This document shows, one piece after another, positions 1 through 64,000 of a DNA stretch of 64,000 nucleotides. The DNA is from Venturia oleaginea (taxonomy: Eukaryota > Ascomycota > Dothideomycetes > Venturiales > Venturiaceae). A model generated the notes under the pieces. The model worked only from the letters and a program-made list of their open reading frames with translations. It did no database searches and was not told the DNA's origin. The stretch's first letter is position 1, and the number at the start of each line of letters is the position of its first letter. The DNA is taken from assembly GCA_013176395.1 (NCBI GenBank), contig JABMLP010000012.1, forward strand, positions 1,426,001 to 1,490,000. The letters run 5' to 3'. The position numbers and the translations under genes were made by a program.

Positions 1-1250
1 CCAGCTAGTCCGAAGGGGGTAACTAGCCATTCGAATAGTCCAAATCGAGTGCGAAAAGCCGTTTTCCACTCATCGCCGTGCTTGATGCGGAGCCGATGAA
101 ATGCCGCTCTGACGTCAAGTTTGGTGTACCAACGCGCTGTTGCTAGATTTCGTAGGGTTTCTCGGATTAGTGGCAATGGGTAGCGGTCCGATCGAGTGAT
201 TCGATTCAGTGCCCGATAGTCTACACACATCCGAATGCCTCCACCTGGTTTCCTTACAAATAAGACTGGGGCTGCCGCTGGTGAGTTGCTGGCGCGTATC
301 CAGCCCTTGTCCATATAGTCCGAAAGTGTTTTTCGTAGGACTAATAGCTCTTCCCTCGACATGCCGTATAATGGGCCCCAAGGAACTTCTGCCTCGCGAC
401 CTTGTTCATCTCGTATCAATTCGATAACGTGATCGCGACCCTCTTGATGGGGCGCGATCTCTCCGTCTTCGTCGTCGAGAAAGGCATCAGCATGCTCTGC
501 TATTTCTTCTGGTATCTCTTGTCGGATTTCTTCCTCAGTCTTTCTCTGTTTTCTTTCTGCTAACTTGCTTAGGGCCTTGTTGATATCCGACATCGAGATA
601 GCCAGCACTTGTGTACCATCCGGTCCATCTCTTCTCAACCGTCGCTGGGCCCTTCCAACAATAGCTGCAAATACAGATCCTGACACTAGACAAGCCGCCC
701 GCACGTGAGCGAGCCGGTCTCGCGCTTTGGTGTTCTGTTCTAGCCACCCCTTTTCTCTTACCGTGATGCGCTGGGATCCTTGACCAATAAGCAGCTTTCT
801 CTTAGCTGCTATATATCGCACCCAGTTTCTCTCTGCCCATGCCTTGCCTAGGATAATAGGGAAGCTCAATCCTTTCACTATATACCCATAGACTCGCTCT
901 GCTCGACCATCAATGTCGATCGTAGCGTAGGTCATGTGCGTAATACGGAGGTCTTCTCCGTTCTCGTGGCTCTCTTTAGCCAGTGCCAATTGTTTGGTGT
1001 CAATTGGGATGCGCGGTAGACGATGTGTTTGGACACTCTTCTCGCTGAAAGCAGCATAAGGGAGGCAGCCGTTATCAAAGAAGGATTCGGTGAAAGAAGT
1101 TCCGTTGATCAAGGTATCTATCAAGAAGGGTGTACTTTCCATCCTATCCTTTGCTGCTTTGATTTCTCTTATGCCTGGTAGCTTTGTAATGTCTTCGCCA
1201 TGTACATCTACTTCAGACCCTCGTGCGCGACGATGCACAAGGGTAGCTAG
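1..1250 (-). CDS. Retrotransposon Pol, partial (protease and start of reverse transcriptase)
   Basis: This open frame sits in the -1 phase relative to gag and overlaps its end. Around 1118-1060 is an aspartic-protease-like core (FFDNGC, with D-N-G where D-S/T-G is usual). From about 300 down to 1 the frame reads as Ty3/gypsy RT: a [20 protein letters not shown] block, then [20 protein letters not shown] and [12 protein letters not shown]. The catalytic YxDD, RNase H and integrase lie beyond the window edge. No stop codon interrupts the visible 1.2 kb. The protease assignment is less certain than the RT assignment. Confidence 0.85.
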
Positions 1251-2341
1251 TTTTCCGACTCTGATGAGGCTTCCTGTAGGGAGTCATCGGTATGCTGTGT
1301 GATTACCGCAGTGACCTGAGTCTTTGGACGTGTTGCTGGTCGGAATTCGCATACGTTCGGATGGTGCTTGGGCTTCTTACAGCGCCCGCATTTGCCCGCT
1401 TGTATAAGTGCCAAGAACTCTGTTTGGGATCGCCATTTCGCTCTAGGTCGTCGGTCCTTCTTCGCATCCTTTCCGAGTGTATCGACCCGAGCTATCAGTG
1501 CTGCGATCTGCGCTGAAAGGGCGTTGATGCCAGTCATTTCGACATCGCCTTCTGCGTCACGACTGACTGTTTGGGGTGATTGTGGCCTCCCTCGAGTCGT
1601 TGGCGTCTCCTTATCCGTACTTGGATAGCGGCGTTGGTGGGATAGAGCCTCTGTCTTCGTCGCGAAGTACTGTACATCTTTTACGTAAGTGTCGTAGTCG
1701 TCCCTGGACAATCGCACTGATTTCAAGGTCTGTTGGAGGGAGTAGTTGAGCGCGTTGTTCATGATAGTGATCTTTGAGGCTCTTTGCGGCGCTAGGGATC
1801 CAGCTTGCGATGTCAGTTGTTCGAACTGCTGGCGGAAGTCTTCGAACGGTTGTCTGCTGCCTTGGCTAATCTTGTTCAGCTCGTCGAGAGCTTTAGCTTC
1901 CGCTTCATGATCTAAGAACTTGTCGTCCATATGCTTGATAAAGGACTCGGGTTCGTAGTTGTCATGTTGCTCTCCATTGCTTAGCCATTGGATGACGCGT
2001 TGTTGTTTCTCTGTCGGAAGCCCGTTGAAGATGTTCGCGCATATTCCTTGATTGCTTCCAAGCTTCCCATTTTCAACAGTGATTTTTGTCTTGATCTGCC
2101 ATCTGAACAGCGTGTAGTTGTCTCTTTTCCCGTCCCATTTAGGCCATGCAATAGCTTTTGCACCGGTGTTCCCATCAACACTGACTGCGGTCAGAGCTGC
2201 CACCAATTGTTGTACGGTGTCAGGCGAATTTGCTCGAGCCATTGAGAGTTTGTCGATTCCTTGCGTAATGCTCGCGATTGGGTCGTCGTCGGTAGTAGGG
2301 GTGTAGGTTGTAGGAGTCGATAGGGTACTGTTGCTACGCAT
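1247..2341 (-). CDS. Retrotransposon Gag polyprotein
   Basis: This 364-residue ORF starts at the ATG at 2341; upstream in-frame codons are GTG/TTG only. The N-terminal two thirds is a helical capsid-like region. Near residues 320-335 there is a retroviral zinc knuckle of exact CX2CX4HX4C spacing ([14 protein letters not shown]), which binds element RNA. Family knowledge says Gag assembles the virus-like particle in which reverse transcription occurs. The stop at 1247-1249 lies inside the pol frame, which is shifted by -1, so Pol is probably made by -1 frameshifting. No truncation is seen. Confidence 0.85.
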
Positions 2342-2357
2342 CAAGTACACCTAGGTT

Positions 2358-2551
2358 TGTAAAGAACTGAATCTATATTACGGGACGGTAGCTGGAAAGA
2401 CGCAGCATACTCGTAGCCAAAGATTGTTTAGATTCAGTTAAAGAGTGAAGGTATCTACAAACAGAGAACCTCAATGAGGTTCTTTCTCTATACTAGGCTC
2501 AATCAGGCTTAGGCTCTTAGCCTATACCAACCATGGGCCATGCCCATAACA
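2358..2551 (-). repeat. Possible LTR of the gypsy element
   Basis: The 194-bp segment runs TGTTATGGGC...CTTTACA on the minus strand, so it has the TG...CA ends expected of an LTR, and it sits just upstream of gag. A 9-bp direct repeat (ACACCTAGG) flanks it at 2347-2355 and 2549-2557. That repeat could be coincidence, or could mean the true boundaries differ. The partner LTR is outside the window, so the ends are unproven. Confidence 0.4.
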
Positions 2552-2877
2552 CCTAGGATCTGCGTCTAGAAAGTAAAGGTTTAGATAGGTAAATTTAAGA
2601 GTAAATATTTCCTAAAGTAAATTTTCTATCAAATAGACCCGAATTGCGGAAAATCCCGCTTAACCGGTTTTCCTAAGGTATAAGATTTCTTAAAAAACTC
2701 TATTTGAACGTGAAGCAGATCCTTTGGGATATTTTTTTTATAGAGAAGAGAAAATAATTACCTGTCCTATTCTTAGGTTTTATCTTATTCCTAACCGAAT
2801 TAAGGGCATGGTATGGCCGCAAAAGAGATGACTTTTGGTGAGGAATCGCAGAAAAGTGCCTTCCGGCCCCTGCGCCG

Positions 2878-3939
2878 TCAATTACGACGCACCCGTGAGC
2901 GGCCTCGTGAATGGGATCGCGAGCGTGAGCGTGATAGGCGAGATCCCGATGATGATTCATCCACCGTCGAACCCACTGATGTTCGTGGTCTTGGTGGAGT
3001 CGGATATCTTGATGGTGGCCTGGTTGCTTCTGATCTTCCTCTGCGTCTCGAGTAAGGACGTTGTGATGGAGCTTGTGACTGTTGAGACTGGGTTGCAACT
3101 TGTTTCTTTTTCAGTTCATTTATCTCGTAAGCTGCGACACCTTTTACGAACCCTCGTAGCAGAACTTTCCACGATAGTTTTTCTTTCTTGGGTGGTGGTG
3201 AGGGTTTACGAGTATGCTTTCTGCGGTGCTGTCGTTCCTTGGATCGATGGCGTCGGGGTCTCTCTTCATGATGTGTGTGTTTTCCAGGATCGGCGTGGCT
3301 TTCATGACGTCTCTCTTCTCGACGAGATTTACCGGAGTCGTGGCTAGATCTGTGGTTCTCTCTGTTCTGCGAAAACCTCCTCCTCCTCAGTGGATGGTCT
3401 TCGCGGCCTGGGGGAACCACATCGGGCGAGGGCTGGCCGAACTGACGTCGCATTCCTCCTCCTTCATGCCGCTGTTGCTGATTTTCTTCGCGAGCATGGT
3501 CATCGGTAGGTTGTATGTTTCTCGATCGTCTATTTGCCCTTTTATGTCTCTCTTCAGGACTGAATACGAGTCCCTCGCCTCCTTGCTCACCACGGTTTTC
3601 ATGCTCCTCTGACCCTAGTGCGCCCGAAGCGAAATGTTCATCACCCCCAGCACCCTCCCCCTCACTTCGCTCACTTTCCCTTGATTTCTTCTTCACTCTC
3701 TGCCTCCCTTCCTCTCTGTCATCTTTTTGCCTCTTGGTTGCCTTCATCCTTGGTCGTTCCTCCTTTGGTACCAACTCCGCCTCGATCCTCCCACAAGCTA
3801 TTTCCGTCAACTGGGCAAAGTGATGATGACCTACAGCGGTCGCTGCGCGTTGGAGGATACGTGCCATCACTAGGCGCTGCTGTGGGAGAGGGAGACGAAG
3901 CTCCATTAGTTTGTCTTCTATTTTCTTGTAGGAATTCAT
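2878..3939 (-). CDS. Arg/Ser/Glu-rich low-complexity protein, unknown function
   Basis: The predicted protein has 353 residues from the ATG at 3939; the longer frame upstream has only a TTG. Residues 1-60 look ordered (a helical segment beginning MNSYKKIEDKLMELRLPLP). The middle is highly charged with many R, E, H and K residues. A second ordered patch (SWKVLLRGFVKGVAAYEINE) lies near residue 270. The end is an RS-dipeptide tail (SRSRSRSHSRGRSR), as seen in nuclear RNA-processing proteins. I recognise no domain, and a nuclear role is only a guess from composition. Its flank towards 2600 is AT-rich. Confidence 0.5.
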   Translation of the reverse strand: MNSYKKIEDKLMELRLPLPQQRLVMARILQRAATAVGHHHFAQLTEIACGRIEAELVPKEERPRMKATKRQKDDREEGRQRVKKKSRESERSEGEGAGGDEHFASGALGSEEHENRGEQGGEGLVFSPEERHKRANRRSRNIQPTDDHAREENQQQRHEGGGMRRQFGQPSPDVVPPGREDHPLRRRRFSQNRENHRSSHDSGKSRREERRHESHADPGKHTHHEERPRRHRSKERQHRRKHTRKPSPPPKKEKLSWKVLLRGFVKGVAAYEINELKKKQVATQSQQSQAPSQRPYSRRRGRSEATRPPSRYPTPPRPRTSVGSTVDESSSGSRLSRSRSRSHSRGRSRVRRN

Positions 3940-4730
3940 TTTTGAAGGTTGTTTCAAGCGTTGAGAGGAGGCTGGTAGCAAGGAGAGGGAATTGAATGGA
4001 GTGAGGACTGGGGAGTATGATGATGGTATGGACAGGAAGGGAAGGGTATTGACGGTTGCGAGGGGTATGTATGCTTCATGAGAAGAGTCATGGTTTGTTT
4101 GCCATTGTAATTCTGTTCGTGTAACGACGTGTGACTTGTCTTCCTCGATCTCGTAAGTTGTTTGTTACCTGCGTACTTTGGCTGCTATTTACTCGAATTC
4201 TATGGCCTAGATTGGGGATTCATGGATTGAATAAAATATTATCGTATCATTCTAATGTAAAAATTTAATATTGAGGAATAGATATGCTCGCAGACTCGTA
4301 GAAGACGATGCCGATTTCATATAGAATAAAAACTGGCTGGAGTACGCGTTTCCTTGTCAATACGACTTTAGTTTGAGCGGAAATTCTGGGTCTAAGGCTA
4401 GATGAATATTTTTTTAAGGCTGGCTGTCGCTTCAAGAGACTAGGTGAGGGATTAAAAACGAGGTCCTTATTGCGGTGTCGATCATAGAACAACGAAGCGT
4501 CTAGTGAATGTCGAGAAAACAATGTGAATTTTCTTGTAGTAGTTCACTGATCTGCAGAGGGCTGGCAGTATTGTAATAAAATTGATTGAGAATAACCTCT
4601 TGATATAAAAAGAGCCTTGCATATGTTCAACAAGACAAAAGAACTGAATCCACACACCTCCAACCAAGCTTCTTTTATGCTCTCCATTGGGACGCAAACG
4701 CTTCATTCCACTGACATCATTCACAACCAT
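3940..4730. other. Intergenic region, no gene seen
   Basis: The sequence is AT-rich, especially 4200-4620. Short ORFs occur on both strands but none has coding character or a recognisable domain. It presumably holds the promoter of the R/S-rich gene and the terminator of the secreted-protein gene. Confidence 0.5.
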
Positions 4731-5150
4731 TCAACCTTTGATCATCTTGTAGCCGCCCTTGAGTCCATTGTACAGCCCAGATCCCGCGCCTCCCACGATA
4801 TCTCCTATCCATCCGATTGGAGTGCCGACGACTGAGCCGATGCCATAGCCGATTGATCCCAGAGCACTGCCTGCTGGCTCGTAGGGGCGAGGGGGTGGGG
4901 CATAGCCGGCACCGTAGCCAGGTGCATTGTTGTAGTTGTACCCGCCATTTGGGGGGCCATAACCATAGTTCCGGTTAGGGACATCATTGTTGTCTGCAGT
5001 TGCTGCGATATTTGCCGGAATAGGATTGTTGTCTAAGGCACTTGAGGCATTTGAAGTGGTGATTTCTGTAGCAGCTGGAGTATTTGTATCGGTGATTGGT
5101 AGCGCGGAGATTGTTGCGGCAAAGACGATGATGGAAGTGAGGAAAAGCAT
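4731..5150 (-). CDS. Small secreted Gly/Asn/Tyr-rich protein
   Basis: The start is the ATG at 5150, because it opens with a classical signal peptide (MLFLTSIIVFAATISALP, residues 1-18); in-frame codons further upstream have no such leader. The protein is 139 residues long and has no cysteine. After a Thr/Asn/Ala-rich stretch comes a Tyr-Gly-Asn-Pro-rich segment (RNYGYGPPNGGYNYNN). The C-terminal 45 residues form a glycine-zipper-like hydrophobic stretch (GSIGYGIGSVVGTPIGWIG). Export to the wall or medium is likely. Effector activity cannot be inferred from sequence alone, and I do not recognise the family. Confidence 0.65.
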   Translation of the reverse strand: MLFLTSIIVFAATISALPITDTNTPAATEITTSNASSALDNNPIPANIAATADNNDVPNRNYGYGPPNGGYNYNNAPGYGAGYAPPPRPYEPAGSALGSIGYGIGSVVGTPIGWIGDIVGGAGSGLYNGLKGGYKMIKG

Positions 5151-6288
5151 CTTGTAACGATAAAGAGAATGAGTGAGTGTTACCGAACGAAGTATTGAGA
5201 ATGAAAGAGTTGAGATATTCAGTCGCATTGGAGACAGGACGGAATACTGCCTTTTATGGTTCCTCCCTTGTATTGTCTTTCGCGCGTAGTCTAGAGTTAC
5301 CTTGAAATGACTTCCAACCCTCAAAGGATGATTCGCCTTTCGATTGAGAGGGTATAGCTAAAGAGTGGCGGTAATATTAGGGTTGTCTGCGCGTCCTTAA
5401 TCAATGTTGGGACCAAAGCTTCAAGTCATCGAATTTGGCGAGGACAACTCGATGTAGAGTGTTCCAGAGTCTATCAATGGCTCTGTCAGTATATTAGCAA
5501 GCGTGTTTATCAGGCCTGCCACTTTGCAGAATCCGGTTCATCGGATCTGGGGAGATGATGAGGATGAACGACGAACGATGGTCGACAAATGACAATGGAG
5601 ATGAAAAAAGGACCGAGCGAAGAATGGTAGCCTTGGCAATCAGGGCAAACTCTTTTCTTTCTCGCGAGCTTCCATCTACTCTCAACCAATGTTCCAACCT
5701 TCATAATAGGCCTATAAGGCGTGCCATCCACCTGATCACGGGCTGTTCTTTGCGTCAGGCACGGAATACCGCGAGACTACGCTGGGAAGGGCACCAGATT
5801 GACTGTCAAAACACGCGACAGATTCGAGGCTTCCTATTCAACAACCAGGCTTCGTGGCGTTTGTGCTCCTTCTACATGTTGAATGTATCCTTCAGTACAT
5901 CAGTTTCGGGGATATGCGATAGACGGGACCATTTGTCGGGTCGATGAGGGCTACAGGGAGGCGATTTATGATTGTCACTCAAGCCGGAATAGGATCGCCC
6001 GGGATTTTGTATGGTGAGCACAAGGTATCAACCATATGATCGGAGCGAGACTCGCTAGATTCGTGGTGTCGTCTTCTAGAAGCGTTGATAGGCACTCGTG
6101 AGGCCTTGGTCTATTTACGATCCCCCGTTATACCGATCCTCTCGCGCCGTCTTATGATTTGGAATACGTATCCTTCTTGTTTCAATTTGTATCTTGAGTA
6201 GAGGTTGCTGAAGCTCACAGAATCGGTTTGAAGAGCCTCAAGAGCACGGTAGAAAGAGACCAACAACGGCCGCAGGCATGTCTTCGGT
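5151..6288. other. Intergenic region, no gene seen
   Basis: It contains the upstream region of the secreted-protein gene. The ORFs around 5494-5947 overlap on both strands, lack domains and look random. No RNA gene or transposon end was recognised. Confidence 0.45.
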
Positions 6289-6621
6289 ATGTTGTATCTG
6301 TCTCTGCCTGTTGAGATTCGACAAAGAATTCTGCTGCAATCTTTTGACAACGCCCACAAAGAAGACCTCGAGGACAACTACAAGCGCGGTGAAAGAGATG
6401 ACCCCGTCAAGCCATTTGCCATGCGGAGATGGGCCTCCAGACTCGGCTCAGCTCATCCTACCATCAAGGATGACTTGAAATGGGTCTTGAGTCAATGACG
6501 AGCTCTGTTTTTCGGCGTATTCTACTCATACGTTGAGAAGCGTCAAAACTTGGAGTGGGAGGAGGAAGAAGCATATGATCGTCAGCATCTGGGAGGCCCT
6601 ACCTGTGATTTTAACAAATGG
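6289..6621 (+). pseudogene. F-box-like hypothetical protein, broken by an in-frame stop
   Basis: An ATG at 6289 opens a frame beginning with an F-box-like N-terminus (LPVEIRQRILLQSF), followed by a motif (RRWASRLGSAHPTIKDDLKW) like those in short F-box-like hypothetical proteins of Leotiomycetes. A TGA at 6496-6498 ends it after 69 codons. The same frame then continues in coding-like sequence (ALFFGVFYSYVEKR) to a TAA at 6619-6621. One CGA-to-TGA change would explain the stop. It could instead be a short intact gene, or one whose stop lies in an intron. Confidence 0.45.
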
Positions 6622-8755
6622 TAATCATGTTCTAAATCCAACGACTTCATTCATACATTGAGATTAGGCTGAAACATCACAATAGTGGCCTCGACAGTGG
6701 CTCGGGATGAGACGCCCAAGAAGAGCATAACGCTTTTGAGGAAGACTTTTGGAAGGGTCGAATCACAAAGCATCCTGCTAAACGGCAGCGCCTCTTCTGA
6801 GTCAGCTCCTGCGACGCCACTTCATGAACAGCTCAGCGGCATCCAAACAGCATCGCTAATGATACAAGGGAATATGTGAGAGATTGTGATGGCGCAAGTC
6901 ATTGTGCATCATAATTGTTTGTTTTCTCTGCATTAGATTCTTCCAAGCTGTTAGTAACATGCAAGGAAGGAAATGAGTGCTTGTGGCTACCTATCTACGG
7001 GCAATTGTTTGAGAAAATTGAGGAGGTAGCATCTACAGTATCGTATGTTAGTCTTTATTTGTGATGGAACTTTGTTTAGCTGGACGGTATTACGTCACGC
7101 ATATGATAGCGCTGGAAGGATTTCCATTCGGTTCCGATCGCTCAACTGCGCAACAGATTGAAGGATATTCCCGTCACAGCTGAATCACAATGAACTTCTT
7201 TTATTAAAGGGCCTCTTAGGTACGTTAATTACATAATCTTCTCCTCCTGGTCGGAAAGAACCAACTTGCTAATCCTTGTCCATACCAATCAGTCTAGCAG
7301 TTATTCCGGTACCGCGCTATTTCGCTCCCTCTGTATATCCGACTAAGGATTCTACACGACGCATCCTCTGATTCCTGGAACGTTTCATTCGAATACAACT
7401 ACGGTCACCTCTGACGCGCTCCTGAACGATGGACGGATGAATGGGTGTTACGTGCATACTCCGGCGAAGAGGATGCGAAAGTACATCTTATTGTCAGCGC
7501 GGGTGCAAAGGCTTTTTATGTCTAAGTCCTAAGTAAGTTTGTATCTCAATTCTGGCTGCACTTCAGACTGCGTTGTGAGTCTGAGCGTGTATACCAAGCG
7601 CGCTATGCGTCGGGAGCAGAGGAGACTGGGGCGCAGGCCAAATGTAGAGCAGAAACGGACGCTCTCCTTGGAATCCACCAAAGCAGAGTGGTCCTTCTGA
7701 AATCTTTGCGAGGGATTCGGCAGAAGATTTTCAAGAAACCATTCTTCAACTCTTGCAAGAAAGAGCTCTTCTCCTACTGCCAGACAAACACCAACCGAAG
7801 CTACTGCCATGCAATTTTGAGTCTCTTGAAGGTGACCAGGTGGGCGCGAACGTTGTGCTCAGTCCACGAAGTCGGTAATGCGGACTTGACCTTTGTCTTT
7901 AAGGTTTTACATACTGAGTTCGACAGTAATTGCCAACATGACCTCTATGTTATACATAATGGTTTATACTGTGAGGTGCTTCACTTGTACGTGTGAATTT
8001 CTCTGACGTACAGAAGGCTGGTTGTAAATCTTCAGATCGGTATACTATTCCAACTTTTTGTCTGAACTGATTCTGTCCGGACTGAATGAAGGTGACCTGA
8101 ATGACTTCCTAGCGACCTTTATGAAGATAAATGGGCCACGATCGCATTTATTGAAGCCTCAAAAGCTGTGTCAGTGAGAGTTGCATGGAATCAAGGATTA
8201 CTCATATCCACTGATTCGCAGGTAAACTTATACCTCGGAATCTGTGAGCTAGCGATATCCAGAATTTCCTGCATCGATACATTTGGTGCTTCACTTCACT
8301 TTCGCCGTCTGATCCTTCATTATAATCTCTTTCAGAACTGCCCAAGACACTAGGATTGCTGCACAGCCTCTGGATCTATATAATGCACACCTTTCATCCT
8401 TTGGGCTGCTGGGAGCGCCTGTCGCGTCGCTTGACTCTTAGTGTTGATAAAACACTCACCACAGCAACACAGACGCGCTTTGGTCACTAAGAAGATGACT
8501 GATAAGGCGCCAGCGACATTTGATAGAAATCTTGCGACCTTCTCGCAAACTTCTACACCCAGCCGCGTAGCATCATCTACGCCTCCGCATTTCACCATCG
8601 AACAGCGCAATCCCTAGGAGTTACTAGCTTCAGAAACTGGCAACTCGGTTGATCCTAAAATTCCATCTTAAAGTGAGTCGCGTTGACACAACACTTCTCA
8701 ATTTTGTTTTTCATCATCAGACTAATGATTCTCAGATCGCCGCTTTCGCAGCACC
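6622..8755. other. Region of decayed coding fragments
   Basis: Short coding-like snippets occur (for example 6939-7060, whose frame reads LLVTCKEGNECLWLPIYG), but no frame is long or complete and I recognise no family. This is probably a graveyard of old genes between transposon relics. Confidence 0.3.
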
Positions 8756-11008
8756 ATGGCTACTACCGCATCGCTCGAAGCGCTGCAGAGCGATGAACAA
8801 GCTCGCGTTCTTGATACCGTACAACAGCTGAGGACATGCGGTCTGGACAGCTTTCTGCCGCTACCACAGCTAGTTGTTTGCGGAGACTAGTCAGCCGGCA
8901 AGAGCTCAGTACTTGAAGGATTGACAGAGATTCCCTTCCATCAGGGTGACAACCTTTGCACACGTAAGCCCATTTCCTTGTTCAACATATCTTACCAGCT
9001 AAGCTTACATTTCAAACGCGGGATTTGCCACCGAGATCAATTTGCGCCGCACGACTGAGGACAGGCTCACTCTGAAATTGATTCCCGATGCTGGGCGACC
9101 AGCAGCTGAGCAGGAACGTGTGAAAGCATTCACCGAGTCCATCACCGACCTCCAAGAATTACCTTCGATCATGGCAAAAGCAATGGAGGTCATGGGAGTA
9201 GGTGAAGGTGCCAGCAAGGCTTTTACCAGAGATGTTTTGAGTATCGACGTTGCCGGCCCATCTCGTCTCAGCTCAGCTTGGTCGATCTCCCGGGACTCAT
9301 CGAGAATGCGACCAAAGACGTTACATAGCAGGACGTCAAAATGGTTGCAGAAATGATGGATCATTACATTTCGCAATCTAGGACCATATGCTTAGCTGTG
9401 TAAGTATGCTTGCTTTATTTCAATTCGAGGTCGATGTCGCAAGAGTTCTGGCAGTCTTCACTCTCACATCGCCAGATATCTATTGACATCGACCTGGAAT
9501 TGAGGTTAGGTCCATAATAGAGCTGTTGCTAATCGCTCTCTAGTCTTTCTACTACCAACGACTATTCCAACCAAAGGATCGTCACAAAGGTTCGGAACGT
9601 GGATCTAAAAGGCGAGCGCACCCTCGGCATCATTACAAAATCCGATCTCCTTCCGAGCGGCTCTGGCAGCGAGAAGGCTTACATAGAGCTGGCCCAGAAC
9701 AGCGATGTCTTCTTCGAGCTTGGTTGGCACATCCTCAAGAATCGCAAGTTTGAGGAGATGGAGTTTTCATTCGAGGAGCACAATGCATCCGAGGCACAGT
9801 ATTTCATTAACTCAAACTTCAAATGCTTGCCCAAGGATAACGTTGGCATCGACTCCCTCAGAACTCGCTTGAGTCAACTTCTCTTCTCCCATGTGAAGCA
9901 AGAGCTTCCGAAGCTACAGAGTGACCTGGACGTCAAGCTTGCAGAGACACGACAGCAATTGAGTCTGCTTGGTATCAGTCGAGCTAGTGCACAAGCCTGT
10001 CGTCAGTTCCTCATCCAGCTCAGCCAGGATTGTCATATCGTCGCCAAGGCCGCTGTCGATGGTCACTATCAGGATACTTACTTTGTGGCTCAAACTGATC
10101 GAGAGTTTTCTGTCAATTCACGTTTCTCCATCCGGAGGCTGAGAGCCGTCATTTAGAAGCTGAACGAGGACTTCAACACAGTGTTCCGCAAATCTGTCCA
10201 CACTTACACTATTCCGAATGAGGCTATTGATATTTCAGAGCTTCAAGCAAAGGTCCAGAAGATCGAGCTGGCGAAGCAGAGACCCTGGGCCAATCCTCAG
10301 GGGGTGACTAGAGATGACGCTCTAAAATGGGTTCAGAAGGCTTTGATCTAGAATCGTGGTCGTGAGCTCAGCTGAAACTTCAATCCCTTGGTTGTTGGAG
10401 AGCTTTTCTGGGAGCAGTCCAACAAGTGGGAAGCTCTCGCTAATTATCATATCGAATGCGTCGCCGGAACTTGCACAACATTCCTCCGGGATCGATTCAA
10501 GGACAAATTCCCGAACGATATCTTGCCACGCGTGTGGAGTTCGCAAATTCAGGATGTACTGAAGATCAGAGAAGAGCAAGCAATGGCAGAGCTGGAACGT
10601 ATCATCGAGGATGTCCAGGCGTATCCCATCAACTACAACCACTACTATACCGAGGCTGTGAAGAAGGGTCGCGAGAGGCGAATGGAGGCGTTCAAGTTGG
10701 AGTACAAGCCTGACGTTGAGCGTCACGGATGCGAAGAAGCTCTCGATTGTCTTCTCGCGATCTACAAAGTTCAGCAGAAGACCTTCATTGCCAACGTAGC
10801 CACTCAAATCATAGAGCGCCACATTGTCCGCGGCTTGGAGACCATCTTGTCTCCTGTCATGGTCAACAAGCTCAGTGATGAGGATGTCATGGGTATTGCA
10901 GCGGAGCCTACCACTGGTCAACGTCAGCGAACCTTCTTGCAGGCCCGTCAAGCCAAGCTCGATGAGTTCCGAAAGATCTTGAAGGGCGTCATGAATGTAG
11001 CCGTCTAA
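8756..11008 (+). pseudogene. Dynamin-like GTPase (Mx/Dnm-type), multiply disabled
   Basis: The ATG at 8756 opens a dynamin GTPase. The G1 P-loop reads LVVCGD-stop-SAGKSS, with a TAG (8888-8890) where Q is expected. A degenerate intron follows near 8961 whose acceptor AG is missing. The G3 motif (LVDLPGLIENATKDV) is present only after a frameshift near 9270. A second intron spans about 9400-9542. G4 (GIITKSDLL) is intact. The stalk and GED regions (AIYKVQQKTFIANVATQIIE) run to 11008. In-frame stops lie at 8888, 9326, 10154, 10349 and 10373. Family members remodel membranes by GTP-driven polymerisation; this copy cannot encode a full product. At least the CAG-to-TAG change fits C-to-T decay. 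Confidence 0.88.
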
Positions 11009-12881
11009 ACGATCTGCTATCGTCCATCATTGGACTTATTCTGTAGTTGTTGAACTTTGAGCTGGAGTTGCAATTGTGACGGACTGCAGATAGGAGATTG
11101 GCTGTCTCGGAGGTTCAAAATCAATATCTTGAACTGCCTTCTATTGCATTTATAGAAAGTATCTCATGGAGCATCAGCATCACTACTGAGCATATTGCTA
11201 TCCGAGAGAAGACTGACAGCTGGCGAAATGATCAAATCAAACTTGACAGTCTCAATCTGATATGAACATCGATGAATTTCAGGGAATCGAATTTTCCAAA
11301 TCGCTACAAATTTATCACTATCAATCGTCAGTTTTCAGCCTGCAAAGCTAAAGTCATGTTTAATTGCTGACCAGCATAAAGAAAATCGACATGAAGATAT
11401 TACTGCGCATCCACGAAGTCAATTTCCGCAAGATTCCTGTCATCTGGAGGCCATGCTCGATAAATTATCACGACCGGATTTGTTTTCACTTTCTTCTCCC
11501 GCCTAAAAGCCTTACGGCATTGTCAGCTACGAGTCGATAATGCTAAAGCGGTCACACAACACTTATCTTTCCTGGATGCTCATCATGTAATCGTTGTCTC
11601 AGAGGACAGTACAGCTATTTACTTGCTGGAAGTCAGTGACGCAATTGTGCAATAGTTGTTGAGCTAGCAGGAAAGCTGTTTCCTCCTCCTTCTCCGGAAA
11701 CGCGTCGGATTCCATGGGAGCTTCTCGCTACACGTTATAACAGTGTCTTTGGCCATGACGTTCCTTTCGTTTCCCATTCTCACATTGATCGTGCGAGTCT
11801 TCGCAAGCCTGTCGATGATTGTGGCAACTTGGTGAGGAGCATTCTTCAAAACATTGCCTGCCCCATTAACTGACATAGTATAAAACTCTTCAAAACCTTT
11901 GTCAGGTTCTTCGACCAGAACGGTGATTGCATAGGCGAGGTGGTGATGCAATCCGGAGCCGGAGCGCTTGTCGTAGTCTTGCCGTAAAGCTCTTTGAATT
12001 CTTCTACGCTAACGTATGTCTGACAGTATGTGGGCATTCCATGAAGAATCTTTGTTGTCAATCTCGCTTTCTTCCACCTCTCGACATGGCAGTTCTATGC
12101 CAGCCTTGGCTCGTGGTTTAACTTCTACTCTTATTACCTGCCCTAGGTAACGCGTACTTTTTCCTTTGGTAGCTGCTCAGGAAAGGCCTTCACGAGTGGA
12201 CGAATCGAGAAGGTGAATCCTGTGAGAACATATAAGCTCAGTTCGCTGGTGAGTTTACCAAAGCAGTTGACTTACCGAAACCGGTGGTGCCCTCTTTGAA
12301 AAGGCCCAGCTTTTCAGCTCAGGTAATTTGTGTCTCCCGAGGAGTATACGAATACTACCACATCGAGTGACTCGTAGGCATGTCGACAGGTAGTGGGGGT
12401 GGGCGATTACAATACAGAGTTATGGGTAGAGTGAGTGGGTAGCCTGTTACAACGATAACCTATGGAAGTGGAGTCAATGAGGAGACTTTTCAGCACTTGA
12501 AGGCGGTATTCGATGCTCAGATTCGAGACCGATATCTCAAACTTCCTGCTGCCATTTCTTTCCAGGATGTCCGGCTCCCCAAACCCGCATTCAACTTCAA
12601 ACCCTCTCCACTGGTTTGCTAGGTCTCCCAGACTCGACGCCTTCACTCCTTCTGTGATCAATGATGGTTCGTGCAGGTTGGAGGAAGCAGCCGTACTTCG
12701 CAGTCACCTCATATGTTCCGAGCTTCGACACCTACATCCGAAAGCCAAAATCATAGCAAAAGAAACACGATAAAAAATTGAGTCGTTGAAAACAAACGAA
12801 CAAGAGAGTTCATAGTCCATCGAGGCTTTACCAATCATCGTGTCTAGGCCGTGATACTGCCCACGTTCAAGTATGTTAGGC
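11009..12881. other. Gene-poor stretch with weak coding relics
   Basis: A coding-like minus-strand patch at 11664-12061 is split over two frames (SVEEFKELYG, then YTMSVNGAGNVLKNAPHQVA), suggesting a frameshifted relic. Another minus-strand patch lies at 12407-12661 (SNLSIEYRLQVLKSLLID). Neither matches a family I know. No RNA gene is seen. Confidence 0.3.
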
Positions 12882-13425
12882 TGTTACAGCCTTACTCGCT
12901 CTCCTTCGCTCTCCTCGGTTTCTGACTCGAAAACTCAGACATGTAGGGTCGATTGATAAGCTGTTCGGCTATCGTATACAATCAATGTAGGGCTATTCAG
13001 CTGTCTGTGGGTCACTCGTACGATCTATTCATTCTGGTTACCAAGCAGATACTTCTAGACGTGATCTCCGTCATCAGAGAGGGCAGCGCGATGAAAATAC
13101 GAGAGACCGGTTCCACAAGTGATCGGAAATGATCTGAGTGGATTTCGTGGGCGGATCTACACCTCGCTTCCATGATACTCGAAAGTATTTCCCAATACTC
13201 ACATCGCCGACAAGGCTCATGGATTGCCGTGTACGTGCGGTGAGGCCCACCTTTCCCTGATGAAATTCTGCAGCAATCAGCACAGGGAACTTGGGACTCT
13301 TTTATTGTCGGAGATCTTGAAATCTTTGCTTAATTTGCTCTCTCTACTATAGTACAATAAGCCTCCGATTTGTCTTAGTTTGTGGTCGCCGTTGATATTT
13401 ATAAGGACTTACAGTAGCTGTAACA
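12882..13425. repeat. Candidate solo LTR or other inverted-end repeat
   Basis: The segment begins TGTTACAGC and ends GCTGTAACA, giving 9-bp inverted termini of TG...CA type 544 bp apart. This is the size and style of a fungal LTR. The flanking five bases (TAGGC and GGTAG) do not form a clear target duplication, so the call is tentative. Confidence 0.3.
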
Positions 13426-13686
13426 GGTAGGATAAGCTGTTAGAAGAACAGTTGTGAATCTCATTATGACGATGAGAAGGAACTGGAAGTAGGGACTGGG
13501 AGTAGGAACTGGAAGTAGGAACTACAGTTCTGTTAATTATCTTTGTTTAGCCTCTTCTTACGTTCTGGCTTTACCCGTTGCTTTCCGACCCGCGTCTCGC
13601 AACAGTAATGAATGAAGGTATGAGTTACTGTATATTTAGAGTGTACACATTAACGTGGATGTTGTACGAATTTCTAATCAACTACT

Positions 13687-14269
13687 GTGATTACTGGCGA
13701 AACTCGCTAGTGCCTTCGTAATCGTATAGCTCGTACTTGCGGAAAAAGGCATAGCTAACGAATCAGAATATCTTTCAGAATTTCAAAGCGGGGGTTTTGT
13801 CCGAAAACTTCGGTAAATGATCTGGGTTTGATTCGCTGATTATCCCTGTACACCTTTACTGATATACGAATACGAAATGTGCAAATGCGAAGGCACTAGC
13901 GAGTTTCGCCAGTAACCACGGTAACTGAGTAATTCTACGTAGCACCGTAGAATACGGCGTGTTACACTGCCCTGTCCACACATTCCTGTCCGAGTTCTTA
14001 GCCGTCAATGCATTATTGCCGCTACGAGAATGACGGTAACACTGGCGCGAGAAACAGCTGGGGACCAAAGCTTTAGCTTTTATACCACCTGAGAATTCTA
14101 CGTACTCCCACCTAAATAAAGTTAACCTTTGATGTTCCTCGCTACGGCGGTCTCTGCACAGACCGGACCGTATTCTACGCATGTACGGTTAAGATCTACG
14201 CGGATAGGAACGCCGAAGATTGCCAGCGAATTTCGTGCCAAGTGTTACAGTCTTTCTCGTAGCGGCAAT
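13687..14269. repeat. Cluster of nested inverted repeats
   Basis: Bases 13687-13718 and 13888-13919 are inverted copies of 32 bp with one mismatch (core GGCGAAACTCGCTAGTGCC). A second, weaker inverted pair lies at 14015-14047 and 14234-14269 (core CTCGTAGCGGCAAT). A palindromic CCGTAGAATACGG motif at 13945-13957 has an inverted near-copy at 14168-14179. The layout resembles a foldback element or MITE relic. Open frames across it look random. Confidence 0.5.
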
Positions 14270-14908
14270 ACCTTAGCGTAGTTTAGAATTGTGAGGTCAC
14301 TTACTTAGTCAGTCAAAAGACTCGAGAACGTCCACGTTGATGCACACACGAAAACAATGCTCGATGCAATGAAGAAGTAACGGCTAGGTTATAGAAGGCT
14401 TAGCTACTACTACTTCAAGGCTCGCTCTCGCGGGAGGCAAGGGTTGGGCAAAGATAGCGACTAGACGACTTTGGTCGTACGCTACTGAACGTAACAAGTC
14501 GGGACAGCATCTATTTTGTGTCTAGCTTCAGCTTCGCGTTCACAGTCTTGTATGGAGAATGGCCCGATGCAGAGAAAATCTCCATATGCACAAGAAATTT
14601 ATCAATCTGTAAGTGAATTGATCGGTTGCAATCGTAAAGTAGCAATGGATGTTGAAACCGGCTTTTGTGCTCCTTTGGTCGCTGCCTCCGTGCTTCTTCA
14701 TCTACAATTAATATAGATACAACGCTTCCGCGTCCGAACAACGATGAACCCTACGAAGGACAACTTTGACAGCTTGATTCCAGGCCATGGTGAAAACACA
14801 CCTTCCTGATACTTAAGGTCGAGGGGTGAGCGCATTTAAGTGCAATGCTGGGTCTCATCAGTAATATCACAATACTCGCGCCAAGCAAACACTCCTTTAC
14901 ATACCAAG
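14270..14908. other. Intergenic region, no gene seen
   Basis: Nothing is recognised apart from the immediate upstream region of the secreted-protein gene that starts at 14909. Confidence 0.4.
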
Positions 14909-15627
14909 ATGAAGTTCTCAATCGTTACTGTCTCTTTGGCATTCAGGTAAGAATCGCTTCCAATCTCTTGGAACTTTCGAATGATAGGAATCCTAACAAC
15001 ACGAGCAGTGTCGCCGCTCTCCCAACTGTTGATCCTCCCCCAACTGTCATCCTGCCCCCCGCTGTCAACCCTCCCCCAGCTGCCAATCCTCTCCCAGCTG
15101 CCAACACTCTCCCAGCTGTCGACCCAACAAAGCCCTTCGCTCTTCAGATCACGGCAAATAAAAAGACTTTATTCCTTCCCAAAGGCATCAGTGGCTATGG
15201 TGTTCCCGACGTTAAGAATGCGGAATCTTGTGTCTTGAACGCTGCCACCGAGCTCGTATGCGGCGGTAAGACCATCGGTGTCGGTCTCTCTTCTCATGTC
15301 GATATGGCCCCAATCAAGGCAGCACCAGCCACCAACGCGATCACCAAGGGCTTCTCCATGGATGCTCAAGGATCTCTGCATTGGGGTGGACCGGAATTGT
15401 TGAAGATAGATGCTTTCAAGAAGGCTGTCACGGAGGCTCCTGATATCTATTCCAACGGGGAGGCCAAATTTGGATTTTTCGAAATGGCTGGCAAGACCAG
15501 TCTCTACTTCCAGCTTGGTTGCCCTGGAAGCGACGGAAAGTACAACACTCCTGGCACACACTCCGTTATGGGAATGGGTGTCCACAACCCAGTCATTACT
15601 GGCGTCAACAAAGCCGTACCTTTGTAA
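14909..15627 (+). CDS. Secreted protein with Pro/Ala repeats, cell-wall-protein-like
   Basis: Exons are 14909-14946 and 15009-15627. The 62-bp intron has a GTAAGA donor, a CCTAAC branch and a CAG acceptor. Splicing joins MKFSIVTVSLAFS to VAALPTVDPP and so builds a proper signal peptide, which is why this start was chosen. The 218-residue product has about six imperfect 6-residue Pro/Ala/Val repeats near residues 17-50. A globular domain of about 165 residues with three cysteines follows (PFALQITANKKTLFLPKG onwards). The layout loosely resembles PhiA-like fungal wall proteins, but that is a weak analogy. It probably acts outside the cell. Confidence 0.75.
15046..15126 (+). repeat. 18-bp coding tandem repeats (Pro/Ala linker)
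   Basis: Imperfect repeats of the type CCCCCAGCTGYCAAYCCTC encode P-x-V/A-N/D-P-P units just after the signal peptide of the secreted protein. Such repeats change copy number easily and give a stiff extended linker. Confidence 0.6.
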
Positions 15628-15989
15628 ACGGGCTAGGAGAGAAAAACAGGTATTTCTAGATGCACTTCTGTTTCAGTACCGGTTCGCAGGACGGCTTCAG
15701 CTGTGTATACTGAATGGAAAACAAGATGATATGAAAACACTTCTATTGGAAAGACCTTTGCCCCTGTGTCAGATTTCCCATATTCTGCCTACGCTCATGT
15801 GTACCTGTATCGGGAATCACTCCGTCCTTGACTGATCACACAACAGACCACTCGTGGCCAGACTGAGATTCAGAAGACGGCGTACTATGGTTACATGGCT
15901 ATTAGTTTGTTAGCTCGTGGCCAATGCATCAATGTACTTGAAACCAACGGTCTGTATATCTCGTGTATATTACACGTATTCAGTAGTCT

Positions 15990-16080
15990 CTCTCTCTCTG
16001 ACTTGTGCATTCAATCTCTCCTACTCGTGCATTCAATCTTTCTCTTTCGTACATTCAATCTCTCTCTCTCTCTCTCGTGC
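15990..16080 (+). repeat. CT microsatellite with three GTGCATTCAATCTCTC-like repeats
   Basis: Three imperfect copies of a TCGTGCATTCAATCTCTC-type unit alternate with (CT)n runs, upstream of the transposase ATG inside the Tc1 element. This may be a subterminal repeat of the element. Confidence 0.55.
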
Positions 16081-16090
16081 GGTTATCGCA

Positions 16091-17210
16091 ATGTCTCAAT
16101 TATCTCAAGATCTGGTATTTCTATTACCACCACCACCACCTCCTCCTCCTCCTCATATCGCTGCCGCCAAGAGCTATCTCGAGATCTCCGCCTTGGAATT
16201 GTTACTCTTCATGAAGCAGGCTTCAAACACCAACAGATTCGAGATCATTACCTTAGGAAGGACCCCCCCTATCGATATCTCAATCCGCCAGATCTCACAC
16301 GCTTGTACAACTGGCCGTCCTACACCACAGAAAAGCGGGAAAGTAGGCCCAAAAAGCCACCTTACAGAGGAGCAGATTAACGAGATAATTGCGTATATTT
16401 GTAAGTCAAAAGCTACACGGCTTACCTCCTTCCCAGCCCTCGCAAATGGCCCATTCTCCCACTTCAATATCACCGGAGACATTATCCGAAAAGCAGTCGC
16501 AAAAAGGGGCTACCGACGCTATATCGCACGCCAAAAACCTCCTCTCTCGCAAAAGAATAGGGATCTACGTCTTGCCTGGGCTGAAGAACACCGCAATTGG
16601 ACTCTCCAAGACTGGTTATTCATTCTTTGGAGCGACGAAACCTGGGTGACAGGAGAAAGACATAAAAGGCAGTGGGTTACAAGGACACCGGGGGAAGAAC
16701 TCCACCCTGACTGCGTACTTGAGAAGCGTCAGAGACGTGTAGGATGGATGTTTTGGGGCTGTTTTTCAGGGCTTTCTGGCAAAGGCCCTTGCCTATTCTG
16801 GGAGAGGGAATGGGGGAGAATTAATCAGGAGTCTTACGCAGAGAGAATTATACCCCTAATACACGGCTGGTTACGTATGTACCCTGAGCTGTCTCTGATG
16901 CAAGATAATGCTCCTGGGCATGCAGGAAAGGTAGCTCAAACGGAGATTCTCGAGAGACGTATTCGGATGATTTTCTGGCCCCCCTTTTCGCCAGATCTCA
17001 ACCCAATTGAGGATGTATGGAATTGGATGAAGGACTGGACTGAAGCTATGTACTGAGTCAACAAGATTTTCTCTTATGATAGCTAAGAAAGGTGGTAAAG
17101 GAAGCCTGGGAAGCTGTTATACCAGAAAAACTGATAGAACTGCTTGGGACTATGCCGCAGAGATATCAAGACGTTATAGAGGCCATAGGAGGCTATACAA
17201 AGTGGTAATA
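16091..17210 (+). pseudogene. Tc1-family DD34E transposase, frameshifted
   Basis: The core is well kept: a first Asp in ILWSDETWVTG, a second in LMQDNAPGH and the Glu in FSPDLNPIEDVWNWMKDW, with exactly 34 residues between the last two (DD34E). The N-terminal helix-turn-helix (LSRDLRLGIVTLHEAGFKHQQIRDH) is in another frame. The shift lies at or near the seven-C run at 16263-16269, and a second shift is likely in the CCA/CCT repeat at 16124-16155. A TGA at 17053-17055 and a further frameshift near 17084 detach the C-terminus (LRKVVKEAWEAV). The copy is inactive as read. The family cuts and pastes at TA sites. Confidence 0.85.
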
Positions 17211-17335
17211 TATACAGCCAATCAGATTCTGCTTATAAATGTATTGAAACACCAAAAATGGCTGAGATCTTGGTGAAGATACCGTTAAATTGAGACCTCA
17301 TATCACTGTATTAGCGTGGAGCTAACAACTAATAG

Positions 17336-19921
17336 GCCGGCAACGTAGTAGTTACGGTGGATGATCTTTGGACTGCTGGCGGGTGATTTGCACATCTTGA
17401 AAAGCAATCATATAATAAGCTTTCTGAGTCCTTGGACACGATTTTGATCTACATTAGAGATGACATCACAGTCATGAGTCTTTGTATCATGATTCTTTTG
17501 ATAATGACCCTGAGATTAGAAATCGAAGCAGCTGGTCAAAACTGACTGAGAAAGATGAATCAACGACGCGTCCTTTGGGACACTTTTGTTTCGTTTGTGT
17601 CCGCGGGAACTCCGCCGGGTCTGGACGGCCAGTTGACACAGTTAGAGCCTCGTTTGGTCATTTGCAATGAAGCCGTATCGGAGGATCATCGGTATGTTTT
17701 CGGTTCTGACCGGAATTTCTTCGCGCCAAGGACTGGAATTATGTTAGCGACGAAGGACTCTAACACCTACGATGTGAGTTTTGTAGTTATCATTAGCTTG
17801 TTCCTAACTCGACACCAACATCGAAAAGGTTTCGGCGATTTCGCGCTTGATGAAAACGACTTCGATATCGAGCAACAGGAGAGCTGTGTACAAGCCAAGA
17901 TGGTGGATGGCAGACTCCGCAGAGCGCATGTAGGATTGACCGCACGACGTGGTTCAGGAACCTTGCTCTTGTTTGTCTCTGTAGTAAATGCCTACCGCGA
18001 CCTCAACGCACCAATTCGACATAGTCGCATTGACACTGATTTGAATGCCATCATACGCCGTGTATTACTCATTCCGAGCTCTGATACGTACCCAGTCGCC
18101 AACATATTGCCGAAGATAGAAGCATTCATATTATAACACTTATTATTTGCAAGCTGTCAAACGTCAAGCCTCTCAGTATTATGCGTTCCTCGAACCCTCA
18201 AAGACGGATTTCCAGACTGGCTCACCACCGAAGTCCATGTCTGACGTCGAGACCAACCGAAATTTGGAAAGTCGAGGAGGCGCGTTCCTGTCAGCTTGTG
18301 TTCATAATGTCTCTGCTGTGTGTTACAGAGGAGGTAACCCCGTCTTAGAGCATTTGCAGATCTGTCCAAGAATAGCTCGAGTCCGAGGTTCAACTAACTT
18401 TCTCAGAAATTATTCCCAGAAATCACATCAGGCCTTCTATCGCAGTACGTATGGCATATATGAAGTTGGTGCTCTCCGCAGTGCTTTCAACCTCAGGCTT
18501 CCAGCCGCAGTTTTCCACGTGCCAGGTAATAATAATAGCCGTGCGAAAAGTCAGGTACCCCAAGTTGCCGAGAGCCAGCATTAACCCAGAATGCTGCCGC
18601 GTCTTCCCACGATGCTTGTCAGAACGATCATCATACCTAATACAGAATAAGCAGACTTGATTAGGATCCTTATCTGCCCGGCTCTGTGGAGGAAACAATC
18701 CGCAATCTGGAACATGCAGCTCCAGAGCTTCATCCATCCGGTCAAAACGTCGGGATATCAAATTCTTGGTCGATTCTTCGCTGCGGGTTGCACAGTTGCG
18801 TGGCCCAGCAGTGCCAGCACTAACGTCTTGTCAGACCCAAAACTGTAGTGGCTGTGGCTGGGAGAAATGCGGAGGATCGGCCCCAGGCATTGTGCGACGG
18901 GCTACGGGGAGAAATCCATAATAATTCTCATGAGGAACGCCCTATGGAACAGCGCTTGTCCCAAGATACGCCCTTGTATGATGGATGATAACGAATGGTG
19001 GGGGACAAGCAAGGCAACAGGGAGCCCTGGTGTTGAGGAATCAGAAGTTGCAGAAACGAGTGACTCCAGGTAAGATTACATGTTCAATCGGCAGACGGCC
19101 AATTGAGGAGCTGATGATTAGAAGTCAACGCGAAGTCATCCAGCTGCAGAGGATGAACTCTGGACACGCGTCCCAAGAATTTAGTGGGGTATTTATCGTC
19201 CATGTTTCTTGGTCAACGGGAAACAAAGTTGCCTCCAAGACATCAAACGCGCGAAGGTAAGAAATCCTGCAGCTTTTATTGGCTCTTCCCTCAGGTCGGG
19301 TAATCAGTTCATGTGAGCACTGCCTCTGTATGCTGAACGCTGAGAGGCCAGTAGTTCTAAGACTGCAGCCGGTAGGTATTCCGCTTGCTCGCGGACGACA
19401 TTGCATGCTCAAAGCTGCACACAAAGATGATACAGAAGACGCCCTTGATCTGCAGATTTGAGAAAAGAAGATAGCCTCAGAGAAGCTAACGGTTACGCGG
19501 TCCTATGATCGCGCGCTTCATCATGACTAAAGCGTGTCGGCCCCTTAAACATTCATGCTGCTGCAAGCCACGGCTCCCCTCCATGACCGCAACGAGTTTA
19601 AGGCGCGCTGTGTCAAAGATGAGAGCTCTGACCTCTGACCGTAAACGCAGTTGAACAGCAGATTGGGTTGGTGCTCAGCCCGTCTAAGGCTGGCTTGTTG
19701 CTATACTTAATCGCTGTATCCCTGGCCGCAGCCACCCATTTCGTTATTCTAAGCACTACCAAGACCTCGAACCTATTATAGCTCAGGAGTTCCTCAGCAA
19801 GCTTTACTGTACAAAATCCAAATATTCTGCCTTCAGTGGATCGCATTCGCCTTCACTGAGTGCCTTTCTGTTCATTACACTGTTGGGCTCGTCAACAACA
19901 ACAGCCATACAGAAATACATC
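17336..19921. other. Long stretch without a supportable gene
   Basis: A plus-strand frame at 17555-18136 (193 codons) is the longest. It contains a believable intron (GTGAGT at about 17773, CTAAC, AAAG at about 17828), so any gene there would be spliced differently, and I recognise no family. Other frames (18147-18584, and 18423-18761 on the minus strand) overlap and look random. The last few hundred bases presumably hold the promoter of the DOMON-b561 gene. Confidence 0.35.
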
Positions 19922-21499
19922 ATGAGGTCTTACATGGCAGCGACCCTTTTGGGTCTTGGTAAGTCCTACGGCAAACTCAAAGCTGCGACAAAATCTAACA
20001 GTCTTCTCCAGCTTCAACCGCATTTGGCCAGTCAGTCTCCACCAAAGAAGGTGGCATTACATACAGCGTCAGCGTACCCGACAGGACAGCTTCGTCAGGA
20101 AGCGGAGATATCTATATTCAGATTTCTGGACCCTCGAGTAACAGCTGGATTGGGTTCGGCCAGGGAAGTTCAATGTCTGGCTCGAAAATGTTCATTATCT
20201 ACTCCAACGCCGCTGGCACAAATGTTACTCTATCACCAAGAAAAGGATCGGGCCATTCGCAACCCAGTTTCGATTCGAGTGCCCAGGTCACGCTCGTCGA
20301 AGGTTCAAGCATCAGCAATGGTGTGATGACTGCCAACATCAGATGCTCGGATTGCAAAGACTTGACGAGCTCAAGCTCAAGCTGGATTTATGCTTCACTT
20401 TCAGGAAGCGCGCTTAGCTCCGACAGCCCATCTACCAGTATCTCCCAGCACTCCAACAGTTACGGTACCATGTCCTTGGACATGACCAAGGCCAAGAACA
20501 GCGCAAACACTAATCCTTTTGTTACGGGCTCTAACGGTGCTGCCACGAATGGAGGAGCCAACGATCCTTGCGCTCAAGAAGCCTCAGAAGGCGGCAGCGG
20601 TACTACCAACAATGGAGCCACAGCGACAAGCAGTGGTAGCAGCAATGGATTCCCATTCGGTGGCGGCAGCTTCACTGGATTCCCGACTGACGCCAATGGA
20701 CGTGGTGGACGATTCGGATCTTCTGGTGGAAACAACAAACGACAAGCTTCTGCAACAGCAAGTGCTTGCGTGGGCGGTGGCAGCAACGGCGGTGCCTCGG
20801 CTCTCAAGCAAACTGGTTGGGCGAATGCCGATACTCGAAACCGCATTCTCATGTCACACGGCATCATCGCTGGCCTTGCCTTTGTCGTTATTTTCCCTCT
20901 CGGTGCTATCGCCATTCGGCTGTTTAGCTTTCCAGGATTGGTTGCTTTCCACGCTGCGTGTCAGACTCTGGGATACCTTTTCTGGATCATTGGATTCGGC
21001 TTGGGTGTCTACATTGCGAACAAGATGAACTACGTGAGTGAATCTAGAACCTTATCGTTCTGAAGTTCAACAAACTAATCTTGTCCAGATCAATCAACCT
21101 CACGCCGTTATTGGTATTATTCTCTTCATCCTCGCATTTTTCCAGCCAATCCTCGGAGCCCTCCATCACTCCAACTATAAAAAGTTCCAGACTCGGACTG
21201 CGGCTTCATATGGACACATCTGGCTCGGTCGTATCCTTATCACCCTTGGTATCATCAACGGTGGTATCGGTCTCAAGCTAGCCGACAACTCGACTTACGG
21301 TCCAATCGTGTACGGAATCTTCGCTGCTGTCGCTTGGGTCACCTACGTCGTAGCTATTGTGATTGGAGAACGGAGGAAAGCACGAAGCAGCCAAGGTGGC
21401 CCGCCTAAGTACGATGAAGCGATGGCTTTGCACAGCAGAAGCGAGTCCACAGAGGTTACTGCTGCACCGCAGGAGTACTATGGTCGTAGGAACAAGTAG
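19922..21499 (+). CDS. Secreted/membrane DOMON (CDH-type cytochrome) - cytochrome b561 protein
   Basis: Exons are 19922-19958, 20012-21033 and 21089-21499; the introns (53 and 55 bp) have clear donors, branch sites and CAG acceptors. The 489-residue product starts with a signal peptide (MRSYMAATLLGLASTAFGQS). Residues about 20-165 form a CDH-cytochrome/DOMON domain (SWIGFGQGSSMSGSKMFII, with a Met suited to haem binding). A Ser/Gly/Asn-rich linker follows. The C-terminal b561 domain has five or six membrane spans with His in MSHGIIAG, VAFHAACQ, NQPHAVIG and YGHIWLGR. The family moves electrons across membranes, often for iron reduction. The tail is cytosolic and polar. Confidence 0.9.
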
Positions 21500-22040
21500 A
21501 CCGTTTGTTAAAATAATGTTTTTTGTGTTGTAGCGCTTTCTTCTGATGAGACATGGTTCATTCTACTGTTCGAACTTATCGAACGGATGGCGCATTATGG
21601 GAAGGATGAGGTCGAGAGTCTTCTAGTATTCTATCGGGCTGGAACTTAGAAGATACTTAGCTTTTTGTCGTACAAGCCGAATAAATTAAGCCTTGGCATT
21701 ATCAGCCTTTTAGGTCTATTTCAATCGTCTCTGCATTCCTGATGTGATTCGGACAATTGATTGCGATTAGCTCCGGGTGTAGTTATTATTTTGACGAACA
21801 CATTTTCCTGCGCGCCGATTCCCCGAGTCAACAATAACACTGTCAAATACAACAACATCCGCCCCGCCCTCAATAGCAATCCTCCTCATCTAGAGAGTAA
21901 AGACTATTCTGCATCGTCAAATACACCCATCGCGATCCACCACGAAGTCTATACCTCCGTCGCTTATTGGTCTCCAATATGGCATACAATTCGGCGCCTT
22001 TACCACGGTCAGTTAGGCCTCTATCCATATCCCTCGAGAT

Positions 22041-23080
22041 ATGGCCGAGTGCCCCCAGTAGTTCCCAAGAAACCCGCTGATATTGAACCTTATACAGACA
22101 GGAATTGTTGGCCTGGTTAAATCAACTCCTCCAACTAAACATCACCAAAGTCGAACAATGTGGAACTGGGTAGGCTTCTCCCGATATACAATCCCGCGTC
22201 TGCCAGAAACGGCATAAGACTGGCTGGTGCAGAGGACAAGGACTGACATGGTTCTCACAGGGCGGCTCTCTGCCAGGTCTTCGACAGCATCTACCGTATG
22301 TCACTCCAGTCTCACTGCGAGATTGTGAAAAGCTGACAGCACACAGTTGATGTACCCATGTCGAGGGTGAAGTTCAATGTAAACACCGAATACGCCTACA
22401 TACAGAACTTCAAGATTTTGCAGAGTGAGTACCGCCCCCTCAGGTCACTCTAACTTCACTTGGACATAGCTAATCACGCATTTGCGTGCTTACAGATACC
22501 TTGACCCGCCACCAAGTTGACCGAAATGTCCCCGTCGAAGCGCTTGTCAAGTGCAAAATGCAAGACAACCTCGAATTCTTACAATGGGCAAAGCGCTACT
22601 GGGACAAGTACTTCCCAGGCGGTGACTACGATGCTCTAGGAAGACGAAAGGCTTCAGGAGCACCACCGGGCGGGCCACCAGCATCGATGGGAGGAGGCGC
22701 TACCAGACGACCAGCTGGAGGCGCGGCACCCCGTACCAGGACACCACAACTGGGAGCAGGCGCAAGCGCAGCATTACAAACTGAGAACAACGCACTCAAG
22801 GAGACAGTCGTCGGGCTCGAGCGAGAGCGCGACTTCTACTTCAGCAAGCTTCGCGATATTGAGCTGCTGATTCAGCAAGAGATTGAGGCTCACCCAGAGT
22901 TGGAACAACAAGAAGATGGCGTTCTCAAACAGATCCAGACGATTCTGTACTCGACAGAGGTAGGCAGCAAACACCCAGTCCTGCCCAAATCTTCACTCCG
23001 CTAACAACCATGCACAGGAGGGCTTCGAAATCCCACAAGAGGTCGAAGGAGCTGAGGGTGTAGAGGAAGAGACGTTCTAA
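22041..23080 (+). CDS. mal3: Microtubule plus-end binding protein, EB1/Mal3 family
   Basis: Six exons fit: 22041-22057, 22098-22169, 22261-22295, 22347-22424, 22496-22959 and 23018-23080, giving 242 residues. The CH domain reads QELLAWLNQLLQLNITKVEQ, then VPMSRVKFNVNTEYAYIQNF and RHQVDRNVPVEALVKCKMQD. A Gly/Ala/Pro linker follows, then the EBH coiled coil (TVVGLERERDFYFSKLRDIE). The C-terminus ends EEETF, close to the EEY/F tail that binds CAP-Gly proteins. EB1 tracks growing microtubule ends and recruits partners. The first exon (17 bp) and its 40-bp intron are the least certain part. Confidence 0.92.
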
Positions 23081-23577
23081 ATGTCATCGCGCAGCGCATA
23101 CACACAATTAACATCTACGAAGACACGGCTAGGCGGTAGAGCGGTTTATGGCATTGGGAACTTGCATTAGTCGTGCAGGATGGGCTACCTTGGTGGGCAC
23201 AACGGATAATTGATAGAAGCAGGCTCGAATTCATGGAGAGCTGAATGAGCGAGCGAGTGGAATTTGGGGCGTTCAATCTGTGTTTTTGTTGATACCTACA
23301 GATACAGAAAAAGCGTGGACGGCATTTTCACTTTCACCACCTGAGCCAGACTTTCATGGAGTGGGGTTTATACTAACTTTGCAGCATTGCAGTGGGCCAT
23401 CATTGTCTACCATCCAACAGCAGTTACTCAACGCAGAATGACACCTTCAACTGGTGATAATGGAGTAGCATTTCTGATTTCGATTCTCAGTAAGGTAGAA
23501 CCCGCAGTTGATGCCTCTAGCCCCACTGGTACCTTTCCCTACAAGAATTCCTCTTGAACATCCAGAATCTACACCCA
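23081..23577. other. Convergent intergenic region
   Basis: This lies between the 3' ends of the EB1 gene (plus) and the Dbp8 gene (minus). No gene is seen; it presumably holds both 3' UTRs. Confidence 0.5.
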
Positions 23578-25226
23578 TCACTTCTTCCGCTTCCGACTCT
23601 GCATACCCTTCTTTCTCTTTCCCACTACATCCCTCCCTTCTTCAATCTGTACTAACACCTCTCTTCTCGCCTCGCTAACAACCTTGAGTCCCTCCCTCAC
23701 AACTCTGGTCTCAAGATTGACACCTTCTTCCTCAAATTCGTCCATCTTGCTGCCCGTCCTCTCCTCAATTGCTTCAATCAACTGCGCATCTCTTTGCCCG
23801 ATGAACGTGATACTCTCACCCTTCCGACCGGCACGGGCAGTACGACCAACGCGGTGGATGTAATCGTCCGGGTCGCGGGGGACATCATAATTGATCACGA
23901 TCTCGACACTTGGGATATCAAGACCACGTGCGGCGACATCGGTAGCGATGAGTATCCTCGCAGCTGAAGCGCGGAAACGAGCTAGATTGCTTGTTCGTGT
24001 TGCTTGTGGGAGACCGGAATGGAGGGCTGTCACTCTGTGTGTCAGTTTTCGAAGAAGGTGTTCTACGTAGGTAGCCGTTTTCGTTTTGTTTGTGAAGATG
24101 ATGACTGTTTTCTCCAGATTTTTTGGTGTTTGGAGGAGTTCGTGGAGGAAGGGCTCGCGTTGCATGGCTGATACTAGGAGGTATTTCTGGGAAAGGGTTG
24201 CTGGGACGGCGATATCTTCTGTGTCCACCTCGCAAACGAAGACAGATTGGCGACCTGGAGCTCGAGGTTCGTCCTTGAGAGAGCGGACTTCGGGTGTGAC
24301 TGTTGCCGTGAATAGCAGTGTTTGGCGTTCTGCTGATGGAGGGAGAACGGAAAGGCAGGTTCCTAGGTCTGGCAGCATGGAGCCATTTCCTGGGGCAAGG
24401 AGACGATCTGCTTCATCGAGGACTACATATTTCACGCGACGGAGACTGCAAACTGTGTCCTCGCCCGAATTTTTGATGTGGTCTGCTAGGCGGCCAGGAG
24501 TGGCGATGACAATGTGAGGGCGTTGGGAGAGTGTCAAGGCTTGCTCTCTCATATCTGCACCTCCTGTGATGAGAACTAGTTTGAGAGATTGGGGCGATGA
24601 TATTGCTTTGAATTGTTCAAAGATTTGGAGAGCCAGTTCTCTGTGTTGCGATTAGCTTCTTGCGCGTCTGAAGATGAGAAAGACGATACATACCTAGTAG
24701 GAGTAAGAACAACGGCAAATATCCCGACTGGATCTTCAGCCCATTTCTGCAGGATAGGGACGGCAAATGCAACTGTTTTTCCCGAACCTGTCCTACTTCC
24801 ACCAATACAATCGCGTCCTTTGAGGATTTCTGGGATACATCCTGCCTGAATCTTGGTTGGTTTTGTGATAGCCATATTGGCGAGTGATTTAACCAGCCAT
24901 GGATGAACATCGATGTTGGCAAAATTTGTCTTCTCAAGCTTGACTAGAGTCGTGCTAACGGAGTCTTCGACTGCTGGGCTCTTTGACGGCTGTTCTACCT
25001 CCTGAGCTTTTTGTACGGGCAGAGCTTGTTTCTTGGGTCTGAATCTTGATAGAAATGGTGCAGATGGCTTCACAGCTAGCTTTTCTGGCTCCTCGGTTGA
25101 TGGAGATATTCTTCTGCGTTTTCTCGGAGTCTCTTCTGGAAAGTCTATGCCTGATCCCGAGTCGCGATTTGAGCCGCAAGCGATTGACGCCGCTTCACTA
25201 CCGGAGCTTGAATCCGCTGAAGACAT
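23578..25226 (-). CDS. dbp8: ATP-dependent DEAD-box RNA helicase, Dbp8/DDX49 type
   Basis: Exons (minus) are 25226-24694 and 24640-23578; the 53-bp intron splits the R codon of PTRELALQ. The start is chosen at 25226 (MSSADSSS), which has a better context (-3 G) than the ATG at 25256. The 531-residue product has the Q motif region ([15 protein letters not shown]), motif I (SRTGSGKT), Ia (PTREL), Ib (TPGRL), II (VLDEADRLL), III (TAT), V ([12 protein letters not shown]) and VI ([10 protein letters not shown]). A basic C-terminal tail ([13 protein letters not shown]) suits the nucleolus. Dbp8 acts in 18S rRNA and 40S subunit assembly; the assignment to Dbp8 rests on overall pattern. Confidence 0.9.
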
Positions 25227-25623
25227 GTCTGATATCGAGGATAAGTGTTTGTGCATAGGCTTTGCTGTATGGAACTCGAGATGGAAATCTTTTTCTGGGT
25301 CGAAAACGATTAGCGTGGGAAGCTGGACTGTGCCCCATTTCGCCAACCGCGTTTTGAGGTCGCGTCTCTTGCAATGCAACACTCTATTTTCTTACCTATC
25401 TCTGATGTGTATCTTCTATCCATAGATACCAGGCAGTCATTGGGCCAGATCTATGTCAGAAACCGCCCACCGCTCCGTCCAAGGCGGCAAAATTTGACAC
25501 CACACAAACTCGCTCTAACATCGAACCCGAGTCTCCACCGAGGATATCAGCCTGGAGTCAAGAACTTAGGAATCAATTCAACCGAGTTGCTCCTCTCTGA
25601 TTCCGTCTTCAAACATACACAAG
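25227..25623. promoter_or_regulatory. Divergent promoter between dbp8 and sea4
   Basis: About 400 bp separate the two start codons of these divergently transcribed genes, so both 5' UTRs and promoters must lie here. I see no diagnostic TATA box or known operator. Co-regulation is possible, since both products serve growth, but that is inference. Confidence 0.5.
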
Positions 25624-28601
25624 ATGGAAGCTGCCATTCGTTGGTCACCACATGCGACGCTCGACACTCCTCAATTTCTCATTGTCGATGTCATCGGCAA
25701 CCGTCTCAAACTTTGTGAGATCGAAAGATTAGACTCGGGAATCGTGAAATACAAGGAGATCTCTCGGCGCGACAAACTTAGAAACTATACAGCCTTTGAC
25801 TGGTCCAAGACAGATCCAAATCTCGTGGCCATTGGGCAGGCTTCAGGGGAAGCATGTCTTATTCGCCTAGATGCTGACAAAAGCTCTCCGGATGAGGGCA
25901 TATGGTCATTTCCGATCAAACACCAACGGAAGTGCAATTCAATAGCCTTCAGTGTCAACAACAAATTGGCCACAGGACTTGAAAAGCACCGGACCGACTT
26001 GGGATTGAACATCTACAATCTCTGTGATCTTGCCGGTCCAAATGCACGACAGCAGGAGCCGTACCGAAAGTTGTCCTCAGATGCAATTTCGAGTATCAAA
26101 TTCTTTAACGATGAGCCAGACAGTTTGGTTTGTGGCGTTACCAGGCAATGTATCAAATTGTTTGATCTTCGAGGTCAGTGTCTTCAAGCCTCCCGGCTCA
26201 TACACGATCTCGAGTGCTGATTCATGCCCTAGATTCCTCCACCAGTTATGCGGGAATCTTCAACACCAAGCAAGTCCACAACATAGCCATTGATCCGATG
26301 GATGAAAATTACTTCATTTCTGCTGGTCCACCGGGAGATCCTGTTGTCAGTGTCTGGGATCGTCGTATGGCTGCAAAGTCAGGCCCGCACACTCCTTTCA
26401 GTGAGAGCGGCCCTCTAGGTCCTGTTCTGGAGCTCAAACCAGCTGTGAACAATAGGCACGGGTCCACAATCTGGAGCCTTCGATTTTCTGGACAGAAACG
26501 AGGCTGCTTTGGCGTTTTATCCAACACTGGAGAGTTCAAGGTTATTGAACTGGGCCAATATACCACGAAAACCACGATGAGCGCGCCACCGACCAGTCAA
26601 TACGGAGGTCAGCCTTGGGACTCAAACTACTACACCAAACGATCCCACAACCTCACGTACCCATGGTATGATCCTCGTCACGGCCAGGAAGAAAGCTCAA
26701 GAGTGATCGCATGTGACTTCATGTCCATAGCCGGAAAGCGAGACCTTTCTGTTATGGCGTTGCATCCCAAAGAGTCCATCGAGTTCATGAAGATACCTGA
26801 AATGCCAAGGCTTCTGAACATAAGCGCACTCGACGAACTATACATGGGCAGAGATGGCAGAAAGCCTTTTGCGCCTAGATATGACATGCCGACAGCAGCC
26901 CAGGATTTGGCCATCCTTCAAGAACGAGCAAGAAGGTCGGATGGTGTGAGGAGAAAATCAGAGCAGATTCTTCTTGAGTCCAATGCCCGACTGGATATGC
27001 TCAGCATCGAGAACTTTGGCCACAAAGCACCGCCAAGCTACGAAACCCCGTTGCACCCATCTAGTGGTGATCAGCATCAGAACCTGCTCAGTCTCTGGTT
27101 TCCCAGCTTTATTCCAAATCTTGGAGATGCGCTCAAACTTCTCAGAATTCAACGACGGAGGTGTCACGAAGGCTATTTACTTAACCCCCAAATCAACAAG
27201 GATATTGTTCAACATGATCCTTGGTTGGTTGACATGTGGAATGTTGTCAAACGGTTTGAAGAGAAGGCGAAGGATGAAGACATGATTGCTGAAGGCCTTG
27301 ATCTTAGTTATCTGGGAATCTACGCAGTATGGAACAACACCTTTGGCGGCACGTATCGAAATCGCATCCTGGACAAAGAAGAACTCACACACGATCGTTT
27401 CGTCGATGCCGTAGTGGCCATAGTTCATGCAAAAGCATATCCTACGTTCCAAGGCCACAAGACAAAGTACCCAGCGCATAGACAACTTTGCCTTGCAATT
27501 TGCGGCTGGGAGTTTTCCAAAGATCGGTTGCGGTCATACTGCCGACGCCTGATGGACGCAGATGAGTACTACAAAGCAGTGGTCATTGCAGTCATGCGAG
27601 GCTTTAAAGATCTTGCACAAGAACTTTTGAGAGCCGCGATCCGGCAAAAGAAGATGTCCAATATTGGTCTCGGTGCCGTCATTGCGTGTGAGACGGTTGG
27701 TGACGAACAACGACAGATGTGCGAATGGATGGCAGAGGAAACAGACGATCCGTACCTCAAAGCCTTGCTAAATTATTTCATCAAGGGCGACTGGAAGATT
27801 GTGGCGGATATGCCACAACTTGCGCTGTCCGACAGGGTCGGTGTCGCTCTCAAGTATCTGGACGACAAGCGACTCGACGAATTCATCAAGATTCGTACTG
27901 CAGAGGCTTCTGTTAGTGGAAATACTGAAGGCCTGGTTCTTACAGGTCTCACAGACAGAGGCTTGGAACTGTTCTCCAATTACATCACCAAGTTCAACGA
28001 TTTGCAGACTGCAGTCCTTGCCATGTCTTTTACTTGCCCATTGTATCTCGATGACGCGCGCTTCAAGATGTGGCAAGAAACATACGATATGCAGTTCCAA
28101 ATCTGGCGCGCGTTCGACGAGCGAAACAAGTACTTTGAAGCACTGGCCTTACGAGCGAGGACGAGCGACAAGCGCCAATTCGGAGAAATGGATGAACACC
28201 CCACAACTTTGCGGTGTGCACACTGCCTTCACAGCCTTGCTGTGCGCACGATGTATAGAGGGTCTGACGGTTCTATTGCAGCTATCTCAGCGGTAGTCCG
28301 AAGCAAAGAAAATGATCCGAGGATGAAAGCAGCTCTCAAGGGAGGTCAGTTGTGCCCACGTTGTTCTCGACGAACGCCAAATTGTGGCATTTGCGGATTA
28401 CAGCTCGCAAACCCAGACCCACGAAGTTTGAGGAGTGGTTCTGCAAAGAAGCTTGCAGAGGATGATCCCATCGCAAGACAAACCATGCATTGTATGACTT
28501 GCACGCATTCTTTCCATGGCAATCATGCACGAGATTGGTTTGCTAGGCACAAGACCTGCCCGGTTCCAGATTGTCGTTGCATGTGTGCGTTGTTGCATTG
28601 A
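25624..28601 (+). CDS. sea4: SEA/GATOR2 complex subunit Sea4 (Mios-like WD40 protein)
   Basis: Exons are 25624-26173 and 26233-28601; the 59-bp intron joins FDLR to DSSTSYAGIF. The product has 972 residues. WD40-type blades fill roughly residues 1-340 (TAFDWSKTDPNLVAIG; VSVWDRR; TIWSLRFS). A long alpha-solenoid follows. The C-terminus is a zinc-binding RING-like domain with CAHC, CPRC, CGIC and CMTCTHSFHGNHARDWF, ending CPVPDCRCMC, as in Mios. Sea4/Mios belongs to the GATOR2-like part of the SEA complex at the vacuole, which controls TORC1 in response to amino acids. The length fits the family and no defect is seen. Confidence 0.9.
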
Positions 28602-28907
28602 GGCTGGATGATGGAGGAGAATTGTTGGCAGGACTATAGCGCCTGTATGATGTCTGAAGGTGACGCAGGGTGGGCGATCGCATCTCACAGATGGGTGGGG
28701 GGAGACATCACTCGAGAGACACGATTCGCTGATGATGCATTCCTGCTGGGATGTTTCAAGCCATGACGTCGATACGTCTCGTCACGCAAGGCTGAGCGCT
28801 CCTCTTTAATAATGGGGACGGAACACCCTTTTGAGTCTTCTTTAATCTCAATTTACAATCAAGCTCGTCAACCAATCTTGACTGCAGAACAACAAATTAT
28901 ACTCACA
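28602..28907. promoter_or_regulatory. Upstream region of the small conserved gene
   Basis: It contains CGTC/GACG half-sites (ATGACGTCGATACGTCTCGTCACG around 28763-28787), reminiscent of CREB/ATF-type sites. An in-frame upstream ATG at 28812 could add 32 residues to the downstream protein, but these look like 5' UTR. Confidence 0.35.
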
Positions 28908-29418
28908 ATGGCCGACGCAATCACCAAGCCTTTGGCCGGCCAGACGGACGCTGAGAAGCAGGAGACTTACAGAGAATGGGCCAGCAGGTACTACAACCAG
29001 AAATACGAAATTTGGGTGCCATGGATGGAAGACCAATATCTCAAGTGGTTTGGCAAAGACAACAAGGCCTCGTATGTCACTAAAGGTAAGAGATGTCTAT
29101 TTCTCCGAGTTTGAAATCCCAAAATTCTGACAATCCGCAACAGACACTCTCGGCAAAACCAAGGTCACAGGTATCGATCAGGTTGACCACCTTCAAGATG
29201 GCGTACACGATCTCGTTGGGGGACAAGTTGGCAAAGGTGGCCTTCTTCAACCCGTTGGCGACATGGCTGGTAAAGAAGGCATCAACCGCATCGAGCGACA
29301 AGGGAAGGATGATAAGGGAACATACGGCGGCGCAGCGGCTGGCATCACTGATCCAGCCATCCAGAACGCACAGAAGGCTGGCTCGAATGTCACGCAAGGA
29401 GCCAAAGATGGTGCCTAA
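28908..29418 (+). CDS. Small conserved fungal protein, unknown function (C-terminus frameshifted)
   Basis: Exons are 28908-29085 and 29144-29418, encoding 150 residues. The N-terminus (MADAITKPLAGQTDAEKQET) and the motif TGIDQVDHLQDGVHDLVGGQ match a widespread ascomycete family of unknown function, by my recollection. It is Gly/Lys/Gln-rich, hydrophilic and without membrane spans. The frame stops at TAA 29416-29418, but the +1 frame directly after it reads NYVAESAKGAGGYLGGFLGG and ends KKEEK at 29494, which resembles the usual tail of the family. One extra T near 29416 would explain this. It may be a real mutation or a sequence error. Confidence 0.75.
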
Positions 29419-30005
29419 CTATGTCGCTGAGAGCGCGAAAGGAGCTGGGGGTTACCTTGGAGGATTCCTGGGCGGAAAGAAAGAAGAGAAGTAGAAGACT
29501 GGCTCTTCTTGCTTCTCTCTTTCCTTGCACAACTATTGATTTTGGGATGGTTAGCGATTTGCTGTTGATGGGATATGGAGCGACAACTTTTGGAATAGAC
29601 TGTGTCACTCCTTTTCGATACCCAGAATTTTACGTATACAATTCTTTTCACATGACTACTCTTCTGATTTCAATTGCCATCCATCTATCCGTCCATCCTC
29701 CCAAATTCTTACATGTCAATTATGACGTCCTCTTGCATCTCGTACGCGTAGATCCCAAACAGGCCGGGACTGGGATGTTGGCTCCACAACCAACGATTGC
29801 CTCCAAGGAACGCCTCCAAGGAATGCCTCCAAGAAACAAAGTGTCGCACCTATTTACCTGCAAAAGACTGCCTTTCACGATGCTCTTTTACGTCTCAGCG
29901 CTCTGCTAACATTTCCTTTCTATCTTCCTTCCTTGCCGTCCTTTTACCTGATCCTCATATCCCGTCTCTCGACCAAGTCCAACCTCCATATTAAAACACT
30001 ATACA
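29419..30005. other. Intergenic region with short tandem repeat
   Basis: The first 76 bases carry the frameshifted tail of the preceding gene. Three copies of a GCCTCCAAGRAA unit lie around 29799-29835. The rest holds the upstream region of the lectin gene. Confidence 0.45.
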
Positions 30006-31082
30006 ATGCACCTCCCTGAACCTGGCCCAGACAACGGCCAATTCCTTACAACCGAAGTCCGTCCGCGCACAAAACCAACTTCTATAACCTCTCGCGCCAT
30101 CTCCTTCCCTCGAAACCACTACACAGCCCCTCCCAACGTCGCGGGCGGGTTCCATCTCCTCGATCTCTCGCACAAAGCGCCTGCCGTACGCGCCAATCTC
30201 GTTGGATCAGATATCACAAAGGAGGGATTTGTGGTGGGCATTGAGACTTGGGATCGCGGTGTACTTTATGAGGCCGGCGCGACATGGATAGAACACAAGC
30301 GTGGGGGAAGAGAATGTGGCTTCGGACAGTTCGACACGAGAGATGTCGTCTTGGAAGAGAGTGAGGTTAAGAGAATGAATGGTTATACTAAGGTACCGAG
30401 GAAATTACGTGTAAATGGACGAAAAGCCTCTCTCGACACGAATGGTATCGATTCCAGCTATGAAATTGATTATCAACATAGAAAACGGCAGTCGTTTAGT
30501 AAGAGGATTAAGTTCCCTTCTAAATTGAGAGGAGGGAAGGAACCGCCTGAGGTTGTTTGTTGGCTTAATCGGTTGGATTTGCAGAATTGGAAGGGGAGAG
30601 AGCATAGGCTTCATGCTTTCGCCGGAGATGTCACGACGGAGAGTGCGACATTTACGTTAGAGACGTGGGGAGATTCAGTGTTAAATGGGGCAGCAATGTG
30701 TTATATTGCGTTTCCGAAGGGGAAGAGGAAGGTGGATTCGGGGTATTTTTCTACACACGATGTTGAGGATGATGAGGGAGGACAGGTTGGAGGAGGCAGG
30801 AAGGAAGTGAGGAATCAGGTGGGGTTTAGGGAGGGATGGTTCAAGAAACCGCCGACAATCTTGTGTGCTTTGAGCATGTTTGATCTTGGAGGAGAGGCAG
30901 ATTTGAAAATTAAAGTCGAGGCAGTTGACGTGGACAAGGATGGGTTTACGTGGTGTTTGAGTACTTGGGTCAGACTCCTTTCAAGAATGAACCACTGTAG
31001 AGACCTTGACTGACTGAATAACCAGGACGATTCGATCTTACACGCCGCTGGAGCCTCTTGGATCGCTCTCGGATTTGAGTGA
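30006..31082 (+). CDS. Triple H-type lectin domain protein
   Basis: Exons are 30006-30968 and 31026-31082; the 57-bp intron has a CTGAC branch and CAG acceptor. The 339-residue product carries three H-type lectin-like repeats: residues 30-96 (ISFPRNHYTAPPNVAGGFHL ... AGATWIEH), about 165-240 (KFPSKLRGGKEPPEV ... GAAMCYIAF) and about 275-339 (KPPTILCALSMFDL ... AGASWIAL). The family binds GalNAc-type sugars. No signal peptide is seen. The last repeat ends abruptly at GFE-stop, and the stop overlaps a strong GTGAGT donor (TTTGA|GTGAGT), so a third exon may exist downstream. Confidence 0.85.
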
Positions 31083-32516
31083 GTGACGTGGTGAAAAGGA
31101 TAAGATCGTCATCGACGACAATAAAATGGAAAGAGGTGGATAGCAAAGCCTGTCAAACAGGTCTCATAAGTTACTACTCCCAAAAAGACTGGGAATCTGG
31201 GCAAGTGGGCTTCCAGTCAAGCATAGCTGAGGGGCTCCGAGGACGAGAAGCAGGTTTCAACACAAGCGGCAGAGGATACAAGCAAGGAATAAGACACCGT
31301 GATGATGATCACCCTGATGGAGTAGTAGGCGAATGCGATATACGACACATGGCAAGGAAACGAGCGAACGACACACGCCATTGCCAAAATTTATGATAGC
31401 TTTGTTCTGAGCGCTGGTTCAGAAATCCGGCATTTCTTGATGCTTCCCATTCTGACACGAAGGAAGATCCTGCTGACAAAATTTTCTGGGTTTCGCTCAA
31501 GATGACGAACGACAGGGATCGGGAAGTCTTGCAAGAAATGGCATTGGCCATCAGGTTGGAGGTCCATGTCTCACTTACAAACAGCGAATCAAGAATGCAA
31601 AGACATCCAGTCATGTCTACGGTTGCCATATCGAATAATGCAATGGGCTTGTCTGTGATACTGAAAACACCGTTCGCCTCACCGGACGCCCGCCGATTGA
31701 GAGCTCGCTCTCTCAAATGACTGCCAGTTTTGAACGCCCTAAAGCTCCAGAGGGAGACATTGAAATGTCTTGACCTATCGACAAAGAGTCCACTACCAAT
31801 GCTCCCAGATGTTACTCTAGGTTCTTCGAGAAACTCTGATCACACTACTATTTGTGGCTATGAACCCTCACATGCAATTGTGGCCCGCATTCGCCAGGCT
31901 TGTAACCAATTGAAACGCGACGCGTTATTTCTTCACCTCAAACAGCTTCAACAGCGTCACAAAATCGAACCTCCTCCACAGACCACAACTCGTCCGCTAT
32001 TGGTATCTGCAAGAGAAGGGATTTCATTTGCGCTATCGCTACCTACCACCTGGCCTGCTCAAATTCGAGAAAATCGCTTTCTCAACTCCTCGCCAGGCCT
32101 CTCAACAGTCCGCGGCGCAGACGAGTTAGGCCAGGGCGACTAGGCGAGGCGGCAAGTTAACAATCCGGGGCGTCGGATTGCAGCCTATATTCTGGCATGC
32201 AATCCGGCGTACAGCTGGTTAGGGTCGTCGGGAGGGTTAGAATTCCTAAAGAATTATCCTAGTTGGGAAGTAGGAAGTAAAAATTACCCGGCTTATGTCT
32301 AGCTTCTAAGGAAGATGTTATTATTTAATTCCGGTATTTCTTCTATCGCCCTGTAGAACCCCGCTACCCCCTCTATTACCCTAAATAACCCCGCTACCCC
32401 CTTTTCGCCTATCTATAGGGCGAGGTGGCTGAGGACGGGAGAACTTGCCGCGGTAGAATGCTAAGTCTGCGACTTTGGGTAGACTGTTGAGATGCCTGCT
32501 CCTCGCTACCTCCACA
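31083..32516. other. Intergenic stretch with GC/AT patchwork, no gene supported
   Basis: Frames at 31309-31716 (minus) and 31730-32143 (plus) lack domains. From about 32150 the sequence changes character. A direct repeat AACCCCGCTACCCCC occurs at 32357 and 32387, and an inverted pair (CGCCCTGTAG / CTATAGGGCG) spans 32347-32432. This could be the remnant of a mobile element upstream of the F-box gene. Confidence 0.35.
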
Positions 32517-33740
32517 ATGGATCAGCTACCCGAAGAGCTGATCGACAAGATCACGGGCTGGGTTGAAGATGAAGATCTCAAAGCTCTCCACCAGGTTTCC
32601 CGCATCATCAACAGCCACACTCACGATGCCTTCAAGAAACGCTTCTTCGCAACCCGAAAGTTCGACACGTCGGCGCCGTGTATGGACCATATCTCCCACA
32701 TCATGAGATTCTGTCCATTCGCTTCCCAAATCCAACATCTCATCATCGATACATCTTGCCACCCTCGTAAAGAAATCGGTTTCTTCACGAGGCTACAAGA
32801 TATAATGAAGCGTTTCTCCAACAGGCATGGCGGCAAAACCATCGAGTCGGTTACATTCATCAATTCCGACTCTGACGAGGTCCTGGCGGAAGACATGATG
32901 GCGCAAGGGAAGGATCCTGAGGATTTGGGCAATTACATATACTTCTTGGAGAGATTCTGCGACGTTACCAACATTGCGAAAACATTTTTAAGAAGCATGG
33001 ATCAACACGGCCTCAAAATCAAGAGCATAACTGTACCTGGGAGTGAGACTACATACGCTATCGGCCCCTGGGGACTCACTGACTGTCCCTCCCTCGTGTC
33101 CACCCTTCACCATCTGAACATGCATGTCTTCCCCTCGATTGTGGCTGCAAGAACTGGTATCGAGTGGTCCGAAGCCCAAGATGCAAACACCCTCGCCGCA
33201 TTCATAAACTCAGCACCACAACTATCAAGTCTGCATCTTTCCACGGGATACGTAGAAGCATGGGACATTGAAACAGCAACATTCACATCAACGCTTTTCT
33301 CAAGCATCAACGTCGCAGCTCTCCAAACCGTTACACTGAAAAGGTGGGAAAAGGTCCATTATAATGCCCTCGCCTCCTTTTTCCGGAGGAATCTAAACAT
33401 CTCCAAGCTGCACATGGACGATATTCGCTTAGATCATGGAAACGCCCTCAAGTGCGAGGCCTGGATCGCTGTCCTCACCCCGCTCCTCGCTTGCAAATCG
33501 TGGCGGGAATTCAGCTGGGGTGAATTAACAACGTGTGATGACGACCTTGAGGACGACCTGATGGAGGACTGGCAACGGCCGAGCCATTCCTCCCCCTGTG
33601 AAACTGGGAATAACTGTTCGCCCAAGTTTTCTGGGTTAGCTTCTGCTAAGGGCATGATCGCTGTTGAGGCGATGCTTGGGAGGATGATTGGGAATCTGGA
33701 GAGGAAGGCGCCTAGGCCTTGGGTTACGGTTATGTTGTGA
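32517..33740 (+). CDS. F-box protein
   Basis: The ATG at 32517 places an F-box directly at the N-terminus (MDQLPEELIDKITGWVEDED, then LKALHQVSRIINSHTHDAF). The longer frame upstream begins only with TTG. The 407-residue single-exon product then has leucine-rich, weakly repeated sequence (SLHLSTGYV; LQTVTLKRWEKVHYNALASF) typical of fungal F-box proteins with divergent LRR-like regions. F-box proteins link substrates to the SCF ubiquitin ligase through Skp1; the substrate cannot be predicted. Repeat-like sequence lies upstream. Confidence 0.8.
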   Translation: MDQLPEELIDKITGWVEDEDLKALHQVSRIINSHTHDAFKKRFFATRKFDTSAPCMDHISHIMRFCPFASQIQHLIIDTSCHPRKEIGFFTRLQDIMKRFSNRHGGKTIESVTFINSDSDEVLAEDMMAQGKDPEDLGNYIYFLERFCDVTNIAKTFLRSMDQHGLKIKSITVPGSETTYAIGPWGLTDCPSLVSTLHHLNMHVFPSIVAARTGIEWSEAQDANTLAAFINSAPQLSSLHLSTGYVEAWDIETATFTSTLFSSINVAALQTVTLKRWEKVHYNALASFFRRNLNISKLHMDDIRLDHGNALKCEAWIAVLTPLLACKSWREFSWGELTTCDDDLEDDLMEDWQRPSHSSPCETGNNCSPKFSGLASAKGMIAVEAMLGRMIGNLERKAPRPWVTVML

Positions 33741-34678
33741 TCTTTTCTCCTTCCTTTCTTCCTCGCTCTCATTGATTCTCTTCTACACTTGCTTTTCCTT
33801 GGGGTTCCATTGTTCCTGTCATTCGCAATAGCGAACTCGAGCTGTGTTTCCCCCACAAACAACCAGTACCATACCCCCAGCTCAAGATATTATGGGGTTC
33901 TGATAATAGAGGTCACGGATATCCTTTTCTGGCCAGAAAAAGAAAAAAATGGAGGGGGGGGGGACCTACTACACGACACGCTCTAACATCGCGGACACCA
34001 AATGCGCACCTAAGACCTTTATTCGCGCACCCACAGCCTTTACTTCACTTGCGCACCCGCCTGTACTCTAGGCGGGCCAAAGGTTTTCCCCAAGTCCCGC
34101 GGCGATGACATCATGGTGGTAAGCCCGGTATCCACGTAGATATATCGTATACAGTACTCCTCCCACCACTTCCACTCCTATCGCTGCCACCCCGCCAATC
34201 GTCTTATAGCAAGGCTTCCTGTACCCTCTTAAAAGATTGGTTGTCCAGATCGTACAGACACCCAAAAACGCTTTCATTTCGACACCAGCACCGGATTCGT
34301 AACCCGGAGAAGAACCCACAAAGAAAGACATGTTCGTCATTGTGGGAGGTACGATTTCAAACACATACTTCCATGGGTCAATGAATAATGACTGGCACGT
34401 CATATAGAGATAAATGGTATCGATGAACGTCAAGTATTCAATGTAACCATTCATTACAATCTTTGCATTCCGTCCCGTCGTAATATATACTCTCTCCACA
34501 CTTCCAACCTCCTTCTACCACAAGCGCCAACTAAACAGAACACCACACACCCTTCCCACGTCTCCTCATGCAAAACCGACAATCACACAACTCATGCGCA
34601 ATGGGAGGACCAAATCCATCTATAGATTCTCTCTCATGTCAGCAAAAAAGTCGGAGCTAAAAGTCCCCTCCCTCCTGA
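33741..34678. other. Intergenic region with homopolymer and tandem repeat
   Basis: There is a run of 11 G at about 33953-33963, and three imperfect copies of a GCGCACC(C)...CCTTTA unit at about 34001-34060. A minus-strand frame at 34068-34499 has no proper ATG at its head and no domain. Confidence 0.45.
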
Positions 34679-36861
34679 TCATATGCTATCCTTGAGCTCC
34701 TGGCTCAACTTACTATTACCAACAGCATTCTCCCCACTCATCCTACTCGCTTTCGTATCAATACTACTAGCCCGATTCCTCGTCCCCTTTGTCTCTTCCC
34801 GAACAGCATTGAGGATATCATTCCCGCTACCTATCTTTCCCAGTTTCTGGACGAGGAGGGTATTCTGAGTCTGCGAGTCGCCAAGCTGGAGGTGCAAGAG
34901 TTCGTTTTCGCGCCGCAGGATCTCAACCTGTCTCCGATATTCATTTCGTTCCCTCGTAACCCGACACAACTGATCCTTATCCCTATGTTTTTTCTGTCGA
35001 TCTTCAAGCCTCTTCGCCTCCTTCTCCTTCTTCTGCTCCAATTTCCTCAATTCCTTCTCATACTTGCCCTCGTGTTTCTGCCTCTCCTTTTCAATCTTCT
35101 CCTTCGTCTTTTCAACATCCTTCTCGTCCTTCTCGCTCAACTCCCTAGTCCTCTTAGCCCCACCCTCTCTAACCTTCTCCATCTTCTCGTCCAAAGTCTT
35201 CCTCTTGGCCGTCAGTTTGGCAAGTTCCTTCTCGTACCTGACGTGCTCAGAACTATCTGTTCCTCGTCTTTCTATTCCTTTCTCGGTAACACCTGACGAG
35301 TCGTCGGGGAACAAAGAAAGATCAGATTCCGAGGCTAAAGGATCTGGACTCCGAGGTCCATCATTAGCAGTTTCAAAGTCAACAGTGTCGTCAAAAGACT
35401 CAAAACTATCGTCGGAAGAAGAAGTGTCGGAATCGTAGCCCCTCCCCGAATTCGGATGCATGAATCCAGGGAGGTTGTTTTGCACCACAGTCGGCGCATA
35501 AGATTCAATTCCTGATTGGACGGCCGAGGTGAGGGAAGCAATCACGCCAGTATGAGAAGCATTACTTGGCTCGAAAGTAGATTCTGAGCGGGTTGCTTGT
35601 GGACCCACCCCTGCTAGGTAACCATTTCCGGCCGCAGCAGAGTAATCCGTTGATTTTTGGGTGTTTTGTTGATGCGGATGCTGTTGTTTCGCGACTCCTT
35701 CTTTTACTGGTTGTGAATCCTCTTCTACATCAGGAGTATCTTCGATCGTGGTCGCCCAGTCGAGGAATTTGACCGCATCTGCTGTGATGCTGGCTGGTGT
35801 TCCGCGCTCGACCATGAATCTGGGGATCCCTCCTCCTGGATCGCTGCGGGTTACCATGACCCATTCGACAGGATTTGATTCCAGATCGCCTGCTACAAGT
35901 CCATGATTGTCCATTCGTTCTTCTTTTGCCGGTTCGCCGCTGGATTCGGCAGATCCAATTGTGCTTCCTCTTGCTCGTCCTCGTTCGGCACTGCCGTCTG
36001 GCGTTGACTTCGATGTCGAGGGCGTAAGAGGTATCTCGCGGATCATTTCGACCGATTCATAACTTCCTCTTACAAGACCTTGTCGTGCTGGTGCTTCAGG
36101 GTGATCAATGGGGACGGACACGACCATCCAATGCCGTGGTACAACCTTCGAATCAGATGTACCTTCTCCATGCGCTGCCGACTTCTCAGTCAACCCATTA
36201 TCTGTAGTCATAAGACAGGTAATAAACTCCCTCGGCGCAACAGGCCCAGGAAACTGCGCGGATAGCTGGAACACTACAAGATTGATTAGCATATCCCATC
36301 ATCACCAATGGCATGAAACAAACCTTCCAAATTCCCAACACCCTCAATGACCTTGTTCTCCAAACGCTGATCCGCTCCAATGCCTCTCACACTCCCCTCT
36401 CCAGGCCCACCATTCACAGCCAAGCTCTTGCCAAACTCCTTCTGCATAGCCCTCTTCCACTTTGCAAAGCCCAGTCCCTCATGCACACTTCTCCTAGCAA
36501 ACCAAGCACCATGCCTATCATGCCCCGCCATCTTGTACATGGTAATGCCCAAAGGATTATCCTTCGCAGCGATCTTCAAGGGTTTCCCCCATGACTTTTG
36601 TAAAGACGCATGATCGGGAGCTGGCGGTGCGGCACGAGCTTCCGAATGTATGATGTCCGCGGCGCTGGAGGCATTGCCTACGGAGGGATTGGGCGTCGAC
36701 GACAGGAAATCGGAACCGCCGGGTGGTGGAGGGATGGAATTGCAGATTAGTTCGGCGTGAGAGAAGGTTTGCTTGAGGAATTGAGAGAGGGTGTCGTCGT
36801 GGGGGATGGAGTCCCAGTCCGTAGGTGAGAGGGAGCTGAGCGCGTCGTGGAGTTTGGACAT
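34679..36861 (-). CDS. DUF3074 (START-like) protein with C-terminal coiled coil
   Basis: Exons (minus) are 36861-36324 and 36273-34679, separated by a 50-bp intron (GTTTGT...TTGTAG). The 710-residue product has a START-like DUF3074 domain in about residues 80-280, with WFARRSVHEGLGFAKWKRAM, then after the splice junction FQLSAQFPGPVAPREFITCL and PRHWMVVSVPIDHP. The middle is acidic and Ser-rich. From about residue 500 a long charged coiled coil (KIEKERQKHEGKYEKELRKL) runs towards the end. START-like folds usually bind lipids; the biological role of this family is unknown to me. Confidence 0.88.
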
Positions 36862-37926
36862 TGTGAGGGTTGTTGTGTCTGTATGGAGGCAGGGAGAGTG
36901 CTGTAAAGAGAGTAGCTATCTGATTAGATCAGTACATGACGATGTACCATAGTACGGATCGCGCGAATGCCGATCAGGCCGGCGATTGGACCAAGGGAGT
37001 CCAGCCAGTCAGCACTCAGCAGCTACTTGTGCAGGGCAGGTGGAAGGAAGGGGGTGTTTGTTACGAGCTGGTCCTGAGGTTGAGTAATATCGGTTTGTAT
37101 TATTGTATTGTTTGAGCACCTGCAATCAACCTCAAGGTATAATCAAGGTACCAACATAGGAGACCATGTTTTCACAGCTGTGATGTAATGATCTACACTT
37201 CCCTCCGCAGATCTTGGTCTGCACAACTCAAGCTTTACGGCAAGTACCGAGACAGTTCCTTCAGCCTCGAACGCCTATCGATATCGTTTCAATGGCGGTA
37301 CTTGACGTTGACATTGCTTCAATCATGCAGAGCGTCGCAATCATTCATAGAAACATCTACCATGTATTGGACGTTTCAAGCTATTCACATGCTTTCCACC
37401 GCTCCTCCAACCCGGAAAGAGACTTAACCGATACCGCATAACTCATCCTCTTCCAATCTACTGTTTCCTCAATTTCCTCCTCTAGTATAGTATATATACC
37501 TAACGAAAGCTCTACTTTCCAACCTCAATCGCGCTCAAAATGCCTTCAGAAATTCATCCAACATCCTTTCATACATGCCAGAATCCCACAATCTGTCATT
37601 AGAAGATACTGCTGAAAGGGTATGTCGCCGAACAATGCAATCAAACAAAACAACGGCCCACAAAATTATGTACAAGAAGCAGACACCAAGTCTACCTTAG
37701 ACATTGATAACAGAGCGTGGAGGTATCAACACCAGAAGCGAACGCCGAAACAAAACGGCGCAAAGAGCAACGAAACTTCGATCTCGTGTCGCTCGGTAGT
37801 TCATAAACATTATTTAAGGATAGAGAGACGCATGACTCTGTCGCCTTGAGATGCTGCGAGAAGCACTGGTATAATCGAAAGAATGCATGTGAACATGCTG
37901 AGTTTGATTAATAAATCTATCAATCA
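36862..37926. other. Intergenic region, no gene seen
   Basis: Small frames (for example 37188-37441) overlap in several phases and carry no domain. It holds the promoter of the DUF3074 gene and the 3' side of the membrane-protein gene. Confidence 0.45.
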
Positions 37927-39428
37927 TTACCGCCGAGGTGCTGGCCTAATCGAGTCGTCTGGGATAGGCCATGACGAATGCGGACCTTGGTTATTCTCAA
38001 AGTATTGTTCTCCAGGATATTGGTGAATCTGCGGTGTTCGCGCTGGGCTCGGCATCATCGTTTCCGATTGTGTGTCGTCGAAAGGAGAAAGTTCGGGAAC
38101 CAGACGCGCTGGATCTGTCCTTCTCGGTGTTTGTTGCTGAGGTTCGACATTCATCTCGTTATAGGCCAATGGGTATGATTGAGATGGTGGTCCGAAAAAG
38201 TGCGTGGTGTCACGGCTGTCGCGGTAGTACGAGGACGTGTCTGACAGGTGTGCAGCCCGCCGTGCTGGCATGGGAGGCAGGGCAGAGGCCTCGAAATCTC
38301 GTGCCATGGGTCCTTCTTCCGATCCAGTTGGGAATTGTGAAGGCAGCTTCCGTCCTGCTATTTTCTGGAATCCGCGTTCGTTCTCCGCGACCGATGGCAA
38401 TGTGGGAGACGAGGACCTGTTTTGGTGTGTGCCAGAGAATCGGTTGAGCCAGCCAGCAGCGGCCAAAAAGCTTCGTCGACTTGTTGGTGCCGGAGCGTCC
38501 GTGCCGTTGAGATGCAATTGCGAGGCGTTATCTTCGAGTCGTGAGTTTCGTGAATGATGTTTCCACCATCGGGCAACCAGGACCAGTACGAGCAGAATGA
38601 TAGCCATGCCGCCAACACTTCCAACTACGGCGCCGGCTACCACTGGTGGCGATGTGCTGTTATCGTTTGGTTTGCTGGTGCCATTCCGTGCGCCATTTGG
38701 TACCTCTGTTACCGTACTGCTCAACGTTCCTACTCCTCCTGGTACAACCGGTGCTGTATGTGCGGCAGTAACAGAGCTCGGAGCTGAAGATGCTGCTGAT
38801 GACGGGAAGGAGGATGAGCTGGAGGGAACCACCAAGGAGGAAGACAATGCGAGGCTGGAGCTGAGTGATGGGCGCGACGAAGAGGAAGGTTTTCCAGCTG
38901 CGGCTACGGTAGCATTGGCTCCTATGTTCACACTGATTATGGCTGGCAGAGAGCCAGGGCGGTAGGCACTTGCTAGTGCGCGTTAGACATAGGGCAGGGA
39001 CATCATGATCAGCTGTTCTTACTTGTAGAATTGGAGTTGCCTGCAGGCAATGGAGATGACAAGCTCCCAGTGGGTTTGGGTATTGTCCCGCTTATGCTCG
39101 AAGCTGGAGGAGCAGGCGCTGATGGCGCCGGTGTGGCAGCTGCGGCAGAGCTGGGTCTTGCGGGAGCTGGAGCGGGTGCCGGCACGAGCGGAGACGAGCT
39201 GGGAGCAGCTACATTTGGGGGTATGTTCAAGGTCGTGGTAGCAGTCGGCACGCCATTGGCATTGACATCGACGGAGATGATGAGTGAGGCCGTGACTTCA
39301 ACAGTGACATCGACTACAGGAGCAGGCCGGTTCTGTCTCGGGACGAATTGGCGAACATCGCGTTTGTGTATGCGGCCCATCTCAAGCGGATCGCCTCCGA
39401 GCTGGTATCGTTTGGGTGGGTAGACCAT
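37927..39428 (-). CDS. Ser/Pro/Ala-rich single-pass membrane protein (mucin/sensor-like)
   Basis: Exons (minus) are 39428-39023 and 38942-37927, joined over an 80-bp intron. The start at 39428 (MVYPPKRYQLGG) is the first good ATG of the frame. The 473-residue product has an N-terminal region with VDVTVEVTASLIISVDVNAN, then a long Ser/Pro/Ala/Thr-rich stretch likely to be O-glycosylated. One membrane span lies at about residues 236-259 (AIILLVLVLVARWWKHH at its end). A polar Pro/Ser-rich cytosolic tail follows. The layout resembles wall-stress sensors, but no signal peptide is visible, so a further 5' exon is possible. Function unknown. Confidence 0.75.
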
Positions 39429-41133
39429 CGCTCGGGGAAAGGAGTGGTGTCGCCAATGGGGGTATGTCGTGTCACAGAGGATCGAAGTTGACTTGAGATA
39501 TAAGCTTCGAGCTTTGCATTGAGTTGAGACGAGGATCCGGATTGGCAGAGAGGAGTGGGTGGACAAGGAAGGTATCTTGGGTGTGAAGGAGTGGACGCCC
39601 TCGCGGAAGGCAGTTGAGGGTAGAATGGATGATAGTTTGAACGGGCGGAGCGCTGTCCAAGGCCAGGGATCTTGGTGAGTTAGTCGTCTCGACGTATAGT
39701 GTGGTGCCGCTATGCTTGCTCTTACCCTAAAACCGTGATATGGGAAGCAATGCAAAGGCAGAATAACGAGCGTAGGCGTAGGCGATGAGGCACACGTGTG
39801 GATCGAATGCAAAGCGAATGGACGACTGTTGGATGAAAGTCGTGTGTGTAGCCCTTATCGCTCCTCTCTCGCGCCCATTGTGGTTCGTTGACGGTCTCCT
39901 GGTGAGAGGCCTTCGATGGGTGGAGGTGGCTAGGGAATGGACGTGATGCGTGCAGACTGCGACGTTCAGTTGACAATAAAGTGCCAAGGCTGTGATATTA
40001 CTTCCACTTCATTTCCACTAACAGTCGACCAGTCTCATTATGTACAAGGGCCGCTTTATATAACATGGTTTCCGCACGCTTCTAGTAGTACTAGGCACTG
40101 TAACTATTATTGCTGTGTAGCCTGAAGACCTGGGTCCCCAGCCAGCCTGCCTGTTCCTGCCCGTCAGTTGCTCTATCAAGCTTCACCGTGGAATTCTGGA
40201 AGCTCGCCAATTCATCAACGGTAGTTATGCCACTAGGCAGTGAATTGTTGAAGCGGTCCGTACAAGGACCGGTTTGCATGGAAACATTAGCGTATCCCCG
40301 TTCCCCTCATTGCTCCAGCAGTGCAGCAGCGGAACACCCGAATCATTCTCCAAACCAACCAAGCCTGCCCCATGGATGCGACAGTTCCACTTGTCTGGCC
40401 TTGTCCCACAATACAGTGTCGTCGGCCATGCAAGGAGAAGTGACTCTACATAACGAACGACCCACATCTACTTTACCTGGCACGAGTCGCCTACTCTTCG
40501 GCTCCGTGGCTGGCATTGACAGAAGACACACACCAGATTGATTGTCTGATTCATAATCGACCTTGGTTCATTGAGCCGCATCATGGCTCGGCATTCCCCG
40601 TCCACTCCTCCCGTGACCAAGAAGAATGATTAATGCAGTGCCCCCCTTTTAGCAACATCGACAAGATTGCAATGTCTCTCGATTCGACATGGATGTAAAT
40701 GGGCAATGATTTTCTGGCGAGCTTTGGAAGTTCTATCGCCAGACATTCATCGAACTCGGTCCCGAAATGGAAGATCTGATTCGGAATTGAGGTGTTGTCC
40801 AAGACTCCAAGGCCAGTGGAAGTGAATTGATGGAGCCACTGTGACAGAAGAACTGCACGGCAGGCCAGGGTCTGTCAGATGCTTGTCTCATTCCGTCCCC
40901 ATACCGTTCATACTGCGGTATCAAGGCAGTACTCCGTACACGTGTGAATGTCTGGGATGTACACAGCACACAGCGTTCCTTGATGATTGCAAATATGTGC
41001 AGTCCCATGCAACTGTACCACGTGCATAGCGGCACGGGCTGCATCCAACCTCAACTTCGACGAATACACAGGGACAAGCACAGCAGTCAAGATGAGTACT
41101 CCATCAGAATAGATTTCTTCTACCCCACCAGCT
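39429..41133. other. Intergenic region, no gene seen
   Basis: The frame of the preceding gene stays open upstream to about 39812 but lacks an ATG, so 5' UTR or a missed exon may lie there. From 39,900 to 41,130 only short overlapping frames occur, and no transposon or RNA gene was recognised. Confidence 0.4.
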
Positions 41134-43407
41134 ATGGACGAGAAACGGGACTTGGCTCGTCGCTACAATGGCCCACCTCTGCCTCCACGAATCTCTTCCC
41201 CTAGACTGACGTCGCCTCCCCCTCCGGCTTACTCTGATGTACCCAAAGACAAAGACAACAAATCACCTTACTCCGGGTTTGCCCTGGCAGCAAACGATCC
41301 TCGCTCTTCCTCGACTCAGTCGCTTGTGCCGGCCGAAGATGAACGTCATGATCGGAGAACTCTATTATTGGTCTATATTCATGGATTCATGGGCAATGAA
41401 ACTAGCTTCCAGAGCTTCCCAGCACATGTGCATAATCTGGTATCCATCACTTTGGCTGAAAGCCACGTCGTCCACACAAAGCTGTATCCCCGTTACAAAT
41501 CTCGACGAACAGTCGACCAGGTCTCGGAAGACTTCAGCAGATGGTGTGATTGGGATCGTGTCATTTTATAGAATCCCTGCTAATATGTCAGGCTTGAACC
41601 TCATGAGGCTCCGGATACAGACGTTATTCTGCTCAGTCACTCAATGGGAGGTTTGGTGGCAGCCGAAGTAGTATTGCTGCCTCCTCGTCCTCCGTCAACT
41701 GATCACGAATTTCGCCACCGGATCTTGGGCACCATCAATTTCGATGTTCCTTTTCTGGGATTGCATCCAGGCGTAATCTCTGCCGGATTGGGAAGTATCT
41801 TTAAACCAGCGCCGGACAAGCCTGGAGCGGCTTTGTTGACCGAAGGAGACGGAAGCGATCTGACGGCACCATCAGCGACGAGTGTGGCAAGTGAACAAGA
41901 GCCTTCACGTCCAAGTCGCATCAATAGCTTATTTGCGCCGCCAACTGATCCCAACTTCAACCCCGCATTTCAGAATGATGTGGTGTTGCCTGTCCGGGAA
42001 GGATGGCGCAACGCGTGGCATTTCGTCAACAAACATTCTGAAGATCTGCGCCAGGCCACAAAAAGTCTTATCAAATCACACATGGAATTTGGCGGTGCAA
42101 TGGCCGATTACAACGGCCTCAAGACCAGATATAACAAGGTCCGTGCACTAGAAGACGAGAATGAAGAGGTGAGACGGAGAGTTCTGAACAGAGGAAGGAC
42201 GACTAGTACTCCCAGAGTAAGGTTTGTCAACTACTACACGGCTAGTACTGGCAGACCAAAAAAGCCCAAATCTCCATCCCCATCGAGACCATCCTCCCGA
42301 GCGGGTTCTGCTACGCGACAATCGTTAGACGTGGCGGGACATGATGGTGCATATGGGGAGAGAAAGTCGCGATCTCGATCAAGGAGCCCTGCGATATCAA
42401 TAGAGGAGCATCTTGGTGATGCGATCATCAAGAAGGAGATCATTGAGCCTTCAGATAAAGAGGATGACATGCAATATATCACTGGCGAACCAATATCTGA
42501 CTCAGAAAGCGAGTCAGAGACCAAAGCTGGACCAGTGAAGGAAGTTGAGAATGACAAAGTGGAGAGGAATACCGACCGGAATAGCTCAGATTCAGAAGGT
42601 GACACCAACTCTCTGAAACAATCGACCACGACGACATCAATCGTTGACACAGCAGCCGTGGACTCTATCCTTGGTCCTCATTTCCACGTTCAAATGCCGA
42701 ACCTACCGCCAATTCCACACGCACCAATGGAGCCAGGCGCACTTGACCTCGCACCGTACCCTGACAAAGAAGCGCGCAAGATTGCCCAGAAAGAACATGA
42801 TCGCAAAGTGAAAGCTTATAAGCAAGCCATCAAAGATCGTGACTCGGCAATCAAAGACCGCGAGAAGTTGGAGGCAAAAATGAAGAAGAATGCCGCAAAA
42901 GAGATTCTAAAGCAAAGAAATGCCGATGACAAGACGAGGGGGAAGAGTGAAAAGACCAAAGGCAAACAGAAAGTAATGGAAACACCTGACACACCTTCAA
43001 TTTTAACCCCTACTGCGACATGTACGACGGCCGATCCCTCTCCCAACTTAACTCGTCAGACAACCCTGTCTCATACTGACTCGCAAATACCTCTCTCCCC
43101 CATCAGCACGAAAGATAAAACGTCAATCAGCGCAAATGACACGAGTAAAGAAGTTAAACCCGAGAAACCAAAGAAAGATCGTAAATTCTGTATGCTACCC
43201 TCGAAAAACAAACAGGGGAAAAGGGACCCAGCGTGGGTGAGGGTATTCATGAAGGATATGGATGAGGTAGGTGCGCATTGTGGCTTATTCTTTTTAGGCG
43301 AGACGTATGAGAGGTTGGTTGGAGATGTAGGCGCGGATATTGAGGAGTGGGTCAAGGATGATATGACCGAGAGGATGGTCAGGGAGGCTAGTGATCAGGC
43401 TTACTGA
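41134..43407 (+). CDS. Alpha/beta hydrolase (lipase-like) with long charged C-terminal half
   Basis: Exons are 41134-41543 and 41592-43407; the 48-bp intron splits a Trp codon. The product has 741 residues. The hydrolase signature is clear: an oxyanion-side motif LLVYIHGFMGNETSF (HGFMG at residues 83-87) and the nucleophile elbow LLSHSMGGLVAAE with Ser154. A Ser/Pro-rich region follows, with SRSRSRSPAIS near residue 410, then a Lys/Glu/Asp-rich coiled-coil-like region (KAYKQAIKDRDSAIKDREKL). The substrate is unknown, but this HGFxG...SHSMGG type groups with DUF676-like serine esterases. No membrane span or signal peptide is seen. Confidence 0.85.
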
Positions 43408-44902
43408 TGCTGCGATCAAAGGTACTTACTGGTAGGACGAGGGAGCAGGGTGTGTGTTGCGATTGAAGGCAGGAGAAAGGAGGAGGATGGTGGGTAGTGA
43501 GGTAATATATCTTTAATGTCAAGTATATAGACCGAGCCAGCATAGTCTGCCGTGAGCAATGCCCTTCTCTGATTCACGTATCGAAGGGCGGCTTTTAACG
43601 ATGCAATATGTAGGGCTATATGAAGCAACGCCAAAGGTGAGCAGTGAAGATGGTAAGAGAGAACAATCAAGAAGGAAAGGAGACTGGATGCTCTATGATC
43701 TAGTTAGGACTCTAGGCAGTACTTATGTATCATGGTCATCTCAATGTCCGAGTGAGGACGACCGTAAGATACTCGCCCAGCACCAAATGATGCTTGTCGA
43801 TCGACATCGTGGTTTCGTGCTTTCGTATAATGATGAAGAGGGGAAGGAGCACAGGTAGTTGGACTAGGGCTTGCCTTGGAGAATGCGTAAACAGCGATTG
43901 GGTGGAGAGAGCACTGTGCGAGTGCGTCGCGGCTCTCTGTCAACGGGGAGAAGTATGGGATTGGGAAATTTTGCTGTGACTCTATTGGCTGAGATGGTTG
44001 GTCGCTGGCCGGGTGTTGTAGAGGATCCAGGAACATAGGTTGGTGTCAAGGAAGAATTTTACCTTATCATAGAAGTTGCAGGGTGCAAGAGCACTTGAAA
44101 AAATATAAAAAAATTGATTAGCGGTGCCGAGCCTTCAACGTGCTTCTTTCTGCAATGGGCAGCAATCATGAAATCAAGCCAGTCAATCACACGAGAATTG
44201 CATCTTCCATTCCGCTTCTTAACTCTTCTTCAACATCCTATCCTCAGATGAAAATAATCAATGAAAAGCCCAAATCCTATAACGCAAAACGCATAGAGCA
44301 AACTACAAGAAACACATATTTGCGCCTGTCAGAACACCATCACCGCACGTCGCAACCCAGCAGTGCGAACACGAACTGAGAAGAGACAGAGATCATCTCC
44401 AGATCAACCAAAGTCGATCCAAGAAACTCAATAAAGAGCAATATCACTCTAGTGCGGCGAGGTCAGAACTCATCAGCCAGGGTGTGGTCTGCAGCTCAAA
44501 TTGAAAACTCAATGAGAGAAGTTTACTATAGAAATGATTCTATGAAGTACTGTGTGGAATGTGTTAGCAAGTGGAGAGGAAAGATGGATGGCTCCGAATC
44601 CGCAATCATATTGTATCCATGAGAGATGGAGATGAATATGAGAGGGAGTTGGTTGAGAATTTGGGGCTTTGGGAGACACTCACAAGTCGACTAATTTTTG
44701 AATCTCTAGCGGGGGAGAACGCGGTTTTGATCAGAATTTTGCCCAGTGATGAGTAAGCAAAGTGGATCGTAGATAGGGATCTCATTGGTTGAGAGTGAAA
44801 TCTCTGTCTTGGCCCGTGCAAGAGCGAATGTGGGTCACACGTGCTCTTCCGAATAGCCGTGCACCAAAAAGGCATAGAAGGTTGGATTTGACACATCGAT
44901 AA
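43408..44902. other. Intergenic region before the transposon knot
   Basis: Frames at 43416-43670 (minus) and 43559-43858 (plus) overlap in antisense without domains. AT-rich patches occur near 44100. No gene is supported. Confidence 0.4.
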
Positions 44903-44904
44903 TA

Positions 44905-46031
44905 ACGTAATTCACTAGCGAGCGGGCCACATTACCGAGCGGGCTACCGAATCGATCATTTCATCTTTGCAAGCCTCTACACCACCACCTCATGCCTTCT
45001 AAAGCCCAGCAAGAAGGCCGATTACTTCTTGCTCTTCAAGCCTATCAAAAAGGCCAAATCACAACTATTTGCCAAGCTGCATTAGCTTATAATGTACCAT
45101 ACAGTACCCTCAAATATCGCCTCTCTGGACGCGTTGCACGCGTCGAAACGCGCGCAAACAGCCACAAACTTACTCCCACAGAGGAAGAAGTCTTAACTCA
45201 ATGGATTATCTCAATGGATAATTGAGGCTATCCTGCTCGAGTCTGTGCAGTACAGAATGCGGCGAAATTACTGCTTCAACAACGCGTCGGTCCCTCAGCC
45301 TCAATCGGTATCAACTGGTCTGCCAGGTTCATCAAGCGACAGCCTACCCTGCAATCGAGATTCAATCGCAAGTACGATTATCAGCGTGCTCAATGCGAAG
45401 ATCCAGAGCTTATCGGAGCCTGGTTTCGGCTTGTGAGTAATACAATTCAGAAATACGGCATTCAAGAGGAGGATATCTATAACTTCGATGAGACCGGCTT
45501 TGCAATGGGTATTGCAAGCACCTCACGCGTCGTTACTACCTCAGATCGACGGGGCAAGCCACCTCAATTACAGCCAGGCGATCGGGAGTGGGTTACAGCA
45601 ATTGAAGCGACTGTTGGCAGATGAGAATGAGAAATTGAGAGCAGCGAATGAGAGGCAAAAGAGGAAGGGAGCAGTCAAAAAAAAGCAGATCTCAAAGAAA
45701 ATAACACTTACAGTTGCAGAGGCACAAGGCCTGATGGAGAATACTGTACAGCAGCCTATACAGGCAAGTGTTGCTCCTATACAGCAAACAGTTGTTGCAA
45801 CAGCCTCGTCATCAAGTAGTGCAAGTCAAGGGAATTGCTTTGGTTTACCTAGTTGTTTTGTATGTAAGGGCTTTGACCATGCTGCGAGCGATTGCCCTAA
45901 ATATCGATAATCTTCTGTATAATAGATAGTCTTGATTAATTAAGGCGTTGTGGTGGTGTAAGCTTGCAAAGATGAGATGATCGATTCGGTGGCCCGCTCG
46001 GTGGTGTGGCCCGCTCGCTAGTGAATTACGT
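44905..46031 (+). mobile_element. Internally deleted (non-autonomous) pogo/Fot1-type DNA transposon
   Basis: The ends carry long terminal inverted repeats. The outer 26 bp (ACGTAATTCACTAGCGAGCGGGCCAC at 44905-44930, inverted at 46006-46031) are perfect and the similarity continues for about 70 bp inwards. A TA dinucleotide flanks each side (44903-44904 and 46032-46033), the expected target duplication of this superfamily. The 1.13-kb element has lost the catalytic core of its transposase, so it would need a helper. It ends 8 bp before the next element. Confidence 0.9.
44992..45910 (+). pseudogene. pogo/Fot1-type transposase, catalytic core deleted
   Basis: The ATG at 44992 opens a transposase with an N-terminal helix-turn-helix/CENPB-like region (ALAYNVPYSTLKYRLSGR). 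A TGA at 45223-45225, one C-to-T change from CGA, interrupts it. The frame continues through FIKRQPTLQSRFNRKYDYQR and YNFDETGFAMG, which holds the first catalytic Asp. At about 45605-45612 the sequence jumps to the C-terminal part in another frame (LADENEKLRAANERQKRK), so the region with the other two Asp residues is missing. The end is a cysteine knuckle-like motif (CFVCKGFDHAASDC). Alignment with the neighbouring copy shows the deletion. Confidence 0.88.
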
Positions 46032-46045
46032 TACTAGTAACGTAG

Positions 46046-46300
46046 TGTCACGGTACGACCGCGGACAAGTCCTTCCCGCCGTTGGGGTGGCCCTACGGCA
46101 CGTGATCAAGACAGAACCGGAGTTCTGCCGAGGAAAGGTTTTAAAGCCTACGTGGCTTCAATCAATTCGTAGTTCATTGAGCTACGTCCTGTCGTCAAAC
46201 CTGCCTGTTGGTTTGCCTGCCAGCCCGTATATAGCCTGTTGAATGATACCTGTTCCTGCTGCTGCTCCTTCCTCCTGATACCCGAACCCGCCCCGTGACA
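46046..46300. mobile_element. Solo LTR inserted in the left TIR of the pogo element
   Basis: The 255-bp insert starts TGTCACGG and ends CCGTGACA, an 8-bp inverted terminal pair of TG...CA type. It is flanked by a perfect 5-bp direct repeat CGTAG (46041-46045 and 46301-46305), the target duplication expected of LTR elements. Removing the insert and one CGTAG restores the transposon TIR. No internal retroelement genes are present, so it is a solo LTR left by recombination. Confidence 0.9.
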
Positions 46301-46415
46301 CGTAGTTTATCGGCAAGTGGCCCCCGCATATGCATGTGGCCCGCCCCACCAAGTATACATACTTAAAACGGCAACTTCTTCAACAACAAAGCAATTCTTG
46401 ATAATAATATACATT

Positions 46416-48059
46416 TTAAGCGGTTCTATGACGCTCTGGGCACGTCCTAGCATTATTTTCACGTGATTGGCATACGCTACACTTTGGTGGTGCTCGTTGC
46501 CGTACCTCGCCTCGGTCCCTAGCCTCTACCTTAGTACGGCTAATTACTTCTCTCTCAATAAGAGATTGAGCCTCAGCCTCTGTAAGAATACCTCCCTTTG
46601 CTATATACAACCGTCGCTTTTCTCTCTTCCGTTTTTGACGCTGGTTCTCGCTTCGCAGCCTCTCATTTTCGTGCGTAAGGAGGACAGCGCTGTGCATCGC
46701 CATTTGGCAACCTTTTACAAGCTGGTTTAAGGCCTGATCCGTCGGAGAGGGAGGGCTCTGCGTACGGCGCTTAAGGTATTGCTTTAGGAGTGTTGTTTGG
46801 TGCTGTAATTGAGTGATATTGTGCGGTGTTTCTAAGGTTCAGGCTGGTCCCTGCGGGAGTAGCTGGGGCGACGGCGTATGGAATTGAGCGTGTAAGAGCG
46901 ATAGTACTCGATCTGGGTTGTAAGGAACGAGTCCTGTAGCTGCAAAACCGCTTCGTAGGTTGTTTTCGTGAAGTGCCTCAGCGCGTGCTTGCTGGTATAG
47001 GGGTAGAAACTCTTGCTTGTCGATATGGTTTACGCCTAGGCTCATTTTCTGCTCGACGAGGCGGCCTTAGGATCGCTTGAGGACTGAAAAGCAGCCGACA
47101 TCGAGGGGCTGGAGTAGATGCGACGAATGAGGTGGCATACAGAGTACAATAATTGAGTGTTCCGAGCAGTATCGGTCAAACTCAGGAGCAACGTGACTAC
47201 CGTGGCCATCAAGTATCAGGAGCCTGTAGCGACCAATTGTACGATCTTTCGTATATTTATCAAATACGTGCTCAAGCCACCATAGGCCTATCTCGTTTGT
47301 AGTCCAGCCGTTTTCGCTCACGCCGATTGCCCAGTCTGGTGGTAGAAGCCCGTTTTCGTACCAAGCTGCTTGGTGCATTACCGCCTCGAAGATAACGAGT
47401 GGTGGGACCGCAAAACCTCGTGCGCAGATTGCCTCAATTACCGTCACCCATTCACGGTTACCTGGCTGCGTGGTCCTAGGTCTCCCTGCCCTATCTGTAC
47501 CCGTTATAACCTTTGCTGTTGAGACTACCCCCATCTGGAAGCCAGTCTCGTCGAAATTGTAGGTATCGTCATCGAGTATACCGTATTTGGCTTTCGTAAA
47601 CTGTACGCGTTCAAACCAGGCTCGAATAAGTACTGGGTCTTCGCACTGAGAACGCTGGTAGTCGTACTTGCGGTTGCACTTTGATTTAATTGAGTCGTGG
47701 CGATTGATGAAGTTGGTAACCCAGACCTTGCCTACAGAGGCAGGTTGCTTGCGTTCAGCGAGTAGAAGACGCGCCATCTCTCGAACAGCAGACGGCCTAG
47801 GTGGCATACCACTTTGGTCCATCGAGAGAATCCATTGTACAAGGGTATCTTCTTCAGTAGGTAAGAGGAGGCGATTTGTAGCAATAGAACCGAGTTTTGG
47901 ATGTACTCCGAGTAGACGGCGTTGTAGGGTCTTTCGCAGGACATCGTACGCGTTTGCAGCGGCTGTGTAAGATCGAAAATCGCCTCGCTTGTAGGCTTGA
48001 GCTGCTAGGTCAAGTCTACCTTCTTTGTACAAGGCTGCTTGCTGTTTTGAGGCTGACAT
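46416..48059 (-). pseudogene. pogo/Fot1-type DDD transposase with two in-frame stops
   Basis: From the ATG at 48059 (MSASKQQAALYKEG) one frame runs 547 codons to 46416. It has an HTH/CENPB-like N-terminus, then a DDE_1 catalytic domain with Asp in YNFDETGFQMG, LLILDGHGSHV and HLLQPLDVGCF (35 residues between the last two Asp). The C-terminus has a coiled coil and a zinc-knuckle-like motif (CSVCQSRENNARTC). Two stops break it: TAA at 47067-47069, where Tyr is likely, and TGA at 46839-46841, where TGG is likely. The second fits a G-to-A, RIP-type change. All motifs are otherwise kept, so the decay is recent. Confidence 0.88.
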
Positions 48060-48143
48060 AGTTGAAAGAAGTAGGTGAACGAGTCGAGTTCTGGTGGGGC
48101 GGGCCACATGTATATGCGGGCCACTTGCCTATAAACTACGTTA

Positions 48144-48935
48144 CACGGGTCCTAACTTTAGTTTCGAGGTGTGATTTTCTTGCAAGTCATGGATTCAAGC
48201 TTTCCGTTACCCGTCGCCGTTGAGTTCGGTCGACAAGGATCAACAAGGCTGAAACGGATTCGCGCACATAGAATATAATATTTCTCCACCTCGAATGACA
48301 CGGTGTGGGTTTGGACGCTATACAGTTCTTTCAAAAGTGTCCACAGTAACGGATAAGGCAAGCAGTCATTCTGAGTACTTTGATATTGGTCCCGCAGTTT
48401 ACTACTTCCAGCTTTCCTCCCACATTTTCAATCGTAAGTAACATCGAACACAATGGTGGTAACTTTCGTTCCACTGTGCAGATATGCTTCTTCTGCACTC
48501 CAAACGATCATTACAGCGTCAAATCTTCTAAGCCGAAGCTGCCATCGTTCTTGGGAGATGCGGACTGGCTTGTAGTGCTGCTCCTCCCTTCCTCAGCACC
48601 GCTTGGCTGATCAGAATTGGTGGTTTCTGGAGGGCAATGTGTAATGTCAACTTCAGGGACCATTGGTTGATATCGATGATGTTCCACACCTTTTCACAGC
48701 TCTGATGTCCGCACTGGTAACGACTGTGTTCCCCTTTAGAACGCAGTTCAACTCGACGAGACCACACAGGTGCGGGCTCAGGGCCCTATAGAGCACCAGC
48801 TCTGACATAGGTTGGCCGGCATGACGAAAAGAAGTGAAGGCAGCTATGAGCGTCTCAACAGCGAGTTGAAGCTTCATGCGTACCCCAGTCTAAACGTTCT
48901 TTGCGTTTTTGGCTGAGGTCGGTGGCGGGCAAACA
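48144..48935. other. Intergenic region, no gene supported
   Basis: Short frames occur on both strands, and one (48653-48877, minus) may be a decayed piece of the next gene. No domain is seen. Confidence 0.35.
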
Positions 48936-49451
48936 TCAAGGCTGTAGCGCTCGTGTTGGTGCACGAAAAATATAAAAATGATGGCATGACTCACATCCTC
49001 TATATCCAGTCTGTGTAAACGTTAGCAAACTGGTCAGAGTAACCTTGATGGGAACGAATTCCAGAATTAGGTATTCTTGATCAGTCACGAACTTGTTCCT
49101 CAGGTCGTCGATATCCAGATGGCGGAGCAACGTGCCAAAATGGAATATCCAGGTAATGGCGGAAAGGCGAGCAATATCAATGCCATAAATGAGCAAGCTA
49201 TGAAGAATTTTTCCAGTTGAAAAAGATTGCTTCTTAAGATTGTCTACTTTCTTCAGCGCCCACTCCTCAGCCTGCTCTCGGTTGTTGAAAGCAGAGATGA
49301 ATGGACTTTGCATACCGCTGTACCAGTTCAAGTGATGTATCAAGGCCTGTCTGAAGTCTTCTGTCGTTTCCAGTATGGTCTGGCTGGCTGCGACGAGGAA
49401 TTGGTCGCTGTCATCGTTCTGTGCCCTCGAGAGCAATTGTTGGTTCTCCAA
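48936..49451 (-). pseudogene. DUF7587-like protein, partial or mis-spliced
   Basis: The minus frame contains FRQALIHHLNWYSGMQSPFI and SAFNNREQAEEWALKKVDNL, which match my memory of DUF7587 proteins, a family much expanded in Pezizomycotina. Residues LLIYGIDIARLSAITWIFHF fit its second half. The frame has no ATG at its head: it opens at TTG 49451 after a TAG. The first exon must therefore lie upstream or has been lost. No function is known for the family. I treat it as a fragment, but an intact spliced gene reaching to about 49,560 is possible. Confidence 0.5.
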
Positions 49452-49947
49452 AGTGATGGCGGAAAACTATTGGTCTTGCATGAATAGCCATCGAGGAAGT
49501 TTGGTTTTTCTGTTTGACGTGTTGAAATCTAGAGAGGTGTAGAGGATGCATACGGGTTGACAGGCTTCACCGTTGGTGTTGGATATTACCGTCCAACAGA
49601 GAGATATTCGACCTTACCATGATATCAACCTGAATGTTGCATGTGTCGGAGTGTGAGACTTCTAGGTGCTGGGCTTCGTGTTTCAAAGAAGAAAAGCTAA
49701 TAGTGTGAAGGATTGAATTAGGTGTGTCTCGTACCTTCTAGCGGGCAGAAGTCTTGGTCAAAATGGGACTAGAAGCTTCTGTCAAGAGATCGTCGCTGCT
49801 ATTGTAGTGTTGTTGAATTTGGCCACTGCAAAGATACTCCGCTCTGCTTAAAGATTAGCAGCATGTGCAAAGTGAATAACACAATCGTGAAGACCAGAAA
49901 AACTTGCGTGTGACGGTTAATTCGTGAACCCATCTGACCCAATCCAT
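49452..49947. other. Intergenic region, no gene seen
   Basis: It may contain the missing 5' exon of the DUF7587-like gene. No other feature was recognised. Confidence 0.4.
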
Positions 49948-51803
49948 CTAAGACTTGATCATGTCCTCATCAACCTCCCATCCTTCCCAGGTTGGCTCAT
50001 CGAATCCATTCGGCCTCGCTTGTCTAACCCATCCATTCCATGTGCCCTCAATCTCAACAACAGGACAAACATATCTGACGTCAGCTTTGAAACCCTTACT
50101 GTAGGACGCTCTCGTAACGTCGCGATGCTTGTTTGCTCCGTTCCCATTTCCCTCCAATTTACACCTGTCATCAAAAAGCTCTGGATGAACGTTCCTCATT
50201 GTCTTCAAACTCCTTCGTCCAACCTCGTCGACGCTGTCGAAATGGCGCAGGTCAAAAAATTCGGGATCGTGGACACGTTTTAGCTCCTCCTGCAAGCTTT
50301 GCTCATAAATGCCCAGGCTGAGGAGGAACATGTCGTACTGGCACAAACTCGTCGCACCAGAGTATGATCCACCGTACTTCGCTCTTTTGTAGAGCCCCGT
50401 CAGCGCAGCGATAGTGCCGATACACCCAGTTCCATAGTCGCTCATCGGGAAAGGCGGCACGACAGGTTCGTCCAAACCCATGAACCAGCCCTGCTCCCAA
50501 GCAATACCAGTCGCACAATCAGCGATTTGTTGCCACCCCGGCCTCGATGCCCAAGGTCCCTTATTTCCGAAACAGTTCTCGGCGACGTAGATTATGCCCT
50601 TTCCTCTGCTCTTTGTCAATTCGACTAATGCCTGTGGTCCATATCCCAGTCTTTCCAATGCGCCAGGACGATATCCGTCAAGCACAACATCAGCTTCATG
50701 TAGTAATTTTTCGAATGCTCTCCGACCTGGTGTGGTCTTGAGATCGAGGTCGCAAGTGTGTTTCCCAAGATTTACGTCTATCTGGAAGAACGGGACGTCG
50801 CTGAGATTAGGAGAAGTGACTTTTATGACTTGTGCACCGTATTCTGCCAGGCCTTTGCCTATCGAAGGTCCAGCTATGATGCGGCATAGTTCCAGGACTT
50901 TGATTCCAGCCAGAATTTGCGGTTTGGGGGTTTGGGACGGTGTGGGAGTGAAGGGTACGGGAGGAGAGGAGGATTCGAGGGTAGTAACTGTCCATGGTGG
51001 CTCGGAGGTCAGGACCTTCCCCTGTGGAATGGTTAGATGCATTCAACGAGTGTACGATGTGCAACATACATGTTCGGTTGCTTTGAACTCCTCAGGTTTC
51101 AAGCAACTGACACCTGCCTGCTTGTGCTTCTTGTTTAAGGCCTCCAACTCCTCCAACGTAAACTTCTTGACATGCCCCTCGATGGTGTTTATGCATTCAT
51201 GGTAGTCTGTCAATTCTGGATTATGTCCTGGAAGACCAATCATCTTGAGGGCCGTCGTTGCCTCTAGTGATCCATGTAGATGAAAGTATCTCCCAGCCTC
51301 TTTCGTCTCATACAGGTTTGCTGATAAGCGACGGTACCCATTTGATTGGGCAGCTTTCAGATCGGTATCTGTGGAGATCAGCAAGAGCTGCAATGGATTA
51401 TCTGTTCGAGTATACCTTTTAGTAACGTCTTTGCGTTGGGGTTGGCCTTGTCGAACCCTCCAACCGTGGCAAGATATGCCGAGAAGAGAAAGCATGATGC
51501 TCTTTCAAGGTCTACAACGGCACTCCTGTCCTTCTCTCCCAGAACTAGGCTGGCTATAGCTGAAGCTACCCCTGCTTCGACTGCTTTGAGGGCACCCATT
51601 GCCTCTGTTTCCTTGAAAGGACAGGGAAAATCCGGCGTCCCAGTGTTTACTGTAGTAAACTGAACGCTTTTTACCATTGGCATACACTCAAAGGGTATCT
51701 CGGTCTTGGCCACTTTGAGAAGTATCTCCAATGCCCTTTGAGTCTCTCCCAGCATGGAATATGTGGGAGTAGAGAACGCCTTGGAGGAGTTACTTATCGC
51801 CAT
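49948..51803 (-). CDS. CoA-transferase family III (CaiB/BaiF) enzyme
   Basis: Exons (minus) are 51803-51416, 51368-51070 and 51021-49948, with introns of 47 and 48 bp, giving 586 residues. The N-terminal half carries the first part of the fold (DTDLKAAQSNGYRRLSANLY; FHLHGSLEATTALKMIGLPG). The typical core begins near residue 265 (LAGIKVLELCRIIAGPSIGK), followed by AEYGAQVIKVTSP and ADVVLDGYRPGALERLGYGP. Family members move CoA between carboxylic acids or racemise 2-methylacyl-CoA. The length above 500 residues matches the two-domain fungal subgroup. The substrate is unknown. Confidence 0.9.
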
Positions 51804-52784
51804 ATTTGGTCGGTATCTTGGATGAACTGGAAGAGGGAAGAAGGTGAGTATGAGTGATGAAGGCGTCAAGATAGGGGAGAAACTTCAAGAAGCGTTATCC
51901 GTTGTGTTTGGCATACCCGTCGGATATATTGTACCAAAAGTGGATAGCTACAAATCCCGAATCTCGAGCATCTATTACCACTAGTCTTTCCATCGGAGAG
52001 ATGGCGGCCTAGGCTCCGTTCCCAGGAGGATAAGTAGTCGAGTATGGATTTTGGAGTGCGCTGCCCGATGGCCAGCCAGGCTTGTGAGAACCGATCGGCA
52101 AATCCATTCGGGGACAGCGACACGATCCGCGAGGAAACGTTTCACCACAGGGAGCCTCGGCAGCATGGCCCAGCAAATGCTGCTGAAGGTAATCCAGACT
52201 CCAGAGAGGTTTTCGATGTTCGCGACAGTCGGGGCGCGGCTACAGTACAGCTACCAACTCAGTTGGCACAAGATGTGGTGCAGTATCCGATGGCAGATGT
52301 GGATGTTTCATATGTTTTCATGTCCTTCTTCGTCCGACGGGTACTCTGCGTCTGGACAGTGAAAGTACTATACGTAGGGCTGAATGATGCGAATCACAAC
52401 TCACGGGCGCAGACCGGCATCGAACCCTAGCCGTTATTTCGTACCGTACCGTACTCCGTAGATAACCATGTCGGCCTGTAAATCATACACGTCACACGTG
52501 AGATGCTGCTCGCCTTCTTCTTCGAACCATCAACATCGACCAAGCCGTGGCCGTGATACTGCGGTCGGGTTGTCTACTGCTGGCCGCCAGTCTGACAGCA
52601 GCAGCAGCAGCAGCAGCCATTGCCTTCTCCGCGTCATTTCCGCATCGTCACTTCGCGTCTGGATGCAACGCGGAAGAGGTCTCTATCCGAAGTCATTTTA
52701 CCCACGCCGCGGCACATTTCTGAGCTCCACTTCCATCGTGAGCCAGCCGACGAACGACAGCTGTCGAGGCCGCCAAAGCAATCC
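51804..52784. promoter_or_regulatory. Divergent intergenic region with CAG microsatellite
   Basis: This separates the CoA-transferase gene (minus) from the Zn2Cys6 gene (plus), so both promoters lie here. A pure CAG run of about seven units sits at 52596-52617, inside the likely 5' UTR of the regulator. Small frames around 52044-52430 are without domains. Confidence 0.5.
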
Positions 52785-55706
52785 ATGACTCGGCCAAAAG
52801 TCCCGCCAGACCAGCGCCAGCGGATCGCACAGGCTTGTATTAGCTGTAAACGTCGGAAGCAAAAGGTACTACTGCTTTTTTCGCATCCGACTCCGTCTGC
52901 TCCAATGGCAACGCCTGTCGCTGTCTGAGCTTGCTACCCAATGAGCAAAGATGCATCCTCTATCAAAATTTATACCATCATCCCTTTCCACGGCCTCCAC
53001 CTTCCTCGACCATTACTACCCATTCCCATGCATATCCCACTTCCGACGAGCACAGAGGTCAAGCTGACATCAAATCATTAGTGCAATGGCCGGACTCCAT
53101 GTGCAACGTGTGATAAGCGCGGTTTCCAGTGCATCTACTCCGACCGGCAAGATGCAGTCTCGCCTCCTGATCGTGGTGATGGTGTAGCACAACGTCTTGC
53201 CAAAAAGCGAAGGACGGAACATGATCTGAATGGTCGTCACTCAGCTGCAGACGAGGACAACCGCAGCTCACTGACAAACGCGTCTGGCCCGCTTCATGAG
53301 TCCTCACTTTCTTTTCAATCACACAGTTCGATCGCTCCTGCACAGCAATATCGACCTACGTCTCTTGGCAACTTCAACTTCCAGTTCGCCAATAACCGGA
53401 CGTCCCAGCTTGGTCCGACTTCGACAAACTCCTCCAAGCCTGCCGATGAATCTGCGCGAGATGCAGCTTTATCTTTGCAGCAATTCTCTGCCCCTAGGGC
53501 CGATCATCTGGCGACAAAAAGTACGGCTGGTGCACCCGCTGGTTCAGCCGGTATGGACGAGGAGACCATTGTATATTCTCAGACCAGGATGCTTCAAGAT
53601 CCAACTGGACGACTGCTATACGTTGGCGACTCGGCCACGCTTTCCTTCTTGCAGCTAATCCGCATGATGGTTGAATCCGTGGCAGGACAGTCAAGTTTTA
53701 CAAATGACCCAATGCGGCACAAAATAATGGAGAGTCAATTCTCCCTTGAGTCCACTACCCGACGTTCGCTCTTGATACCTCATAAAACAACTGCTAAAAT
53801 ATTAGCTGACTCCTTTTTTACAAATGTAAGTACGACCAACACATGTGCCCACCAGAACTAATAACGACTTCAGACACACGGAATGGTTCACTTGTTCAAC
53901 AGTGATACATTCTTCCGCGCCATAGAATCAACATATGCTGAGCCGCTATCAGCTGAACCGACATGGCTTTGTGTCCTGAATCTAGTTTTCGCTATTGGTC
54001 TTATGCTGGCAACACCGGCTCCAAAAAGCCATGAAGAGGAGATAGTCGAGAGTTTACGGCAAGAACATGTCGATCGCGCCGAGGTTTTTTACTTGAACGC
54101 TAAGAGCCTCAGCGACCCTATCAATGGTCTAGAAGACGCAGACTTTTGGTCTGTGCAAGCTTTGCTACTCATGACAGTCTACATGCTCACCAAGTCCAAA
54201 CGGAATACGGCCTTCGCTTTGCTGGGAATGGCGATACGGTCTGCGTACGCGCTTGGACTCCACAGAGATGAAACTCTGAGCATATTCCGCTCTGAGGAAC
54301 AAGTAAACAGGCGCAATGTTTGGCGGTCACTTTTTGTGCTGGATAAATTCCTTTCGTGCTCCCTGGGACGACCACCAGGAATCTCTGAGGATGACTGTGG
54401 AGCAGACACACTGAAGCCGCGGGATACGGTCGATGGTTCAGATAATTATAGCTTCATGCAAGCCTTGCCGGGAGTAACAAAAGAGAGCCTCTTGGAGATG
54501 GATAGCCTAGAGGCTGCAGTTCGAAGTTGCCAGGTTATTGGCATCATGTTGCGAAGCATATACCAGCAGCGAAAAGTCAGCACCAAACTTGCTCAGGAGA
54601 TTGCGAATATCTGTTGGGAGTGGCCCAAGGCCTTGAATCCTCTGCTGGAGTGGAAGAATGCACCGGCTGCAAGCCCCTACATTGGAATCGCTATCATTCA
54701 CGTCAACCTCCTCTACTGCCATTCAATCCTCCTTCTATCCCGGCCTTTCTTCCTCCATATTCTGAATGATCGTCTGCAGCGAAATCAGCCAGATATGAAG
54801 AGCGGAATTCGTTCGCAACGAAATCACGCGAACATGGAAAGGTTCACCGAAGCATGCGTGATATCATCGTCGCATACCATCAAGTTGGTTCAATTAGCCT
54901 ATGATGCTGGATATCTTCCCCGGCGCAACCCATTCATCACGTACTTTTTGTTTGCAGCAGCCCTGATCATCATGGCCAATGAATTCGCGGAGCTTGTCAA
55001 ATATCCTCTTGGCGACCAGCACATGCACAACTCGATCTCGGTCATGGAATACTGCGCCAAAACAGATCCGCAAGCAAAACGTTTGCTCTGGATATTAAAA
55101 GCATTCCGTGATGTCGTTCTCCAGCAGCGCGAGCGTCTTGCTCGACGGCGGCAAGAAGCCAACCAACTCCCACCTTTCAATCTCAAAGCCAACATCAACC
55201 CATACGGCCCGGCTGGAGGTACCTTGTCGCCAATGACCAGCACTGCACCTCTTGGGCAGGCGACCGTGACCCTGCCATCTGTCACCACTCCTTCAATTTA
55301 CTCACCGCGAACCGAGTTTCACCAGGCTTTAAACAACAGCACGAACAATCTTTCCGCAACTCTGAATTCTCCACAGCTCTCGGTTCCACAGACGACGCAA
55401 CCGATTGAGCCATCTCTGGCTTCTCCCGCACCGCCCAACCCTCTATCCCCAATTCCAGACCACAATCTTTCTTTTGGAAATATCTTTGACTTCTCAGCGC
55501 TAACAGGAGATCGGAGTGTTTCAGGAGAGTCCAGTGGCGAAGATCACAACATCGACTTTGACGCCCTCTGGGGAGCCTGGCCAACGAATACTCCTGCCAT
55601 TGGTTTGCCAAAAGCTGGCCCGGCTGAATTTACCAGTGCCGTGCCCAATGATGTCCAAGGTGCTAGCGACTCTTCTGTTCCCCTTTTCGGCATGTTGCCA
55701 ACCTGA
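52785..55706 (+). CDS. Zn2Cys6 binuclear-cluster transcription factor
   Basis: Exons are 52785-52865, 53082-53825 and 53874-55706, with introns of 216 and 48 bp, giving 885 residues. The cluster is formed only after splicing: Cys18, Cys21, Cys28, Cys34, Cys37 and Cys44 (CISCKRRKQK joined to CNGRTPCATCDKRGFQC), with CX2CX6CX5CX2CX6C spacing; intron 1 lies directly before Cys28. A Ser/Asn-rich region follows, then a fungal-specific transcription-factor domain from about residue 275 (HGMVHLFNSDTFFRAIESTY; SAYALGLHRDETL; WRSLFVLDKFLSCSLGRPPG). The C-terminus is Pro/Ser/Asp-rich and likely activating. Target genes are unknown; the divergent CoA-transferase is a candidate by position only. Confidence 0.93.
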
Positions 55707-56229
55707 CCGAAGATATGTTTCGTTCCACGGCAAATAAAGGCGACATCGCAAAAGTAGTGTACTTTTTGGCAAGTTAGACATCTGGCGTTGAAAATGGTGA
55801 GCGCGGCTGTTCTTTCCATAGTATCTGCTCATGATACCCTTTCTTTGTACAATTTTATCTAGATGTATCTTTCTCTGGGAATCTGACCAATCTGTGTCTA
55901 TGTGTACCGCGACGCTGTTGAAAACAGCAGATCATGGCTTGTTCATAAAATTTGTTGCTATCGGTGAGATTTAAAGTGAGGTGGGTAATTGGAGAAGAGA
56001 CACGTCCGTGAGCACTGCTTCTCTCACTACCCATAGCTATCAAGCTTTGAAATAACCTAACTCGAATTCGGATTACCATCAGGTCCAAATTTCTTCATCA
56101 TGTCGACGATTTGGAGCAATTACTTTGTTCAAATACTTTCAAAGGCCTTCTTCGCATGGGTTCAGCCTCCTGATTCCATGACAAAATGACGAGTTCTTTC
56201 CCCCCCGGATGATCAACCCCTTCCAATCC
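55707..56229. other. Intergenic region, no gene seen
   Basis: This is the 3' flank of the transcription-factor gene. Minus-strand frames at 55521-55832 are antisense shadows. No RNA or repeat was recognised. Confidence 0.45.
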
Positions 56230-56510
56230 TCAATGCAACGCAATGTATATCGTTCCCGATAGCATGAAAATCGCCAGGGAGAACAAGAGTCCGACGTGCT
56301 CCTCTTCTCCGTGCATCAACGTGCGATGGAGCCAGTACAGGTATATGTAGCAGGCGATGAGGATGGCACGGTACCGGTTTGTTTAATATGCTACCTGGAA
56401 GATCTCGTAACAACAGGGTAGACTTACATCATGAGACCTTCGTGTCGACGAGCGCTCCAGAAGAAGTCGTCGACGTGGTCGAGGAGGGAGGTGATGGCGC
56501 GGGAAACCAT
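56230..56510 (-). CDS. Putative small membrane protein, splicing unresolved
   Basis: An ATG at 56510 starts MVSRAITSLLDHVDDFFWSA and ends at a good GTAAGT donor (exon 56510-56428). Downstream on the minus strand, from about 56376 to 56230, is a frame with two hydrophobic spans (AILIACYIYLYWLHRTL and GLLFSLAIFMLSGTIYIALH) and a stop. No AG acceptor joins the two in frame: candidates at CTTCCAG and GTAG give the wrong phase or a stop. Either the acceptor is mutated or a sequence error exists. I do not recognise the family. Confidence 0.35.
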
Positions 56511-56525
56511 GTTGTTGTGGTGGGG

Positions 56526-56552
56526 ATAGTTGGATTGATTGATTGATTGATT
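56526..56552. repeat. GATT tetranucleotide microsatellite
   Basis: A run of about six TTGA/GATT units lies just upstream of the putative small membrane-protein gene, in its likely 5' UTR. Confidence 0.7.
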
Positions 56553-56975
56553 GCGATGGGTTATATGTTGTTGAGGATGTGAGGGCGCGGGGGCGGTGGA
56601 GGTTGTTGTTCTTTCGTGAGAGTTGTGGGAGGAAATCTGCAAGGCTAGTAGTTGGGGTATCCTGATCTATCATTTCATTTCTCCAGGCAACGAACGAGAA
56701 GGGTATTACTTCAAGTTAATATCATTGTCATTGATATGCTACCGGATTTCGAGCCTATTGATTTGCTCTTGCGGTGCCATTGACGCTCTGATAGTCATAA
56801 GCTTATCCTCCACGCCTCCAGAAGCCTCAGTACTTCTTCTGATGCTTGGAGAAGATCATCTACTTCCACCCATGGGCCTACCAGTTCTACGCTTTCCGCC
56901 AATACCAAACACCCCCTTAGATTCCCTCCTCCATCTGAATCACGTCTCTGTCCTCCCGCTCGGCATGAAGCCAGC

Positions 56976-57307
56976 CTAAACGCAATCCTCAAATAGCTCA
57001 ATGGAGAATACCGCTTGGCGGAACAGGTAGCGGAAGAAGGCAACGCCGCATACTTTGCATACGTTAGCAAAGCGGACTGTCGAGTGAGAAGGAATGGCTA
57101 TATCATACTGGCGAAGCAGGCGAGGGCAGGGAACAAGACGATGGTGATATTGATGTCGTTCCGCTTTCTGGTTATGTACTGCAGAGCACTGAAGAGGACG
57201 AAGAGCTCGCAGTAGACGCCTTGTGGATGCATTAGTGTGTATTCTCGTAGCATGAGAGATAGGACTTACCTCAGGAGACGCAGGAGTGCTTGTAGTGTGG
57301 ACATCAT
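56976..57307 (-). CDS. Putative small multi-span membrane protein, exon 1 phase unclear
   Basis: Exons 57219-57109 and 57052-56976 join perfectly over a 56-bp intron (GTATGA, GCTAAC, AAAG). They encode hydrophobic sequence (VYCELFVLFSALQYI; TIVLFPALACFAICGVAFFR) ending at a TAG at 56976-56978. The likely first exon, ATGATG at 57307 to 57270 with a strong GTAAGT donor, is one base out of phase with exon 2. A weaker GTCTCC donor 10 bases earlier restores the frame and gives MMSTLQALLRVYCELF. The protein would have about 70 residues. The family is not recognised. Confidence 0.4.
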
Positions 57308-58188
57308 GGTGATTGCTGTTTGTGTATGGATGTGTGTGATACAATTGGTGGTGTTTAATAGTCTGTTACTTTCTTGGTGGGGATTGTTAGTGGAGGTAGA
57401 CCTTTTTGCTAGATTTCCGTAAACAGAACTTGATGTCTCTATCCAGAAGCAATTGACTCTCACCACATACCAATACCCTATTATCATGGAACAATTTTTT
57501 TACTGATCCCTTCACAATACCATGCAAACCATTTCCACCGCCACTGATCACAGCTTCGAGACTAGAGCGGCTTTTCGTTTGCGCTGTCAGGGATAATATC
57601 GATATTGCATTTCACGACATCAACCTTCCACGATGAGTGTCACTGACAGCCCTGGACCTACCCTCTATCTTACGCCGACGATATATCGGATGCCTTATAC
57701 ACACCCTACTCGGTTCAAAGCCTACTTTCAAACGAGTTGGCGACAGAACGCTGAGCAGCTCGTTGCAGGTAACAGGACGCCTCAGAACAGCAAAGCCCAT
57801 CCATTATCAGATCGCATGATTTGACAACGAGGAGAGTACAGGGCTAATGACTAGGAGTTGCTGCAATGCTCTAGCAGGTCGGGAAGTTTGCATCGCCGGT
57901 TTGTCAGTACAATTTGCTACTTTTGGTGGCGGAAGCGTGACCTTTTGAAAATTTCGCAGACATCCCACAATCAAACCACCACCACCCTTCTACTCTCTAA
58001 CTCCTCCATGAAAGAGGATATACTCAGACCTCCGACGACGTACTCTCGTTTCTTCAGCGGTGTGGCCCTGGGTCAAGTGTCAACGGCGCGTTCACGTCCA
58101 CCTCTCCTGAGCAGGCTGGCATCAAGCACTCCAAGGCGCGGCGGCTGCATCAAATCGACTACCCAGGAGGCAATCTGCATCACTCCTA
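57308..58188. other. Region upstream of the snoRNA-like array
   Basis: It should contain the promoter and first exon of the array's host transcript. Frames at 57633-57824 and 57858-58235 are short and domainless. No C/D motif pair was found here. Confidence 0.4.
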
Positions 58189-58406
58189 GTAAGTCTCGCA
58201 CAATCCACTTCCATTTTACCCCATCTCTGTTCTGATGGAAACCTGATGCTCACCTTTCCGACGCCTTGCGCTCAGTCATCAAGCATCGATGGGGAAGGAG
58301 ACCAACCTTCCTGTGCCCTTAGTACAGCGGCCGCACGGGACGCCATATTCCACCTACCTTGGAAACGACTAGTAAGTTTGCCCAGTCTCCAGCCCAGTCC
58401 ACATAC

Positions 58407-58485
58407 CTGCGATGATGATTAAATTCTTGTTTCCGATGTTTGCTACTGGGTAGCAAACTGAAGACAAATGTACGCGATTGAGCAG
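58407..58485 (+). ncRNA. Box C/D snoRNA-like unit A
   Basis: C box ATGATGA is at 58412-58418 and a D-like TTGA at 58478-58481. The terminal stem is CTGC/GCAG. Internally a D'-like CCGA precedes the hairpin TTTGCT...AGCAAA and a C'-like TGAAGA. The C box starts 40 nt after the GTAAGT donor. Confidence 0.6.
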
Positions 58486-58640
58486 CATTGCTACGCCCTC
58501 ATCACTCCCATACCCTCGGTGACGCCGCGCTGACGAGGCTGCAAACACCCCATCCACACAGAATAATCCTAACGACGCGACTGAAGCGACCTACCTTGAA
58601 GACGACTCAGTGAGTTTGCTCCACTTCCCTCCCTCCTCAC

Positions 58641-58730
58641 AATTGTGATGATGATACAACTTTTCTTTCTTCTGATGAATGCTGGTTGACAGTAAGATGA
58701 AGACAATGAGAGCATATCCTTTTGACCTCA
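58641..58730 (+). ncRNA. Box C/D snoRNA-like unit B (degenerate)
   Basis: C box GTGATGA is at 58645-58651, 35 nt after the donor at 58610, and a D-like TTGA is at 58722-58725. The terminal stem is not evident and the internal hairpin is weak, so this copy is probably decayed. Confidence 0.4.
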
Positions 58731-58856
58731 CTAAATCAAGTCTTTTCGAACGCGGCACGCTGACAAAAGGTAGATGTACAACCACACATGGACCCCGTGC
58801 GACGCGAAGGCTGTGGCAGCGCAGTGAGTTCTCATTCTGAATCCTCCCACCACAAA

Positions 58857-58917
58857 CCAGCATGATGACAGCAACTTTTGCCATCCTCTTATACTTGCTG
58901 TTGATAGCAAGATGTTG
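58857..58917 (+). ncRNA. Box C/D snoRNA-like unit C (truncated)
   Basis: C box ATGATGA is at 58862-58868, 38 nt after the donor at 58824, and the internal hairpin CTTGCTGTTGATAGCAAG is well formed. The part after it is about 60 nt shorter than in other units, and the next CTGA coincides with the splice branch region, so the D box appears deleted. Confidence 0.4.
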
Positions 58918-59189
58918 AGAGCCCTCTCGTTGTAGCAGCTGACAAAGAAACGGTCGTATCCAACCATCAAGTACAACTTCTTCAACCATGGACAATACCC
59001 AGTATGTTATCCTCCCCCATGTTTTGCTCCCTTCGATAAATAGCTGCTAACGGGAACCAGATCTTCCAGATACCGAATTCAGAATGCCCAAGCTTTTCAC
59101 GACCAGTATCACCATACACACACATCGCAGCTGGTCAGTCTCCTCGCATCCCAACCCTGTCCTTCACAAAACAAGTATCCAGACACGCA

Positions 59190-59266
59190 TGCTATGATGA
59201 TAATGTTGGCCATCCTATCCTTGCTATTGCAAGGCGATGGGGAACGAAATTTGTATCTAAGCAGCA
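59190..59266 (+). ncRNA. Box C/D snoRNA-like unit D
   Basis: C box ATGATGA is at 59195-59201 and the D variant CTAA at 59257-59260. The internal hairpin CCTTGCTATTGCAAGG is followed by C'-like ATGGGGA. The host donor is at 59134 and the acceptor at 59328. Confidence 0.6.
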
Positions 59267-59446
59267 AGGCACTCTTACGCTCTCTTAATTTTTTAACCTC
59301 TTCAGAAATGCGCGCTGACCGAACCCAGATATTCCATTACCAGATCTGAACTCCAAGCTCTTCTCGTCTCGACGAATTTATCACACACATCGCGACTCGA
59401 TCAGTTGCTCGCTAGTCTGTCCCTCATAGCAATCTATCAACTATAC

Positions 59447-59529
59447 TTGCTATGATGGTGATAGGTGATGTTCATCTCAACTTTGCTGCCAGCAAGAGGA
59501 ATGAGGATTATGCCGTCTTTCTGAGCAGA
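59447..59529 (+). ncRNA. Box C/D snoRNA-like unit E
   Basis: The C box variant ATGATGG is at 59452-59458 and a perfect D box CTGA at 59521-59524. The terminal stem is TTGC/GCAG-like. The internal hairpin TTTGCTGCCAGCAAG precedes C'-like ATGAGGA. The acceptor follows 71 nt after the D box. Confidence 0.6.
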
Positions 59530-59698
59530 ACGCCCACACTCTCATAAGTCCTACACACACCTCTGTAGACACACGCGCTGACCAAAACCAGATAGATTCG
59601 TTTACTTCCAGGCTCAAAAACTTCAGGCTTTCTTTGGCCATAATCATCGCCGCTCTTGTATGTTGTACGTGCCCTTCCCAGTATTTGATCAACCATAC

Positions 59699-59777
59699 TT
59701 ACTACGATGATAGCACGGGTTGTTCTTACTCTTGCTATCAGCAAAAAACATGAGGATAATCGTTGTGTCTGAGCAGG
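59699..59777 (+). ncRNA. Box C/D snoRNA-like unit F
   Basis: The C box variant ACGATGA is at 59704-59710 and D box CTGA at 59769-59772. The hairpin CTTGCTATCAGCAA precedes C'-like TGAGGA. The one-base change in the C box may weaken binding of the snoRNP core protein. Confidence 0.55.
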
Positions 59778-59955
59778 ATTCTCACACTTTTATGCCCCGC
59801 ATCTCTTCAAAGATGTGCGCTGACTGAAACCAAATAGATCTATTTGTGTCCCCGCCCACAAATTCCAAGCTCTTCTCAGCCATGGTCAACATACACCAAC
59901 ATATACGATACCACTCGGTAAGTCTGTCGCTGCATCCCGATCCCTCACAAACGAT

Positions 59956-60038
59956 CTTGCTATGATGAATACCTATGCGTTGTAGTACGGGCACTTGCTC
60001 GCAAGTAATGGAGAGGACAACAGTTATTCCTAAGCAAG
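59956..60038 (+). ncRNA. Box C/D snoRNA-like unit G
   Basis: C box ATGATGA is at 59962-59968 and D variant CTAA at 60030-60033, bounded by a CTTGC/GCAAG terminal stem. The hairpin ACTTGCTCGCAAGT precedes C'-like TGGAGA. The host intron is 59918-60098. Confidence 0.65.
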
Positions 60039-60212
60039 AAGATCTCAAACTTTTGTGTCTTCCCTCTTCTCCCAGGAGCAAGCGCTGATTAGATCTAGGT
60101 GCATGAGCTCTTCGTGGCTCCCAGATTTTAGATACCCATCCCGTCAATGATGGATCCTTTGCCAAAGTAACATCGGTAAGCCTATCTTCCTGTCCTAATC
60201 TGTTGCACTATT

Positions 60213-60298
60213 CTTGCTATGATGATTATTTATAATCCATGTTCTGATACTTGCTACTCGCAAGTAATGGAGAGAACACCATGTTATTCTTGAGTAAG
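60213..60298 (+). ncRNA. Box C/D snoRNA-like unit H
   Basis: C box ATGATGA is at 60219-60225 and a D-like TTGA at 60290-60293. A perfect D'-type CTGA stands before the hairpin ACTTGCTACTCGCAAGT, followed by C'-like TGGAGA. The host intron is 60176-60356. Confidence 0.6.
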
Positions 60299-60470
60299 GA
60301 GATTCAACTCTCATGTCCTGCATATTCTCCAAACACCAAGCGCTAATCGACGTTAGACACGCTCAAGCTGAACCCATACATCTGAGCTCTTGTCTGCTAT
60401 AGCCACTCTGCACCCTTCCATGACTTCGGTAAGTCCGCATCCACAGCAAAGATCCTAGACACTATACTTA

Positions 60471-60545
60471 TTGCCATGATGAAAAATTTCCTGATTCCGA
60501 CGTGTTGAAAGCAAAAGGGGGAATCATTACATTTTCTAAGCGAAG
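60471..60545 (+). ncRNA. Box C/D snoRNA-like unit I
   Basis: C box ATGATGA is at 60476-60482 and D variant CTAA at 60536-60539, with a short TTGC/GCGA stem. D'-like CCGA precedes a weakened hairpin. The host intron is 60429-60610. Confidence 0.55.
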
Positions 60546-60698
60546 CTCTCCTTCCACTCTCGCATCTGATTCTCTTCAATGATTGAACGTTGACTGAATG
60601 AGATTTTAAGCTTACCGCGATTATTCCAAGCTCTTAGCCCAACGGGCCGGGAGCCTTCAGTAGTAACTCCTATCAGAACATAAATCCAAACACCATAC

Positions 60699-60775
60699 TG
60701 GCTCTGATGAAAATATTTTACCTCATTCCGACTTGCTTCAAGCAAATGGGGATACATGCTTGTTTCTGAGCAAAG
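60699..60775 (+). ncRNA. Box C/D snoRNA-like unit J
   Basis: A CTGATGA C box is at 60704-60710 and a perfect CTGA D box at 60766-60769. D'-like CCGA precedes the hairpin CTTGCTTCAAGCAA and C'-like ATGGGGA. The host intron is 60660-60831. Confidence 0.6.
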
Positions 60776-60974
60776 CACTCCTTCCACCCTCCGACCTGAG
60801 TACTTTCAAGACCGGACGCTGACTAAATCAGACCCCAAACTTTCCGAGTTTATTCCAAGCTCTGCACTCAATGAGCTAAGGCCCCTTGGCGTCAGCCCTG
60901 AGGTCTCAACAACTGGCGAATTTCGGCGCCTTCCAGACCCACAAAGTAAGCCACCTCTTCCACATAAACGACCA

Positions 60975-61030
60975 CTGCCATGATGAGCGCACAACATGTT
61001 CTTATTTGAACCGAATGAGCCAATCTAGCT
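60975..61030 (+). ncRNA. Box C/D snoRNA-like unit K (degenerate)
   Basis: C box ATGATGA at 60980-60986 lies 34 nt after a GTAAGC donor at 60946. No D box or internal hairpin of the usual form follows, so this is a decayed or unrelated copy. Confidence 0.3.
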
Positions 61031-61231
61031 GGCTGTCGACACCCTCGCTACAGTCTTTGAAATCTACCCTCACCAGCGTATTATTGTCCACCTGTTGACG
61101 GCGTAGATCGCTAACTATTGGATGCAAATGCCTTGTTCGACTTCATCCTGCAATAATCTATGGCTCTATCCACTTGGTCAATTAACATCGCCCCACGTCA
61201 TGTTCATCGGGAATGGTTATTGAAACAATGC

Positions 61232-61317
61232 TTGCTATGATGAAAGATCTTACCGCGGAATCCCACAATTGTCTTCACAAGTAGATGGGGTAAATATCAG
61301 GTTGTCGTCTGAGCAAG
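61232..61317 (+). ncRNA. Box C/D snoRNA-like unit L (best conserved)
   Basis: A CTTGCT stem leads into C box ATGATGA at 61237-61243, and D box CTGA at 61309-61312 runs into GCAAG, forming a perfect terminal stem. A CTTCACAAG hairpin remnant and C'-like ATGGGGT lie inside. Bases 61250-61258 (TTACCGCGG) are complementary to the universally conserved CCGCGGTAA of small-subunit rRNA (the 530-loop region), so this unit may guide or chaperone 18S rRNA. The acceptor is at 61379. Confidence 0.7.
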
Positions 61318-61379
61318 ACAACCTACAATATCACACCTTCACTCCTTTGCAAAAACGACCAAATTCTGACTGATGGCAG

Positions 61380-62700
61380 ATTCAGACAGATTCACTCCCC
61401 ATACCCAGCAAGTCCAAGCTCTTTGCAAATATACTCATCTGCTATCCTACTCCTTGCCCGTTGTCCTTCCTCTCCTGTTACAAAATCGCAGCAATGCCGG
61501 TATGTGTGGTTGTTCTTCATCGGGGACGGTAGTGGTGGTAGTGCAACCCCTCTCCAAGGAAGACAAACCAGTGGGACGAGATGATCTTGACGGAGTCTGG
61601 ACATATGTAGACTCTTTAGTTGAGCAATGTACTTGCAAAACTTAGGAAATTTAATTCTCATCTTCAGCACCACAGCGAATCTGGTGATTCAAGACCGTTC
61701 CACACACACTTAACATAGCTCAAATTGCTGAACTTAAGATCGACATCGACAAATCTCTGGCGACCTCATTGCCAGAATTCGGTAGAAAGCTATCGACAGC
61801 CGCCATCCCGAGTCAAGAGACTGGTTTTCTGAAACTAGATATATAGAGTTGATAGCAGTGGAAGGGACATCAATTGGAGGCCCTGTTGTGATACTGAAAT
61901 GTCCAGGCCATGGACATTGAGCACAGTTGTCGTCTAATTTTTTGATGATTGGTTCTTACCATTGACAGACATGATCAGATCCACCTCGACATCGCAGCTC
62001 AGCCATAAGTGAGGTGGATGAGAAAAGAGCTTGGGCCGAGGTCACGTGGTGGGTACCAAATTCCAAAAAACCGCCTCAGTCTCAGTTCTAGGTGGATGTC
62101 CAATAGGATGAGAGATGAGAGCGGTTATAGTATGCGTCGCACGCGAGGGTAGACTGTGATCTTGCCATTTTAGTCAGATTGCATTGTCGGCCTCATTGAG
62201 ATAGTGATTGAGAAAAGTGAAAGGGTTAGCCGTCTCCATATTCGCCCTTGTGTGGAAATTTCTAGTGCCCAGTGCGTTTCTAGCCTGTCAATCGCCAAAC
62301 TTTGCCAGCGGAAACTGGTCGCATGTTATAAGTCCTGCATAGAGTTGTAGATCTGTTCCGGTTTGGCCTTGTAATTGGGATATTGCCTGATAGGTGCTGC
62401 ACAGGTTATTCCGACTCGTAATATGGAGGCTGGAGGTATAATCCTCAAACTCGCTTCATTAAGCAAGGCCGAGTGAGTTGCGCTACCTTTCGAGCTCCGC
62501 ATTACCGAACTTGATATTTTGTTCTCAAAGTGCGCAGCCTCAAAATCATGCCATATGATCAACCAATCAATATCAGTTTGAAGGAGTTCGATGGACAAGT
62601 GAGGTGTTTCGATACGTGGTGGCTGGCGCTCAGGGCATCGTCTCATCGATGTATGCTCGCGAGCTGGTTCGGAATGAAGGCCTGGTACCCCTGTTGGTCG
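61380..62700. other. End of the array and following non-coding sequence
   Basis: An exon-like stretch with the AAGCTCTT core continues to about 61,490. A GTATGT near 61,500 may begin one more, degenerate unit (ATGATCT at about 61581, TTGAGCAA at about 61620). Beyond that, frames such as 62326-62646 (minus) have no recognisable domain. Confidence 0.35.
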
Positions 62701-64000
62701 TAGGGAAGCTCAGTTCTCGGGCCGATTTTCAATTGCTTATCCCGTTCGGGCCCTTTAGAGGTCGGAGGTTTACTCGGTAACTGTCGCATTATTCAACAGG
62801 TCCAGGATATCTCGATGAGCGTCGCGGCATGTCCGTTGTCGGGTTATGGCAGAGCCATAAACGCGACTATTGCTGTACGGTCTGCGTAGGAACTTGGACG
62901 TCGATCGAGGGGGAGGAGGGAGGATGTAAGCTCTATTAAAACCTTGGAAGTCAGCGGTTAATAGGCGCTTCGTTGCGACTGGGCGACCATCAGGGCGAAA
63001 CCCTGAGCGCAATGGTGGTCGTACTCAAAGTCAGTACGGAGTACAACGGCAACCGCCGACCAACGCTCATTGGATCTCTCAGTGTAGATCTTGCCAGATG
63101 TTAGGAGGTACCTCTCCGGACCTCTTTCATTTATTCCGCAGTAGCCTCTGCGGACCAGCTTGAAAGGGCCTCCACGTGAGAGGTTGCTTGGGGTGCAGCA
63201 GGTCATATTATTGCGTCAGCCCATCAGACCTCTGGCCGTCGAGCAGCAAAGAGAAACAGAGGCAGGGCCCGCGGCAGGGCTTCGTGCATGTCTCTTAGCG
63301 ATGCCTGCGCATCGATGACCAGCCTCTGCATTTTGGAGAGCCGCATACCGTATCGTGGAGTAGTCAAGAGCTGTAGCGAGATGGTCCTTGGGGAAATGGG
63401 TGGTGGACAGTGGGAAGCTGAATGGGAGAAGCTAGAAATGAGATTTACAAGATTGAGAACGGGCAGCGAATCGGCGATGATGTTGCAAATGTGATAAACT
63501 TTTTGCTATTATGCAGCTGTCCATGAGGTGTGCCCCTAGCGGGCCAAGCTCGAAAGCCCTGCCGCTAGAGGTCAAATCCAACGGCAAAGGCAAGTGCTCC
63601 GGTCGCGAACAATGTGCTTTTGATATTTCTCCCTCCACAACAAACAACCACCACTAATTGGACCTCTTCCCTTGACCTCGTCCACCTCCTACTCCTCCCC
63701 ATCCTCCTCCATCTCTCCTCCCGACTTCCTGCCATCCCTCTCCGCCATCCTCATCCTCCTCTCCTCCGAACCTCACCCCGCATCAACCCCTCCACTGCGA
63801 AGCGGTAAGTGCAGCTTTTCATTTTATATCTGACCTCTTCCACGCGCCATTGATCCGACGCAACTGTCTTATCCTCTCGAGCTTGGTCTATCGAACTATG
63901 CTTGTATATTCAAGTCACGCGAAGCCACTTGCTTGTCGCTGTGATTCTCTTGTTATCGCGCTAGATATCATAGTCTACGTCTCTGGCACTGTGGGACAGG
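62701..64000. other. No gene recognised at the window end
   Basis: Overlapping frames on both strands between 62,770 and 63,650 show no domains. A plus frame at 63614-63808, rich in Leu/Pro/Ser, ends at a GTAAGT at 63806, so it could be the first exon of a gene continuing outside the window. Evidence is thin. Confidence 0.3.

Follow-up and report, generated by a model that had tools for sequence, protein, structure and literature searches.

The window analysed here, a stretch of 64,000 nt of Venturia contig JABMLP010000012.1, carries on its plus strand, at 58,189-61,379, a tandem array of exon-intron units that hold box C/D snoRNA-like elements. At the sequence level this much of the first-pass annotation is real, as C-box counts and held-out profiles attest. 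The roughly 13 units, mostly 215-290 bp apart, that it described are better given as 12 units (u1 to u12), with C boxes at 58412, 58648, 58862, 59194, 59452, 59704, 59962, 60219, 60476, 60704, 60980 and 61237 and a spacing of 214-332 nt; the thirteenth C box (u0, 58236) was chosen by eye and is doubtful. The 332-nt step, between u3 and u4, holds an additional small predicted intron that lacks a C box (59002-59060, donor GTATGT, branch CTAAC). TGATGA occurs 12 times on the plus strand of the array, a few times within elements away from the C boxes, versus a mean of 1.7 and a maximum of 7 in 2000 dinucleotide shuffles, two occurrences on the minus strand of the array and, for the remainder of the window, a rate of 1.4 over the same length. 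The UGAUGA core is present in ten of the units u1 to u12.

The predicted non-coding host begins with a first exon or leader at approximately 57950-58188 (plus strand, like all features that follow), ended by the donor GTAAGT at 58189. This donor opens the predicted intron of u0 (58189-58329), whose degenerate and doubtful element near 58236 the profile of the other units does not pick up. The element of u1 (58405-58487; predicted intron 58372-58561; held-out E=0.0032) comprises a C box ATGATGA, a D' box CCGA, an inner hairpin, a C' box TGAAGA and a D box TTGA at 58478. The next two units did not enter the model: u2 (58641-58713; predicted intron 58610-58773), shortened ahead of an ATGA D-like box, yet matched by the model at E=8.9e-5 and by the profile at 2.4e-4, and u3 (58855-58947; predicted intron 58824-58947), with an uncertain D box, a model E of 0.053 and a profile E of 0.018. 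They are followed by u4 (59187-59266, D box CTAA at 59257; predicted intron 59134-59328; held-out E=4.6e-8), u5 (59445-59530, C box ATGATGG, D box CTGA at 59521; predicted intron 59415-59591; held-out E=2.2e-11), u6 (59697-59778, C box ACGATGA, D box CTGA at 59769; predicted intron 59665-59837; held-out E=1.1e-7) and u7 (59955-60039, D box CTAA at 60030; predicted intron 59918-60098). The element of u8 (60212-60299; predicted intron 60176-60356; held-out E=2.8e-11) has a D' box CTGA, a 7-bp inner stem, a C' box TGGAGA and a D box TTGA at 60290; u9 (60469-60545; predicted intron 60429-60610) has a D box CTAA at 60536, and u10 (60697-60775; predicted intron 60660-60831; held-out E=7.8e-10) a C box CTGATGA and a D box CTGA at 60766. 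In u11 (60973-61044; predicted intron 60946-61106) the D box is uncertain and a D'-adjacent stretch is complementary to 25S rRNA. The array ends with u12 (61230-61318, D box CTGA at 61309; predicted intron 61178-61379; held-out E=1.2e-6) and an approximate last host exon at 61380-61700, which starts after the CAG acceptor at 61379.

All splice sites are predictions, with donors weak in u4, u5, u6 and u10 and guessed in u12. For 11 of 13 units the donor precedes the C box by 34-47 nt, close to the 40 nt proposed earlier; for u4 and u12 the distance is 59-60 nt. For the nine core units the proposed C-to-D length of 64-76 nt was measured again, whereas the acceptors were found 62-80 nt downstream of the D box, a wider range than the 62-71 nt first given. 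The branch motif CGCT(A/G)A(C/T) occurs nine times in the array (shuffled mean 0.85). The D box is less regular: it reads CTGA in four core units, TTGA in two and CTAA in three. A strict filter that asks for a C box, CTGA and a stem of 4 or more retains two array units, versus one site elsewhere on the plus strand and one on the minus strand; it hardly favours the array and counts against the snoRNA-host reading.

The exons show no sign of protein coding and, on the predicted splice sites, the intron of each unit holds one element. A conserved protein frame, which would speak against the non-coding exons of the first-pass annotation, was looked for and not found: none of 71 candidates had a match at E<=1 in the protein search, and Pfam gave no family above cut-off, the first exon or leader being represented by two translations. 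We consider it very improbable that the units are something other than snoRNAs, be it a repeat-encoded protein, mobile introns of the introner type or a splicing element acting in cis in which ATGATGA occurs by chance. All C/D assignments are sequence-based and one spliced frame stays open for 152 codons, which would suit such explanations, but the open length does not exceed that of shuffled sequence (p=0.15) and, on predicted splice sites, the length of 8 among the 13 internal exons is no multiple of three. Mobile introns are made less likely by the failure of a DNA search, in which common words were skipped, to find a second copy of the region in the genome, and by the lack of a D box with matching stem at all 16 other loci picked for the word TTGCTATGATGA. 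These loci gave five weak model matches, which count against the snoRNA-host reading and none of which was accepted. The best had E of 0.0055 and 0.017; the former (L048) spans 39 nt, and at the latter (L050) a D box with stem is missing. Rfam searches at 6 and at 16 other loci returned nothing above threshold. Dinucleotide indices, judged by their usual thresholds, gave no sign that repeat-induced point mutation has affected the array.

Profiles from which the tested unit had been left out recovered all nine core units and two more, u2 and u3, so the likeness among units exceeds chance. The shared backbone thus comprises eleven units, and the earlier description of diverged paralogues on one backbone holds for these; a profile of the rest does not pick up u0 and u11, so that two of 13 fall outside it. 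Adjacent units are most similar to each other (permutation p=0.0002), and the array has therefore grown by tandem duplication. On these comparisons the eleven units are of common ancestry, by local duplication. The C box, the D box and the branch point are conserved across units, whereas in exons, spacers and guides the identity is close to that of shuffled sequence; C' identity is 0.76 versus 0.59 in shuffles and D' identity 0.53 versus 0.35, with guide lengths of 12-18. In the terminal stem of the nine core units, 82% of cells are paired versus 27-47% when the stem is slid, the stem having been defined on these same sequences, and it shows no covariation beyond shuffles in these units. Among inner hairpins tested singly only that of u1 was better than shuffled sequence (1 of 12 at p<0.05, with D boxes misplaced for u2, u3, u4 and u11). 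When C and D boxes were scrambled, just five of nine held-out units were recovered, at E<=0.014 (u4 at E=2.3e-4), which counts against the snoRNA-host reading.

Because the D box is canonical in only four of nine core units, part of the copies may be decaying. A more far-reaching version, that the whole array is a relic of former snoRNA copies, now pseudogenes, which kept their register through slow divergence, seems unlikely to us. The CTAA or TTGA D boxes in five of nine core units, the unrecognised u0, the shortened u2, the missing clear D box of u3 and the small number of guides matching rRNA are in its favour. Neutral decay, however, does not predict what the alignment suggests, namely that the C box, the C' box, the stems and the branch point are kept, while exons, spacers and guides have drifted to about shuffled identity.

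The same genome provides a yardstick, as the ordinary snR72-78 host (cluster I, snR78/72-77-76-75-74-73) was located at contig C61 (L032) by a gapped snR74 pattern. A 14-mer snR75 pattern hit 17 places (7 and 10), against 25 and 28 for the reversed control, and no cluster. Cluster I sits elsewhere in the genome and no similarity to the array was found; it has the same layout, but its units are much less alike. Rfam, named by the first-pass annotation as a check, did not bear out its reading: no family reaches threshold in the array, which counts against a snoRNA host, versus three of six cluster I units matched. The families U18 and snoR38 gave no signal even in control genomes.

Guides were compared with a working yeast rRNA reference, because rRNA of the genome itself was not found: two sequence patterns for rDNA and two contig scans for rRNA came back empty. 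Pieces of a divergent eukaryotic LSU (L010) match its 25S at 76-93% identity, and four other contigs agree with it fully over 76-77 nt; 19 of 19 methylated positions fall on the expected letter of the reference, a check that is not independent of it. On this reference all seven cluster I guides fall no more than 3 nt away from known rRNA sites (z -2.1 to -2.7), a yardstick that is favoured because its registers were placed knowing the targets. For the array, the only strong match is that of u11, outside the backbone (13 bp ending at a D'-like CCGA; D' guide p=0.007); over 21 guides u8 follows with p=0.046 (D') and 0.040 (D), and no guide complementary to rRNA at the D/D'+5 register was found for backbone units against yeast.

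These data bear on whether the array is an ordinary polycistronic C/D host with conventional 2'-O-methylation guides, directed at lineage-specific rRNA sites that a yeast reference would not reveal. Its architecture resembles cluster I, u11 has its match, and D' guides without u11 score below random stretches (mean z -0.76 vs -0.06, p=0.01), with complementarity peaking around the exact register and Fisher values over 21 guides of 0.006 in one test and 0.044 in another. However, decoy rRNAs (reversed, reverse complement, complement) reach -0.43, -0.49 and -0.76 where real rRNA gives -0.71 to -0.76; the real rRNA scores better than two of the three, but the decoys attain 60 to 100% of the excess. 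The effect is thus for the most part not rRNA-specific, and we did not accept it as such a signal. From this comparison u11 was left out because its D' box had been picked with the rRNA match in view. D guides at register look random (-0.10 vs 0.10), the cluster I guides reach far lower z on the same reference, albeit with chosen registers, and not one of the best sites of the 21 array guides coincides exactly with the yeast methylation sites used for comparison. On the side of such a host, the best site of the u5 D guide lies 2 nt from the yeast site 25S G2619, with a match p of 0.32. A whole-element duplex test is without power because cluster I likewise gives no signal (p>=0.06 in 6/6; array p>=0.07 in 13/13); snRNA targets were covered by this whole-element scan and one guide test, in which the D box of u2, u4 and u11 was misplaced. 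We regard a conventional guide host as rather unlikely. Orphan C/D snoRNAs have no rRNA or snRNA guide complementarity, so the missing rRNA guide does not exclude C/D membership.

The best explanation, to which we give a probability of about 0.7, is a non-coding, spliced, UHG-like host whose introns carry a C/D snoRNA-like family that arose by repeated tandem duplication of an exon-intron unit. From established C/D snoRNA biology, the host transcript would be spliced, and each excised intron would be debranched and trimmed until the C/D (and C'/D') kink-turn core is left, which Snu13, Nop56/Nop58 and fibrillarin would shield, to yield RNAs of about 75-90 nt. Guides would have diversified following duplication, most products would be orphans that lack an rRNA target of the conventional kind, and the degenerate D boxes would reflect birth and decay of copies.

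That intronic snoRNA hosts are known in fungi, as noted at the outset, agrees with the literature: polycistronic UHG-like C/D hosts, non-coding and with intronic clusters, are described as clusters I-V in Neurospora crassa (PMC2780460) and as clusters I-III across fungi (PMC3596301). The array shares with them a non-coding host with mostly one C/D element per intron, a donor that precedes the element by some 40-60 nt, a spacing near 250 nt and short internal exons. Cluster I, in contrast, has less similar members with rRNA guides, whereas the array has eleven paralogous units, no convincing backbone rRNA guide and, in all, about twice the number of units of cluster I. The fungal 'atypical snoRNA motif', mostly intronic, e.g. 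in S. pombe cpc2, is likewise a C/D-like element with imperfect boxes, but in the sections of the paper that treat it (PMC5640933) it is a conserved element with rRNA complementarity, chiefly at G-protein genes, with differing box consensus sequences and no description as an array.

The mammalian tandem C/D arrays SNORD113/114, SNORD115/116 and rat Bsr are a further parallel: as outlined in a 2024 review (PMC11028025), their C/D paralogues sit, as here, in introns repeated along a non-coding host; they are orphan, as the array apparently is, and like it they originated by local duplication. Paralogous C/D-like units in tandem within one non-coding host, the SNORD115/116-type feature, are found here at the sequence level. 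The mammalian arrays, in that account, reach up to hundreds of copies, as opposed to about a dozen, and, unlike them, the fungal array has guides and exons whose divergence comes close to that of shuffled sequence and imprinting does not apply. The comparison is one of how such a locus works; common descent with the mammalian families is not to be expected. The first-pass annotation knew of no described example; fungal intronic clusters and mammalian paralogue arrays are each described, but their combination, a fungal host with a tandem array of C/D paralogues, appears new. That the locus is the fungal equivalent of the orphan arrays of mammals, with ongoing tandem duplication, a conserved protein-binding core, guides diversifying towards non-rRNA targets and units shorter than the duplications that repeat-induced point mutation affects in Neurospora, we would advance only as a tentative and somewhat doubtful proposal.

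The same review regards large tandem repeats of C/D snoRNAs as innovations that arose recently in eutherians, allows that others might exist in understudied genomes, and notes that in unicellular organisms such as fungi turnover tends to involve entire snoRNA families rather than leave remnants behind (PMC11028025). A fungal paralogous array would offer a compact and tractable system for the origin of orphan C/D snoRNAs, the diversification of their guides and their decay.

The array of box C/D snoRNA-like units (58189-61379, + strand of the window) contains 12 consecutive C-box sites at spacings of 214-332 nt, and TGATGA occurs 12 times on its + strand, compared to 1.7 times in shuffled sequences. 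The first-pass annotation had counted about 13 units spaced mostly at 215-290 bp; the tandem arrangement holds, but the thirteenth C-box site (58236) is doubtful. The single long spacing, between units u3 and u4, exists because a short predicted intron that lacks a C box (59002-59060) divides this interval. Most of the units are tandem paralogues, and nine of them, the core units u1, u4-u10 and u12, share one order of parts: a 5' stem strand whose last base is C, then the C box, a first guide 14-18 nt long and a D'-like box; an inner hairpin, in most cases of the type CTTGC...GCAAG, a C' box (TGRRGA in seven of nine) and a second guide of 12-17 nt; and the D box, the 3' stem strand, a branch point (CGCTGAC or a near variant) and AG.

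Mean pairwise identity among the nine core units, compared with shuffled values, reveals a conserved snoRNA-like core: the C box reaches 0.90, the branch point 0.82, the D box 0.78 and the C' box 0.76, whereas the guides (0.54 and 0.55), exons (0.59) and donor spacer (0.61) are all close to the shuffled 0.51-0.57. In the terminal stem, 82% of cells are paired, versus 27-47% when it is slid, and no significant covariation is seen; taken singly, inner hairpins are no better than shuffled ones in 11 of 12 cases, the exception being u1. The proposed C/D character is borne out in part: just four of the nine core units have a canonical D box, and a strict filter for C box, CTGA and stem retains only two array units. 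The suggested Rfam search yielded no family over threshold in the array, even at a permissive setting; the sole over-threshold match in the window is a fungal U3 snoRNA at 44324-44555 (-) (RF01846, 117 bits).

The exons carry no sign of coding, as had been supposed. Eight of the 13 predicted internal exons (42-114 nt) have lengths that three does not divide. After splicing, the longest stop-free frame is no longer than in shuffles (p=0.15); a search with a 144-residue translation of it gave 71 candidates, none of them a relative at E<=1, and five translations match no Pfam family over its cut-off.

A DNA search returned the array region once in the genome. TTGCTATGATGA occurs at 19 genomic places, three of them in the array, and is accompanied by a D box with stem at 3/3 array sites and 0/16 elsewhere. 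An array model gave five weak matches in the 16 other loci, among them L048 561-599 (-; E 0.0055, the best) and L050 1492-1588 (E 0.017), none of which we accept as further units. The window lies on contig C4 of a 46-Mb genome; a neighbouring transcription-factor gene is 83% identical to that of Venturia nashicola and 80% to that of V. effusa, which marks the organism as a Venturia-like fungus; metagenome proteins reach 87%. An open-frame scan also found a long frame at 47067-48107 (-), whose translation resembles the DDE transposase of Tc1/pogo-type elements.

A cluster with the same layout exists in the same genome: the canonical snoRNA cluster I host (snR78/72, 77, 76, 75, 74, 73; locus L032, contig C61, around 1719431, -), in which two C boxes are degenerate (TGATTA in the snR77 unit, TGACGA in the snR73 unit). 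Fungal clusters I-III are described in PMC3596301, and an atypical intronic snoRNA motif in PMC5640933. With yeast rRNA as the reference, all seven cluster I guides return known sites (four exactly, three within 1-3 nt), with z of -1.8 to -3.1 in one scoring and -2.1 to -2.7 in a decoy-controlled one, a favoured yardstick in that the registers were placed with these sites in view. Among 21 array guides, p<=0.02 is reached by one (u11 D') and p<=0.05 by three (u8 D', u8 D, u11 D'), with a mean z of -0.58 (Fisher 0.006); absence of targets is provisional, since yeast rRNA differs from that of this fungus in expansion segments. The D guides look random, and the D' set peaks at the exact register. 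Without u11, D' guides score a mean z of -0.71 to -0.76 on real rRNA (p=0.01 versus random stretches), but -0.43, -0.49 and -0.76 on three decoys, one of which equals real rRNA. We therefore reject the peak as an rRNA-specific signal: most of the effect is not rRNA-specific, although a weak real component may be present. That the array units are ordinary guides appears unlikely to us. Unit u11, unrelated to the others, may be one: next to CCGA it pairs with 25S 1457-1469 through 12 Watson-Crick pairs and one GU. This site is not known to be methylated in yeast, nor does it appear in Table 1 of PMC2780460 once the numbering is adjusted by about 19.

Two conserved patterns found neither 18S nor 25S rDNA in the G000 assembly, which therefore probably lacks rDNA repeats. 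Four bacterial MAG contigs (L009, L011, L012, L013) carry at one end 76-77 nt identical to large-subunit rRNA of yeast, possibly host sequence or junctions of rDNA-inserted retroelements; L010, which bears the label Gammaproteobacteria, is LSU rRNA of a eukaryote.

In Neurospora, according to PMC2780460, 45 of 55 C/D snoRNAs are intronic and two are orphans, hosts are UHG-like, genes are mostly singletons, and repeat-induced point mutation, named as a brake on duplication, hits duplicated stretches longer than about 400 bp. The units of the array fall below this limit, and dinucleotide indices, at the usual thresholds, gave no signature of the process in the array. Section 7 and further passages of PMC11028025 name tandem C/D arrays for eutherian mammals only, one in rat included. 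The titles and abstract beginnings listed in searches of open-licence papers show no fungal array of C/D paralogues, in agreement with the first-pass annotation, whose author knew of no described example.

Most likely, amplification has turned a fungal snoRNA host gene into an array of paralogues that are largely orphan, with some copies decaying. The predicted host transcript would be spliced, its RNAs trimmed to the snoRNA-like core and protein-bound, and the products may function as orphan snoRNAs. As a novel case, the array might, quite tentatively, be a fungal counterpart of the mammalian orphan snoRNA arrays.
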